Shown here in pieces: positions 1 to 64,000 of a stretch of 64,000 nt of DNA. The notes beneath the pieces were generated by a model that saw only the letters and a program-made list of their open reading frames with translations, was not told the DNA's origin and searched no databases. A program made the translations under genes and the position numbers. Source of the DNA: Sipunculus nudus (Eukaryota; Annelida; Sipuncula; Golfingiida; Sipunculidae); NCBI GenBank assembly GCA_026874595.1, contig CM049312.1, forward strand, positions 66,122,929 to 66,186,928. The letters are read 5' to 3'. The number at the start of each line of letters is the position of its first letter. Position 1 is the first letter of the stretch.

Positions 1-960
1 GAGACCCATGATAAGTCTCCATGGAAACCTGAAATTTGGTCTCTGTTACCCATATCCTTTGAGCTATGGCACTCCAAAGTACAGCTCAGAATAATGGAAA
101 ATTTGATATAAAAGCTAAAGTATCTGAACAACTAATGCAGAGATAACCATAATTGTTTGCATGGATATTGATCATGGAGTGTTTCATCAGTTTCTGCAGA
201 CTGGTGGCACCACCTGTATTTGTTCGGGTTTTTTAAGGAATTTTTCTCTATTTTTGAGACCTTTAAAGATATGAACATCTGTTAACAGGGCACAAATCAT
301 AAAAACTGGACCAAGAATCTTCATTCTTGACACACTGGGAGACCCATGAAAAGTCTCCATGGAAACCTGAAATTAGGTCTCTGTTACCCATATTCTTTAA
401 GCTGTATGGCTCCAAAATACCCCCCCCCCCCCCCCAGAATAATGGAAAATTTGATACCAAAAACTGCACTATCTCAATAACTACAACACTGATGGTCCTG
501 ATTTTCTGCATACATATTGATCATGAGCTGTTCCATCAGTTTCTGCAGACTGGGTGTGCCACCTCAATTTTTTTTCAAATTTTTACGAATTTTTTTCTTT
601 TTTTTTGAGACCTTTAAAGATGGGGATATCTGTCAACAGGGTACAAATCGCAACAACTGGACCTAGAATCTTCATTCTTGTCATGCAAGAAGGCCCATGA
701 AAAGTGCCTGTGGAAACTTGAAATTAGGTCTCTGTTACCCATATCCTTCAAGCTATAGGACTCAGAAGTATCCCTCAGAATAATGGACAATTTGATACAA
801 AAGCTGAAGTATCTGAACAACTAATGCAGAGATCACCATGATTCTTTGCATGGATATTGACCATTAAGTGTTTTTATTAGTTTCTACAGACTGGTGGAGC
901 CACCTGTATTTTTGTACAGACAAAACAAAGTTTTGCGGATACTATGTTTTTGACCGAGTT
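1..960. repeat. Three diverged ~340-bp tandem repeat units
   Basis: The phrase 'gagacccatg...agtctccatggaaacctgaaatt' recurs near 1, 340 and 690, and each unit goes on to a 'cagactggtggcaccacctg'-like segment. The wording resembles the interior of the R1 repeats at 15.7 and 61.9 kb (a 'cctgaaattaggtc' segment), so this is probably an older relative of that family. Poly-C and poly-T runs interrupt it. The short open frames here carry no recognisable protein. Confidence 0.75.
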
Positions 961-1137
961 CCTCCGCCGCCGCAGCATCCGTTTCCATAGAGCTCCTCGG
1001 AAACTAATGGACTAATTTTTCTGAAACTTACACCAATTGTTGGGTCACATTTGAACTGGTGCCTAACCAATTTGCGTTGACCTCTGACCTTTCCTCTCTA
1101 TCCAGTGTCCATTTGTGGGCCTGTTTCCACTAATAAA

Positions 1138-1985
1138 CCCTCATATCTCGGGAACCGTTTGACCGATCAGGAAATAAAATTGATACAAATGTAGCCCTTG
1201 GATTGCTTTATAACATACACAAAAAATGGTGGTGCCACCTGTAACCATGTTTGCACAGTGTCCATCTGTTCATCTGCCTTGGGTTAAAATCACTCATATC
1301 TCTGCAGTGAATTGACTAATTCACCTGAAATTCGTCATGCATATACATCCTGGATAGCTTTCTTGATTTTATGACAGGGGGCGCCACCTACATTCACATT
1401 CATGCAGATGACATCCAAACTCATATCTCGGGAACCGTTTGACGGATTGGGCCAAAATTTTGCATGTGTATAGATCTCACATAGCTCTTTATCATACGCA
1501 AAACTGGTGGCGCCACCTGCAACCATTTTTGCACAGCGTCTGTCTGTTATTCTGCCTTGGCCTAAAATCACTCATTTCTCTGTAGTGGTTCGACATAACT
1601 GCCTAAAATTTTACAGGTTTATACATCGTGGATAGCTTTCTTGATTTTATGACAGGTGGTGCCACCTACATTCTTGTTAACGCTGCACACATCCAAGCTC
1701 ATATCTCAGGAACCATTTGACCGATTGGGCCAAAATTGTGCATGTGTTTAGATCTCACATAGGTCTTTATCATACACAAAACTGGAGGGGTCACCTGCAA
1801 AGATTTTTGCACAGTGTTTGTCTGTTTGTCTGCCATGGGCAAAAATTGCTCATATACATGTAGTGGTTTGACTTTTCTGCCTAAAATTTTACAGGTGCAT
1901 ACAACTTGGACAGCTTTCTGGATTTGTGGTAGGTGGCACAACCTACATACACATTTAGGCTGCAGACATCCATGCTAATATGCAA
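1138..1985. repeat. Three ~280-bp tandem units with GGTGGCGCCACC palindrome
   Basis: Units begin with 'ctcatatctcgggaaccgtttgac' variants near 1138, 1419 and 1698. Each holds a segment that varies around the 12-bp palindrome GGTGGCGCCACC (about 1226, 1507 and 1653). The same palindrome sits in otherwise different repeats at 10.8-11.2, 12.9-13.6 and 20.8-21.0 kb. No coding potential is seen. Confidence 0.75.
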
Positions 1986-2214
1986 CATACCTCACTCTAT
2001 TTCCCCTTGCCACTCAATCAATGCCTCACTTCACCCGTTCACCTCTGATTTTGGCGGATACATGTAGTCACTTGTCGGTTACCCGTATTCTAGTTTTAAA
2101 AGTTTACACATTTTTTCTCTATTTTTGAGATATATAAATACAGACTAAATCTTGGCCTGTTGGTTAATCTGTTTGATGCTTCAGTTGAATGGGTAAATAC
2201 TACCATTCTGATGA

Positions 2215-2281
2215 TAAAATTTCCTTTTGCGAATCTCTTCCAAGTCAGCTGAGCGTCATGACCCATGGGTCACTTGTTTTA
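2215..2281 (+). repeat. 3' terminus of an R1 repeat
   Basis: It ends with GTCAGCTGAGCG, then TCATGACCCATGGGTCACTT (palindrome at 2259-2272), identical to the 3' ends of the R1 copies at 16.05 and 63.18 kb. The matching 5' end is not in the window, so the repeats upstream may be the body of a longer copy. From 2282 to 2780 I see nothing recognisable. Confidence 0.7.
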
Positions 2282-2781
2282 ATTTATCTAGCTGATGGGA
2301 ACGCAATCACATCAAGGCAAAACTGACAATGCTGGCTGTTGGATGCATTAATTCGTATTACACAGCAGGCAGTAGCTAGCCACACCTTTCCTGCGGTTAC
2401 ATGCCAGTTTGCCGATTCCCATTCTGCCGAATCCCAGAATACCGAGTCCAGTTTGCTGAAACCCAGAAAGCCGAATGTTAACGTTTAATGGCATTGTTGT
2501 ATTTATGGAGTAAAAACGATCAAAACAGTATAATATTACGTTGATGGAATGCTAATTTCAGCGTGTACAGCTAAACCAGTCGGTTACATGCACGCCATGC
2601 CTCAAGCCACGCTTGAATTGTCATAGCCGTCATAGCAGTCTTTTTTTTCCTCATCCCACACTGGTAGACGTTCAATAAAAGAATGCTTTTGTGTATTGTC
2701 ACTATTCTTGTTTATCGTAATAACCAACCCCACTCACTAAAAGCAGACAGGTCCATGGAAAAAAATGCTGTTGCTCCTGTC

Positions 2782-2990
2782 CAGACTTGGGTCAAGTACA
2801 TGTACTTGTACTTGGTACTTGTACTCAAGTACAAAATTTACAGTACTTGGCCTGTACTTGTACTTGGTACTTTTTACCAAGTACAGTACTTTTACTGTAT
2901 TTGTACTTGCTAAAAATGTACTTGAAAAATCAAGTACATTTCAAGTATTAGTCAAGTACATGTATTTTTTTAATTATTTTGAATACAGAG
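2782..2990. mobile_element. hAT-like terminus with AAGTAC array
   Basis: It starts with CAGACTTGGGTCAAGTAC, followed by many AAGTAC/GTACTT hexamers in both orientations. The first ten bases resemble the ends of two better-supported hAT-like elements in the window (8382 and 52525), and a similar CAGGCTTGGGTCAAGTAC occurs at 3292. No matching inverted end or target duplication was found, so this is at best a truncated copy. Confidence 0.4.
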
Positions 2991-5146
2991 CCACTTATCT
3001 ACTTATCATAAACACAGCATTAGGAGACCTCAGGTCAAAGAGAAATCTTAGCACTATGTTTGACTGATAGACTCAGACCTGTCGTAATCTCATGCTTTTT
3101 TGTCTCCTTTGCAATTGAGTGCCGTTTGCAGTTAACAAATGACGGTAGCGGAACCTTGTTAATACTCAGGTTAAATCAATTGGCCGAACAACCAACTAAA
3201 TGGGAATCGTGTGGCTCTGACGAGATGTTTTTATAATAATAGCAAAAGCTATTAAATTGTGCCAATAAAAATATTTTTCAATTGAGGGCATCAGGCTTGG
3301 GTCAAGTACAGGGGGTCAGTACTTGAGCACACGTGGACTGTGTTTACCAACATGTAGAGTCATAACAATGTATTGAATGGCCATAAGTGAGGTACTTGGT
3401 TGTGTGCTGGGATCGTTTTAGATATTTTTCTTGCTTATGTCCCTTTAAGAATTATGAGTATTTGCTGCATACTTTCTGCAGCCTCCTGAGAAGCTGCACA
3501 CAGTTTGAGGCTAGCTGTACCCTTTCTGCATAATCTTCCTGCAGCCAATCTTGGTTGCCGCAACTGTGCATTGATCAGCTCTCCCACAAACCATCCATAA
3601 CAATATCTTTTTGCTACAGGTATTTAACCCACTGGGTGTTTGAATAGGTCCCTTTAAGCTTTAAACAGCCCCTTTATACTGGACTGCAGCTGAATGGTAT
3701 TTTCAGCTTCTCTGTATTGTTTCATTACATACTCTCATGGATATTTTTGTACAGAGAGAATTTAAAACCTAATGTCTCTTGAAAGTCATGTTTCTCACAT
3801 ATAGTTCACCTATGGTTTATTATCTTTGATAGACCAAGTAATGGGCTATTGCCAGACCTACTTACTTCTGTGATATTGATAAGTATAAACAGAATTTGCA
3901 AAACATTTCTTTAAAAAATTATTACCGGTAATGCTAGTAATGCTATGGGTCATGATGTTGTTATGGGTGACATAAAAGCAAATCAAACTGTCTGGCTTTT
4001 AAATTTACAGTACTTGGCCTGTACTTGTACTTGGTACTTTTTACCAAGTACAGTACTTTTACTGTATTTGTACTTGCTAAAAATGTACTTGAAAAATCAA
4101 GTACATTTCAAGTATTAGTCAAGTACATGTATTTTTTTAATTATTTTGAATACAGAGCCACTTATCTACTTATCATAAACACAGCATTAGGAGACCTCAG
4201 GTCAAAGAGAAATCTTAGCACTATGTTTGACTGATAGACTCAGACCTGTCGTAATCTCATGCTTTTTTGTCTCCTTTGCAATTGAGTGCCGTTTGCAGTT
4301 AACAAATGACGGTAGCGGAACCTTGTTAATACTCAGGTTAAATCAATTGGCCGAACAACCAACTAAATGGGAATCGTGTGGCTCTGACGAGATGTTTTAT
4401 AATAATAGCAAAAGCTATTAAATTGTGCCAATAAAAATATTTTTCAATTGAGGGCATCAGGCTTGGGTCAAGTACAGGGGGTCAGTACTTGAGCACACGT
4501 GGACTGTGTTTACCAACATGTAGAGTCATAACAATGTATTGAATGGCCATAAGCGAGGTACTTGGTTGTGTGCTGGGATCGTTTTAGATATTTTTCTTGC
4601 TTATGTCCCTTTAAGAATTATGAGTATTTGCTGCATACTTTCTGCAGCCTCCTGAGAAGCTGCACACAGTTTGAGGCTAGCTGTACCCTTTCTGCATAAT
4701 CTTCCTGCAGCCAATCTTGGTTGCCGCAACTGTGCATTGATCAGCTCTCCCACAAACCATCCATAACAATATCTTTTTGCTACAGGTATTTAACCCACTG
4801 GGTGTTTGAATAGGTCCCTTTAAGCTTTAAACAGCCCCTTTATACTGGACTGCAGCTGAATGGTATTTTCAGCTTCTCTGTATTGTTTCATTACATACTC
4901 TCATGGATATTTTTGTACAGAGAGAATTTAAAACCTAATGTCTCTTGAAAGTCATGTCTCTTATGGTGTATTATCTTTGATAGACCAAGTAATGGGCTAT
5001 TGCCAGACCTACTTACTTCTGTGATATTGATAAGTATAAACAGAATTTGCAAAACATTTCTTCAAAAAATTATTACCGGTAATGCTAGTAATGCTATGGG
5101 TCATGATGTTGTTATGGGTGACATAAAAGCAAATCGAACTGTCTGG
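2834..5146. repeat. 1.17-kb direct tandem duplication
   Basis: The sequence from 2834 to 4000 is repeated from 4001 to about 5146 with very few changes: one T insertion, single substitutions and a deletion of about 20 bp near 4955 in the second copy. The junction is abrupt. High identity implies a recent duplication, or an assembly artefact of two haplotypes placed in tandem. Identical short open frames in both copies begin inside the AAGTAC array and look non-coding. Confidence 0.9.
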
Positions 5147-5545
5147 CTTGTTAAGCTTGCTTTTCTAGCGAAGCGGTTGGAACGCCAGACTTGTGTTCCA
5201 CTGACATGGGTTTGAATTCTGGATCAGCCCAATATTTTCCCCTGAGCAATCTGTCTTCGTAACAAAAGGGGCTCATCCAGGATCATGACAATTTTTGTGT
5301 CCCGGGGAATGGGCAATTACTGCCACTTGAACACTAAAGGTGCGACTCCTAAAATAGTGTTGTTCTGAAAGCAGAATGCTCTTAAGAGGGGATGTGTTAC
5401 AGGGTGACATGAAAGCGGACCGAACTGTCTCGCTTGTGAAGCATGCTTTTCTAGCGAAGTGGGTGGAACCAACATGGTTTAGAATCCCGGATTGGCCCAA
5501 TATTTCCTCCTGAGCAATTTGTTTTCATAACAAGGTGGACTGAGT
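5105..5545 (+). repeat. Pair of diverged ~150-bp repeats
   Basis: The segments 5110-5262 and 5400-5535 share 'gggtgacat.aaagc', 'cttttctagcgaag' and 'cccaatatttcc'. A GGTTTGAATTC in the first looks faintly like a tRNA B box, so a decayed tRNA-derived SINE is possible, but no clover-leaf can be drawn. Confidence 0.4.
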
Positions 5546-5729
5546 GTTGTCACCCGTGAGTCATCCTAATCTGAAGCTTTTGACCTTTTACCCTTTATAA
5601 TTGTATCATTCATGATATAACAGCAGTGGAATAATTTTTCAGAAAAGTTGTCATTGGTTTAATAAAAAAATGTATTCAGTATTATTTTTCATTAATAATT
5701 TTCTTGCAGAACAAGGCAAAAGAACATAG

Positions 5730-7070
5730 ATGGATCCTTGCAAAATGCCACCACCATGTTTAGATATGATCATTAAGAAAGAAGATGACGAAGGCAGCTC
5801 TAGTTACACAGATGTTAGAGTCCAAGACATTGAATCCAACGAGGATACATCACCTGACTACCACAGGGGAGAATCAAGTGTACAGAAATTAATACGAAAT
5901 GTCAGTGACTGTTTTGGAAATAATCAAGATACTAGGGATACCTGTATGATCATTGAGGGTGAAGTTGAAAATCTCCTTCACTACATAAAGAATGATATTT
6001 CTGGTGAGGAAATAGCTGTCCGAAAAAGAAGAGACAGTCCTCAATACGTGAATTATAAAATAAGTGATGCTCCTTCAAGTATCACAGAAAATGCTAATCA
6101 GATTACTGTACATGTGTCAACAGTTCTACCTGAGGGGAACAATGGTGATTTGAGCAAAATAGTTAAAACAGAACCATGTAATAGTCTAAATGCACACATC
6201 AAGACACCTACAAGAGAGAGAACAATTAAGGGTGAACAAAGTGATCAGTGTTTCTCTTTGAGCCCATCTCTGAAAGCTCACACCATGACACGTACTGGTG
6301 AAAAACCATTTAAATGTGGAGAGTGTACTAAATCATTCTCTAAGAAGAGTAACCTGAAGACTCACATCAGGACACACACTGGAGAAAAACCATTTAAATG
6401 TGGAAAATGTGATAAATCATTCTCTCGACAGAATATTCTGAAAAAGCATGTCAAGACACATACTGGAGAAAAACTATTTAAATGTGGACAATGTAATATA
6501 TCTTTCCCCAAACAGAATGGTCTGAAAAATCATGTCAAGACACATACTGGAGTAAAAGCTTTGAAATGTGAGCATTGCAGCAAATCTTTCCCTGACCAGT
6601 CTAGCCTGAAGAGACACTTCTTTAAACATACGGGAGAAAAACCTTTTAAATGTGAGCAGTGTGGTAAATCTTTCTCTCAGCAGAGTAACCTAAAGATTCA
6701 CATGAGGATGCATACTGGAGAAAAACCATTTAATTGTGGACAATGTGGTAAATCTTTCTATAACAAGAGTAATCTGAATTGTCACATGAGGACACATACT
6801 GGAGAAAAACCATTTCAATGTGAACAGTGTTGGAAATCTTTCTCTCAACTGAGTAGTCTCAAATATCACATCAAGACACATACTGGAGAAAAACCATTTA
6901 AATGTGGACAATGTGGTAAATCTTTCTATATGCAGAGTTACCTGAAAAGTCACATGAGGACACATACTGGAGAAAAACCATTTCATTGTGAACAGTGTGG
7001 GAAATCTTTCTCTCGACGGCATCGTCTGAAATATCACATCAAGACACATTCTGGAGAAAAAAACATTTAA
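5730..7070 (+). CDS. C2H2 zinc-finger protein, nine tandem fingers
   Basis: This 446-residue protein is a likely nuclear DNA-binding regulator. Nine canonical Cys2His2 fingers run from about residue 194 to 440 (first pair C196/C199 with H212/H216) at a 28-residue period, joined by TGEKPF linkers. A degenerate finger lies just before them (residues 171-191). The 190-residue N terminus is acidic and unstructured-looking and has two sumoylation-type sites (IKKE near 15-18, VKTE near 145-148). I see no KRAB, BTB or ZAD domain. The start is well set: a TAG lies immediately before the ATG, and a good 3' splice site (TTTTCTTGCAG) ends at 5709, so at least one 5' exon is missing. The frame ends after finger 9 because the linker has one extra A in an A7 run at about 7055-7061; the zinc-finger frame would otherwise continue. 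The product may therefore be a truncated version of a longer ancestral array. Polydactyl zinc-finger genes evolve this way, and the DNA target cannot be deduced here. Confidence 0.88.
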   Translation: MDPCKMPPPCLDMIIKKEDDEGSSSYTDVRVQDIESNEDTSPDYHRGESSVQKLIRNVSDCFGNNQDTRDTCMIIEGEVENLLHYIKNDISGEEIAVRKRRDSPQYVNYKISDAPSSITENANQITVHVSTVLPEGNNGDLSKIVKTEPCNSLNAHIKTPTRERTIKGEQSDQCFSLSPSLKAHTMTRTGEKPFKCGECTKSFSKKSNLKTHIRTHTGEKPFKCGKCDKSFSRQNILKKHVKTHTGEKLFKCGQCNISFPKQNGLKNHVKTHTGVKALKCEHCSKSFPDQSSLKRHFFKHTGEKPFKCEQCGKSFSQQSNLKIHMRMHTGEKPFNCGQCGKSFYNKSNLNCHMRTHTGEKPFQCEQCWKSFSQLSSLKYHIKTHTGEKPFKCGQCGKSFYMQSYLKSHMRTHTGEKPFHCEQCGKSFSRRHRLKYHIKTHSGEKNI

Positions 7071-8373
<1,303 letters not shown>

Positions 8374-8381
8374 GTGAAGAC

Positions 8382-9090
8382 CAGACCTGGGAGCCAGCCG
8401 TTGACCTGTAAATCGGCTGGCTTGAAGAAAAAATGGCTGGCTAGCCGGCTGAGCCGGCTCAGGTCTAAAAACAATGATGATGGCTGAGTGGACAACGTTG
8501 TGGCTGGCTAGCCGGCTGAGCCGTAAAGATGAGGCAAATATCTACTGGACAAAAGTTGTCTCAGTCTAATGCAATTATAATTATATGAACAATAATATGA
8601 AACAAACTTAACGAATATTTTGACAAGTTAATTACCCTTTGGATAAATTAATTTTATTCAATTTCACGCCGGGCGTGTACAAGGACAGTGAGTTGGAACG
8701 TGAAGGATGGGGGTTCCCCCGTTGTGTTTTCAGATCTGACAATATAGCGTGTTTTGGTGAAGCTGACCCCTCATTTAATCAGATGAAAATTGTTATGATT
8801 TTCCTCATTTCCTTTGACAGACGTTGGTTTCACATGAATTATTTGATCTCAACTGATATAACGTTAAATTGCTAAAAGCATCTTGGAAAATCGAAGGTTT
8901 CAATTCAGCTATAGAGATACATGTATATAGATATCATTGTTTGCATCCTCTACGCAACTGTTTTCGTGCGCTCACTTGCAACCGGATAATCGTTTTTCGT
9001 GTGCCGAACTTAAAGTGTCATGGCTTGACGTACTGTGTGCTTCATTTTTTAACTGTATCACATGAGGTTATGTGAAAGGGCAGGATATTT

Positions 9091-9169
<79 letters not shown>

Positions 9170-10453
9170 TGTGTGTGTGTGTGTGTGTACAGAAAGTCAT
9201 GCTTCACCCGCGAGTGTCTCTAAATTAATCAAAACATTTGGTAATAATCTGTCATTTAAGGAGGGAAAGATGTGACATAATCGTACAAAATCGAACCCCA
9301 GCCAAAGAGTTTTTATAATAATCATGAAAATTTGATTACTTAAAACATATTGTGAATTCTTCTTGATGTAATGTGAACAGACCAACTCACTGTCACAACC
9401 ACGAAATCTCTAATTCCTTTTGGCCTAGCCTATGATCAACATGTTTTTTCCTGCGCAGAACTTTCCAGGTCGCAATCGTATACGTAATTTGTCACGTGTC
9501 ATAATTGAAATAGGAATTCTGTCATGGATTTTCGCAGGTTTCAGCCTCAATCATCCCCGTGACCCTTAATACGTTCATGCAGTAATATGTTTGTCAGTGG
9601 TTGAAGCAACCGGTGCCTGCAGCTGTTTTAATACGGATTTGGTCTCGCGTTTTAAATTCAAATTGCTGACCAATCAGACTTATTTAAAAGTTTAGTTCTA
9701 CTCAAGGATTTTATGACATATATCCATATACATGTGTTAACGCGAATGACATTTGTAGCATGATTATAATATGAGGTAGTAATGAATGGTCGCAGGCTGC
9801 CGACATGGTTACACGTATACTGAATGTCTTATATTGGCTGGAAACAAAGATAACAAAAATGCATGCATATTTTCTCCATACAAATAATAGCTTTTCCCGA
9901 TGGTTTTCGTTCATTTAATCCTGAATTTTAACCGAGCAGTATATAATTTTTTTAATAATGCACATCGACCTCAATAACTTTAAATGATCAATCATCAGTA
10001 TCTAACTGAATAAATTTGGGAATTATCTGGATTCTGGCATTTTTCCTCTTTATTTTGAGTAACCAGGTGTAGAGAAACGCCCTTGATCAAACGGGGAGTA
10101 TGCCAGTTATCCCGTCTGAAAAAAAGGGGCTTGCGGGAACCTTGTTAACTGTCTAACATAATGACATAAAATTAATCATGCATTACCATTGCGAAGGCAT
10201 GCAGCTCGGTGATATCTGCTTGAGACGAGTTCGTGTTAACATGTTACTGTATTAACTATTTACAAGCTGAAGTATGCAAGCGAAGATCCCTTTTTTTTCA
10301 TCAGCTTATCAGTATTTCACCGGCGGCTGAGCCGGTGTTTAATAATCGGCGGCGGCTGGCGCAATTCGGCGGCTCAAGAAAACTATCGGCGGCGGCTTGC
10401 TTATAAAATAAACGGCGGCGGCTGGCGCAATTCGGCGGCGGCTCCCAGGTCTG
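8382..10453. mobile_element. hAT-like non-autonomous element, 2072 bp
   Basis: The ends are inverted: CAGACCTGGGAGCC on the left and its complement GGCTCCCAGGTCTG on the right. They are flanked by 8-bp direct repeats, GTGAAGAC (8374-8381) and ATGAAGAC (10454-10461), with one mismatch. Zinc-finger sequence stops at the left end and resumes at the right end, so the boundaries are certain. An 8-bp duplication and CAG-starting termini fit the hAT superfamily. Subterminal regions are built of GGCTGGC / GCCGGCTGAGCC motifs on the left and CGGCGGCGGCT on the right. No transposase frame is visible, so it was mobilised in trans. Apart from the microsatellite at 9.1 kb the interior is featureless. Confidence 0.85.
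9095..9189. repeat. Compound microsatellite (TA)n(GA)n(GT)n
   Basis: Uninterrupted TA, then GA, then GT dinucleotides lie inside the hAT-like element. The apparent open frame across it is low-complexity. Confidence 0.95.
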
Positions 10454-10461
10454 ATGAAGAC

Positions 10462-10535
10462 TCACATCATGACACATACTGGAGATAAAATCATTTCAAT
10501 GTGAACAGTGTTGGAAATCTTTCACTCAACAACAC
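10462..10535 (+). pseudogene. Zinc-finger array remnant right of the hAT insertion
   Basis: The stretch TCACATCATGACACATACTG and the following 'tgtgaacagtgttggaaatctt' are finger and linker codons continuing those left of 8374. It ends in GCC-rich sequence that resembles the segment near 960. Confidence 0.75.
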
Positions 10536-10559
10536 TCTCGCCGCCCCCACCGCTGCCGC

Positions 10560-11190
10560 AGATATTTTGTTTGGACGCAATGACTCAAAAAATGTTTCAC
10601 GGATCTTTACCGAACTTGACATGTGCATAAATATGGGTGAGAGGATGAAGCCTTTTTGAAATGGGGTCATGACCTTTATTGAAGAGTGACTTTGACCTTG
10701 AATAGGCCCATTTTGGGAGAAAATTACACAAATTCTTAAATATCTCAAGAAATCTTGCATGGATTGATCCAAAAATCAATTGACCGAAGATCTTGGATAG
10801 TGTTGTTATTTACTGGAAACTGGTGGCACCACCTGTTATCCTTTTCTTGTTTTCGTGCAGTTTAATACCCCCTTCATTGCCACTTAACAATACTGTGAGC
10901 ATTATAAGTCAAAAACGAATGGACCGATTTCTTTCATATTATGCATATACATAGAAATGGGTTATAGGATTATGATCATTTAAATTGGGGTCATGACCTT
11001 TCTTATGAGAGTGGCCTTGACCTTGAATATTGCAATATATGGTGAAAATCACACAAAATCATAAACATCTCAATAAGGGATGCATGGATTGATCCAAAAA
11101 TCAAATTGACCAAAGATCTTGGATGGCTTTGTCTTTTGCGGAAAACAGGTGGCGCCACCTCATGTCCTTCTCTTGTATTTGTACCTTTTA
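10560..11190. repeat. Two ~300-bp repeat units with GGTGGCRCCACC
   Basis: The phrases 'ggggtcatgacctttatt' (10662) and 'ggggtcatgacctttctt' (10986), followed by 'gatccaaaaatca', mark two units. Each ends in the palindrome region (10819, 11146). Non-coding. From 11190 to 12740 there is AT-rich sequence with a short (TA)n near 11630 and nothing I can name. Confidence 0.65.
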
Positions 11191-12744
11191 AGAATTAGGT
11201 CAATTTTGGCTGCCAGCACCCAGCGGGCAACCATTTCGGCCGCATCCCCAACGATGCCACTGCTGGACCTTGACTCCGGTTGACTGGGCACCATTTCGGT
11301 CGCCGGGCTTCCTCATTCCCACAAACACGGTTACATCATAATTAAAACTGGCTAATTCAACAAGAAATATGATGGACAAAATAAAAATATATATTTATTC
11401 AAAATATGATTAGTCATATTTATAAGAAACATGCAAAATCTTGAATGACAACACAAGTACTTGCATTGAATAATACAGAACATTACTTTGTCCTGTAAAT
11501 TCATTAATAAATGTATATGAAAGGATAGCAAACTAGGATTCAATTGTCGTGACGTATTTTTAGCAAATCGTCTCAAGTTTTTTTACAGGCACTACAAAAA
11601 TTAATTATTAATCGCTCTCTCTCTTTCTATTATATATATATATATATTGTGAAAATATATATATAATTATATGCTTGTGTGTATATAATTGCTGTATTTC
11701 TAATGACGTGTTTACCGATGTGTTAGTATATAAATATGTTTAATATATCCTCTGATATATACGATTAATTAAGTTTGCTCGTTATAATTTTTTTCCCCTT
11801 AAATCTTAATGTTTATTTAATATATATTGATCAGTATATATATCATGATTTTATTGTAAGTTAAAAAGTACGTCAATAAGTACATTGTGCTACTTGTAGA
11901 ATCCATTTGAAATAAATACATTTAAACTTGTGCGATAATTGTTGCTTTGAATAAATGGTTATAGTTGCAAGAGCACACGCCTCTAAAAAGCCGTCGGTCA
12001 TCGCGCTGTACCGTTTTAAGGGGGAACATGACACTTAACTGGCGCCCCCTACTGATGACACTGCAAATTAAAAGTATCTGGTTTAATTATATTATCAAGA
12101 GGCTACTTATTTTGCCGTTTGTGATTTTTGTTGTCATGAACAACGTCATCGCTTCAGGGCATCATTTGAGAAAAGTAACTACGATGAACAATAATTGTAG
12201 AAATGTTCAGTGAGACAGCTTTATTTATTATTTTTTTAAAATAGTACCACATTTTTACAAAAATTTTTTACCAGAATATCACCAGAAGAGGCTCAAGTGC
12301 AGGAATATACCAACGGCTATGTTGTCAACTGTCAGTTTTGACAGTTGCAAGTAGATGACATAAATATCACCATATGATTGAAAGTGACACCGGTGGTGTA
12401 ATTCTGAAGAGATAATTAGTATATACCCATAGTTTTTTAGTGCTGATATTTATATTTCTTTTTATATGGGCATCTTAAAAGCTGATCATTTGTTGTTGAC
12501 GCCAGAAGCCATTTATGTGTGGACCTGCTCTCTGTCTCACAACCACCAGCGCTACCTTTGGGGGTTTTTCTAAACTAATAATTTCCAATATTTTCATATT
12601 TTGGCCTAATATTTTAAAAATTAACCCATTGACATACACATTTTTGTCTATAAATAAAATGAATATTTAATTCTGCTTGTTTATTTAGAATATTATGAAA
12701 AATACATCGGTCAGTTTTCTAAAATATGTAACTTTTGTTTCCCC

Positions 12745-13760
12745 CTTAGTTGAGGAGTGATTTGCCCTATTGGCCTGAAATTGTGCCTATCCATTGATCT
12801 TGCACTCCACCATCTTTTACTCAAGACTGGTGGTGCAATCTGCAATCGTTTTGCCGTGGGGAACATCTGTACATGTGCTTTGGGTGAAAATTGCTTATAA
12901 CTCCGGAGTAGTTCAAGGTATTTGTCTGAAATTTGGAATGTCCATCCATCTTTGAAAGTTTTCTCGTAAACCAAACAGGTGGTGCCACCTACTTTCCCGT
13001 TTTTGTAGAATAAATTAATGCCCTTTTCTTAGGAGTGATTTGGCCTATTGGACTGAAATTGTGCCTATCCATAGATCTTGCACTCCTCCATCTTGTACAT
13101 AAGACTGGTCGTGCCATCTGCAATCGTTTTGCCGTGCCGTTGCTTCCATTTGTTCATGTGCTTTCAGTGAAAATTGCTTTTATCTCCAAAGTGGTTCAAG
13201 GTATTTGTCTGAAATTTGGCATGTCCATTCATCGTGAAAAATTTTCTCATAGACCAGACAGGTGGCGCCACATACTTTCCATTTTTTGTACAATAAATTA
13301 ATGCCCTTTTCTCAGGAGTGATTTGGCCTATTAGTTTGAAATTGTGCATATACATAGGTTTTGGACTCCTCTATCTTGTATGCAAGACTGGTTGCGCCAT
13401 CTGCAATTGTTTTGCCATGGTGTCCATCTGTACATGTCCTTTGAGTGAAAATTGCTCATATCTCCAGAGTTGTTCAGTGTATTGGCCTTAAATATGACAT
13501 GTCTATTAATCGTGGAAATTTGCCCCGTAGACCAGACAGGTGGAGCCACCCACCTTCCCTTTTTTGTAGAATAAATTAATGCTCTTTTCTTAGGAGTGAT
13601 GTGCTGTATTGGTCTGAAGCTGTGCATTTACCATAGATCTTGGTCTTCTCCATCTTGTATGCAAGAATGGTGGCTCCATCTGCCATTTTTTGTATGTTGT
13701 CCATCTGTACATTTGTTTTAGATGAAAAACGCTAATATCGGAGGAGTGACTTTCAGTCAT
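12745..13760. repeat. Tandem ~280-bp repeat, about 3.5 units
   Basis: Units start with 'ttaggagtgatttgccctattgg' variants near 12751, 13031, 13311 and 13590. Each contains 'aaaattgct.ata' and 'caggtggtgccacc'. The unit length equals that of the 1.1-2.0 kb array, and both share the palindrome, so they are probably distant subfamilies. The array ends inside the start of an R1 copy. Open frames on both strands are repeat shadows. Confidence 0.8.
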
Positions 13761-15045
13761 GCTGGGCTATAGCGATGGGTATTTGTCCGTCGTCCTTCTG
13801 TCTGTCCGTCCGGCCGGCCGTCCGGCCGGCCGGCCGTCCGTCCGTTAGCAGGGCACAAATCGTAACCGTAGGGGCTAGGGCAAACCTGAAATTAGGACAC
13901 TGCGACCTATATTCTCGAAGTTATGGGGTGTGTTTGCACCCCCAAGAAATTTTTCTTTTAGCCAAAATTTTCATCCAAAACCTTCCATCTTTCACATACA
14001 GCTCACCAACCAACAGGGGAAGAACCATAATTATTTTGAGGTCACAAGGTCAAAGGTCAAGGTCACAGAACCAACTACTTTGAAAAGCCTGTGGATGCAT
14101 TTTAGCCAAACCTTTCATCCCAGTTCTTTGATCTTTCACATATAGCTCACCTACTAAGTGGGAGAAGAATCCTATAGATGTTGAGGTCACAAGGTCAAAG
14201 GTCAGGGTCACAGGATCCACTTCTTTGAAAAGGTTGTGGACACATTTCAAGCTAGACCTTTCATTCCAAACCTTTCTGCACTGATATCGCTTCTCTTTTA
14301 ACAGGGGAAAAGACCTGTTGATTTTGAGGTCAAAGGTCAAGTTCACAGCATCCTCTTCTTGCGTGGAGCCATTTTCAGGCAAACTTTTCAGTCTTTTCTT
14401 TCCATATGTCATATATGGCTTACCTACCAATAGGGGAAGAAGCCTATTGATGTTGAGTTCAAAAGGTCAAAGGTCAAGGTCACAATATTGTTCTAAATGC
14501 TTGTGAACATATTTCAAGTGAAACTGTTCAACCCAAACCTTCAGTCTTTCACATATGCCACATCTATGCATCACTGAATGTGATTCAAACTTCATATTTA
14601 TGGGTCTGTTTGCATGAAGAAATAACTAATTGATTTTGAGGTCAGCTGGTCAGGAGGTTAAAGGTTGCAGGTCTAAGTTATTCACTCATTGGTTGCCAAG
14701 TAATTACACCCGGCCAGATGTAAGTGGTTAGTAGTTACCCATCATTTAGAAAGAATCCAGTTGATATGTGGGCAAAAGGCCAAGGTCATAGGTCAGGGAT
14801 GTTCACAATAACTTATTTTGTAGACCATCTCTATTTTTCTTGTACATATAACCATTGGTTATGGTACATCTCACTGTGTGGCTGTAATTGTGAGTGATGC
14901 TGGTGACATATGACTCTCTTTTGTATCAGCCTGTTAAGTGATAAGGCTGAGTGATAAATACCTCGTTACTGCATAACAAAAACACTGTGCCGGAATGCTT
15001 CAGCCAGGCATTAAGACTGTGAGAGTACAGTATTAAGGTTTAGCT
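13752..15045 (+). mobile_element. R1 repeat copy with nuclear-receptor-type DR1 motifs
   Basis: It aligns over more than 1.2 kb with the full copy at 61.7-63.2 kb but lacks the first ~15 bp and the 3' end (similarity stops near 15045, after 'ggtttagctactgat'). It begins 'ttcagtcatgctgggctata', then a (TCCGTCCGGCC)n tract. It is made of ~145-bp subunits, each with a CACATATAGCTCACCTAC-like segment and a GGTCA cluster. Perfect AGGTCAAAGGTCA occurs at 14047, 14192, 14327 and 14464. No transposase is encoded, and the open frames on both strands are low-quality. Confidence 0.8.
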
Positions 15046-15259
15046 ACTGATTTATAAGATGATGGGAACATTTTGCAGTTTATTTTATGGAATCATAGCA
15101 ATAAACTTAGTTTCCTAGATATCTGAATATTTTTATATAAATCACCATATATGAAAGCAAATGTTTGTTCTCATAATATGTGGATGTGTACCTGGATTTA
15201 GGATGCCTTTTTTTTATTACAAGACCTTTGTCATGCTTTCTGCATTTCTTTTCTTTCAG

Positions 15260-15352
15260 GTTTTGCAGTTTACCTACCCTGCTGATCCCATTGAAAAGCA
15301 GAGTGATAATAAAAAATATTGGACTTACACTTTTTACCTTTCGTATCTATAA
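15260..15352 (+). CDS. Candidate terminal exon, unknown protein
   Basis: A strong polypyrimidine tract and acceptor (TTCTTTTCTTTCAG, ending at 15259) precede 30 open codons ending in TAA. The peptide begins VLQFTYPADPIEKQSDNKKY and has no recognisable family. No upstream partner exon was found between the flanking R1 copies, and no close poly-A signal follows, so a chance splice-like site is a real alternative. Confidence 0.2.
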   Translation, partial: VLQFTYPADPIEKQSDNKKYWTYTFYLSYL

Positions 15353-15544
15353 ATCTAATATGAGGGCCTGAAAATGCCTTTTGAATTGTTTTGGACATTC
15401 ATTACTGTAACATCCTTTGGAGAATTTGCTACACGTTTGGTCTATTATTGGAGGATGTGTGATATCAAATGTCTGACATGTCAGAAATCCATTATGTCTG
15501 CCAGTTAGCCACCTTAGAAATCCTTTTGTCAGTGCAGTTTCAGT

Positions 15545-16053
15545 GATTTTTAGCTCAGCTGACTTTTAGTCATGTTGTGCTATAGCGATGGGTCTTTGTC
15601 CGTCGTCCTTCCGTCTGTCCGTCCGGCCAGCCGTCCGGCCGTTAGCAGGGCACAAAGTGTAACTGTAAGGGCTAGATACATGAACCGTATGCAGTCTTAG
15701 AGGTTCTAAAAAGATCTCCTTGCAGATCTGAAATTAGGTCACTGTGACCTATATCCTCTGAGTTACAAGGTGTGTTTGCACCTCCCAGAATTAATTCTTA
15801 TAGCCAAAATAATCATCCAAAACCTTACATGTCAATAGAGGAACAAACCTTTTGATATTTAGGTCTGAGGGTCAAAGGTCAATGTCACAGGACCAGCTTC
15901 TTTAAAAAAGTTGTGGATGCATTTCAAGTCAGACTTTTCATCCCAAGCCTTCCATCTTCCAAGTATGGTCAGATACCATATGGTATACCATCAGGCTTTA
16001 AATACAGGTCATGTTTGTCAGCTGAGCGTCATGACCCATGGGTCACTTGTTAT
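15545..16053 (+). mobile_element. Internally deleted R1 copy, ~510 bp
   Basis: It has both R1 ends: TTTTTAGCTCAGCTGAC at the left and GTCAGCTGAGCGTCATGACC to GGGTCACTTGTT at the right. The outer 12 bases (AGCTCAGCTGAC / GTCAGCTGAGCG) are near-complementary. The body is cut to about a third of the copy at 61.7 kb. One DR1-like site, GGGTCAAAGGTCA, is at 15869. From 16054 to 18230 nothing is recognised except the inverted segment at 16.68 kb. Confidence 0.8.
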
Positions 16054-16667
16054 GGTATAAATTTACCCCCTTTTCATAAGGGGTGATTCTCTGTATTGGC
16101 CCCAATATATGGTGAAAAATATTGTTTCTCAAGTTGATAGATGTTCCATAGTCACTTGCCAAGTGTCAGTATATGCCGCTGAAGACGGGGGAACTATTCT
16201 TAAAGGAAGGGGGAGGGGAGGGGGATTAATTGTCTGGCGATACTATGACACCTGCGGTGCCAAGAAATATCTAGATGTAATATCAATTCGATTATAATGA
16301 CTTGTTAATAATGGATATACTAATAGAATGTAATCCTGAAAAAAGTATAATGATAAAATTATGAAATAAAGTGTGACAGTTTACTGATGACTAAGCACTC
16401 AGCATTACTAATATATCACAGGGTTCCTTTGATGTGGTGTATTTATAGGGAACCTGTGAGCTTATGTAATGGTTTGGCGTTGTCTGTTGTCCTAACATTA
16501 AACCACGCTATCTAAAAAACCCCGAAAAATCAGTCCTCTTCAAACTCATCAAATTTTGCTTATTCCTTTGATATCTGCATTTATTAAGATTTTATAGGAA
16601 AAAGAACTAATGGTATAACAGCCAGAGGGTTCACCGGTACCAAACAGGTAACGATTGCTATCAATAT

Positions 16668-16735
16668 ATTTTAAAAGGTGTATGTGTGTAGATAATTAAA
16701 ATGCCTGATCACAGTATGAAAGTGATAGCTTTCTG
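16668..16735. repeat. Inverted-orientation copy of the repeat at 20.4 kb
   Basis: 'aatgcctgatcacagtatgaaagtgatagctttc' here is the reverse complement, with a few changes, of 20405-20455. Over about 55 bp the match is clear. The two copies could be ends of one 3.8-kb element or independent insertions. Confidence 0.5.
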
Positions 16736-18231
16736 TAAAATATCAGCCTGTTTTGAAATGTACTTGCACCGAAATTGCAATTTTGCGATACATACTGTTA
16801 TATATATATATTCTTAAGCTATAACATCTTATATAACTCTATTTTAAAACAAGTTTGATGTTAGTTGAAAGTAGACATTTATAGCTTTCATCTGATGTGT
16901 TATTTATGTTTATAGCTTTCTAAATTCCAAAGATATGAATACTTTTCCTCACCCTGTACCATAGCAATTTTTATTATTTTAGCAAATTTATTAAAAACAC
17001 AGTGTGTATTTCTGATAAGACTAACCGTGACTAGATTGCTTTTTGAAGTGATTAATGAAGTCTGAAGTCTTTTAGCTGAAAAACATGGCTGGCACCCAAC
17101 TACACTTTGAGGATATGGGCGTGGTCACAGAAAGGTGTTATTCCGTTTTAAATTAAGCCGATACATGTCCGATTGCCAACAAGTGTCCGCAGAAAAAAAA
17201 TCAATGCCTGGTTAATGTTTTTGAGTACATTGTGTCGTATGCACTTATCGAACCCTGATTGGTTAATCCTCCCAATTATTCTGCGTGGATGCTATCAGGG
17301 CCAATATAAGGACTAAAACTCGGATGTTGCAAGCCGAATGTCACATATGACATGCATGCAGGCATGGGTACTCGGCAAGTTGTTAAAATAAATGTTTTTT
17401 TTTCGTGTCTCCTGTCGTTAAAAAAGGAAAAGGGTGACAAGTCATTTTAAGCAGTTTATTTTTATTTGTAAGTTTCTGTTATATTGGTGCCAAAGTCACT
17501 TGTGATATACAAACTAGGCCGCTGTATCTGCCCTTCTTGCCAAATGCGCTTTCTTACACAAAATATAAAAGAGCCTTCGGCTGAGAGAAGGCTATGTTGT
17601 CTGCTTAAACATTTCCATGCAATACTTTCCTACAAAATTAAAATATAAAATAAGGCAAGAGCAGTAAATGTATCTACAACATTTTGCATCATTGGGTTGC
17701 ACCATAAATAAATGATAGATATTGCAGTTTGCCTTTATGTCAGGACTGACTGTGAAGCTGTCAGTAAGTTATTCATTCTGAGTTGCCTCTGTTTATACTG
17801 TTAACATTTCTAATTCTAACCTGCTTTGACTAACGTGTTCAGGGTTTATGTCTCATACAAACCCTGGCAGTCCAGTGTCAACTTACTTTACCGGACTGGA
17901 AGATCTAAATGGTTCGCCTTCGGCAACGTACTTGCACCAGAGAGTGCCATTAAGTTTATTTTGTTTTAATCTTTAAAATGCAATTTTTCACTAAATGGCC
18001 AAAGAAACTTGTGTCCCTGTCATTCCCCAGGTTTGAGGGACATCATGTTAATCGCTGACTGTTGTCCTGGCCGAACATTTATAATTACAATGGGGTTTAT
18101 GGTTTTGCCCTTAAGATTATAAGAAAATATCATCTCTCGCTTAGTAAGATATAATTGTTACTGTTAAATCACATAATGGAGATACATATTCTGAACTTTT
18201 TTGTTTTCATATTATTATTTTTATTTAAACA

Positions 18232-19030
18232 TTTCATTGACCATGACATGTTTTTTTCCTGTAAGTACTGTGGATTTAATTTTCACAGCATGTTTTTTTT
18301 TAGCATTTTGTCTGTTAACACCAAAAATTTGAAACCAGTTGATCAAAAACTGTAGATTTTATTCAAGTTTTCAAGCACCATGTAACATATTGTCTCAGTT
18401 CCTTAAATTTGGCATACAATTAGATGTCTCCAAAACCCCCTACCATGCCAGGCATTTGGTCACTAGGACTTAATACCTTCGAGATATTAATGAAAAACTT
18501 TATTTTTTCAATAAAAACCCATTTTTACACTTCAAGACTGCCTTATATCAAAACCCCTGATCTGACTTTAATCATATAAAATATGCATATTTTTCTATAC
18601 ATTCTCTATGCACATGCCAGAAATGATGTCAGTATTGTATTTGCGTAATTGTTTTAAGTTATGGGCCCAAACATAATGCACTTTGTAAAAACCAAGAAAT
18701 ATATTTACTCCCTTAACAAGAGGATTGCTGAAGCTAGAGATTTTTTGTCAGGAATGTAACATTACCTTATCAAGATTCAATTGAATACCCAAAATTAGTT
18801 CTTAATTTTTCAAATTTTATAAGTTATTAGTATAAATATAAAATTAGTACCTTAAATTTTGCCAAACTTTGACCATGGCACGTTTGTTTCCTGAGAGCAC
18901 TGTTGATATAATTTTCATATCATGCACACATAAGGATTTCAGCTTTTTAGTTTAGAAAGCTGAAAGAAATTGGCCAAAAATTGTAGCATTTATAAATGTT
19001 TTTATGAGACCATGTCAGACCTTAGCCCTC
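18232..19030. repeat. ~633-bp period direct repeat, two diverged copies
   Basis: 'ttgaccatgacatgtttttttcctg' (18237) through 'gtagattttattcaagtttt' recurs as 'ttgaccatggcacgtttgtttcctg' (18870) through 'gtagcatttataaatg'. Divergence is substantial. From 19030 to 20160 the sequence is AT-rich without recognised features. Confidence 0.6.
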
Positions 19031-20165
19031 CCCAGAGCCTCGTGAGTCACCTGTATGTTGACCTTTCATCAAAGCATACACTGGGGCAGCCAGGCAGCTT
19101 ATGGCCAGCCACAGTTTATCCAGGTGTCCACCCCAACTCATCTAGTAGTTTTAACTAACAACATAACAATAAACAATAAATCAATAAATTTTTATTGGTT
19201 TTAATAACAAATTAAAGAAAAATGGAAAAGGAATTTGTTAGTTGATAATAACAGGAAATTAACTTGCAGTTACTGATGATATAAGAATCTTGTATCGATT
19301 GATAGAATGTCATGTATTCCAAATGCAGTCACCTATGGTATTTTTCAGTTCAATTTTAATTATAAAAAAATAAATCATATTATTCATTACTAATCATTAG
19401 GGATCATATGAAGGAAATTAATGATAGACAACGATGCACTTGATAATATTAATCTAGATTCCTGCTGTGTCTAGTGTGTACATTGATGTGAAATTAGTCC
19501 AAAATGAATATACTACATTTATTTTTTTTTAATATTAATAAAAACCATAAAACCATGTACTTATGATCATTATTTAAATGTGTGAATTTTGGATATTCTG
19601 GATTCTCAACATCATTGTTTGGTGAAAACTGAATAAATACCAGACATGGTGCGAATACTTTGCACATGTATTTGAATACGAATATGAAAATGTACTCCAT
19701 TATAACATTTCTTGCATAAGAATGGAAATTCAGGTAAAAATGAAAGTATATGAATACCAGTGCAAATGCTTTCAAAATGTATTCATTGCATTCAATGCAT
19801 TCATGAATATATTCTTTGATATTATTTTAATAATCATTTCAGTTGTATTTTTTTTTTAAATCAAACGATTCTCTTATTATTTTTAATAAAAATTATATTT
19901 GGGACAATTTGTAATTATTTTTAATAAATAGTTTTAAACTCATATTATATGTTCTGCTTATAAGTTATATGGCCTAGTCAAAATCTGTGTGACTATAGCA
20001 CTCCATTTGTTAATAAAATAAATGAAATCAGTCCTCTTTCCTGTATCCAAAGATACTATAAAATCATACATAAGCTTAACACCCACAACTCATAATACAG
20101 CTTATATTTATTTCCTCACAAAACAAGCATGTGCCTCATTTCTAAATCATATTTTTTTATCATAT

Positions 20166-20205
20166 ATAACAGCTGAGCGCCGTGACCCATTGGTCCCTTG
20201 TTTCA
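20166..20205 (+). repeat. Solo R1 3' end (diverged)
   Basis: 'cagctgagcgccgtgaccca' then 'ttggtcccttgttt' matches the R1 terminus, with the TGACCCATGGGTCA palindrome mutated at two positions. No body is attached. Confidence 0.55.
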
Positions 20206-20389
20206 GTCGCCATTATATTTTAAAGGGTTTCAGACCAAGTTTTGTGTCCTGGAACACCCCCTTCCCTTTGAGGACCTGGGGGCCTTATTTTTATAGGTTT
20301 AGCCATTAGTCCTGGCGTGAACCCCTCTTTTCTTAAATCCTGGATCTGCCCCTGTGAGGGCATAAGAAAGTATAACTGTAGGTGCACGT

Positions 20390-21110
20390 CATCCGACATT
20401 AAACATCCATTTATTCACTGAAAGCTACCACTTTCATACTGCTATTAGGCATTTTTATTACCTACACATGTAAACATATCAAGCACACATGGTGAAAATT
20501 TGTCACCAAAATGGTACCGATGATCCAAATTTTGGGGTCTGGCTGAAGTACTATAAAGAAAACTTTAAACATCTACTCTGAAAGTGTACGGCCAAATTGT
20601 TAAATATTTCACACAAAAAAATCCTTTAATCTCTCTCAAGTTTGTTTAAACGGACCAGTTCCAATTAGGTCAATTTTGCCCGAGTTCCTGGAAGCTGAAC
20701 TTCATCTTTGGCCAAAAAGGATACTAATATTACAGCATCAGAATCAGCTGGAGCTATCATCACCAAATGATATGCAAATGTTGGTCACATGAGCCATATT
20801 TGAAATTGAGGTATTGGTAGCACCACCTGCATTGCCCCTGTTTTGTACGGTCGTCATCGGTCAAAAGGACATTAACCTATAACTTGCAGAAATAGCAGGA
20901 GCTAGCATCCCCAAATTTTATGCAAAAATCTGTCACATATCAAATGTTGTGGTATTGAGCATGTGGCGCCACCTGCGTTAACCTACATCTTATGGGGGAA
21001 AAGCGTGATATCCTTTAGAAACAACATGAGCTAGCGTGACCAAGTTATGTGCAAAAGTGGGTCATATAACTCATATTTGAATTTGCAGATTTTGTGGCGC
21101 CTTAAATTTT
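20390..21110. repeat. Repeat units with GGTGGCGCCACC-like palindrome
   Basis: Three units read 'ggagctatcatcaccaaatgatatgcaaatg'-like text (20752, 20892, 21030), with palindromic segments at 20815 and 20960. The left part (20394-20465) matches 16.68 kb inverted. Non-coding. Confidence 0.6.
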
Positions 21111-21339
21111 GTAAATATGTTAAATATTTTAAAAGGTAAGAGCACTTTACATGACACCCCACCCCGTTATCAGTGACATTTTGGATGTCTCTGTGCCTAA
21201 ACATGTCATTCATTAGAAGCAATTTATCAGAAATGCCCTCACATCAAGCATATTCTTCAACTAGGGAACCACACGAACATTTTCATACCAATTATCGTTT
21301 GTGTATATTTTGGTGCCACTGTCTCCCTAAATATGGGCC

Positions 21340-21560
21340 TTTTGAAAGGCCTCCTAAAGCAGTATTTTCGGTGTCGAACATGCGCCCAAGTCTACTTAGA
21401 CGTGGGGGTCACACGAACAAATGTGAGGTTGTGTTCACAGTAGGCTACGGCGGCAGACCTTATAGGATGGCTGGCGGTTCAGTGCGAGACGGGGTCCATG
21501 CCGGCCAGGAACTTTCTAATGGGCCCAATAAAATGTTTGAAAAGGTAAGTCTGGTTTACT
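21340..21560 (+). repeat. Dispersed repeat shared with 34.1-34.5 kb
   Basis: 'ggccaggaactttctaatgggcccaataaaatgtttgaaaa' recurs as 'ggccaggaatttactatatggtccaatgaaatgtttgaaaa' at 34408 and in part at 34190. The open frame across it (21173-21580) has no recognisable domain. From 21600 to 22280 I see nothing to name. Confidence 0.5.
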
Positions 21561-22356
21561 TTTATTCTACTTTACCTTAAATAAATAAGAAAATTAATTT
21601 TATTCTAGATAGCTTGAGAGTGCCCTGCCGGGCGGGCTGGCAAAGAGTGCATGTATTATATGTTGTTTTTAGTAAGCTTACATACAGTTTTTAATGGAGA
21701 GGGGTCATTGGGTGTAAGGTGGCTTACTCTCATTTTGTTTATAAGTCCAGTGCTCCTGCATGCATGCTAAAATGTCGGCCATTAGTTTTCACGCTTATTA
21801 TTTTGACACGACGAGTATGAATGCGTTCAACCGTCAAATGTGCAACATACAAGTAAGTATAGACCCGGTCTTAACGTGTTCATCGCCCATGGTGGATATC
21901 CTCAGAAAGTTAACAAAACGTTAAAGGTTGCTCTTTTCTTGGAACAAGATGCATAGTCATAATTTGTAGTGTGTGATCTCTGGTTTTTAGGTTAACGTGT
22001 TGCCTGCTTAATTATTTGCTTAGGCCTGGTCAGCCATCTGTCGAAAGATTTGGTTTACACGAACAACGCGACTGAAGAAGGTCTACAAAATTGTTTGATT
22101 AGTAAAATAATATTAAAATAGTTCTCATCACTTTCGTGCATTCATGTGACCAAATCACTTTTTATTCAGTTTATCGTTATGGAGAAAATATATACGTGAG
22201 AATTAGACCATCATTAGACCATCATGCAGAAACGCAATAAAGTGTTCTAGTGCATCCCTGCCTTGCAGTTTACCCTCTGTTAAGCCGTGTCTCCACTTGT
22301 ACGGATGCGGTGCGTGTACGGTGCGGATACGTATGCGGATATTTTGTGTGTGTCCA

Positions 22357-22700
22357 CACTGTTAAAAGTTGCACGTAAAATAACGGTGCTTTGCACTGGC
22401 AGCAAAGTTGACAGTGCAATGCACCGTTATTTTACGTGCAAAGAAATAACGCAGTGCGTTAAATAACGTCGCATTGCACCGTAATTTTACAGCGCTTTGG
22501 TACGTAAATAAACGGTGCTTAGCCACGGGAAATAACGGGCATCTGTTATTTTAAGGGACAATATGCCGTTATTTTACATTGCTAAGAGACGTGAATAAAC
22601 AGTGTTTTCAACTGGAATCAGGGCATTGCACCGTTATTTCACGGTGCTTTGATATGTAGAATAACAAAACATTGTTACTTTATAATAAATAACAGTGCTT
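22357..22700. repeat. Subterminal repeats of the CACTG element
   Basis: Motifs related to GCACCGTTATTTTACG / CGTAAAATAACGGTGC recur about eight times in both orientations (for example 22374, 22421, 22477, 22570, 22628, 22690), often next to TTTGCACT. The right end has only one or two copies (27988-28000). In CACTA elements such repeats bind the element's own protein; that role here is inferred. Confidence 0.75.
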
Positions 22701-23928
22701 TGCACTTGGAGCTATATACTGTTACAGGTTTCCATAATCTTTCTCAAAACGTTTCTGTCTTGTCACTCCGGACGAACCCTTTATTTATATCTGTGTACTT
22801 CAAGTTTCTCATAACATGTTTTTTTAGAGTTTACCAGTAAAAATATTACGAACGAAGTCAGACCTCCTTATAATGATAGAGTTGTAACTTTCTGTTTGAC
22901 AGTCAAGTGTCCCGAAAATCAAATCAGGATATCCACAGAGGGAAATGCATCTTGGCTAATTTGGGAAATGGCATTAAAAATGCAAGCTCACACATAATAT
23001 CACACCACTTCTTTATTGTATGAAATATTCAACAGATCATCAACATGTATAACACGTGTACTTAATGTATATAGTTATTCAGATTATACTGATCTTCCAA
23101 AAGGCATCATTAGGAAGCAAACATATTTAAACATTTTGACCACACTGCATGGCAGTTAAATCGTCTCCAACTAAACATATAAAATTTGGCAATTAGTGCA
23201 ATATTATTATGATTACTATTATGAATGCTGTGTGTTATCTCATTAAGGTTGCTGATCTTTTAAAAAATGGGACCCAAATCTATTTATTATGTATCTTTGA
23301 AAAATAGATAAAAGTGCTTCAATAAATTTATAGTGTTGTAAATTAATGGTATCTTTAAAGTAAAAGATGGTCAGAACACAAGTCAAACAATTGAAATGGA
23401 TTTAACTTATATGTCACCAAATCTTTCTACAGTAAAGGCATCTACTTTGTGTGAAGCTTCTGATAATGAATTCCAAAATAAAGGTCCTTAGTAAATAAAT
23501 GATTTTTGCATCAATTAAATTCGAACTGGAAGGAGTTGAAGAGAATGCCTACACTGTAACAAGGGTGCAAATGTAAACGTTTTTCCATAAAAATAATAAG
23601 ATAATTACCTGATTTAATTAAGGCACTTAAACACAAGAATATTAAAAGTGAAATAGTCGTTAACTGATATTTCCTATATTGTTGATATATTATAGAGGAA
23701 AATGCAGCATTAAAACATTAAATCTGACCAACCAGCTCTATTGACAGTGGGAGGGCAGTTAGAGGTGCATTCAATTACCCCAAAATCAAGAAACCTGAAG
23801 GTCTTTTAAGTCCCTTGGGATACTCCAGGGTAAATATCCAAAATGACGCATAGCAAGCCTCCAGTGGAAGTAGAAATAACTTGCATGGGTTGACAGTTTC
23901 TGGCCATCCACCATATGTTACAGTGATG

Positions 23929-24532
23929 TTACAGTCCCAATCTTGAACATTCACAGGTGTTGGAGATCTCATTCCCTGCATACAAAATAATAAACAGAAA
24001 AGAGAGATTGTAAATGAAAGAAACATGAGAGAAATATTCAAGAATATAGTTCAGTGCAATTATCCCTTTAATTTTTATATTTTTTTTTTAGATTTTTTTC
24101 AAAGTCTGACGCTCTATCAATTTTCATTACAGAAAATAAACTTTTGTTCTTTCTTTCCAAAAATTTAAACAATAACTACAAAAATAGTTTTCTTATGGTC
24201 AATTGGAACCTTCAGAAGTGAAAATAATTATACATTATTATATCAAATATATCTTTACATTTACATTACAGACAATAACTGGCCAAGATTTTGTTCTATC
24301 TCCACAAAAAATTAACAATTTCAACATTTTTCTTTATATATGTATTTACTTAAAAAAGGTTAAAACTATCTTTAATACTTGCTGAATATATTAACACAAA
24401 TATAATAGTTTTGAAGGAATTACCTCTCCTCCATCTGCAATCCCATATTATCCTTGCATTCTCCAAACAGTGAAGGCAGTATCCTGTATAAAGGAGCTTT
24501 GCTTCTGCAAGTACAAATACACAGACAATGCA

Positions 24533-24630
<98 letters not shown>

Positions 24631-26573
24631 GTGATACAAATCAGTTTTAATATCATACTCAGTGAATGAAAGTTGATCGATTAATAATCATTTTTTTTCA
24701 TTTTATGTGCCATATTATTAACATAAAATCTGTTGTATAGATAAATAAATATTGACAGAGTAAATTAAGCCTAGCATGTACATCACACTGAAAGGTCAAG
24801 ACTATACTTGTTAATACTTATTCACTGCATAAGGATAACATTAATACTGTTTCCTGTTAAGTGCCCATCTTTCTAAAATCTATAAGAGAGTTAGAATATT
24901 TCATTGGAATAAAGAGACTTCTTTTGAATGTGCATACCTGATCGTATATGAAAGGTTATGGAAAAAAAATACATGATTTGATGATTTAATTATGAAATGT
25001 CCTTTTCCAGAATGATTTCGACAGACAATAGACCTGACAATGTATTTTTAAAGGTCGAATGAAAGTATGTGTAAATATGAAGTAATTAACAGTAAGGCTA
25101 TGGGCCTGGATTTATTTATTGTAACTGTAAATAATTATATTATAAATATTTGATAACCAGAATATCTGCAATGTTTTATATGGAGTAAACATGTTCCAAA
25201 CTGCAAAAAATTAAAAAAAATAGCCAATAATCAGCAGGTTTGACAAATGACACTGTCAGGTTAGAGATGGTCAGGTTAGTGTGGCTCAGCTCCATTAAGC
25301 AGCAAGCCAAAAAGTTTATTAGAATAAAAATGAATGGAGAGAATGATAAACAGGCAGGCGAATTTAGGTCAGCATCACTGCTAATGTTCATTATGTAAGA
25401 TACTTGTTTCACAGATTATTAAACTCATCAGCTTATTCAAATTGCCATGGACTTTACAAAAGAAAATATGATAAAATTCAAACTTACCTTGGTGTACCTT
25501 TTCTGCAATGTACTCTGCTAGGAATTTACCCTGCAACTGCTTGCCAGTGTAGTTGTGCACCTTGCACATCTGGCATTTGTACTTTGTTCACAGCTCTAAG
25601 TTTGGTAAGGCGTGGAACATTTACGTCATCTTTCCTCTAATCATTGATGCATGTATGGCTCTCTGAACACCTGCACAAGTAGAACAAATTCTAGGAGTAT
25701 ATAAAAACAGAACTGATAAACATGTAACCAACGAAAGAGAATCTCAGCACCAGGCATATTAATAATATTTACAAAGTAAGTGCAGGTATATAAATTAATA
25801 AACAAAAGTGCTATATTGCATATAAAAATGGTAAATATTGGGTCAACAAATGTTTTTACTCAGTGTATAAACAGAAAGGTGCAAAAACAGCATCACGTGT
25901 ACAAGGATTTATAAATAGGAAGCAATATATATGCAGTACAGCCTTTATATTACAAAATGATGTAACATTTGTAATTGCATTTACATATACTAGCTATTAT
26001 AATATAACAAGGGCTACAGGTATAATGCAAACCTGCGTAATCTTTCCGGGTTCCCTGATGATAAACTTGACTATTATTTGAAAAGTTATTATTTTTTAAG
26101 GTGTGGCAAGTACATGTAAAAAGCAAGTTCTACCAATTTTGAATCTTAGTACAAGTATAAATGCGCTCAGTCTGATGCATACTGATGGATGAGATGTGGT
26201 ATACCCCATTACAAAGGCCTATATGTGAGTGAGGGGGTGTCAAAAACCCCATCCAACCCACATTATGAATGGAAATTGCAACCCTGTACAACAGAGTTGG
26301 GGGGGGGGGGGGGTCTCTGGAAAATTTCCAGCTATGTTTTCCAACAAAAGTTCAATACCAACTTTAGTACTGGTATCAGTGAACGACAGTGACAGAGGTG
26401 GTGTCTTCCCTGTAGCTCAAATGACTTACAGTCAGCTGAGCTAAAAAGGCAGTATATTATTATGTGATGTTTAAACTTACATAATTCCTATTCTTAAGAA
26501 ATAGGAAAGTTGCCATGATGGTATCCAAATCTTCTTTGAATTTGCCACACTGATGGAAATGCTTGACCATTTT
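23929..26573 (-). pseudogene. Unknown multi-exon gene carried by the CACTG element
   Basis: Exons read on the minus strand: 26573-26481 (93 nt, acceptor TTATGTTTTCAG, donor gtaagt; KMVKHFHQCGKFKEDLDTIM onward), a second exon ending at 25488 (donor gtaagt), 24504-24424 (81 nt, acceptor TACTTGCAG, donor gtaatt) and 23975-23929 (acceptor TTTGTATGCAG, TAA stop). The last three join in phase 1 and give a Cys-rich C terminus with KYKCQMCKVHNYTGKQLQG, YTGYCLHCLENA and NTCECSRLGL, suggesting metal binding. The second exon carries two in-frame stops (TAA, TGA) upstream of the CxxC motif if it extends to the acceptors near 25.67 kb, so the locus looks broken, or that exon is shorter than I assume. No transposase signature is seen. 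A decayed relative of the first exon lies near 54.65 kb. Family unknown. Confidence 0.5.
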
Positions 26574-26962
26574 CTGAAAACATAAACAGTATTTGGCTGT
26601 GCCTTAGCAGCCTTAATTTTAAGGCTCTCTCCCTCTCTCTCTCTCAAAAAGACTGGCTAAAATGTTAGCACTTTGGCCAGCATGGTATGTTTTTTTTCTT
26701 CTAAAACATGTTAAGAAATTTAGGAAATTGTCTCAAAGCTGTTAATTATTTGTTTGGTCTGTGTTTACTCTCTGTTTAAGCATCTGTTAAAAATATAAAA
26801 AAAAAATAAAGGGACTTTGATATCTTAATTTCTCTGGTTGACATGTAAGTGGGAAAACCTTATTCAAGGCCTCATTTAAAATCCAGTAAATAAATAATTC
26901 AAAACTGTTTTCAGTGGTGCCTTTACCAATATTTCACCTTTAAAGGATATATATATATATAA

Positions 26963-27012
<50 letters not shown>

Positions 27013-27704
27013 CATGTATATTTATACCATTCATGCATGATATATACCCAGACATGGCCAGGTGTGTGTGTTTGTGGGTCGGGGGGGGGGGGTTTGCTTC
27101 CTTTTTCCTAATTGGCAATTCCCTGAAACTAAAAAAGACTTAATCATTAATGATAAACATTGGCATCAATGCAGGAAATGGGGGTTATATATCCCCCCCC
27201 CCCACTTTTTTAACAAGGGGGGATTGGTCAATGTAATCATCCCCAACACTGATATTGAGCAAGTAACAATTACTTTTATATATTGGACATGTAATATATT
27301 AATAATTAGAAAACTTGACTTTGTTTCCATTTCTGAGTTAACTGAAATATAAGGTTATCTAATAATCTAAACATGGTTTAGAGTTGACATTTAATGGAAA
27401 CATAAAACCTGCACTTAATTAATATATAATATAAACATCACACAAATGTCACACATTATAAAATGTGTATATATATAATATATATACACATATATAGCCT
27501 ACATAATATATATTTCCAACTCAATCACTCTTCTACCTCTGCCAGTGACAATCGCCCCCCCCCCCCCCCCAAACACTGAGGGAACACATGAACGAGACTA
27601 GCCTCGTACCACTATACCATTACCAACGTACACTATTACATAGTATTAAAATAACAACTAACACAGTATACAGATTTATGGCTACATATTAAAGAAGAAC
27701 ATTT

Positions 27705-27850
27705 TACCAATAAAGATGCTGGGTAACTTCTGTGACTTTCAGCAGCCAGCGGACGGACAAAAATGGCTTCTCTTCCCGCCGTGGAGTCAAAAGACCCAGG
27801 ATGTTGACGTCATGAGTAGCCCCGCTGATCACATGACGCGCGGTTTATTT
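27705..27850 (-). promoter_or_regulatory. Putative promoter and 5' exon of the carried gene
   Basis: This is a locally GC-rich stretch with a perfect CRE (TGACGTCA, 27804-27811) and a TCACATGA E-box-type site near 27830. On the minus strand it is followed by a possible non-coding exon ending at a donor (TTTATTG|gtaaaatg) near 27708. It lies within 310 bp of the element's right end, oriented towards the exons at 26.5 to 23.9 kb. Transcription is inferred from position only. Confidence 0.35.
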
Positions 27851-28271
27851 CATCTGTACCGTCTGCTTTACACACGTGTCACACCATTTTCACAGACGCT
27901 CATCATTTGACGTTGCATTTGCGCGTTATTCAACGCACAAGAGCGTCTACATAGCAAAGCGGCGTAAATTTACAGTCTTATGCGCCGTTATTTTACGGCA
28001 ATTTTTAACAGTGCATTAGATACGTTTCTCAGTGCGTTTTTAGATCTTTCACTCTCTTTCACCTCTACAATATGGCACGTTTCCGCATAAGTTTCCGCAT
28101 GCGTTTCCGTACCCGGGGCTCCATGGTCCGGTTTTCAAAAAAACGTATCCGTATCCGCACCGCACGCCGCACCGCATAAGTAGATACACTCCTTCTTTAT
28201 TCAATATGCGCGATTTAAAATGCGTCCGCATTCGCATCCGTATCCGTATCGCATAAGTGGACACGTAGCTT

Positions 28272-30220
28272 TACTCCTTCAATATACTGGACGATCTCTG
28301 GTTAAATACAGCGTTTATTAAATCCTTTACACTGATTCTGAATAGGAGTAGGAAGAAGGAAATGGAGGGGACCCCAGAAACATTCTTGTACCATGGCAAA
28401 AAAGTTCCTTTCAGAGGCCCGGTCCGTATACGTATCCAAATTGGAACAGGAAATTTCAGTTTCGGGCTCGGACTAGCAGTACGTCCCTCCAGCGTGAGAC
28501 ACGCCCTACTAAAAATAATATAATAAGTTTGTCATTTATCAAAACCGCCATTTGTAAAGTGATAACAGAATTGTGTGTCAGGCAACAGCCTATGTATATT
28601 CTCAGGGAAAATACAAGTGGTAATATATCATGATTAAAATTCAGAAAGAACGGATTTTGGGAAAGGTGTATAGGATAATAATAGTAAAAAAAATAAAATT
28701 TTATTTTATAAAGCGTAAAACGTACGGTGATGTGCTCTAAAATACTACACAAGCATGAAATTGCATAAAAAATGACGGATTATGATAAAAAAATCATTAA
28801 AATAAGGATGCACACTAAAATTTAGATAATACTTGGGCTAGATATAAGAAATGCACATAATCCAATAATAAACTGTGATATGACTGTAAACTCATAAAAT
28901 ACATTAAACCTATAAAAGTAGTTAAAATCACGGTATAGAAATAAATAAAAAATTGCACAATCTGCAAAATCACAGGCCCTCAAAGTTTTGTACAAATAAG
29001 TGTGTCTTGAGCATTTTTTAGTCGGGATTGTCGAGTATCACAAGACAAGTCTGACGAACAAACGCCCAATGAAATCAATATGGCTTCCAAGGTCAGACCC
29101 GGCGGTGACACTGAAACCTAGAATGTATTTGTTAATTTCACGTTCGTTGTAACACCTGTGTGTACTTATACATACAAGGTCAACTCTTAAAAAAAGCTTG
29201 CAATGCTTCACAATTGTTTTAACACTCGCCCCAGATCAGTAGCTGTATACTTTGCCTTGGTGCAAGGCTGAGAATTATACACCAGGTGACCCGGGCTCCA
29301 TACTCAGCCTTAAATATGGTCTTACGAAATATCGTAGCGGTCCTTCTGATTTATCAGAAGGAAAGAATAAAAGAGTAATTAAGAATAAGATGCAGCTTAA
29401 ACTATGTTCACTCTACCTATATATCATTTATATATCAGTTTCCATACATGTGGAGTCTCCTGTTTATGTTATATATGATATAACAGCATTTTATCATGAA
29501 GAGAAGAGCAGAAGACCATCACTGACACAGCCTAGCCCATAAGAATGAACTCCGCAAATCCTTTTTTTATTTTACTGATGGACGCAGTCATATATATCAT
29601 TATTTAAAAAAAGAAAAAAAAAACTGTGACGGCGCTGTCGGCGGCTATGACACAGCCATGTTGCTGAGGCATGAACTCTGGTCACCCATGACTTAACTTG
29701 TGACCTGACCTCTGGTGTACCAGAGTAATTTATTGCTAATAAATCTATTTAAAAAATCTTATTTCATGAATAATACTTATGAGTAAATGATAATATATGG
29801 TTACAATAAGTCCTTTATAAGTTTATGGCTATATCTTTTAAGGTTTTAACAAATTTGCCTATGGAAGTTATGGAAACAATATTAACTATAATTCATTTGG
29901 GACAATAATCAGAGGACAACTTTTCTCATATCAATAAGGTCAAGGACAGGGTCATGTGACAAAAGATAAACATGACAGCATGGCAGGCTAAAAAACCAAC
30001 AGGAGTTGAAATCTTAACAATTTCCTTATAAGGGCACTTCTACATAATTTATTTTTACTCCAGAACAGTTTATTAGCCATTTTTGGTAAGAAATTTGCTT
30101 AATTGCCACCATTTTCTCTGTTTATTTTGCAAATATCCCAATATACCCTTGCTACGCTTTTCCATAAGAGGATCCCCATAACTGAAATCTCATTTCAGTT
30201 ATGAACCCATAACAACTGTA
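28272..30220. other. No recognised gene
   Basis: AT-rich, with an element-like fragment near 28420-28440 (GTCCGTATACGTATCC) and a short module at 29095-29180 ('gtgacactgaaac...aatttcacgttcg') that recurs at 32905 and 33160. Nothing else is supported. Confidence 0.5.
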
Positions 30221-30696
30221 TACTGTGGTTGCCGATTTGTTCGCCGGGGATTTTATTTCACGATATTCGCGAATGGGAAATAAGCGCGAATATTAAACCC
30301 ATGGGAATAAGATATCCCATCAACTAAAATAAGCAAGAGGGGTCAATGCATCAGCACAAACAGATTAGTTATAACATCTGAAAACATGATTCATTAATCA
30401 GGAACCTGATCTATGCAGGGTATCAAGGCCGGTCCCTGCAAACACGCATTAAGTATTGTAAAACATCACTTCGAATACGTCAGCTGTGACACGTAGAGGT
30501 CTTATATCATGACTGTAACAGAAATGAGTGAGGTGTTGTAGGATTTATTCTTATTTCATAATTAACACAAATACTGCAACTTTTATAAGATTTTATATAG
30601 GTTCTGCCGCAATCGCGAATGTGAAACCATCGCGAACAGTTGAAATTGAAAATATCGCGAAATTTCAGCCTCGCGAACATGTAGCCAACAACAGTA
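30221..30696. mobile_element. Inverted-repeat element (~476 bp)
   Basis: The left end TACTGTGGTTGCCGATTTGT and the complement of the right end, TACTGTTGTTGGCTACATGT, match over about 24 bp, followed by TTCGC on both sides. Several CGCGAAT motifs lie inside. The target duplication is unclear. The short open frames on each strand come from the inverted structure. From 30697 to 32900 nothing is recognised. Confidence 0.5.
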
Positions 30697-32904
30697 TTTG
30701 CCAGACGTCGTAAATAGAATAACATATTGTATTATCCAGTTTTTCATTAAACAGTTACTACAGCAGACATCCAGTTTGACGCGTCAAGGAATATGTGTCT
30801 TATCAGCCATAAACACAAACCTCATAGGTTTGGCCTATGAAGGATGTGCGCCCATATGTGTAATTCTTTTCCGGTAAATTACATTACATTCTTGCTCATA
30901 TCAGTAAGCAAAATAAGGCCATCGAAGCCTAATTGACATATGTTAAAGATTTCATTTGTCATAAATTCGCAGGAAGTAGTTTGTTTTTAACGCAATTGAT
31001 TTGTTGGCTTGTTGGCATGTTAATAATTTTACTATACAATTATGAAGAGATTTTATATATAATATTTATATATATATATGTACATGTAACTATGTATAAT
31101 AATATATATTCAGGGAAAAAATTCCAGGTAATCTGGATCGACGTTTTTAACATCGTGTTACATAAAAGACTCTTTTTTTTCCATTGCTACTTACACAGGT
31201 CTGACCTTATTGGAGCCGCCTTTGGATTATAGGGGAGAGCTGACCTCTGATGCAGCCATCTAGTTGGAGAACCGTGATAGATTTTTTTTTGCATGGATTT
31301 AACTAGTTCGTACGCTTGCGTTCCACAAACAATATTTCGATCAGCTTCTATTTAATATAAAGGATCTAGTGATCTAGAAAGTATAGTTCATCATGTTAAA
31401 TGATACGTTCATGTATTGTGCTGGTTTATAGTTCATTGATCATTTTTATTTTAAGAAACACAGGTCATAGGTCAGCCTCGAGATCAGTACGGGGATACCG
31501 TAGGTTGAGCATATGATGAGGTGTGGAGCTTCGTGACCATACAACATACGCGTACATACATAAAACTGATTTGTAAGCATAAATCGAAAATTAAGTGTCA
31601 TACTGGTATGTTTGCACGATAGTGCGTTATTGCATAAAACACGAAAAACAACCAATTATATACATTGTATTTGCTCAAGTCTGTCCATCATAGGTAATGA
31701 ATTGATAAAGAGTTTTTTAAGAATGATACATTTTCAAAAGCTTTCTACGTCGGTTGGGTAGATAAAGATAGGAACGATTTTTTCTTGATCAGCTGGTAAT
31801 CATATACGCCCCTCATGATCCTAAACCAGGCATCCAGTTGGTTTATTTGGCCATTTTTATGTTCATGTATACTTCTGATGTGATATTTTCCTGTTACCTT
31901 GACAACTTATTTATCAGTACTTCCAGTAAATCCAAAGAGACCATGCACGGATAAACATTTTGGTATTATTATATTTATTATTATTTTTATTATTTTAGAT
32001 GAAATATTCGCTTCTATACTAAATGAGTCGATGCTTCTTACGTTCCATTTAACTTTACCCGGGGCCCATCTCGTATACAAGATTAATTTCTTTAACAAGA
32101 CTACAATATTTGTTAAACAAGCAATATTGACAGAGCCTCCAAGCATTAAGTTATTAACATTATGTTTGCACTACCGCAGTATCAATGTAAGGTAGACCTC
32201 TAATGGTATAAATATACATACCTGTGCCTGGCTGGTCGGGTCAATTCTTTTTCAGTTTTACGTGAGTGAATATGTTACTAGGATATCTTCTTTATCTACA
32301 GCAGAATAGCGTCATGTTCAATACCTACTAAAAAAAACACTCTTTTAAGGCCCAAAATATTTTCTTTTTATGAATCCCTTTTTTTAATGTTATCCATAGG
32401 TGGAGCCACTGATTTGAACCTGTCAATGTGTAGATCGATTTCCCCTCTGCTGGATTCGCTTTAATTCTTATATCTATTGTCAATTATTTAATGGACATTT
32501 CGCGTTTTGAGGAATATGTGACATTTTACTTCAACGAATTCAAAGGATTTAAAAAAACAAACCCCAAGTACCTGGTTCGTATCCCGTCATTGCCTCAAAG
32601 CAAAATAATGAAATATAAATATATAAACTCGGATATTCACTCTGATGTCATAACGACTGCTTTTGACTTTGGATTTTTTCCTGGCCCTGAGCAGTTTAAG
32701 ATGGGCTTAAATTAACATATCATTCTTATTGTATCCTTAGCTTCCTCTATATCTATTATACAGTATCATCATTGGGCCAATAACTTATTGGTTAAAACAT
32801 CGAGCATTTGTTTCTAACAGAATTGCATCTTATTTATAAATTGTTATATTTAATACACGCACACAGTCAATATCAATGAGCAAATGATTTGGAAGTTCTA
32901 AACC

Positions 32905-33235
32905 AGCTGTGACAGTGAAACTTACAAATGATTTGTTATTTTCAGGATCCACGACGCACATGTGCGCTCTTACACACAAGGTAAGCTCTGACACATGTTT
33001 GACATGATTAAAGAGTACTGATATTGGTAAAATTAAACAGTTTTTGTAGGGAAAATGAACACCAATTTTCATATGTTTGTGTGTGTGTGATATCATGAAA
33101 ACAACCTTAAAATATTTCCTAATGTAGTACAAAGTGGGAAATATATCAACATCTCGCTGACAACTGGGACACTGAAACTAACAAATCGTTTGTTTATTTC
33201 AGGTGTCACCCTACACCTGTTTGCACTTCTCTGTC
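32905..33235. repeat. Two copies of a small dispersed module
   Basis: 'gtgacagtgaaacttacaaatgatttgttattttcagg' (32910) and 'gggacactgaaactaacaaatcgtttgtttatttcagg' (33167) are related to 29105. Each ends in TTTCAGG and could be misread as an exon acceptor. Confidence 0.5.
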
Positions 33236-33254
33236 TAATTGCAAATACATTATA

Positions 33255-33584
33255 AAGCTGCGTGTCCACTAATGCGGTACGGATACGGATGCGGATGCGG
33301 ACGCGTTTTAAATCGCGCATATGGAATAAAGAAGGAGTGACATGTGTCCACCTATGCGGTGCGGAGTGCGTGCGGCGTGCGGAAACGGATACGTTTTTTT
33401 TTTTTAAAACCGGACCATGTAGCCGCGGGTACGCGTGCGGAAAGTGCCATTTTGTAGATGTGAAAGAGGGTTAAAGACCTAAAACGCACTGAAAAACGTA
33501 TCTAATGGACACACACGCACAAAATATCCGCATACGTATCCGCACCGCACACGCACCGCGTCCGTACAAGTGGACACGCGGCTT
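33255..33584. mobile_element. Intact copy of the GTGTCCACT inverted-repeat element
   Basis: The ends AAGCTGCGTGTCCACTAATG and CAAGTGGACACGCGGCTT are inverted, and the interior alternates GGATACGGATGCGG-type motifs. About 330 bp long, it equals the joined halves at 22.3 and 28.0 kb, so it serves as the empty-site reference for the 5.66-kb insertion. Confidence 0.75.
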
Positions 33585-35760
33585 AATACAGGACTGTTTC
33601 GGTGGTATGGTTTAAAACATGACCCATCCAGAATGTTTAATACTCGGTTTTGTGCGTCATTAATTAGTAGAAATAATTCTTAAAGTGTGGTGGTTAACAT
33701 AATAAGTGTAAATAGTGTATATATGTGTGCGTGGCCGCGACATCATACCTCCCCCCCCCCCAGGGGCGTGTTTAGGGGGGCATAACAGGCGCCCCCCCCC
33801 TCCCCCCCCCAAAAAAAATCTGTTCAATAAATTTTTAGGGGGCACCCAGTTTCGTAAATTGTCAGGGCGTGCCTAAACCTTTTGCAAAATAAGTTCACAA
33901 AGTTGTATTTGTAAGGCTCTGGGCATAGTTAAAACCGTTTCGATTTAGTAACCGTATAGGATAACACCCTCTAGTTGGTATGTTACTGCTGCTGCTGCTC
34001 ATGTATAGGTCATGTAGCACGACAGGCTTAGTGGTTAGCCATTAAATACCGGTTCTGTGATTGTTTCAGGTAACGTAAGTGTCTGGTGTTCAATCCACGC
34101 CGATTTTAATCTAATTTAAAGTGGGCCTATGAGCGGTGGAGTCAGCAGGTACACCGTGACGGGGGCACGACGGGCCCAAGGGGTGCCCGGTCGACCAGGA
34201 ATTTCCTATATATAGAGTAGAATAATATGTTTGAAAATGTAAAAGTCTCATTTAGTTTTTATTTTAGCTTAAACAAATTTTAGCAAGGAGGCCTCGCGAG
34301 GGTCCGATATAGGGCGACAGAGATGCGCATCCCGTTTGTCATTTGAGAAACATGTTATTGGAGTTTTTAATCCAAATTGAGGGGTCTACATTGATGGACC
34401 ATGCAGTACCGGCCAGGAATTTACTATATGGTCCAATGAAATGTTTGAAAATGTAGAAGTCTTACTTGATTATCACATCTGGTCGAGACTCTTGTTACTA
34501 GCGGGATCAAGGCGTCCACTGTGACAGATCACACGCGCAAGGCACAAGCAGCCACATTTCATCTACGTAAATTGCTCCGGGTGGAAGGTAGTGATGGAGG
34601 CATGGCTTAAATAGATCTTTCAGGGCAAATGAGGGCTGCTAATAATCGTCGATAATACGCACAATAACGCACAGATTTGCTACTTACAAATCTGGACCGG
34701 GAGGAGGGGCCAGGGGTATCGTCAAGACGAAGAACAAAGGAAATCATACTGACACTGGTCACAATGAAAAGCGGACACGAGTTAACTGCTGTAAACGGAC
34801 AGGAGGTGAACAGGGTGTTTCAAATGTAGCCACCAGGGGAGTCAGTATTCATAACCCATGGGGCTCTATGTATTTATTACAATGCCATTCAAACAACCTG
34901 CACCATCTTAGGGTACAGAATCCGAAAATATAAATATCATATTTGCCTCTAGATAGAGACACCAGACACTAGATAGAGCATACGCTTATGAATGATAAGG
35001 TCGCGAACTGCCACCCCCCCCCCCCCCCTCCTCTTAACTCCAATTTTATGTCAACAAAATTGTTAATTTTGCTAAAAGAATTGGTCAAGAATATCCTGAT
35101 TAGAGATTCAACAGCTTGAATGTACAAATTATTTCTAGTTGCATAATAAATTACGATACAGTGGTTTGGCATCACGGATAACTAAAATTGAAAAAAAAAA
35201 ATAGTTTGATTGAAGCATGGAGTTTAAATTAAAAAAAAAGTGATAACATATGTCGGAATGTCGGTTAGGTGATATATTCCTTGGTATTAGTACTTGTCAT
35301 ATTGGGTACAGGCGTGGATCAAGCGGGGGGGGGGGGGGCGATATTTTTTAGACTTATGACAGGCTAATTGCTCGGAATAATCACACAATGACATCCGTTG
35401 ACCCCCCCCCCCCCCCCCCACACACACCTTCCTGTAAAAATCATGGCCAGGGGTAACCGTTCTCATGTCAAATGCCTGTGGGATGATGGAGGGGAATGGG
35501 GGAACTGATGCTGTAGCTGAACTGTACCGAGCACAGCCGACAAAGGTGCAGTTGTTTCTATTTGGAGGCTGGGGGGGGGGGGGGTCACACAGAACAATCG
35601 CGTTTTCAGATATACACATAAACACAAACTATACACACGTATATATTATATATAATTTATGTCATATTTTATTTTACAAGAATGTGCAAATTATAAAGTT
35701 GCTTTATTATCAACACTCGTAGCACTTGGTCAGATGGAAGGGGTGTTTTAAGATGAGATG
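33585..35760. other. Non-coding, poly-C/poly-G rich
   Basis: Several runs of 10 or more C or G (33751, 33795, 35016, 35325, 35402, 35571) and the repeat shared with 21.5 kb at 34190-34450. No gene is supported. Confidence 0.5.
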
Positions 35761-35766
35761 ACCCTA

Positions 35767-36075
35767 CTATATAGTGTTATTTTTACATTCGTGTTCATGG
35801 CATTGTAACCGTAAACAGAGAAGCAACCGTTTTTTTTTTAGCTTAGGGAGATGTCCATATTTTAATGATACAAGTGGCGTATTAGCCAGGTTAAGGAGTG
35901 TTGCCCAACAGATGATTGTTTTTGCTTCTACAATTCCAGCTAAAATTGCCCTAAGAGTCATGCACCCCTGTTGTAGTTTACCGTCATACCACTCTATAAA
36001 TGGGACCACATCAGAGGCTTCAATAAGAGTGTACCAGAACTTCAAGAACTTATGCAGGGTATTTTGTTTTCAGGT
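35767..36075 (-). other. Overlapping open frames on both strands, unknown
   Basis: On the minus strand about 100 codons are open, ending at 35767; they include FIEWYDGKLQQGCMTLRAIL and a basic stretch KLKKKR. On the plus strand 124 codons (35774-36148) are open across the same bases. Base composition here is more balanced than in the surroundings. I recognise neither product and cannot choose the strand. It lies about 200 bp downstream of the C1q stop codon, so it may belong to that gene's 3' untranslated region or to an old mobile element. Confidence 0.25.
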
Positions 36076-36276
36076 GGAATCTCGTAAGAACAACATTCGC
36101 TTTCAGTCAAACAAACATGCAAGAAAAATCAGGACACGTGATAAGTAATTAGTCATTTTGAAAGCATGTTTATTTCACCACTTCCACTGAAAGTGTACCA
36201 ATAAACAATCTTAGATCAAAGTACACTACAGCATAGAGTCAACCGAAACTAAAAAGTTGCTCGGTCCGACGGTACT

Positions 36277-36898
36277 TTACATATGGATAAGGTACCCCAT
36301 GAATGAGTTAAAAGGCATCACTCCCCGAAGGCTGTATTTTGAATGTTCACAGGTAACCACCTGAACCACATCTACCTCCTGAAGTTTGACCAGTGCACCC
36401 ACAGCTATTGTGGCATAGGTGCCCTGACCCCATCCGTACGCTTTTACTTTGGAGTTTTTCTTTATATTAAGGCACCCCGTTCCTATACTGCTCAACCCGT
36501 ACACGTAGAACATGTAATATCCAGGGAAGGGTGCGGTGAACGTATGGCTGAACCTGTTGTAGTCGTTTCCTTTGTTCAGCAGAATGACGTTGTAGGGTAC
36601 TCTGTACTCGTGTCCTGTAGGACTGTAAATGTCGGCCCCCTTGTATTTCAGGTGGAACATCACTGTCAGGATCAGAGACAACATATCAGGACATATACTA
36701 CATTTTTTTTTATTAATTATGTTTTTATCAGTAACAGCCGATCAAGGAGGAACGATTATGAAGGAACTTCGACACGTATCTATATTTTAATTTGAAAATT
36801 AATACTCACTTGTGTATGATATAAAAGACTGAGAATATTAATGCTGGAGTATGAAACCACCTGGTTAGATATTTAAGGATGATTCATTTAATATCAAG

Positions 36899-36933
<35 letters not shown>

Positions 36934-37241
36934 TTTAATTAAAAAATATAAAATTTTAAGGCATTACATAAAAAAGAAAGGAAAATAGTTTATACCTTGT
37001 TTCAATTGTATCCTGATCAAAATCTAAAACTTTCAAGTGCTATATGTATTCAATATCTTTCTTAATTGAAGGAAAATTGATTACATTTTGATATCTTTGA
37101 AAGTGGTAAATATAATTTTTTTACCTGATGAAATTCCTTCATAACGCTTTCCAAACTCCTAAAAATAAAACGCAAGTCACTACAAATACATCTATATATA
37201 GTGTGATCCAAGTTATGGGTTTCACTCTTTCACTCTCACTT

Positions 37242-37319
<78 letters not shown>

Positions 37320-37884
37320 CATATATACATATATACATATATACATATATATAATAGAATGGAATATGAATACACAGATATATCGGTATATTATATAGAG
37401 AGATGTATGAATAGCCATGCTAGAATACACAGAAAAGTCGGTTCACTGCCGATGGGAATCGAACCCATGACCTTCCGATTGCCGGTCGACTGCTTCTTGC
37501 TGTTTCCTATAAAAGTGTGCTTTTTCACAGAAGGGTCGGGGATTTGTTGAAGCTCAGTGAATGGAGCATTCAGGCACAATCGGGAGGTCATGGGTTCGAC
37601 TCCCATCGGCAGTGAACCGACTTTTCTGTGTATTCTAGCATGGCTATTCATACATCTCTCTATATTATATAGTAGTATGAAGCACACCATATAAGGCCAC
37701 CCTGCTGTCCCTGTGCCGACACATGCAGTGGGTAGAACTCAGACTCGACGGTTGTGACGTCACTTCGCTGGTTCCTATAAAAGTGTGCAAATACACAGAG
37801 GGGTCTTGGATCTGCTGTAGCTCAATGGATAGGGCAGTCAACCGGCAATCAGAAGGTGATGGGTTCGATTCCCAACGACAGTGA

Positions 37885-37924
<40 letters not shown>

Positions 37925-38881
37925 ACGGAACCTTATATCAACAGATAACGTAGCCGTGACGAACATAAATTTTGTAATGGAGATTTAAAAAAATCAGATT
38001 CTGTAACACTAGGCAGCGTGAAATGTCTAGGGGAATGAATAAAGGAGTCAGTGGTTTTATTAACAAATAAATATAATTTTATTCTTAAAACAATCCTAAC
38101 ATTACAATACATTAAATCAATACAATTTCACAGTATAACAAGAGTACAACAGCAAATCAATACAAGTATATAAATAAAGTGAACAGTACCTGGATACCAC
38201 CACTGTCACAGCGACAACAAGTCCTTTATAACGTACAACCCAGATGAACATTTCACACATATCTTCTCAGGGAATAACAGTCCAGTTCATTCACAAAACC
38301 AATCCGTTGTAATCCCAAAGTGAAGTTCTTGTTATAATCACGAAAGCAAACTGAAGACTATATAAGATCCGTCACAAATTTAGAGAATGAGAATGAGAAT
38401 GTATGTATTCCTTGGCTTTGCCTGGAATATGTTTATTTATTGGTCAGTTAGCCAAGTAAATTGCACCAATGGCGTATTGGCGGCCCATTGAGTCCGGTCT
38501 GGATATAAGGCCTCGACCTTGGTAGAGAGGTCCTCGACTCGTTCTGAGACTCAGATAATAAGCAAAGAGGTTTACGTCATTGTTTTGGTCTTTATCAAAC
38601 ATATGAATAATTCAGTTCATAAAAATATATTTGATTTATGTTTTGTTTAATATCTTTCCTAAATACTGGTTATATGTGAACACTGCTTATTCGTATGTCT
38701 CCTCGTTCGGTGGCAAGATGGCCCCTACTGCCTATTCATATCTCAGTCGTATAGCTGTATTAGTCTGAAGTTGAAGCGAAAGTTAAGATAAACAGTGACG
38801 CCTTTTAGATAGACTAACTAGTTTATTAACCAGTTAATAAACTAGTTAGTTTATCTAAAAGGCGTCACTGTTTAACTTTCG

Positions 38882-38969
<88 letters not shown>

Positions 38970-41900
38970 CATGGGGTGATTACTTGGTATATGTAATCGA
39001 TTACGATTACGATTACTTTGAAAGTAAACGATTACGATTACCAAAATAAGTTTATTTATGTATTACTTTATGTTTACTTCAAAAAGTAATCATGATTACA
39101 GCCACGATTACAAACCTTAATACAGTCAAAGGTAATGCAATAATTGTATACTCTAACCTTTATTCAAATGCATCAAAGAAAAGAAAACTTACAGAGTATA
39201 CAGATCCAATAGTTAGTCTCATCGTGATTGGTCTGAAGAATAACTAGAAATGATTTATATTATTTCAAATGCTTGTGGGACTTTATAAATGTAAGTCTTG
39301 ATTTCATGATTTCACCGGGTAGGTCAAAGAAATTTCAACTGCGGCCTGGGGGCGGGTCCGGGCTAAATGCTGGCATATGCGGGGCAGGGCGCGCTTCATG
39401 ATTAAAATGGGGTTTCTGCGAGCCAAAAATATAGTTGCAGTAACAGTGATCACCTTTAGCATAATATAATGCCCTTGTCTGTTCATGTTCCTTTGATTAT
39501 TCCATTTTCTGGAGAGAATTTACTGTATATAAAAGTATTGATCTCATGAAAACTTAATTCTCTAATTGTTTAGACAGATTCGTGTTTACAGGCCCCACCG
39601 GACATGATGTTGTACAAATGTACCTGGCCATAATGTTGTATGTTTAGACTGTTTAGTAATGTAGCTATACTTGTTGCCAGTCTCACATATTACATAGCAT
39701 GGCCCAGAGTAGATCACCATCATGATAACCTGTGACCTAACATAAGCCACTACAGGGGCTGCATCTGGCTTTGTCACCAGCTGGATATAGCTTTACATAA
39801 CTCACAAAACCTTAGGTATTCTCCTCATGGATCTGCAAAAGACCAATGGCTGGTTTAGACCACTGCCTGGGCAAACACTGCATGCAACAAAGAAGCCATG
39901 CGCTTTTGATAAGTCTCTGTGTACTCCTCCTAGATAAGAGCTGGACTCCCTGTAGTTCCAAGGAGAATATAATTGTATCTCCATCGGAGTACCATACCCT
40001 TCCCCCTTTTCAGATAATTAGCTTACCATTAATTAACAGGATAAACCTGACCACTGACCATATCTTTGTAAAATATAAGGTGTGAAATGTTGTCAGCCAA
40101 TATTCCTCCAGCTAAAGCAGCTAGTGGCTCTGGGCATACATACTTAATAGAAATGGATCCCTTTATCCATGACTTTTGTTTTATATTTGAGTATACATGC
40201 ATGTACATGGAAGACATAGGGCCACGTCTGTTTATTTTCTCTATTAAGATGTTAAATTTGACCGTTTAAGGTATAAGGTATGATATGTTGTTTATGCATT
40301 TGAGCCATGAAAGCTACTAAACATATCTCAGTTTGTGTGATCAAGAAGTTGTACAAAGGTATCTGTATATGGTTATGTGGGGAAAATTAATCATGACTAA
40401 GTTTAAAGTCTTTGGTCATATACTAATGAGGTGATTTGCTCATCAGGTAACTGGAAGGTAAATATTACCTGGCTTACTTTAACTGCCATTTTTAGCTTTT
40501 TAGCATTACCGATTGCACAAGTAAGAATAGCTATGAGCTATTTTAGTGATCACTTGACCATGGTCTTTAACAAAGTTATGATGACCATACTTAATATGAT
40601 AGAAATTAAATTTAAAATGCTGATTTAATTTATTCCTCTCTTATTTCATCTCGAAATGCTCGCACAAACAATCCACCCAGCTTCCATTAGATACATCTAT
40701 TACTTAAGTATACTTTGATGGCTGTCAGGAGCCACAACAGCCGCATACTTCACTCTTAATTATTTTTTTTATCAGTGTTAAACATAAAAGATAAGTATTT
40801 TAGAAAAAATTAACTGTGGCTGTTTAAAATTGGAAAATACAAAAGTAATCAGTGTAATCATATCTTATTATCATTATTACGATTACATTGGGAGAGTAAT
40901 TTATTACGATGTGTGTGTACATATCGTTTTTAATAATACTAGAACCTAAATAAAAAATGGCGAAATCGCATATTTTCTTATGTTTTAACAACGTGTTTTT
41001 ACGGCTCTAGGACAACTACCCCCCCCCCCCCGACAATTACCCCCCGGACAATTACCCCCCTCCCGACAATTACCCCTGGACAATTACCCCCCCCCCCCCC
41101 CCCGAAAATTACCCCCCGGACAATTACCCCCCAGGACAATTACCCCCTTGGACAACTCCCCCCGAGACAACTACCCCACAGACAATTACCCCCCGGTACA
41201 TTTACCCCCGGACAACTACCCCCATGGTATAATAACACTTTTAAAGTACACATTGTTCAAACTAAAAGTATAATATTCCGATTGTAAGTTAAACAAATAC
41301 CGATGATAATATTTCAAACCAAGCATAGGTGCATACATCATGTATATTGTATAAACAGAAAAAAATCCATCACATCAAGTTTTCAGTAGCTGTTTACTTG
41401 TTCTAGGCAATGCCTCTCAGATGATTGTATTGTGTATTGTAAATAAAATCGTAAATATATGGTAAAAAGTCCATTATATGAAATTTGCTTTACATTAGCA
41501 AGTTGTAAAACAAAAGCTTTATAAACCTATGGTCCATATAACCACCCGCAAGCTTACAATATAATTCCATTCAAAAAGGGAATACCATTCATTCTGACCC
41601 ATTCTTAACAGTCTCTGTAAGTAATATCATAATAAGTAATAGCATGATATTATTATCTAAAGTGATTTTCTTTTTATTTTTTGTTTGCAATTAATTTCAT
41701 TTTTTTTTACTTTGGGATTCTGTGCTACTCATTAGCAACACAGAATATATTTAAATGTAGAACGTGTACTTTAAATGTGTGGTTTATACCATGGGGGTAA
41801 TTGTCCAGGGGGTAGTTGTCCGGGGGGTAATTGTACCGGGGGTAATTGTCCTGGGGGGTAATTGTCCTAGGGGTAATTGTCCAGGGGGTAATTGTCCAGG

Positions 41901-43239
41901 GGGTAGTTGTCCTGTTGCTTGTTTTTACTTCCAAACATGTCTGTCAAGCAGATAAAAATATTGACGCCCAGGGCCTCAATAACACTATCTTACACTAAGG
42001 GCCCCATCACACAAGACCTAACGACGACCACGGCGACCAATGGTGACCTAGCAGAATGCCGTTGGTCGCCGTCAACATCGGAAAAACCCTTCAAGTGTGA
42101 CTGCATGCCGCTCTCACCCGCTGACACGACGTGTAAAAATGCCGCAAGGTATTTATAGACCATCGTCAGAGCGCAGCAGCAGCACCTTGTGATCCCACTA
42201 GGCGCAGCGAGAGCGCAGCTTTGACGTCATAAGCGCAGCGGCAGCACCGTGCAAAGCGTTGAAAGAGTTCATTATGGTAGCCGGGGTCTCGGTAGCATCG
42301 AGGTAAATGCGCCGGGCCTGCGCCGTTGAAAGGGAAGGCCGATGCTACCACGTCAGGAAGCTGATACAGCGCTGCTAGGCTGCTGATGGCGATCCTTTTC
42401 GTTCTAACTGCACTTTTTTATCCACAGCGACCCCGCGGCGTAAATTGTGTCTATGTTCAATATTGATCGCCGCTCATGGAGCTCATGGTGACCATATGAC
42501 GACCCAAGGCGACAATATCTCGCTCGTACGACGCTCATGGAGACCTCAGGACACTCTACCTGCGCTCTACGGCGATCTGGCCCATTTTTGAGAGCGCAGC
42601 GAGATAGCTTTCTAGTGTGATGGGGGTTTAAGGGCCCCTTTACACAAGATGAAGACCCAACGGCGACCATGGCTACCAATGGCGACCTTACAACGTGCAT
42701 AGCGTGTACAGAGCTCACTGGGGTCGCCGAGGTCTCGGTAGCAGCGTGGTAAGTGCGACGGGCCAGCGCCCTGGAACGGGAAGGCAGATGCTAACCCGTT
42801 CATTGGCGCACGACCTGCGGTGTCAGGACGCTGATGACGATCGCATTTCGATCTAACCGCCCTTTCAATCCATGGCGCCCCCGCGGCGTATATGTCTTGC
42901 ATGTTCAAAATTGGTCGCCGCTCATGGTGCTCACGGTGACCATGGGATCCAATGAGACACTATCTCGCTCCTAAGAAAGCTAATAACCTCAGCTAGGACA
43001 CTCTTGTCACGCGCGAGATCGCCTTCTGGTGTGATGGGTTTTTTTAGCATATAATTGTCTTCATCCTCACAATTTGAACAGTGGGGTCTACAACGGGGCT
43101 ACACTTAAAAATAATGACAAAATAATACCTTGAGTTCGGTCCCATTTTCATATATCCCTTCCGATTCCTTTGCCCCAGGATAGGCGTTAACTCCGACGAA
43201 CAGAAGTGTCACAAGGAAGAAAAACACGTGTAATTTCAT
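36277..43239 (-). CDS. Secreted C1q-domain-containing protein, three coding exons
   Basis: The exons are 43239-43129 (111 nt), 37158-37125 (34 nt) and 36662-36277 (386 nt); they join in frame (phases 0 and 1) to 176 residues. Exon 1 gives a clear signal peptide, MKLHVFFLLVTLLFVGVNA, then about 18 residues of linker. Exon 2 adds EFGKRYEGISS. Exon 3 is the C1q jelly-roll domain: a VPYNVILLNKG strand, FTAPFPGYYMFYVYGLSS (the family's F-T-x-P-x-x-G-x-Y-x-F signature) and the closing NSFMGYLI. There is no collagen stalk or obvious coiled coil, so it is the short globular-head type abundant in bivalves and thought to bind microbial ligands. Splice signals are good: acceptors TTTTCAATTCAG, TTTTATTTTTAG and GATCCTGACAG; donors gtatta and gtaaaa. 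Intron 1 is about 6.0 kb and full of mobile elements; intron 2 is 462 bp. A 5' exon at 44.34 kb may supply an extra Met. Confidence 0.85.
36898..36931. repeat. (TA)n in C1q intron 2
   Basis: Interrupted TA dinucleotides. Confidence 0.9.
37224..37353. repeat. (CT)n followed by (TA)n microsatellite in C1q intron 1
   Basis: Long CT run, then TA and TACATA repeats. Low-complexity open frames on both strands are artefacts. Confidence 0.95.
37388..37677. repeat. Inverted pair of tRNA-derived SINE copies
   Basis: The left arm (37388-37475) and right arm (37587-37677) are reverse complements over about 80 bp, including GGTTCGATTCCC / GGTTCGACTCCC B-box sequence and the 3' tail 'gtgaaccgacttttctgtgt'. 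The right copy has an A-box-like GAAGCTCAGTGAATGGAGC at about 37554. A ~110-bp spacer separates the arms. The tRNA-like fold is imperfect (no T before the anticodon), so these are SINEs rather than tRNA genes. Confidence 0.7.
37798..37890 (+). repeat. Third tRNA-derived SINE head
   Basis: TAGCTCAATGGATAGGGC (A box) and GGGTTCGATTCCCA (B box) are 45 bp apart, and CTGCTG at the 5' side can pair with the complementary 3' bases near CAG. It is the best-preserved tRNA-like head here, in the same orientation as the right arm of the pair, and is followed by (TA)n at 37891-37920. A functional tRNA is unlikely because the anticodon stem is weak. Confidence 0.55.
38776..38882. repeat. Near-perfect 107-bp palindrome
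   Basis: Arms of about 50 bp, starting GCGAAAGTTAAG and ending CTTTCGC, meet at a 2-base centre (38831-38832). One arm has a 5-base insertion (GATAA) and there is one substitution. It abuts a long (TA)n tract. No coding content; it probably represents a fold-back element or a replication-generated inverted duplication. Confidence 0.9.
38883..38965. repeat. Long (TA)n tract
   Basis: About 40 uninterrupted TA units between the palindrome and the CAGACATGGG element. Confidence 0.97.
38966..40910. mobile_element. hAT-like element end with GATTACG arrays
   Basis: It begins CAGACATGGGGTGATTACTT, then reiterates TAATCGATTACGATTACG. At the far side (about 40845-40905) AGTAATC, ATTACGATTACATT and TTTATTACGATG recur, consistent with the other end. 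A right terminus reading CCCATGTCTG is missing, so the boundary at 40910 is approximate. Between 39200 and 40840 there is no recognised gene. Confidence 0.4.
41008..41912. repeat. Inverted arrays of GGACAATTACCCC units
   Basis: Left array 41018-41225: about a dozen 13-17-bp units GACAATTACCCCCC. Right array 41791-41912: about eight units of the complement, GGGGGTAATTGTCC. The ~560 bp between (41226-41790) is unique AT-rich sequence. The arrangement is that of a mobile element whose inverted ends are themselves tandem arrays. The proline/glycine-like peptides seen here are low-complexity. Confidence 0.8.
41998..43045. mobile_element. Two adjacent MITE copies with CCCCATCACAC ends
   Basis: Copy 1 (41998-42629) starts GGGCCCCATCACACAAGACC and ends CTAGTGTGATGGGGG. 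Copy 2 (about 42630-43045) starts GGGCCCCTTTACACAAGATG and ends TCTGGTGTGATGGG. Interiors share GGCGACCA, CATGG and GGTCTCGGTAGCA motifs. GC content is well above the surroundings. Open frames inside on the minus strand are repeat shadows. Confidence 0.75.
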
Positions 43240-44335
43240 CTGAATTGAAAAATAAATAAAAACATATTTGGTACTAAGTGAACCAATATCAGCACCATAT
43301 TACTGAATCAAAACGAATCCCGTTTAGACAAAACTGTAAAATGCGTTTGCTATAAAATAATTATCAGAATTTATATATATATGTTGCAAACGGACGTGTC
43401 ATCTTTCCTAAAGGTAAGGCATAAGTTTTTAGTTTTCCGCCTGAGTATCACCTGAATATCTCAGTTATAAAGTCTTGAGGAACAGGAACTTAAACATTTA
43501 TGTTGTGCTTTTCATATATGCCTGCGCCATATGCAGCATAGTGCAACTTGTGCTACATAGCCACTTTGTTTCAGTTTTGCGTTGTTTTTCTTTGAGCGAA
43601 ATGCCTAACATTGATAGGAGAAAGTTAAATAAATATGGAGAAATAAATACACATTGCAGGAATAAATTCAAACGTAAATACTCATTTCCAAAAGCCATAG
43701 GAATGTTACCATCGTGGTTAAAAGCAGAGTTGTAAAGCAGTTCTCACGTGCTGTCTGAAAGTAATCGAAAAACTTACTGAGAAACCAGCAATAAGTTCAG
43801 ATATATATTCTATCATGCATGTCTTGATTCAGCAGCTCCATATCTTGATATCAGATGCACAAATCTAGGACAAGTGGAAATGCCTTTGATAATAATTCAT
43901 CACATTTGCTTTTAGTTTAGGTAAATAGTAACTTTCCTTTTTAATGCACTGAGTCGTATGTATACCCCCAAGCATGAAAACGTACACTTTATTTCTTCGT
44001 TTATTTTCCCGACATTGATCGAATTTTACAATCCAGATACCTTGTTATTAATCACCCATCCACATTTATAAAACTCTGTTAAAAGAATTTTGAAGGAATT
44101 TTATATCAGCTCACACATATCCCAGCACAACTATAAACAGAAGTTTCATGTTTATTGTAATACAAATAGCATTATAGAATAACGCTCTTTGATGGTTTGT
44201 TTTCAATATTAGTTGCAAAAATAAGTAAAGTATAAACTTAAAAAGGCTTTGTTATTCACTGTGACATTTTTTAAGATCTGTTTGGCGAAGAAAGCCATAA
44301 CACTCTTATGGAATATATAAAATAATAACACATAC

Positions 44336-44425
44336 CATCGTTTTCTTCTCTTCCAGCAGGTCAGGACGCAGAACCTGTGAAAAATGTTTGTCGTACTGCT
44401 GAGGAATTACAAACTGCACACTTGT
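44336..44425 (-). promoter_or_regulatory. C1q gene 5' exon and TATA-like region
   Basis: On the minus strand a short leader ends ...GAAGAGAAGAAAACG, then ATG, directly at a donor gtatgtgtt (exon end 44336). The next acceptor places a second ATG (43239) in the same frame, so translation may start with Met-Met. A TATATATAA lies about 30 bp upstream of the proposed transcript start (about 44445), but it is part of a (TA)n tract, so its role is doubtful. The (TA)n continues to 44494. Confidence 0.45.
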
Positions 44426-44440
44426 AGCCTGTAGGCGGGT

Positions 44441-44499
<59 letters not shown>

Positions 44500-44500
<1 letters not shown>

Positions 44501-47396
44501 CAGATACTGCGTTGGACCACACTACATCCTTCTAACAAGTAATAGGTTAAACCTTAATTTGTTCCTCTAAACCCGAACATAACTGAAAGTGCAAGGGGTG
44601 GGTTAGTGACTCATTGTTATTATCATGATTGTATAACCTGGGGCCCAAGCCACGACCCATATCCTATTTCGCTAATTTAATGATCATCACGGCTGTACCA
44701 ATAATCATAACTGTCAACTTGAAAAGCAGAATTTTACTAAACATTATCTTAAGGTAAAACCCCTTTTTAAAGTTTTTGGCCATATTATCGAGTTTCCATT
44801 TTTAATAAAACAAAAATAATACAAAATACAGGGAAAGATTTCAAGGTACCAAAACGGACGCCGTAAAAGACCTCTCTAATATAGATGTCATGCATTAAGT
44901 GTCAGTAATTGAAAAGTGCTCCCAATAGTGAGGTGCTTCATAACGCATCCTTAATAGAAATATGCCTAATAAACAGGTACTCCTTATGGTACATGTCCTT
45001 CATTGCAAGTCTTTCCAAAAGTGAGCACCACATCCTCTGTAATCACTAGATTCATAAGTTATAAATAGTGACACAAAACTCCAAAGTATTGTTCCAAAAA
45101 ATGAGGTACTACATTGTGTGTCCTTATTATAAAAGTGTTCCAAAGAGTGAGGTACCACATCAGTTGTAATCATTTGAGAATTGTTTTTGAGTTAAGCACC
45201 ACATCCAATGGTGGCATTTTAAGGTGCTACATATGAGTCAAAGATCTTTTCATCAAATGACATTACCTATTATAATTATAATAATATTTAACCAGCTGCG
45301 CCCATGGAAAATCTGCGATTTTTTAAAAATACCGAGAAGAGTTTTGAGTAGTTAAATGCATCTGAACTTGTTTTAATCAAATATATGTATATCTAAAGAC
45401 AAAGTCTCATGACGACCTAGTATTATTCTGCCTATTTTTATTATTTGTCTACCCCATGTAAGTGACATCGGAATAACTATAGTCCAATTCACCACCTGCT
45501 GTCCACCTGTTTTTTTTAGATGATTTACTTAAAAATTTATATTTCTCGGTGATTTCCAAGAAAACAACATATGGAAGTGACAACCTTATATGAAATTCAG
45601 AATCTTACAATAAATCCCCCGTTTATGTTTCACAGCATTTCAGTCTCTTCACCATGATCTGGCAGATATGATGTGTCCCTCCATAATTAGGGATCTTTGT
45701 TTTAACTGGTTATATTTTTTAGAGTGTTTACATGAGATCATCCAATCAGTAGCTGTCAGCTGAGGCTGTTTTTGCATGTGACCAAGACCTTGACCGCCAT
45801 GAGTGGGTCTGATATGATGTAAAATGTAGACTGATTTCTCATATTTTTCAAATCATTCTGTGTCTTAAATAAGGTGTAAGGTAGGTATTTATTTACCTTG
45901 TTGAAAATTGGGTCCTTTAATCATCTACTCTACACTACAATTGTTTCCCTTGAAATGTGTTCATTAACACTTTTCATAGCTAAAAAACAGGTAGACATGA
46001 GGGGATGAAATGGACTAAAGTGCATAGCTAGGACATTGATGGCCTTACAGATATTTGTGAGGCAGTCAATACCTGACTCCTGGAAAAACATACTTTCAGT
46101 AAAAGCGGCTGTTAAAAAAACCCAGGGTAATCAGGCCGATCAATGACAGAACAAAGTGTTAAACGTTAACTGGGTAAATAAATCATTGCGGTGATCTTGT
46201 GTTTGGGTCGACACAGTAGGCTGTTTTGCCCGAATCGATCGAGGCAAGGCCATAATGGTTCAGGTCAAAGTCTGCCTTACGCCTCTGGGTAAACCCAGAT
46301 GGTCTGGGGGTAAACAAATGCATCTTTAGAAATATATTTTAAGTAACAGATGAATAATATTTATCATTCTACCAAGGCTCCTCCAAACGTGACAGATCAG
46401 GTATTCGCGTGGTAACGGCTTCTATATGATGTGCATCGAGTATGTTTTAGGGAATTCTGGTCAGGACAAGTATGTGTGTTAGCAGGTGCTATTGGTGTTG
46501 AGGCGTTGGTATATCAAATCAAGTTTCTACAGAATATCATGTACATCCAATTGACCATGTTAGTAACAAGTCTGTGCTGCATGTATATTTCATTCTCCTA
46601 GTAAGAAATATAGTTGATAATTGTACGTGCAGAAGAAGAGCATTGTTTTGCTCCTGCGCATAAAAAAATTCCCCCAAAGTCTTTTGAAAAATGCAGTGCA
46701 ATCTGCATGCCTAGTATGACATAGAGTTTTAACATAATACATTTTATTGACTCTAATGTTCTGAAACTCGACAAGGTATTTTCATAAATGTATAATACTT
46801 GCTGCCCTTGAAAAAAAGAAAGGTTTTTAAAAGGGCAGGAGACGGGTTTCTATAGGTACCAGGGAAACCCCTTACATATTAAAAAAACGTGTTTTAAAAA
46901 ACGGGTTAAAGAAAAAAACTGTATATGGGTTTAATATAAACAACATATAAAACACCCAGAGATGGTTTTTCACTGCAAACTGCACAAGGGCGGAAAATAA
47001 GCCCCCCCCCCCCTTTCAGGCATTGGAACAAACCTCTGGTTGAAGAAAATGGGGTTTGTTAGGTATGATACACCAGAGAAAATAGTCAAAGAAATAGGTT
47101 AAAATATAATAACAAACCATTGAAATAGTTATTTCCCTTTTTTACGAACATAGTTCATTAAATAAAAGCTTCCACGTAAGGACATACAAAACAGTGCTTT
47201 CATCATAAATAAAATCATCATTAGAACAATCAAAGGATTTTAATGTCTATTCATAAATAACAAAGGCTTAAGATGATATGTTATAATTTAAAACTGTTTA
47301 CTGTTCAAATGTATGTAAAGAAGGCTGTGCTCAATGTTCTCAATGCTATGAGCAAAAATGTCACAAAGCATGCGCCAACAGCATGAATGAATCTTC
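44500..47396. other. No recognised coding sequence
   Basis: AT-rich. The part below 47396 may hold the 3' untranslated region of the minus-strand gene that ends at 47397; an AATAAA on the minus strand lies near 46745. Poly-C at 47003. Confidence 0.4.
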
Positions 47397-50300
47397 TTAG
47401 GTTACATCTGCAGGGTTTCCAGAATCTAGATTATTCTCACATTTGCCAGCTTTCTTCAGAATGACATGAACAGGTGATGAAATGTTCTGAAATAAATTTA
47501 TTTGAACATTTATGAATAACAGTTCTCATACAAGTGTGATATTTGACAGTCAATTAGAAATATCTTGATGTGACAGAATACAATATTTGTTTCATTTATT
47601 AGATATTAATCCTGCATATTTTTTATGGAAGTAATGATGGAAGATCAATGAAAGTTGTACATAAATATTTGGATTATTCTTTGGACTAATCAGGATAAAA
47701 ACTCACTTTATATACATTTCAAAGGAAGTGATATGAAATGTGACCCATGAACCTAAGGTGTGTTTTTTTTGTCAGGTTATTGTTCATGTTTAAAAATATG
47801 CATATAAATTTCATTTAAATATTTTAAAACATAAATCAAAGAATCCCTGCCCGCCCGCCTGCTGTCTTTCACTGTCAGAGATTTAAATTCGAGGCAGAAG
47901 CGGCACATGTCATTTTTTTCTGTGACACCTTTGCCCTACCCGTACAGGCAGCCACAATTGCTTGATACAGTCGCTTTAAAACCTTTCTTTCCCTGTGTTA
48001 CCACTTTTCAGTTTAATAATGAAATTAAATTACAGTTCAGAAGAATACAGGTCCAGTGAACCAATTAAGTGGGAATGTGAGGCGGCAGTCCGTTGGCTAT
48101 GTAAGATAATTTACCATCACATGTTCAATGCCTTCCTTTTATATGGTGACCCAACAGGTCCCCCTTCCCTATAGTCTGTTCCGTCCTCTCATGTCTACCT
48201 TTTATTGCAATAAAAATGTAGTAGTGACATTTTGAGGGAGATATTGATAATATAAATTACAGGATTAATAGAACTAATTTTCAAATTAAGAAATAAACAC
48301 CTACTTTAAACAATTTTTAAGAAATATAATTTAATTTCAATATGAATAATCATTCTACATTTTACAACATATAAACCCACTTATGGCAGAAATAGTCATT
48401 TGTGACATGCAAAATAAGCCATCGTTGAAAGCTGGATGACGTTGTGTAAATATGACCAGCCAAAACAGAGATGGATACTCATGAAGGGACTCATTTGAAC
48501 TGTCAGATCATTTAAAGAGTTTTTACAGTTGTGAAACATAAAATTAAAGATTTATTTTAAATTCTCGATTGGAATTTAAGGTCATCACATCCTTATCGTG
48601 CTTTCTTTGAAATTATTGAATATAATTTTTGAAGAAATATCTTTAAAAAATCAGGTTGGTGGAACAAATTATAATATTGTATGTATATATATGTATAACA
48701 AATCACCATAGTTTTTTTATTTTAATTATACAATTTCTGTTAACAATATATTTTCATGGTGATTTGATTTTTAATCATAAATTTCTATTGTGATTTGAAA
48801 TATAAACAGATATATCAGGATTTATTTTATTATTTTTTTATATTTCATACTTTATTATCAAGTTGATAATTTATTTATTTAAATGTTACACACTTCATTT
48901 GCAATGTAAAAGTGTGCTTTCTTACCACTGACAGTGTTCCATTGTTAAACATCTTTATTTAAATATTTAACAATAATTAAGAATCTAAAAACGGTGTGTT
49001 TCTTTTGGATGAAGTAAATATATATTGCTCTTATTCTGTTAAATACTTTATAATTGTGACACACGCTTTACAGAAACCAATTTATACTTGACAATAGCAT
49101 TTTAACAAAAATCTCCCACGACATAAACCATAAGTGTAATATAAATTATTTGTACTGTATGTGAAATATCAACATGTTTCGACACTCAAAAGGCAATGGG
49201 TACTGTGTAATCAAAGCTCAAGTGATCAGTTCTTTGTTAAACGGGATCTTTAAATAGCAGCTTCATGATATGTCCTTTGTTATCAGTATAAAGTAATAGT
49301 CAGACTTAAATAAATTTCATTGCCCAAGGGCTCACAGGAAAAACAAATTGTAAAAAGTTATAGGAAATGTCTAGGTTATTATTGAATTATAAAAAAAAAA
49401 ACTTAATTTTGATTATTTAAAAAAAAAAGAAAACATTACGGTTTAATTTCAGTTTTTTTTATGCCCCCGCCACAAAGTGGCCGGGGCATATAGTTTTACC
49501 CATGTCCGTCATTCCGTCCTTCCGTCCTTCCGTCATTCCGAAATCAAACAGTTGTACAGACTTTTTTTCGCTATGCCTGCAGATATTGGCCTGATTTTTG
49601 GTGAGTGGGCAGATATAGGCCAGTTACAGATCGAGTTCGCCTTTCGTCCCGGTTGACCTACTTTTGACCGTTTTGAGGCTCCTAAACTTAAAATATTTCA
49701 TGAAAAATAGAAATTTTCATGACAAATGTACACATGTACGGACTTTTTTTCGCAATGCCTGCAGATATTGGCCTGATTTTTGGTGTGTGGGCATATAATG
49801 ACCAGTTACAGATCGAGTTCGCGTTTCGTCCCGGTTGACCTACTTTTGACCGTTTTACGCCTCCTTAACTTAGACAATTTCATGAAAAATAGAAATGTTC
49901 ATGACAGATACACATGTACGGACTTTTTTTTCGCAATGTCTGCAGATATTGGCCCGATTTTTGGTGTGTGGGCAGATATAGACCAGTTACAGATCGAGTT
50001 CGCGTTTCGTCCCGTCTGACCTACTTTTGACCGTTTTACGGCTCCTGAACATAGAAAATTTCATGAAAAATATGAAATTTCATGACAAATACACATGTAC
50101 AGACTTTTTTTCGCAGTGCCTGCAGATATCGGCCTGATTTTTGGTGTGTGGGCAGATATTGACCAGTTCTAGATCGAGTTCGCGTTTCGTCCCAGTTGAC
50201 CTACTTTTGATTGTTTTACGGCTCCTGAACATAGAAAATATCATGTTAAATATAAATTTTCATGACAAATACACTTGTACGGACTTTTCTTCGCAGTGCC

Positions 50301-51629
50301 TGCAGATACGGGCCTGATTTTTGGTGTGTAGGCAGATAATGACCAGTAACAGATCGAGTTCTTGTTTTGTCCCAGTTGACCTACTTTTGACCATTTGACT
50401 GCTCCTGAACATAGAAAGTTTCATGAAAAATAGAAATTTTCATAACAAATGCATATGTACTGACTTTTTTTCCTCAATGCCTGCAGATACCACCCTGATT
50501 TTTTATGTGTGGGCAGATAATGACAGTTACAGATCGAGTTCGCGTTTCGTCCTGGTTGACCTACTTTTGATTGTTTGACGGCTCCTAAACATAAAAAAAT
50601 TCATGAAAGACAGAAATTTTTATGGAAAATGCACATGTATGGACTTTTTTCACAATACCTGCATATACTGGCATGATTTTTGGTGAGTTGCTTGATAATG
50701 ACCCGTTACAGATCGAGTTTGCATTTTGCCCTTGTTGACCTACTTTTGACCATACGACACCTCCTGAACTTAAAAAAATTTTCAAAATTTTACAAATGTT
50801 TCTAATTTGCCCCAGGCCGGGGCATTCGTGTCGTTCCGACACATCTAGTTTACCTCTACATTACCGGGATTTTTTTTCTAAACGTAATTGCTGTAATATC
50901 AAGCTTTCATGGTTAATAAGACTAATGGTGCATTTACCAAGTGAAATCTCAGTTTTGGTTTGACAGGATTGTGACCTGGCTTAGAACTACCAGCCTACCA
51001 CATTTCAATGATTTAATGCAATGAAGACCACCATGTGTCATGGACATCAACTTATTTAAAATATCTTAGGTGCTGAACTGGAAGGAGTCAGTCCCATTGT
51101 ATACGATATGGTATAGCTGCCTGCTACTGAGTTTAATACTTAGAATAAGGTTCTCACTCCATTACCAGGGGCGGATCCAGGATTTAGGAAAAGGATAGGT
51201 TAAACCCAGAAGGAATAATGAAAACCCCCCCAAAAAGGTCCCCAGGTTTGGAAAAGATGGGGGGGGGGGTCCAGGCCGCAAAATTTTGTCTGAAGCCCTT
51301 GCATAAACGTTGCTTCTGATGAAAAAGGACGGTTTGGACCCCCTTTACCCCCCCCCCCCCCCCGAAATTGCTCCTGAATACTCATAGAAAAGTTACATTT
51401 ACCTCATTTCAAGCCAGGAGAAGTTCTGGGCATAACAGGTCTGCAGCAATGATGCTCGAAATATTATACCTTGTTGATAGAAGTTTGACCATTGGATGGA
51501 CAGATTACGAAGGGTCATAGTTTGAACCATGAATTTATAATACTATAACTCCACCGTTGAACAGATGACTGCCAACTGAGATAGATAGTATACATACAAG
51601 TTATACATTACCTTCTTTTCTGTCACCAT
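47397..51629 (-). CDS. Small unknown protein, three exons, minus strand
   Basis: Exon A 51629-51612 codes MVTEKK from an ATG in a perfect GCCATGG context, inside an exon starting at 51686 (acceptor AATATTTCAG) and ending at donor gtaatg. Exon B 48952-48926 (27 nt) codes MFNNGTLSV with donor gtaaga and a weak acceptor. Exon C 47486-47397 (acceptor AAATTTATTTCAG) codes NISSPVHVILKKAGK then CENNLDSGNPADVT and TAA. All three are phase 0 and join to 44 residues. Further exons may exist between A and B, where a Helitron-like element is inserted, and exon B is the least certain. I recognise no family; no signal peptide or membrane segment is visible. Confidence 0.35.
49459..50848. mobile_element. 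Helitron-like element with seven ~180-bp core repeats
   Basis: Core units marked by GCCTGCAGATATTGGCCTGA occur near 49577, 49757, 49937, 50118, 50299, 50479 and 50659. The left end has a 12-bp hairpin stem (TGCCCCCGCCAC / GTGGCCGGGGCA, 49462-49488). The right side has TGCCCC...GGGGCA (50808-50824), then a hairpin GTGTCG-TTC-CGACAC (50828-50842) two bases before CTAG. A 3' hairpin followed by CTRR is the Helitron signature, and tandem-repeat cores characterise bivalve 'pearl'/Helitron-associated elements. The typical 5' TC is not evident. No Rep/helicase is encoded, so it is non-autonomous. It sits in an intron of the small minus-strand gene. Confidence 0.65.
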
Positions 51630-52520
51630 GGCAAACTTCTCTTCTTCTGTTTAGTGGGAGTATAAGTGCTAGTTCAAAGGATTAATCTGAAATATTAAAA
51701 TATGTATATTCATATTCACATTAATACAGGTGTGTCTGGAAATATCCATTGCTACATCATATATATATATTGAGTTATCTTAGTTATTTTTTGGCAGTAT
51801 GTCTGCCTTGTTAGGACATTATTAATTGTCTGATCCAAGTCGCTTGCTTAAAATAAAATTCTGGACACACTTAGAAATAATTTGCTAATTTTTTTATTTA
51901 TTTTTTATTCATATGTTCCCTAAGAAAATTACCATAATAAAAAACTACAATGATAAATAAAAATATTTTTTCTACCTGGATAGTAGATAACAACTTAAAT
52001 GAGTTAATAAAGGAAAATATAACAGGTAGTCATCTTGAACTTTCTGCACATTGTGTGCTTTGTGTACTTGACTAATCAGGAGTTGCTGCAATTTCTGTAG
52101 CTTTTCGGAAGTTTAACTTCACTTCAGCCTACTTTTGCACCTTAGCTCCAGGAATCTGCTAAACTGAACAAATACAACATGACATCTTATCCTTTCTATT
52201 TTAAGTCATATCCAATTCCACTTTTACATAGAGCATTGAATGACACCATCTAAAAATATGAATATGCCATTGAATGAAAATATAGCTGAAGGCAGGTTAA
52301 ATGTGTAAATTATCTACATATTCCAGGTACCAGTATTTCAAAATATTGCAATATATCAACAAATACCTACTGCTATTTTAAAAAAGGGACCCATTTGCCA
52401 AGGCATTTAGCTGAAGTTGTTTGAAAGAATATTTTTATAAAATTCTAACATGCACTATGCAGGTGAAAATACCTGATGCATGGGGAACACGGAACTCCGT
52501 ACAATCTATAAAAAATGTGG
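50850..52520. other. Non-coding apart from the 51.6-kb exon
   Basis: Poly-G at 51257 and poly-C at 51347 flank a diverged repeat. From 51690 to 52520 the sequence is AT-rich; a leader exon for the minus-strand gene may lie here but I cannot place it. Confidence 0.35.
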
Positions 52521-52524
52521 AGAC

Positions 52525-53091
52525 CAGGGTTGGGTTCAAATGCAACTTGGCGACATTAAATGCAAATGCAAATGTTATGTTTCCCCAAATGCAAATGCAA
52601 ATGCAAATGCTTTACCACTCATTGCATTTAAATGCATATGCAAATGCATTCAGATTTTTTCAAATGCAAATGCAAATGCATTTAAGTGCTTTTAAATGCA
52701 AATGTCTATATATATACTACCGTATATAAAGTATATTTTATATCCGTAGAAAATAATAAACAAAAACCTTTTTGGATCATTTTTTTATTATATAATAACA
52801 GCTAGCTACCCATATGGCAAGCTCAATTGTCCAGCATCCAACAAGAATTGTATACAACTGCATAAAAAATATTAAGAATTTGCATTTGACATTTGATTCA
52901 CGTTTTAAATGCAAATGCAAATGCCTTGCATTTTTTCAAATGAAAATGCAAATGCAAATGAATTACATCAGTCTGACATTTAAATGCAAATGAAAATGCG
53001 GGCTTTTCAATTTTTTTGCATTTAAATGCAAATGCAAATGTGCAACATTTAAATGCAAATGCAAATGCTTTTGCATTTGGGCCCAACTCTG
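52525..53091. mobile_element. hAT-type MITE filled with ATGCAAAT octamers, 567 bp
   Basis: The ends CAGGGTTGGG and CCCAACTCTG are inverted with one mismatch, and extend to TTCAAATGCAA / TTGCATTTGGG. A perfect 8-bp target duplication GTGGAGAC flanks it (52517-52524 and 53092-53099), so the boundaries are firm. The interior is (TGCAAA)n broken into blocks; about 18 copies of ATGCAAAT read on the plus strand. There is no transposase, and the Asn-Ala repeat peptides are artefacts of the hexamer. Confidence 0.9.
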
Positions 53092-53099
53092 GTGGAGAC

Positions 53100-54340
53100 A
53101 AACAAAGTATCATGATTTATGCTTAATCTGTAAACGGAAAATAAACATGTGACATATAGGTTTATGACATTCAGCTGCTCTGTGATACTGAGATATTCCT
53201 TCAACTTAGATTGCTACCATTTCTACATTTTTTGCATCGTGTCCGCAGCGGTTAAAGGGAATGATGCACATGATACCTAAATGATGCATGTTCTTTCAAT
53301 TTGTGCTTCACATGTAAAAAGTTGTTTGTCCGGCTGGATTGATATTGTGACCCTGATTTCTAGGTTCGAAAGCATATTATAAAAAATGCAAAATAACAAA
53401 GAAAATGTAGATGCTGGTGATCATGGTGGCACCAATTTTTCACAACTGAAGGTCAATCCATGATACATGATATATTAACGAAATTTCAGAAAGATCAATA
53501 AAACCAAACTGACATGTCTAATGTTTGAACTTCATATATCAACAGCACAAATTGTTCCTAATTTGCAATTGTGTCAGCAAAAGTTCTGAAGAACTAGCTG
53601 GGCTGATATTTCCTAATATTTTAATGGTGATATGGATATATGTGCAGATGATGCACAACCATTTATTAATTTGAGAAGAATGCAAAATTTGTGTTTATAA
53701 AACTTGATTTAAGAGCTCAAAACATACAAAAGATCATAACTTACAGAATATAGTTTACAATTTAATTGGTATATGATTTACCATAGATTACCTAGATGCT
53801 ACGTTATAAATTTCAAGGTCAAATAGTTATGATTTGTGCCCTGTTAACATACAAACAGAACTTCATACAATGGCTGATTGCTATATCTAAGGTAACCTAC
53901 AGCTGAGCTAAAAATTTAATTAGATTAACCTTACAAATCAGGTTGAAGAAATATCCATTATTACAGATAAGCATCTATCATCAAGGCCTAATGTTAACAT
54001 TACACCATGTAGTAACTAAAATTAGTGGAGAGTCCATTAAGAAGAATATATTAAGCACTGCAGATATATCTGGCTAACTTTACATATCTTACCTTTGTTA
54101 AAATTAACTAAAAAGGCATTCTTATTATTATTACACATTTTAAAACTAAAAACAAACATGAATATATCAAAAGTATTAAATCTATATAAAATAAACAATA
54201 CAAATTCATTCAATGACATTAGTCAATAGACACCCTGTGTTAACTGTGTATGATTGCTGTGTAAACAATTGAAATATACTTTTTTTCTCCTTACGAAACT
54301 TCCTGAAATGGTTCCATTGTATGTAAATTAGACACTAGGG
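53100..54340. other. No recognised feature
   Basis: AT-rich; 'cagctgagctaaaaat' at 53902 resembles an R1 5' end in reverse but has no body attached. Confidence 0.4.
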
Positions 54341-54344
54341 AGGG

Positions 54345-55060
54345 GTGGGGTATATAATGGGTCATTGTCAGGTGAGCTGAACTGCACAACATGGGCAGGT
54401 CTCACAGGTGGGTGGTCTGCCTCTGTCCAAGAAGATTTATTTTTTGAAGGGGGTACATTATCGAGCAATCAATAATCTATGTTTTCCAACAGTTGTCAAA
54501 ATATTTGGTATCAGTAAAAGACAACGACTGACAAAAAGTCATTGTCATAGCAAATTACTTATATAGTTAGCTAAAATGACAATAGTGTAATACATTTTTA
54601 TTATTAGGTGAAATTTAATTTTCCTACGAATTCGGACGGTTACCAAGGTGGTATCCATTTCTTCTTTGTATGCCAATTCTTCTTTGTATGAGGCTATACG
54701 ATGCGTCCTTGATCATTTTGCTCTGCAACCTTTCCCAGGATCTGGCTATGCCTTATCTGCATCCAACTTTCAGGTCGTCTATATGTCTCTGTATGTCCTT
54801 ATTCATCACAGCCAGTTCGTTTCAAGAAAAAGTGCCATTGGTAACTGCTGTATGATGTATTAACGCTGTACTAAGATTTTTACTCTTTTGGAGAGTAAAC
54901 TTATTTATATTATGCATGTGTTTTAATTCATTACTTTGTTCAAATATTTTATCTATTTTTTCAGAATCATCAATATAGAGGGGTTGGGTGGTAGATATCC
55001 CCCTCCACCTTTTAGCAACGGGGGACAGTCAATGTAATCATCCCAACACCCATCTCACTG
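54345..55060 (-). pseudogene. Decayed relative of the CACTG-element cargo region
   Basis: Three blocks match 26.2-27.3 kb in the same order: 'tatgttttccaaca...ggtatcagt' (54480-54520 vs 26333-26378), the exon segment coding KEEMDTTLVT here versus KEDLDTIMAT there (54620-54675 vs 26490-26535), and 'gtcaatgtaatcatccc' (55027 vs 27228). The coding segment has mostly conservative changes (D/E, L/M, A/V) but is frameshifted just upstream. No CACTG termini were seen around it. Confidence 0.5.
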
Positions 55061-55220
55061 AACTGGAGGTTTATGTCACAAATGGAAAGATTTGATTTAT
55101 ATAAACATGGTTATTCAGTATGATTGTGCGAGGGTCTCCAGATAATGGGGGTAAATGCCCTTATGTATATTGGTACACTATTAAAATACTGCTTGTAAAG
55201 TATAAAATTTAATTATGTTA

Positions 55221-55271
55221 TTACGAGCCGGTTAGAAGAAGCATATTTGCTTGATCAGGATTGCGCATGCA
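55221..55271 (-). pseudogene. Relic of a second TLR C terminus
   Basis: The reading CMRNPDQANMLLLTGS then TAA corresponds to the last residues of the adjacent receptor, CIRNPDQRNVLLLSD then TAG. Ten of about fifteen residues are identical and the DNA around the stop codon is similar too. Upstream of the first Cys the similarity ends, so only a tail survives, about 430 bp downstream of the intact gene in the same orientation. Confidence 0.65.
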
Positions 55272-55696
55272 ATCGGATCTTAAGCCATGTGTAGGCAGAA
55301 CATACTGCAGCGCCTGGAAATGCCGAAGAGGAGGGTTGTGCTATGTTGAATGGGCATGAAAGCCATGCAGGATGAAATATATTATATTTTAGCATTTTCA
55401 GATTTTGTCATTACTGAATATAATTGTACCTTATAAAGAGTTTTCCTGCTCATACGAGTTTCCAAGGGCGAACTTAGGAAACAAGCTGTACCAGACGAGT
55501 TTGACAGACCCACTACATAATTTATATATAATATAAAATATAGAAATTAACGAAAGTAGGAGCAAATTTTCCTTCGATTAAATCGGACTGGAGTGCCCTT
55601 TGGACCCAGAGTTATTGATTAAGGTTAAACTTAGGCAAATACCTTTTCGCCTTATGCATTTTTTGGGGGGAAGTTTAAAATTCAAGTATATTGATT

Positions 55697-58114
55697 CTAG
55701 TCCGATAGAAGAAGCACGTTTCTTTGATCCGGATTGCGAATGCACGTCTGCATAGGCGCACCAAGGCTGGCTTTGAGTCTCATTTTAAAAGGTGCTATCA
55801 TGTGTGGTTTGGTAGGCCAGTCTAGGTAACTGACGCTCCGAATCATTCCGGTTAGTCCTGCTGGCAGCAATTTGCTGTTTTTCATACAAAGCATCTGCAC
55901 ATATGGATGAACAATAGGAACCACCCGACTAGAGCGTGAGTTCAGTGAGTGTGCATGCGAAAGCTGGGCTTCTAATTCACACCATCCAGATCTGATAAAA
56001 TGCTTACTCACACAAACTATGGTACCCCGACTCTTTGATATAGCGTCTAAAATATTTGCTGTGATAGGAAACCCAGGCCGGAAGTGACGATAATGTAAGC
56101 ACAGACGATAAGGCCTTGTTTTGTCTTTCTCTAGGGGTCTAACGATATACATATAAACGAAGTCTTCGTCTTTACCTGAGTAGGAAACAAAGGCATCAAA
56201 CACAAACTTCGCGTTTTCCTGGGCTGCCACTTGGCGTAGCGTGATAAGATACTTGATCATGGTTAAATGATACTGAATTTGCCATTTGAAACGGTAAATC
56301 AAGTTCAAGATCGTTATCATTAATAATATAGTGGCAAAAAGAGCAAATGCAATTGTATCCTCAATGTCCATTTCCATGCAATGGTTCGTAAGTCTCATAC
56401 TTTCCTTCAGAAGAAAGTGTGTCTTACCATCCTCTCCAGTACAAGTTAAAGGTCGAGATCTCGAATGCAGAACCGTGATGTTAAGCTGGCTCATAACAAA
56501 AAAATATAGATCTCTTAACACATCACAGGAGCATTTAATCGGGTTGTCTAACAGGTTCAGTTCTATTTGGGTTCCTGTATTCCTGCGTTTCTGAATTACT
56601 TCAAGATAATGCAGACCAATATAACTGATATATTGAAAATCATAATCACTCAGATCAATGTACTCAATAGAATCCAACCATTGAAAATGTTCGACTGTGT
56701 TATTTATTTTATTTCCCTGTAATAACAGCCAGCGAAGTTTCTTCTGAAAGTGAAATATTTTACCCGGCAAATTATGTATATTTAGGAGAGACAGTTCTAA
56801 GTAAATTAGGCTAGGGTTTCTTGCAAATAATCGATCGGATTCTTTCCGTTGAAAGATCTCTGGGGAGACATTGTTATTCATAAGCAACATTTGTAAGTTT
56901 GGCATTTTGTAAAAGAAACGAGCCTCAACATACCCGCACTTGGTATCCCGCAGGTTGATGTATTTGAGACGAAATGAACAGCATAAAGTTCCATTCAGAT
57001 ATTTCAGTCTGGTACCACCGAGATCAAAGAACTGTAGTCCCTGTAACATAAACCAGTATTTTTGGCCATCCACACTGTAAGGAAGATATCCAAGCTGATC
57101 AAACACAATAACACTCAAGTTGGGTATGTAAACATCAATCACTGTGGCTGTCGCCTTGCTCGGTAAGACAGGATATGATGCATTAGGCTGGCTTGAGACA
57201 AATTCCCCCCAGTTTAGGGTGTTGTGTAGTCCTGGTGGTGGGAGAGTAGGGTTACAATCTTTTCCTATATATTGACAACCCACGTCTATTCTGACCAAGT
57301 GTTTTAAGAAGGGAAGGAGAAGAATAACGTTCTTGTCTCCTAATATCTGGTTATTTCGTAATGATAAAAAGCGCACGTTCTTAAGATTTAATATGAACCC
57401 GGCTGTAACTCTAACAATGTTGTTTCTTTCTAGATATAAGTGGGCAACATTTGGTAGGCATCGTGAGAAATCGGAATCTACTGTAAAACCGATTATATAC
57501 TTGTGTCTGAAAGAGCTATTCAAAGCAATGTAGTTGAGATTTCCCGATGCCCCGCAAAATACGTGACCAATATTGGTTATATCCATATTGCAATGGTGCG
57601 CTTTAATTTCATTTAAGTTTGGCATTGGTGCCAAAGCCTGTGGCATGAACGCTATCTGAATGCCTACATTATCCTGCCAAAGCGATAATACCCTTAGCTT
57701 ATTTAATCCCAAGAAGGCGTCGCTCTCTACCAGTCTTATTTCTATGTGATTGATCAACAAGCGCTCAAGGTTTTGATAGGAGATGAACGAATTATTTGAA
57801 AGGACGTCGATATCCAGGGACCGAAGATTTAACACAACAATTGGATACGATCCTGTGAGCTCACGTAACTCGCTTGCAGTTGGTATCCTTGACAACCCCT
57901 CACATGTCACCCCAGCTTCAGTTTTTCCCTGTTTTGTTGTAAATTTGGCACGACATGGTGACTTTTTATTTGAATTTGTTTGCTGGTGCAAAGGATATGT
58001 AAATGCCGAAGTGTGGCTTTCTCTTATACGTCCGACAGCGTGCCCTTTTCTGCTTCCTTTGGCCACTACAGCGAGGAAACAAACGGCCAGTACAGTTCCC
58101 CTGTTGTGACGCAT
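55697..58114 (-). CDS. Toll-like receptor (LRR-TM-TIR), intronless coding region
   Basis: This 805-residue type I membrane receptor would sense ligand outside and signal through a cytoplasmic TIR. Residues 1-20 are a weak signal peptide (core TVLAVCFLAVVA). Leucine-rich repeats run from about 85 to 520 with LxxLxLxxN-type motifs (LRFLSLRNNQI, LQMLLMNNNV). One C-terminal cysteine cap has C528, C530, C558 and C579, so this is the single-cysteine-cluster type. The membrane helix spans about 587-608. The TIR is 636-785: box 1 FDAFVSYSGKDEDFV (639-653), BB loop RHFRPG (676-681) and box 3 SYLDWP (762-767). The BB loop has His where many TLRs have Asp; Pro and Gly are kept, so signalling may persist. 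Translation starts at the first ATG after a possible 5' UTR acceptor (TTGATTGTTCCAG, ending near 58138). Codons 25-65 are basic and unusual for an ectodomain start. A relic of a second copy lies downstream. Confidence 0.95.
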   Translation of the reverse strand: MRHNRGTVLAVCFLAVVAKGSRKGHAVGRIRESHTSAFTYPLHQQTNSNKKSPCRAKFTTKQGKTEAGVTCEGLSRIPTASELRELTGSYPIVVLNLRSLDIDVLSNNSFISYQNLERLLINHIEIRLVESDAFLGLNKLRVLSLWQDNVGIQIAFMPQALAPMPNLNEIKAHHCNMDITNIGHVFCGASGNLNYIALNSSFRHKYIIGFTVDSDFSRCLPNVAHLYLERNNIVRVTAGFILNLKNVRFLSLRNNQILGDKNVILLLPFLKHLVRIDVGCQYIGKDCNPTLPPPGLHNTLNWGEFVSSQPNASYPVLPSKATATVIDVYIPNLSVIVFDQLGYLPYSVDGQKYWFMLQGLQFFDLGGTRLKYLNGTLCCSFRLKYINLRDTKCGYVEARFFYKMPNLQMLLMNNNVSPEIFQRKESDRLFARNPSLIYLELSLLNIHNLPGKIFHFQKKLRWLLLQGNKINNTVEHFQWLDSIEYIDLSDYDFQYISYIGLHYLEVIQKRRNTGTQIELNLLDNPIKCSCDVLRDLYFFVMSQLNITVLHSRSRPLTCTGEDGKTHFLLKESMRLTNHCMEMDIEDTIAFALFATILLMITILNLIYRFKWQIQYHLTMIKYLITLRQVAAQENAKFVFDAFVSYSGKDEDFVYMYIVRPLEKDKTRPYRLCLHYRHFRPGFPITANILDAISKSRGTIVCVSKHFIRSGWCELEAQLSHAHSLNSRSSRVVPIVHPYVQMLCMKNSKLLPAGLTGMIRSVSYLDWPTKPHMIAPFKMRLKASLGAPMQTCIRNPDQRNVLLLSD

Positions 58115-58139
58115 TTTTTCTGATAGCTGCCTGGAACAA

Positions 58140-59165
58140 TCAAGTACAAGGCACGGTAGACCAAGGAACTGTGTTTTGTAATCATGCTAGATTATTGAAA
58201 GAAAAATAGAAACAATGATCGATTATTAATCGATTAGCTGAAGTGGCTTTGATATAATGTAAATACAGGGAGCATGCAAAATTTTGTATCTTGGTCGATT
58301 AAAGTAAGTATACTTTGCTGAGAAAATGTGCAATCCACAGGATTACTGACATAACATATCCTACATATTAAATATTCATAATATGTGTTGCCTAATCGCA
58401 ATATTATTTTGGAGAGATCTAATCAGAAAACCGATATACTATAATCTAATTGATGTAGTAATCGCTATTTACAAAAAAAGTGGTTTTAAATCCCAGAAGA
58501 GTGACGGGTAAAAGAATGTACTTTGTCCCCATCTACTTTTACCCAAGTATCAAGGCTATAGACCCTTTTGTTGTGAGATTTACTTGGAAGACACGATATT
58601 TATCTTACCCCTAGCGATAACCCTGAACCCTAACATTAAAAAATGTAAAATTTTCCGTGAATACAAAGAACAAATTAATGGGTCTGGTTGTTTAATTTGT
58701 TTTAGAATCGAAAGTTTTATATGACCTTAACTCCTACCTTTACATCAAAATCTGCGACGCTAAACCAACTGATTAAAGTTATACATATCGGGATTTTGAA
58801 CCAAGCCGCTGAAATATCACTACAGAGCATTTTGCATAAATGCAGGCGAAGGAGGAAATGTCGATTGCAAACGAGATAATATCGCGTGCAAACGATAGAA
58901 TTTTGTTGCGGGCGCAAGCGATATAAGAATAATTTATTGTGTGTCCTATACGAGCCCACGTAAATATATCAAATAAAGAAAGAAATTGTACACAAAAACT
59001 CTATGCAACACAGAAACTCCGTGACCTGGGAAGTATCTTTGTCTCGCCACTAACATAAATGTAAGATTGAAGTATATGGGGATATATTTCATTTATAGGG
59101 GACCAGCTGGTCTATTTCAATCGATTTAATACAGCACGCTACTTTTGTTATATAATTGTCAAAGG
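58140..59165. other. Upstream of the TLR gene, nothing recognised
   Basis: AT-rich sequence that should contain the TLR promoter or a 5' UTR intron. No clear TATA or NF-kB-type site was identified by eye. Confidence 0.35.
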
Positions 59166-59167
59166 CA

Positions 59168-59490
59168 TCACTTGCCATTCAGACCAGCAGTTAATGACCT
59201 TGTGATAAAGGTGGTGCCCCTTTGAGAATTGTTAGTATAAGGAATAGGAACACCAGACAATGTTAATCCCAGTGGCTGCATTTCATCCCATATCTTGTCA
59301 ATTGTTGTGTTTATTGGTTCAGCAATTGCGTTATCTATTTGCACTGCATCCTTTGTTCATAGGGTAGCAATTACACAGTACCCGGGTGCAAGTGATGTTT
59401 CACGAGTCCTATATTTTTCATTATGCGTAATTTATGCAGCATCCGCAAAGAGAAGTTCCTCAAATAGGAACCCTCTTCGTCTGGGCAGTT
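59168..59490 (-). pseudogene. Decayed reading frame, unknown protein
   Basis: One minus-strand frame of about 107 codons ends at TGA (59170) and is interrupted by only two stops (TAA at 59432-59434, TGA at 59357-59359). The downstream part reads QIDNAIAEPINTTIDKIWDE and ends ITRSLTAGLNGK, which looks like real protein. A second open frame upstream (about 59495-59625, with NDNAVAPTLCINVFDAPAMW) may be an earlier part after a frameshift. I do not recognise the family. Possible sources are a host gene or a mobile element. Confidence 0.35.
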
Positions 59491-60228
59491 ACAACAGTTA
59501 ACAGTATATGAGACAGAATCCATCCATGCCCCATGGCTAGCCACATAGCAGGAGCATCAAAGACATTAATACACAGGGTGGGGGCTACAGCATTGTCATT
59601 TTGCGTTTGATTATCTTTGATCTGTCCTTAAAGTTGCCCAATCTAACGGCAGAACTTACTGGTTTGTACTATTTACCCGAATACGGTAACAGCGGGACTA
59701 AAACGTAAATGTCATCATGCCTGTTGATGGAAATATGACACATAAACAACTGACCAGATGTTATAGTTTAAAAAATATTATTTTATGTCTGACATGAATT
59801 ACCTCATTTTCTTTGTACAGAGGCACAAGGAAGATAATACAAAATGGAGGAGAACTTACCTCTCTGCCGACGTGTTTGCGGTTACATATAAACAAACACA
59901 GTGTCCCTGACCAGCTGTAGGTGATAACGTTTCACCTATATTAAGTGATACCAGGAAATGTTTAAAGTTCAATGACAAGATAAATATCCTCTAACCATTG
60001 TTTATTGACTCTGCTATATCTATAAAACATGAATCAGCCGCAACTTAAGTGCGTCGCGGTGCTGGTAGTTTTATTCGAAGATCTAATGCTAAAAACAGTG
60101 TTAAAAGGATTTATTACGCAACATTTCCTGATTAGCAGCTAACTAAGCTGATAGTCCGGGTTAATTATGGTCAATTTAGCGTCAAAAATCGTAAAATTGG
60201 CATTTTACGTAACGGTTTAGAAGTTATC

Positions 60229-60233
<5 letters not shown>

Positions 60234-60267
<34 letters not shown>
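60234..60267. repeat. (TA)n tract
   Basis: Uninterrupted TA dinucleotides. Confidence 0.95.
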
Positions 60268-60270
<3 letters not shown>

Positions 60271-60334
60271 CAATTTAATACATTAAGATTCTATACATCA
60301 TAGTGAAAGTGCTCTACCGTGCTGGGGAGCATTC

Positions 60335-60582
60335 ATAAAATTATACTATGTGCAAAGTTAGCTTGATTTCATAATGTAATACAGTACTGTTTCAGTTTAC
60401 CAGTAGGCTCACTCAAAGAACCCAGTGTGCAAAGCTTAATCCAGCTAATTTAAACGAACTAAATTCACACATGATCATTTCAGTTTGTATCTGAGGAGTG
60501 AGCCGACTGATTAGCTGAACTCACGAAACAGTACTGTAGTACATTATGAAATAAAGCTAACTATACACAAAGTATAATATTA

Positions 60583-60590
<8 letters not shown>
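60335..60590. repeat. Fold-back element with ~75-bp inverted arms
   Basis: Left arm 60335-60415 and right arm 60497-60590 are complementary: GAAACAGTACTGTAGTACAT on the right pairs with ATGTAATACAGTACTGTTTC on the left, with GAGTGAGCC at the inner ends and TATAATTTT/ATAATATTAT at the outer ends. The loop is about 80 bp. It is bordered on the right by (TA)n(GA)n at 60587-60652. No coding content; MITE-like. Confidence 0.75.
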
Positions 60591-60655
<65 letters not shown>

Positions 60656-60660
60656 AGAAC

Positions 60661-60882
60661 TTAAACACACTTACTTGTGTCTGGCAGTTCTGTTTGGTAC
60701 GGACCCTCACTAGTCAGGAACACATAACTATCCAGCAGGAGTTTGGTCCTGTGCCTGCACGTCGCTGCATATCTTTTGTTCAGGTGCATAGTAAGGGGTG
60801 GTAAAAGGAAGTACTTTTCTTCCAAACAAAGATTACATGATTTAGATGATATGGAGCTCTGGCTTTGCTGAACATTTTCCAT
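60661..60882 (-). pseudogene. Penelope-like element C-terminal fragment
   Basis: The frame contains SKSCNLCLEEKYFLLPP, then LNKRYAATCRHRTKLLLDSY. This is the CxxC...CxxH-type zinc motif with 'LNKR...CRH.NK.LL' found at the end of Penelope-like retroelement proteins after their GIY-YIG nuclease domain. The reverse transcriptase and the rest of the nuclease are absent upstream (60890-61000 is frame-broken), so this is a relic. Assignment rests on the motif as I know it, not a search. Confidence 0.55.
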
Positions 60883-60889
60883 CGTCTCT

Positions 60890-61720
60890 TTTTGCTTCAG
60901 AAGCTGGCGGTATGGACCACATAGATTTTTTTAATGTGGTTTCTCTTAAGGCGATGTAGGTTTCTTCTCGGAAGTAGTCTAGCCGTGTTATGGTTATTCA
61001 ACTAAAGATGCGTAGACATTCATCCGTTCATTAAATCCGGCAATGATAATGGGACAACAGCAAATTAACTGGTCATTTGAAAATAGTAGACATATGCTCA
61101 GGCCCTGCAACAACGCGGTACGACTATCCGGCTATTTTTTTTTCAAATCGGCCATATTGGGCGACATTTTTTCCTTGCCGGACATTAACGTACGGCGCCA
61201 CTCCCTTAAAATGACATCACTACTGCCATGTGTAATATTGGGCCAAACCTCATGAATAAATAAGATGGCTTGGGAGCGCGAAGGCTAATGCGTAGCGTTA
61301 TTGCAACAACTGGTAATTGGTATCTGAACAGACTACATATTTGGATTCGTAGGTTGGTTTCGTACGTCATATCCCCCTTTCTTAAAAAGACATATTGACC
61401 ATACTGTTTAATATAAAATTTGTTCATATTTTCAATTGTATTATTTTTCTTTCTTTGACGATTAGATTCCATTATTATATCAAAAGATTTCTTTGTAATA
61501 AACACTTAATAGTTTAGGGAAATTTAATTACCAGTTGGGTAAAGGTGTCTATACTAGCAGATATATATTGAGAAGTGACCACTGGATTATACAACAACAT
61601 AATAATAATATAACAACCATGACAATAATCCATTACTGATATCATCTTCTACTAACTCACTAAAACTCGGTGATTATTTATATCTCTATCTGTTCAATAT
61701 TCATCATCGTATCTCAAAGG
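60890..61720. other. No recognised gene
   Basis: AT-rich; the minus-strand open frame 61206-61505 has no recognisable domain. Confidence 0.35.
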
Positions 61721-63185
61721 TTTTTAGCTCAGCTGACTTTCAGTCATGCTGGGCTATAGCGATGGGTCTTTGTCCGGCGTCCTTCCGTCTGTCCGTCCGG
61801 CCGTCCGTCCGTCCGTTAGCAGGGCACAAATCGTAACCGTAGGGGCTAGGGCCATGAACCCTATGCAGTCTTAGAGGTTATAAAAAGATCTCCTTGCAAA
61901 CCTGAAATTAGGTCACTGCGACCTATATTCTCGAAGTTATGGGGTGTGTTTGCACCCCCCAGAAATAACTCTTTAAGACAAAATTTTCATCCCAAACCTT
62001 CGATCTTTCACATACAGCTCACCTACCAACAGGGGAAGAACCATAATTTTTTTTAGGTCAAAAGGTCAAAGGTCAAGGTCACAGGAGCCTCTTCTTTGAA
62101 AAGCCTGTGGATGCATTTTAAGCCAACCCTTTCATCCCAATTCTTTGATCTTTCACATATAGCTCACCTACTAAGTTGGAGAAAAATCCTATAGATTTTG
62201 AGGTCACAAGGTCAAAGGTCAGGGTCACAGGATCCACTTCTTTGAAAAGGTAGTGGACGCATTTCAAGCTAGACTTTTCATTCCAAACCTTCCAGCACTG
62301 ATATCGCTTCTCTGCCAACAGGGGAAAAGACCTGTTGATTTTGAGGTTAAGGGTCAAGTTCACAGCACCCACTTCTTGCGTGGAGTCATTTTCAGGCAAA
62401 CTTTTCAATCTGTACCTTCCATCTGTCATATATGGCTGACCTACCAATAAGGGAAGAAGCCTATTGATGTTGAGGTCAAAAAGTCAAAGGTCAAGGTCAC
62501 AATATTTAATTGTTCGAAATGCTTGTGAGCATATTTCAAGTGTAACTGTTCAACCCAAACCTTCAGTCTTTCACATATGCCACATTTATACATCACTCAG
62601 TTTGACTCAAACTTCATATTTATGGGTCTTTTTGCTTGAATAAATAACTTATTGATTTTGGGGTCAGCTGGTCAGCAGGTTAAAGGTTGCAGGTCAAAGT
62701 TATTTACCCATTGGTTGCCAAGTAATTACACCAGATTTAAGTGGTCAGTAGTTACCCATCATTTAGAAAGAATCCAGTTGATATACGGGCAAAAGGCCAA
62801 GGTCATAGGTCAGGGATGTTCATAATTACTTATTTTATAGACCATCTCTATTTTTCTTGTATATATAACCATCCCACTCCAGCTGGTACATCTCCCTGTG
62901 TGGCTGTAATTGTGAGTGACACTGGTGACATATGACTCCCTTTTGTATCAGCCTATTAAGTGATAAGGCTCAGTGATAAGTACCTCGTTACTTCATAACA
63001 AAAACACTGTTGTCAGAATGCTTCAGCCAGGCATTAAGACTATGAGAGTATATAGTATTACGGTTTAGCTACTGATACTGGCAAATTGGTTCTTCAAAAT
63101 TTGACTGGAAGTTATGAATCTCAGTCCATGATGTCACAGGTCACGCTTGGCAGCTGAGCGTCATGACCCATGGGTCACTTGTTTT
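61721..63185 (+). mobile_element. Full-length R1 repeat, ~1465 bp
   Basis: The 5' end is TTTTTAGCTCAGCTGACTTT, followed by a (CCGTCCGTCCGGCC)n tract at about 61780. The body is six or so ~145-bp subunits. The 3' end is CAGCTGAGCG then TCATGACCCATGGGTCACTT (palindrome 63164-63177) and GTTTT. AGGTCAAAGGTCA is perfect at 62063 and 62209 and near-perfect around 62482, and TCAAGGTCA follows several of them. It is about 85-90 percent like the 13.7-kb copy by eye. There is no open frame of substance. A hairpin about 5 bases before the end recalls Helitron-type termini, but the CTRR end is not exact. Confidence 0.8.
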
Positions 63186-63387
63186 AACCTTTCTACCAAA
63201 CCTAGACATATTACCATCTCTTGGTATATCCACTCCATATAATGGATTAGGGTTTGGTAGTTGGACTCTTGCCTCATCTTCTACTTCCCTCACTTGTGTC
63301 TCCGCTTTACCATTATTATATACCTTTCTTTCTCTCTCTCTCTTCCTCCCCCCCCCCCCCCTCTCTAACTGCTACTGGAATCCTTCC

Positions 63388-64000
63388 CTAAAATCTATTA
63401 TGACCTCTAGATCTAATAACCTCATCTGACGCCTTTCCTTCTGAACAGTACTTCTCTGCTGTCGTTCTAACTACTTTTCTATTTCTTCTTAACACTGACC
63501 CGTCACAGTGTAAGAACGTGGTTCCACAGATTCACTCTGTATTGTTCCTAGCTTCAATTCATTATCCTTCAAATCTCTAACAATTTCTCTTTCCTGTACC
63601 TCATGTGTTTCTCTTGTACCTTTGTCATAATATTTCTCTTGTTTAGTTTGACTTTCCAATAACCCTTTTTGTACCAGACTCTGATCTGCTAAATTTGGCT
63701 TTAACCGTTTTTGTAACATTGGTAGTTTTGTTCTTAATCTTCTTCCCATTTAAAGCCGTGCTGATAAATACCCTATTCCCTCCAAGTCTGTTATTCTATA
63801 TTCTAACAGTGGAACATGGATCTAACATGGATCTGCCGATTTCTGAATCATATGTTTCACCGTTTGTACCATTCTCTCAGCCTGTCTGTTGGATCTTTCA
63901 TATCTGAGGCTATTAGTTTAATGTTTAATTCATTTGTTTGAGACTCATTGGAATTTGGCACAAGATTATTGCGGACCGCTAACGGACACACGTTCCTGCC
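63388..64000 (-). pseudogene. Gypsy-type LTR retrotransposon integrase, broken, cut by window edge
   Basis: Read leftwards from the edge: NELNIKLIAS, a frameshift, then SNRQAERMVQTVKHMIQKS (the conserved SNGQAER block with the catalytic Glu of the DDE core), stops at about 63873 and 63750, MGRRLRTKLPMLQKRLKP (the family's MGRRLRTxLP), KYYDKGTRE, PRSYTVTGQC, a further frameshift and VLRRNRKVVR. These are the integrase core end and C-terminal region of metazoan Ty3/Gypsy elements. At least two stops and two frameshifts show it is inactive. A (CT)n/poly-C tract at 63330-63365 and unresolved sequence follow, and no LTR is visible in the window. Protease, RT and RNase H would lie beyond 64000. Confidence 0.85.

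Follow-up and report, generated by a model that had tools for sequence, protein, structure and literature searches.

A CACTG-ended 5.7-kb transposon as a probable non-autonomous member of a young family

In the window, the 64,000-nt stretch of DNA analysed here, the element at 22357..28013 most probably (about 80%) belongs to a young family of DNA transposons that have terminal inverted repeats, are long (~5.7 kb) and non-autonomous, and are moved in trans. Because there is no sign of a working gene inside, we regard it as a passenger transposon that borrows its moving enzyme. This result weighs clearly against a captured gene, and a clean, recently multiplied non-autonomous family takes its place.

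The element was delimited by its ends, its target duplication and a related empty site:
22357..28013, no strand assigned: transposon copy of 5657 bp, with the same boundaries in other genome copies
22357..22389, plus strand: left terminal inverted repeat, from a 33/32-bp alignment with the right end
27982..28013, minus strand: right terminal inverted repeat, from its alignment with the left end
22355..22356, no strand: left copy of the 2-bp target duplication (CA), a single CA at the related empty site
28014..28015, no strand: right copy of the 2-bp target duplication (CA), a single CA at the related empty site
22274..22356, plus strand: left part of the interrupted host repeat, matching 33592-33253 (minus) jointly with the right part
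28014..28273, plus strand: right part of the interrupted host repeat, matching 33592-33253 (minus) jointly with the left part
33253..33592, minus strand: uninterrupted relative of the host repeat, the related empty site, 81% identical across the junction

An earlier note on this DNA had described a discrete transposon with CACTG ends, 33-bp inverted repeats, a 2-bp duplication and a related empty site at 33.3 kb, and all of these were borne out. Once reverse-complemented, 27982-28013 aligns with 22357-22389 (33/32 bases, two mismatches, one gap) at a local score of 49; none of 500 shuffles scored above 28. Of the 360 positions aligned between the joined flanks and 33592-33253 of the window (minus strand), 293 (81%) agree, and where the flanks have CACA the relative has a single CA. 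The ends of the family are of the CACTGTTAAAA type: the 11 copies in which both true ends are present read CACTG...CAGTG, as do the six non-TA copies tested; the start of the left end is altered in the old copy B44.

The genome-wide search of the termini that the note had proposed did uncover other copies with the same body inside. The left-end pattern followed by TA matched 81 places in the genome and the right-end pattern (up to two mismatches) 124, while the reversed controls gave none. Pairing relied on distance and orientation and drew on 100 of the 124 right ends; at least 69 of the 81 left ends joined a right end to form elements with a median length of 5701 bp; the members detectable in this way are those with ends resembling the 31-32-base patterns. 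At the left end, the best 40 of 147 candidates, the window's own included, all match over 244/244 bases at 98-100%, and 20 fetched copies differ from the window copy by 0.64-3.4%. The family is young and recently multiplied, with many nearly identical copies in the host genome. The literature searched listed nothing recognisable as this family, which may already be catalogued in Repbase or in a repeat library made for the species.

The earlier note had placed an unknown spliced cargo gene in the element, and four exon-like stretches were considered:
23778..23975, minus strand: exon-like stretch not supported as coding, an open frame without third-position excess and with 1-2-nt indels in older copies
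24421..24504, minus strand: exon-like stretch not supported as coding, with a 4-nt length difference in all four older copies and an 11-nt difference in two of them
25488..25671, minus strand: exon-like stretch not supported as coding, with no frame free of stops in the window copy
26481..26574, minus strand: exon-like stretch of 94 bp that varies unusually little among young copies (diversity 0.004)

The minus strand does have splice sites close to the consensus, and a few frames are open, but the gene itself is unsupported. First, the longest spliced open frame measures 590 nt on the minus strand and 598 nt on the plus strand, against 249-810 nt in 40 shuffles, nine of which reached at least 590 nt. 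Second, Pfam returned no family for the window copy in six frames at E values up to 10, the profile search of the exons that had been suggested, nor for the old copy L042 in its three gene-strand frames, and the method controls (TIR, C1q and a stop-containing reverse transcriptase) were recovered. A PDB search yielded nothing better than E 0.11, and Rfam found no family in 22000-34000. Third, in copies of old subfamilies the exon-like stretches diverge from the window copy about as much as the other sequence does (B41, 10.3 vs 9.2%; B42, 10.1 vs 9.2%; B43, 9.9 vs 9.1%; B44, 7.4 vs 9.8%), a comparison over three exon-like stretches (two in B41) with the 94-bp stretch left out. Fourth, 25488..25671 carries a 5-nt deletion in L012 and L014, a 7-nt insertion in B42-B44, and gaps of 32 and 1 nt in B44. 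Because of the absence of a Pfam domain, the chance-length spliced frames, the divergence close to that of the rest and the frame-breaking indels, the body is not gene-like: the region has no recognisable coding capacity. Among young copies, exon-like diversity is lower than intron diversity (0.0138 against 0.0204), and the diversity of 0.004 at 26481..26574 lies below that of all 259 (overlapping) intron windows; this stretch matches at 100% in L039 in all three frames. The lower exon-like values in the young copies and in B44 could reflect weak constraint or chance.

The splice sites, the open frames and the lower exon diversity among young copies are what could be expected if a CACTA-like element had taken up host-gene exons as cargo, the present frames possibly being decayed. 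We consider such a capture improbable, as no Pfam domain was found and the exon-like stretches diverge much as the rest of the element does. The region is present in 20 of the 20 copies fetched, and a match to the exon lies behind 79 of the 81 left ends; the region is thus the shared body of the family. With two joined exon-like stretches as the tblastn query, the 150 candidates scored of 634 included no recognised parent gene of the host. Furthermore, of the 131 places matching the second exon-like stretch, 104 are no more than 8 kb from a listed element end, and the 12 inspected of the other 27 comprise L041-L044 (fetched with flanks) and L036, which are element copies, and seven more in element DNA. 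Retrocopies of a spliced gene were also considered, as at least seven loci seemingly matched both exon-like stretches without an intron, and were rejected: all six that were fetched are element copies with the stretches apart.

The element might instead be autonomous, with a transposase of its own too divergent for profile search, a possibility the note had raised and that we judge very improbable. The lengths in the family are fairly uniform and many copies are full-length, which is unusual for deletion derivatives and favours autonomy; against it, the spliced open frames fall within chance, indels break the frames between subfamilies with no third-position excess, and the exon-like stretches sum to only 560 nt. 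The extra internal sequence of longer copies was rejected as a lost coding part: the inserts in L009, L010, L025, L026 and L028 share their end motifs and show an overlap of 6 bp where they are inserted, that in L019 has the L009-type end motifs reversed and a 4-bp overlap, and that in L020 is different with an 8-bp overlap, while the ~0.9-kb extra piece of the older copies has no long frame and a similar repeat tail (the domain search covered the part within L042). A 10.2-kb member at C3:33667735 was rejected as autonomous, since the 2 kb read of its 10.2 kb showed the same left body behind other sequence. Ends in which a different base follows the shared core were also sought by pattern, which gave 0 genome matches against 3 for its reversed control. 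Neither Transposase_21 nor a DDE transposase was found in the six frames of the element, and none of the seven PF02992 matches elsewhere in the genome lies near a listed element end by coordinate. Since no transposase-bearing autonomous partner was found among members with ends resembling the patterns, the mobilisation of the non-autonomous family in trans is something we infer.

The label 'CACTA-like', used in the note, is plausible for the family but unproven, since none of the ends was seen to flank a transposase. Judged from the CACTG ends, the 2-bp duplication and the subterminal array, the superfamily is most likely CMC/EnSpm-like. Subterminal arrays of short motifs are a feature of EnSpm/CACTA (CMC) elements, and the window element has one, mainly at its left end; the family also has the 5'-CAC...GTG-3' (CACTA/CACTG) end type of EnSpm/CACTA. 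All 11 copies examined have TA on both sides, and all six non-TA copies tested have the same pair on both sides (CA, GA, TT or TG), which makes seven copies with genuine non-TA duplications when the window copy is included. The duplication is therefore 2 bp, with TA preferred and CA, GA, TT and TG accepted.

The comparison with known systems draws on sections of the cited papers. The animal CACTA/EnSpm element SmTRC1 of Schistosoma mansoni likewise has inverted ends and 2-bp direct repeats (in 7 of 14 copies), whereas it encodes a Transposase_21 protein, which we did not find here, and a CCC core is suggested for animal members in place of our CACTG ends (PMC1636069). In the CMCT clade most ends are 5'-CA..TG-3' and duplications measure 2-5 bp, both seen in our family, and ESTA, fungal EnSpm-like transposons, duplicate TA, the pair preferred here; ESTA are defined by their transposase (PMC12730594), which was not found in the window element. 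The host of the window element, which has animal-type genes, is presumably an animal. PMC12730594 gives a 3-bp target duplication as consistent with EnSpm, and the duplication seen here is 2 bp (11 TA copies, six non-TA copies and the window); SmTRC1, though classed as animal CACTA, is likewise reported with 2 bp. In Repbase, a non-autonomous element is assigned to its class from the length of its duplication and the match of its termini (PMC4455052). A mobilising transposase of the IS630-Tc1-mariner (ITm; e.g. pogo-like) or Harbinger/ISL2EU-like type, rather than a CMC/EnSpm-like one, is possible though doubtful. The TA preference is strong (86 of 100 listed right ends, 124 in all, in a by-eye count from a TA-biased search), TA is the usual ITm duplication, and TA-duplicating Harbinger relatives exist (PMC8533490, PMC12730594); yet the CA, GA, TT and TG duplications misfit a strict TA rule, and the 5.7-kb length differs from the 1.3-2.5 kb typical of Tc1/mariner, lengths above 4 kb being commoner in pogo (PMC8533490). 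In the six frames of the element, Pfam found no ITm transposase family and no Harbinger-type transposase was seen. It is improbable that the unseen transposase belongs to an unrecognised animal CMC/Transib-like lineage with 2-bp, TA-preferring duplications and one-sided palindrome recognition, an animal counterpart of the fungal ESTA.

Two subterminal features mark the left end:
22375..22698, no strand: left subterminal array of the GTAAAATAACGG / AAATAACGGTGC motif in both orientations, from the motif count
22369..22441, no strand: subterminal palindrome, hairpin-capable, a 73-bp self-match at 88%

In the non-autonomous reading, a transposase encoded elsewhere would bind the inverted ends, the array and the palindrome, excise the element and reinsert it at 2-bp targets, mostly TA, while the body would drift as a passenger. 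The relaxed 2-bp target rule and the conserved palindrome are concrete handles for tracing this enzyme. The subterminal arrays described in the note are real in that the element holds 12 occurrences of GTAAAATAACGG (up to two mismatches), where 100 mononucleotide shuffles averaged 0.76 and never exceeded 3; they are not equal at both ends, with nine occurrences in the first 290 bp, two inside and one at the right end, and the array is strongly one-sided. The DNA fold of 22357-22450 reaches -37.1 kcal/mol (z -11). The left end, with the 73-bp palindrome, is the best-conserved part of the element: diversity is lowest in the first 100 bp (0.26% against ~2% in the body), and the palindrome has no change in 17 of the 20 fetched copies, one change in the other three, and 1-4 changes of 73 in the four old copies.

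The element at 22357-28013 is a transposon of 5657 bp that interrupts a host repeat. Its inverted ends align across 33/32 bases with a score far higher than those of shuffled sequences, and its joined flanks match 33253-33592 (-), an unbroken relative of the host repeat in which the junction is a single CA. Because of these ends, the CA duplication on the flanks and the single-CA relative, the element with a 2-bp duplication and a visible empty site, as described in the earlier note, is upheld. The features of the window are as follows:

22357-28013, transposon (window copy) with inverted ends, CA duplication and a related empty site
22369-22441, 73-bp palindrome at the left end of the transposon
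36277-36741 (-), C1q-domain frame
55697-58186 (-), long open frame of the Toll-like receptor type (leucine-rich repeats, TIR domain)

The element belongs to a recently multiplied family with defined ends and a target duplication. A query of its first 244 bases returned 147 candidates in the 1.43-Gb Sipunculus nudus genome, and the best 40, which include the window copy itself, all matched the entire query at 98-100%. With up to 2 mismatches allowed, a 32-base left-end pattern with TA occurred 81 times and a 31-base right-end pattern 124 times (reversed controls, 0 for both). Pairing the 81 left ends with 100 listed of the 124 right ends by distance and orientation yielded at least 69 elements with a median length of 5701 bp (range 5.2 to 10.2 kb). 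The body sequence was present in 20/20 loci fetched from the best matches, several of which hold insertions (L009, L010, L025, L026 and L028 are represented by partial copies), and their divergence from the window copy is 0.64-3.4%. Four older members (L041-L044, with L045-L048 as extensions) show ~86-89% identity in the first 2.4-2.7 kb and 78-88% farther inward. Searching the genome with the termini, a check proposed earlier, found many other copies, and the body is common to the family rather than a unique cargo.

The right-end type sequence AATTGC also occurs on 7/81 left ends (AAATTGC; e.g. C1:35802145-35808288), six in elements of 6.1-6.5 kb and one in an element of 10.2 kb, of which 2 kb was read. 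In L018 (C9:43503500-43512000), the right portion (~0.9 kb) is duplicated, leaving two right ends 1 kb apart, and C12:38021317-38032900 holds a tail-to-tail pair with ~0.3 kb between the right ends.

TA lies on both flanks in 11/12 copies with inspected flanks; the twelfth, L018, was not delimited at its true end. TA also adjoins 86/100 listed right ends, counted by eye from a pattern that favors TA by scoring a non-TA flank as a mismatch. To ask whether non-TA flanks are mutations, we read both ends of six non-TA copies, and all six carry the same two bases on each side (CA, GA, TT, TG, TG, TT). Thus, the duplication is truly 2 bp and the TA preference is strong but not absolute, the CA of the window copy being one exception.

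The earlier note had also described an unknown spliced cargo gene, raising the possibility of gene capture by a CACTA-like element or of a very divergent transposase. The region holds four exon-like stretches (23778-23975, 24421-24504, 25488-25671 and 26481-26574, all (-)). The second stretch is matched within 6 kb inward of 79/81 left ends, so the region is not unique cargo; of the two exceptions, C3:33667735 and C9:9556231, the former shares the left body over the 2 kb that was read. Profile searches of the window copy in all six frames, and of one old copy in three, matched no Pfam family at E values up to 10, and identically handled controls were recovered. The longest spliced open frames, 590 nt (minus strand) and 598 nt (plus strand), fall within the 249-810 nt range of 40 dinucleotide shuffles, 9 of which reached at least 590 nt. 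Divergence from the window copy in the first three exon-like stretches versus other sequence was 10.3 vs 9.2% for the older copy B41 (in which the third stretch is missing), 10.1 vs 9.2% for B42, 9.9 vs 9.1% for B43 and 7.4 vs 9.8% for B44; B42 and B43 are 99% alike and therefore not independent. Indels of 1, 2, 4, 7, 11 and 32 nt, including frame-breaking sizes, separate the window copy from older copies inside the stretches, and no third-codon-position excess was found there between the window copy and B41-B44. Three observations, however, count against the absence of a gene: diversity among young copies is lower in exon-like sequence (0.0138 vs 0.0204), 26481-26574 is less diverse than all 259 overlapping intron windows, and B44 leans likewise. 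Since all three frames of 26481-26574 match 100% in L039, this is sameness at the DNA level that singles out no one protein frame. Coding function is not detectable in the element, and gene capture is unsupported.

Among the 20 fetched copies, the first 100 bp are the least diverse part (0.26%) and the right end is also low (0.94%), compared with ~2% in the body, although a few bins there are just as low (0.76-0.86%). As single-stranded DNA the palindrome is predicted to fold at -37.1 kcal/mol (z -11); it is unaltered in 17/20 copies with one change in the other three, and carries 1-4 changes in four old copies. An array of the GTAAAATAACGG motif in both orientations also lies at the left end. 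This combination of conserved palindrome, array and ends is what one would expect of a passenger element that keeps putative cis-acting sites for a transposase.

A transposase provided in trans would move the element by cut-and-paste. We tentatively favor a CMC/EnSpm-like enzyme over Tc1/mariner because of the CACTG ends, the 2-bp duplication with its exceptions to TA, and the subterminal array. The CACTA-type domain PF02992 has seven genome matches, none close to the listed element ends when coordinates are compared. Four lie within open frames of 549-973 aa (C5:65958699, C12:5842402, C8:57458013, C2:44916544) and are candidate sources of a CACTA-type enzyme. The element is a member, new or here unnamed, of the non-autonomous TIR transposons, a known kind; the uniform length across the family and the palindrome at one end hold some interest.

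A separate repeat type with ends AGGGACC..GTCAGCTGAGCT occurs in the window at 18237-20198 (-), 15552-15642 and 61726-61816. It is also inserted in five element copies and, reversed, in L019. One insertion point is common to L009 and L010 and another to L025, L026 and L028, so these nested copies multiplied together with the element.
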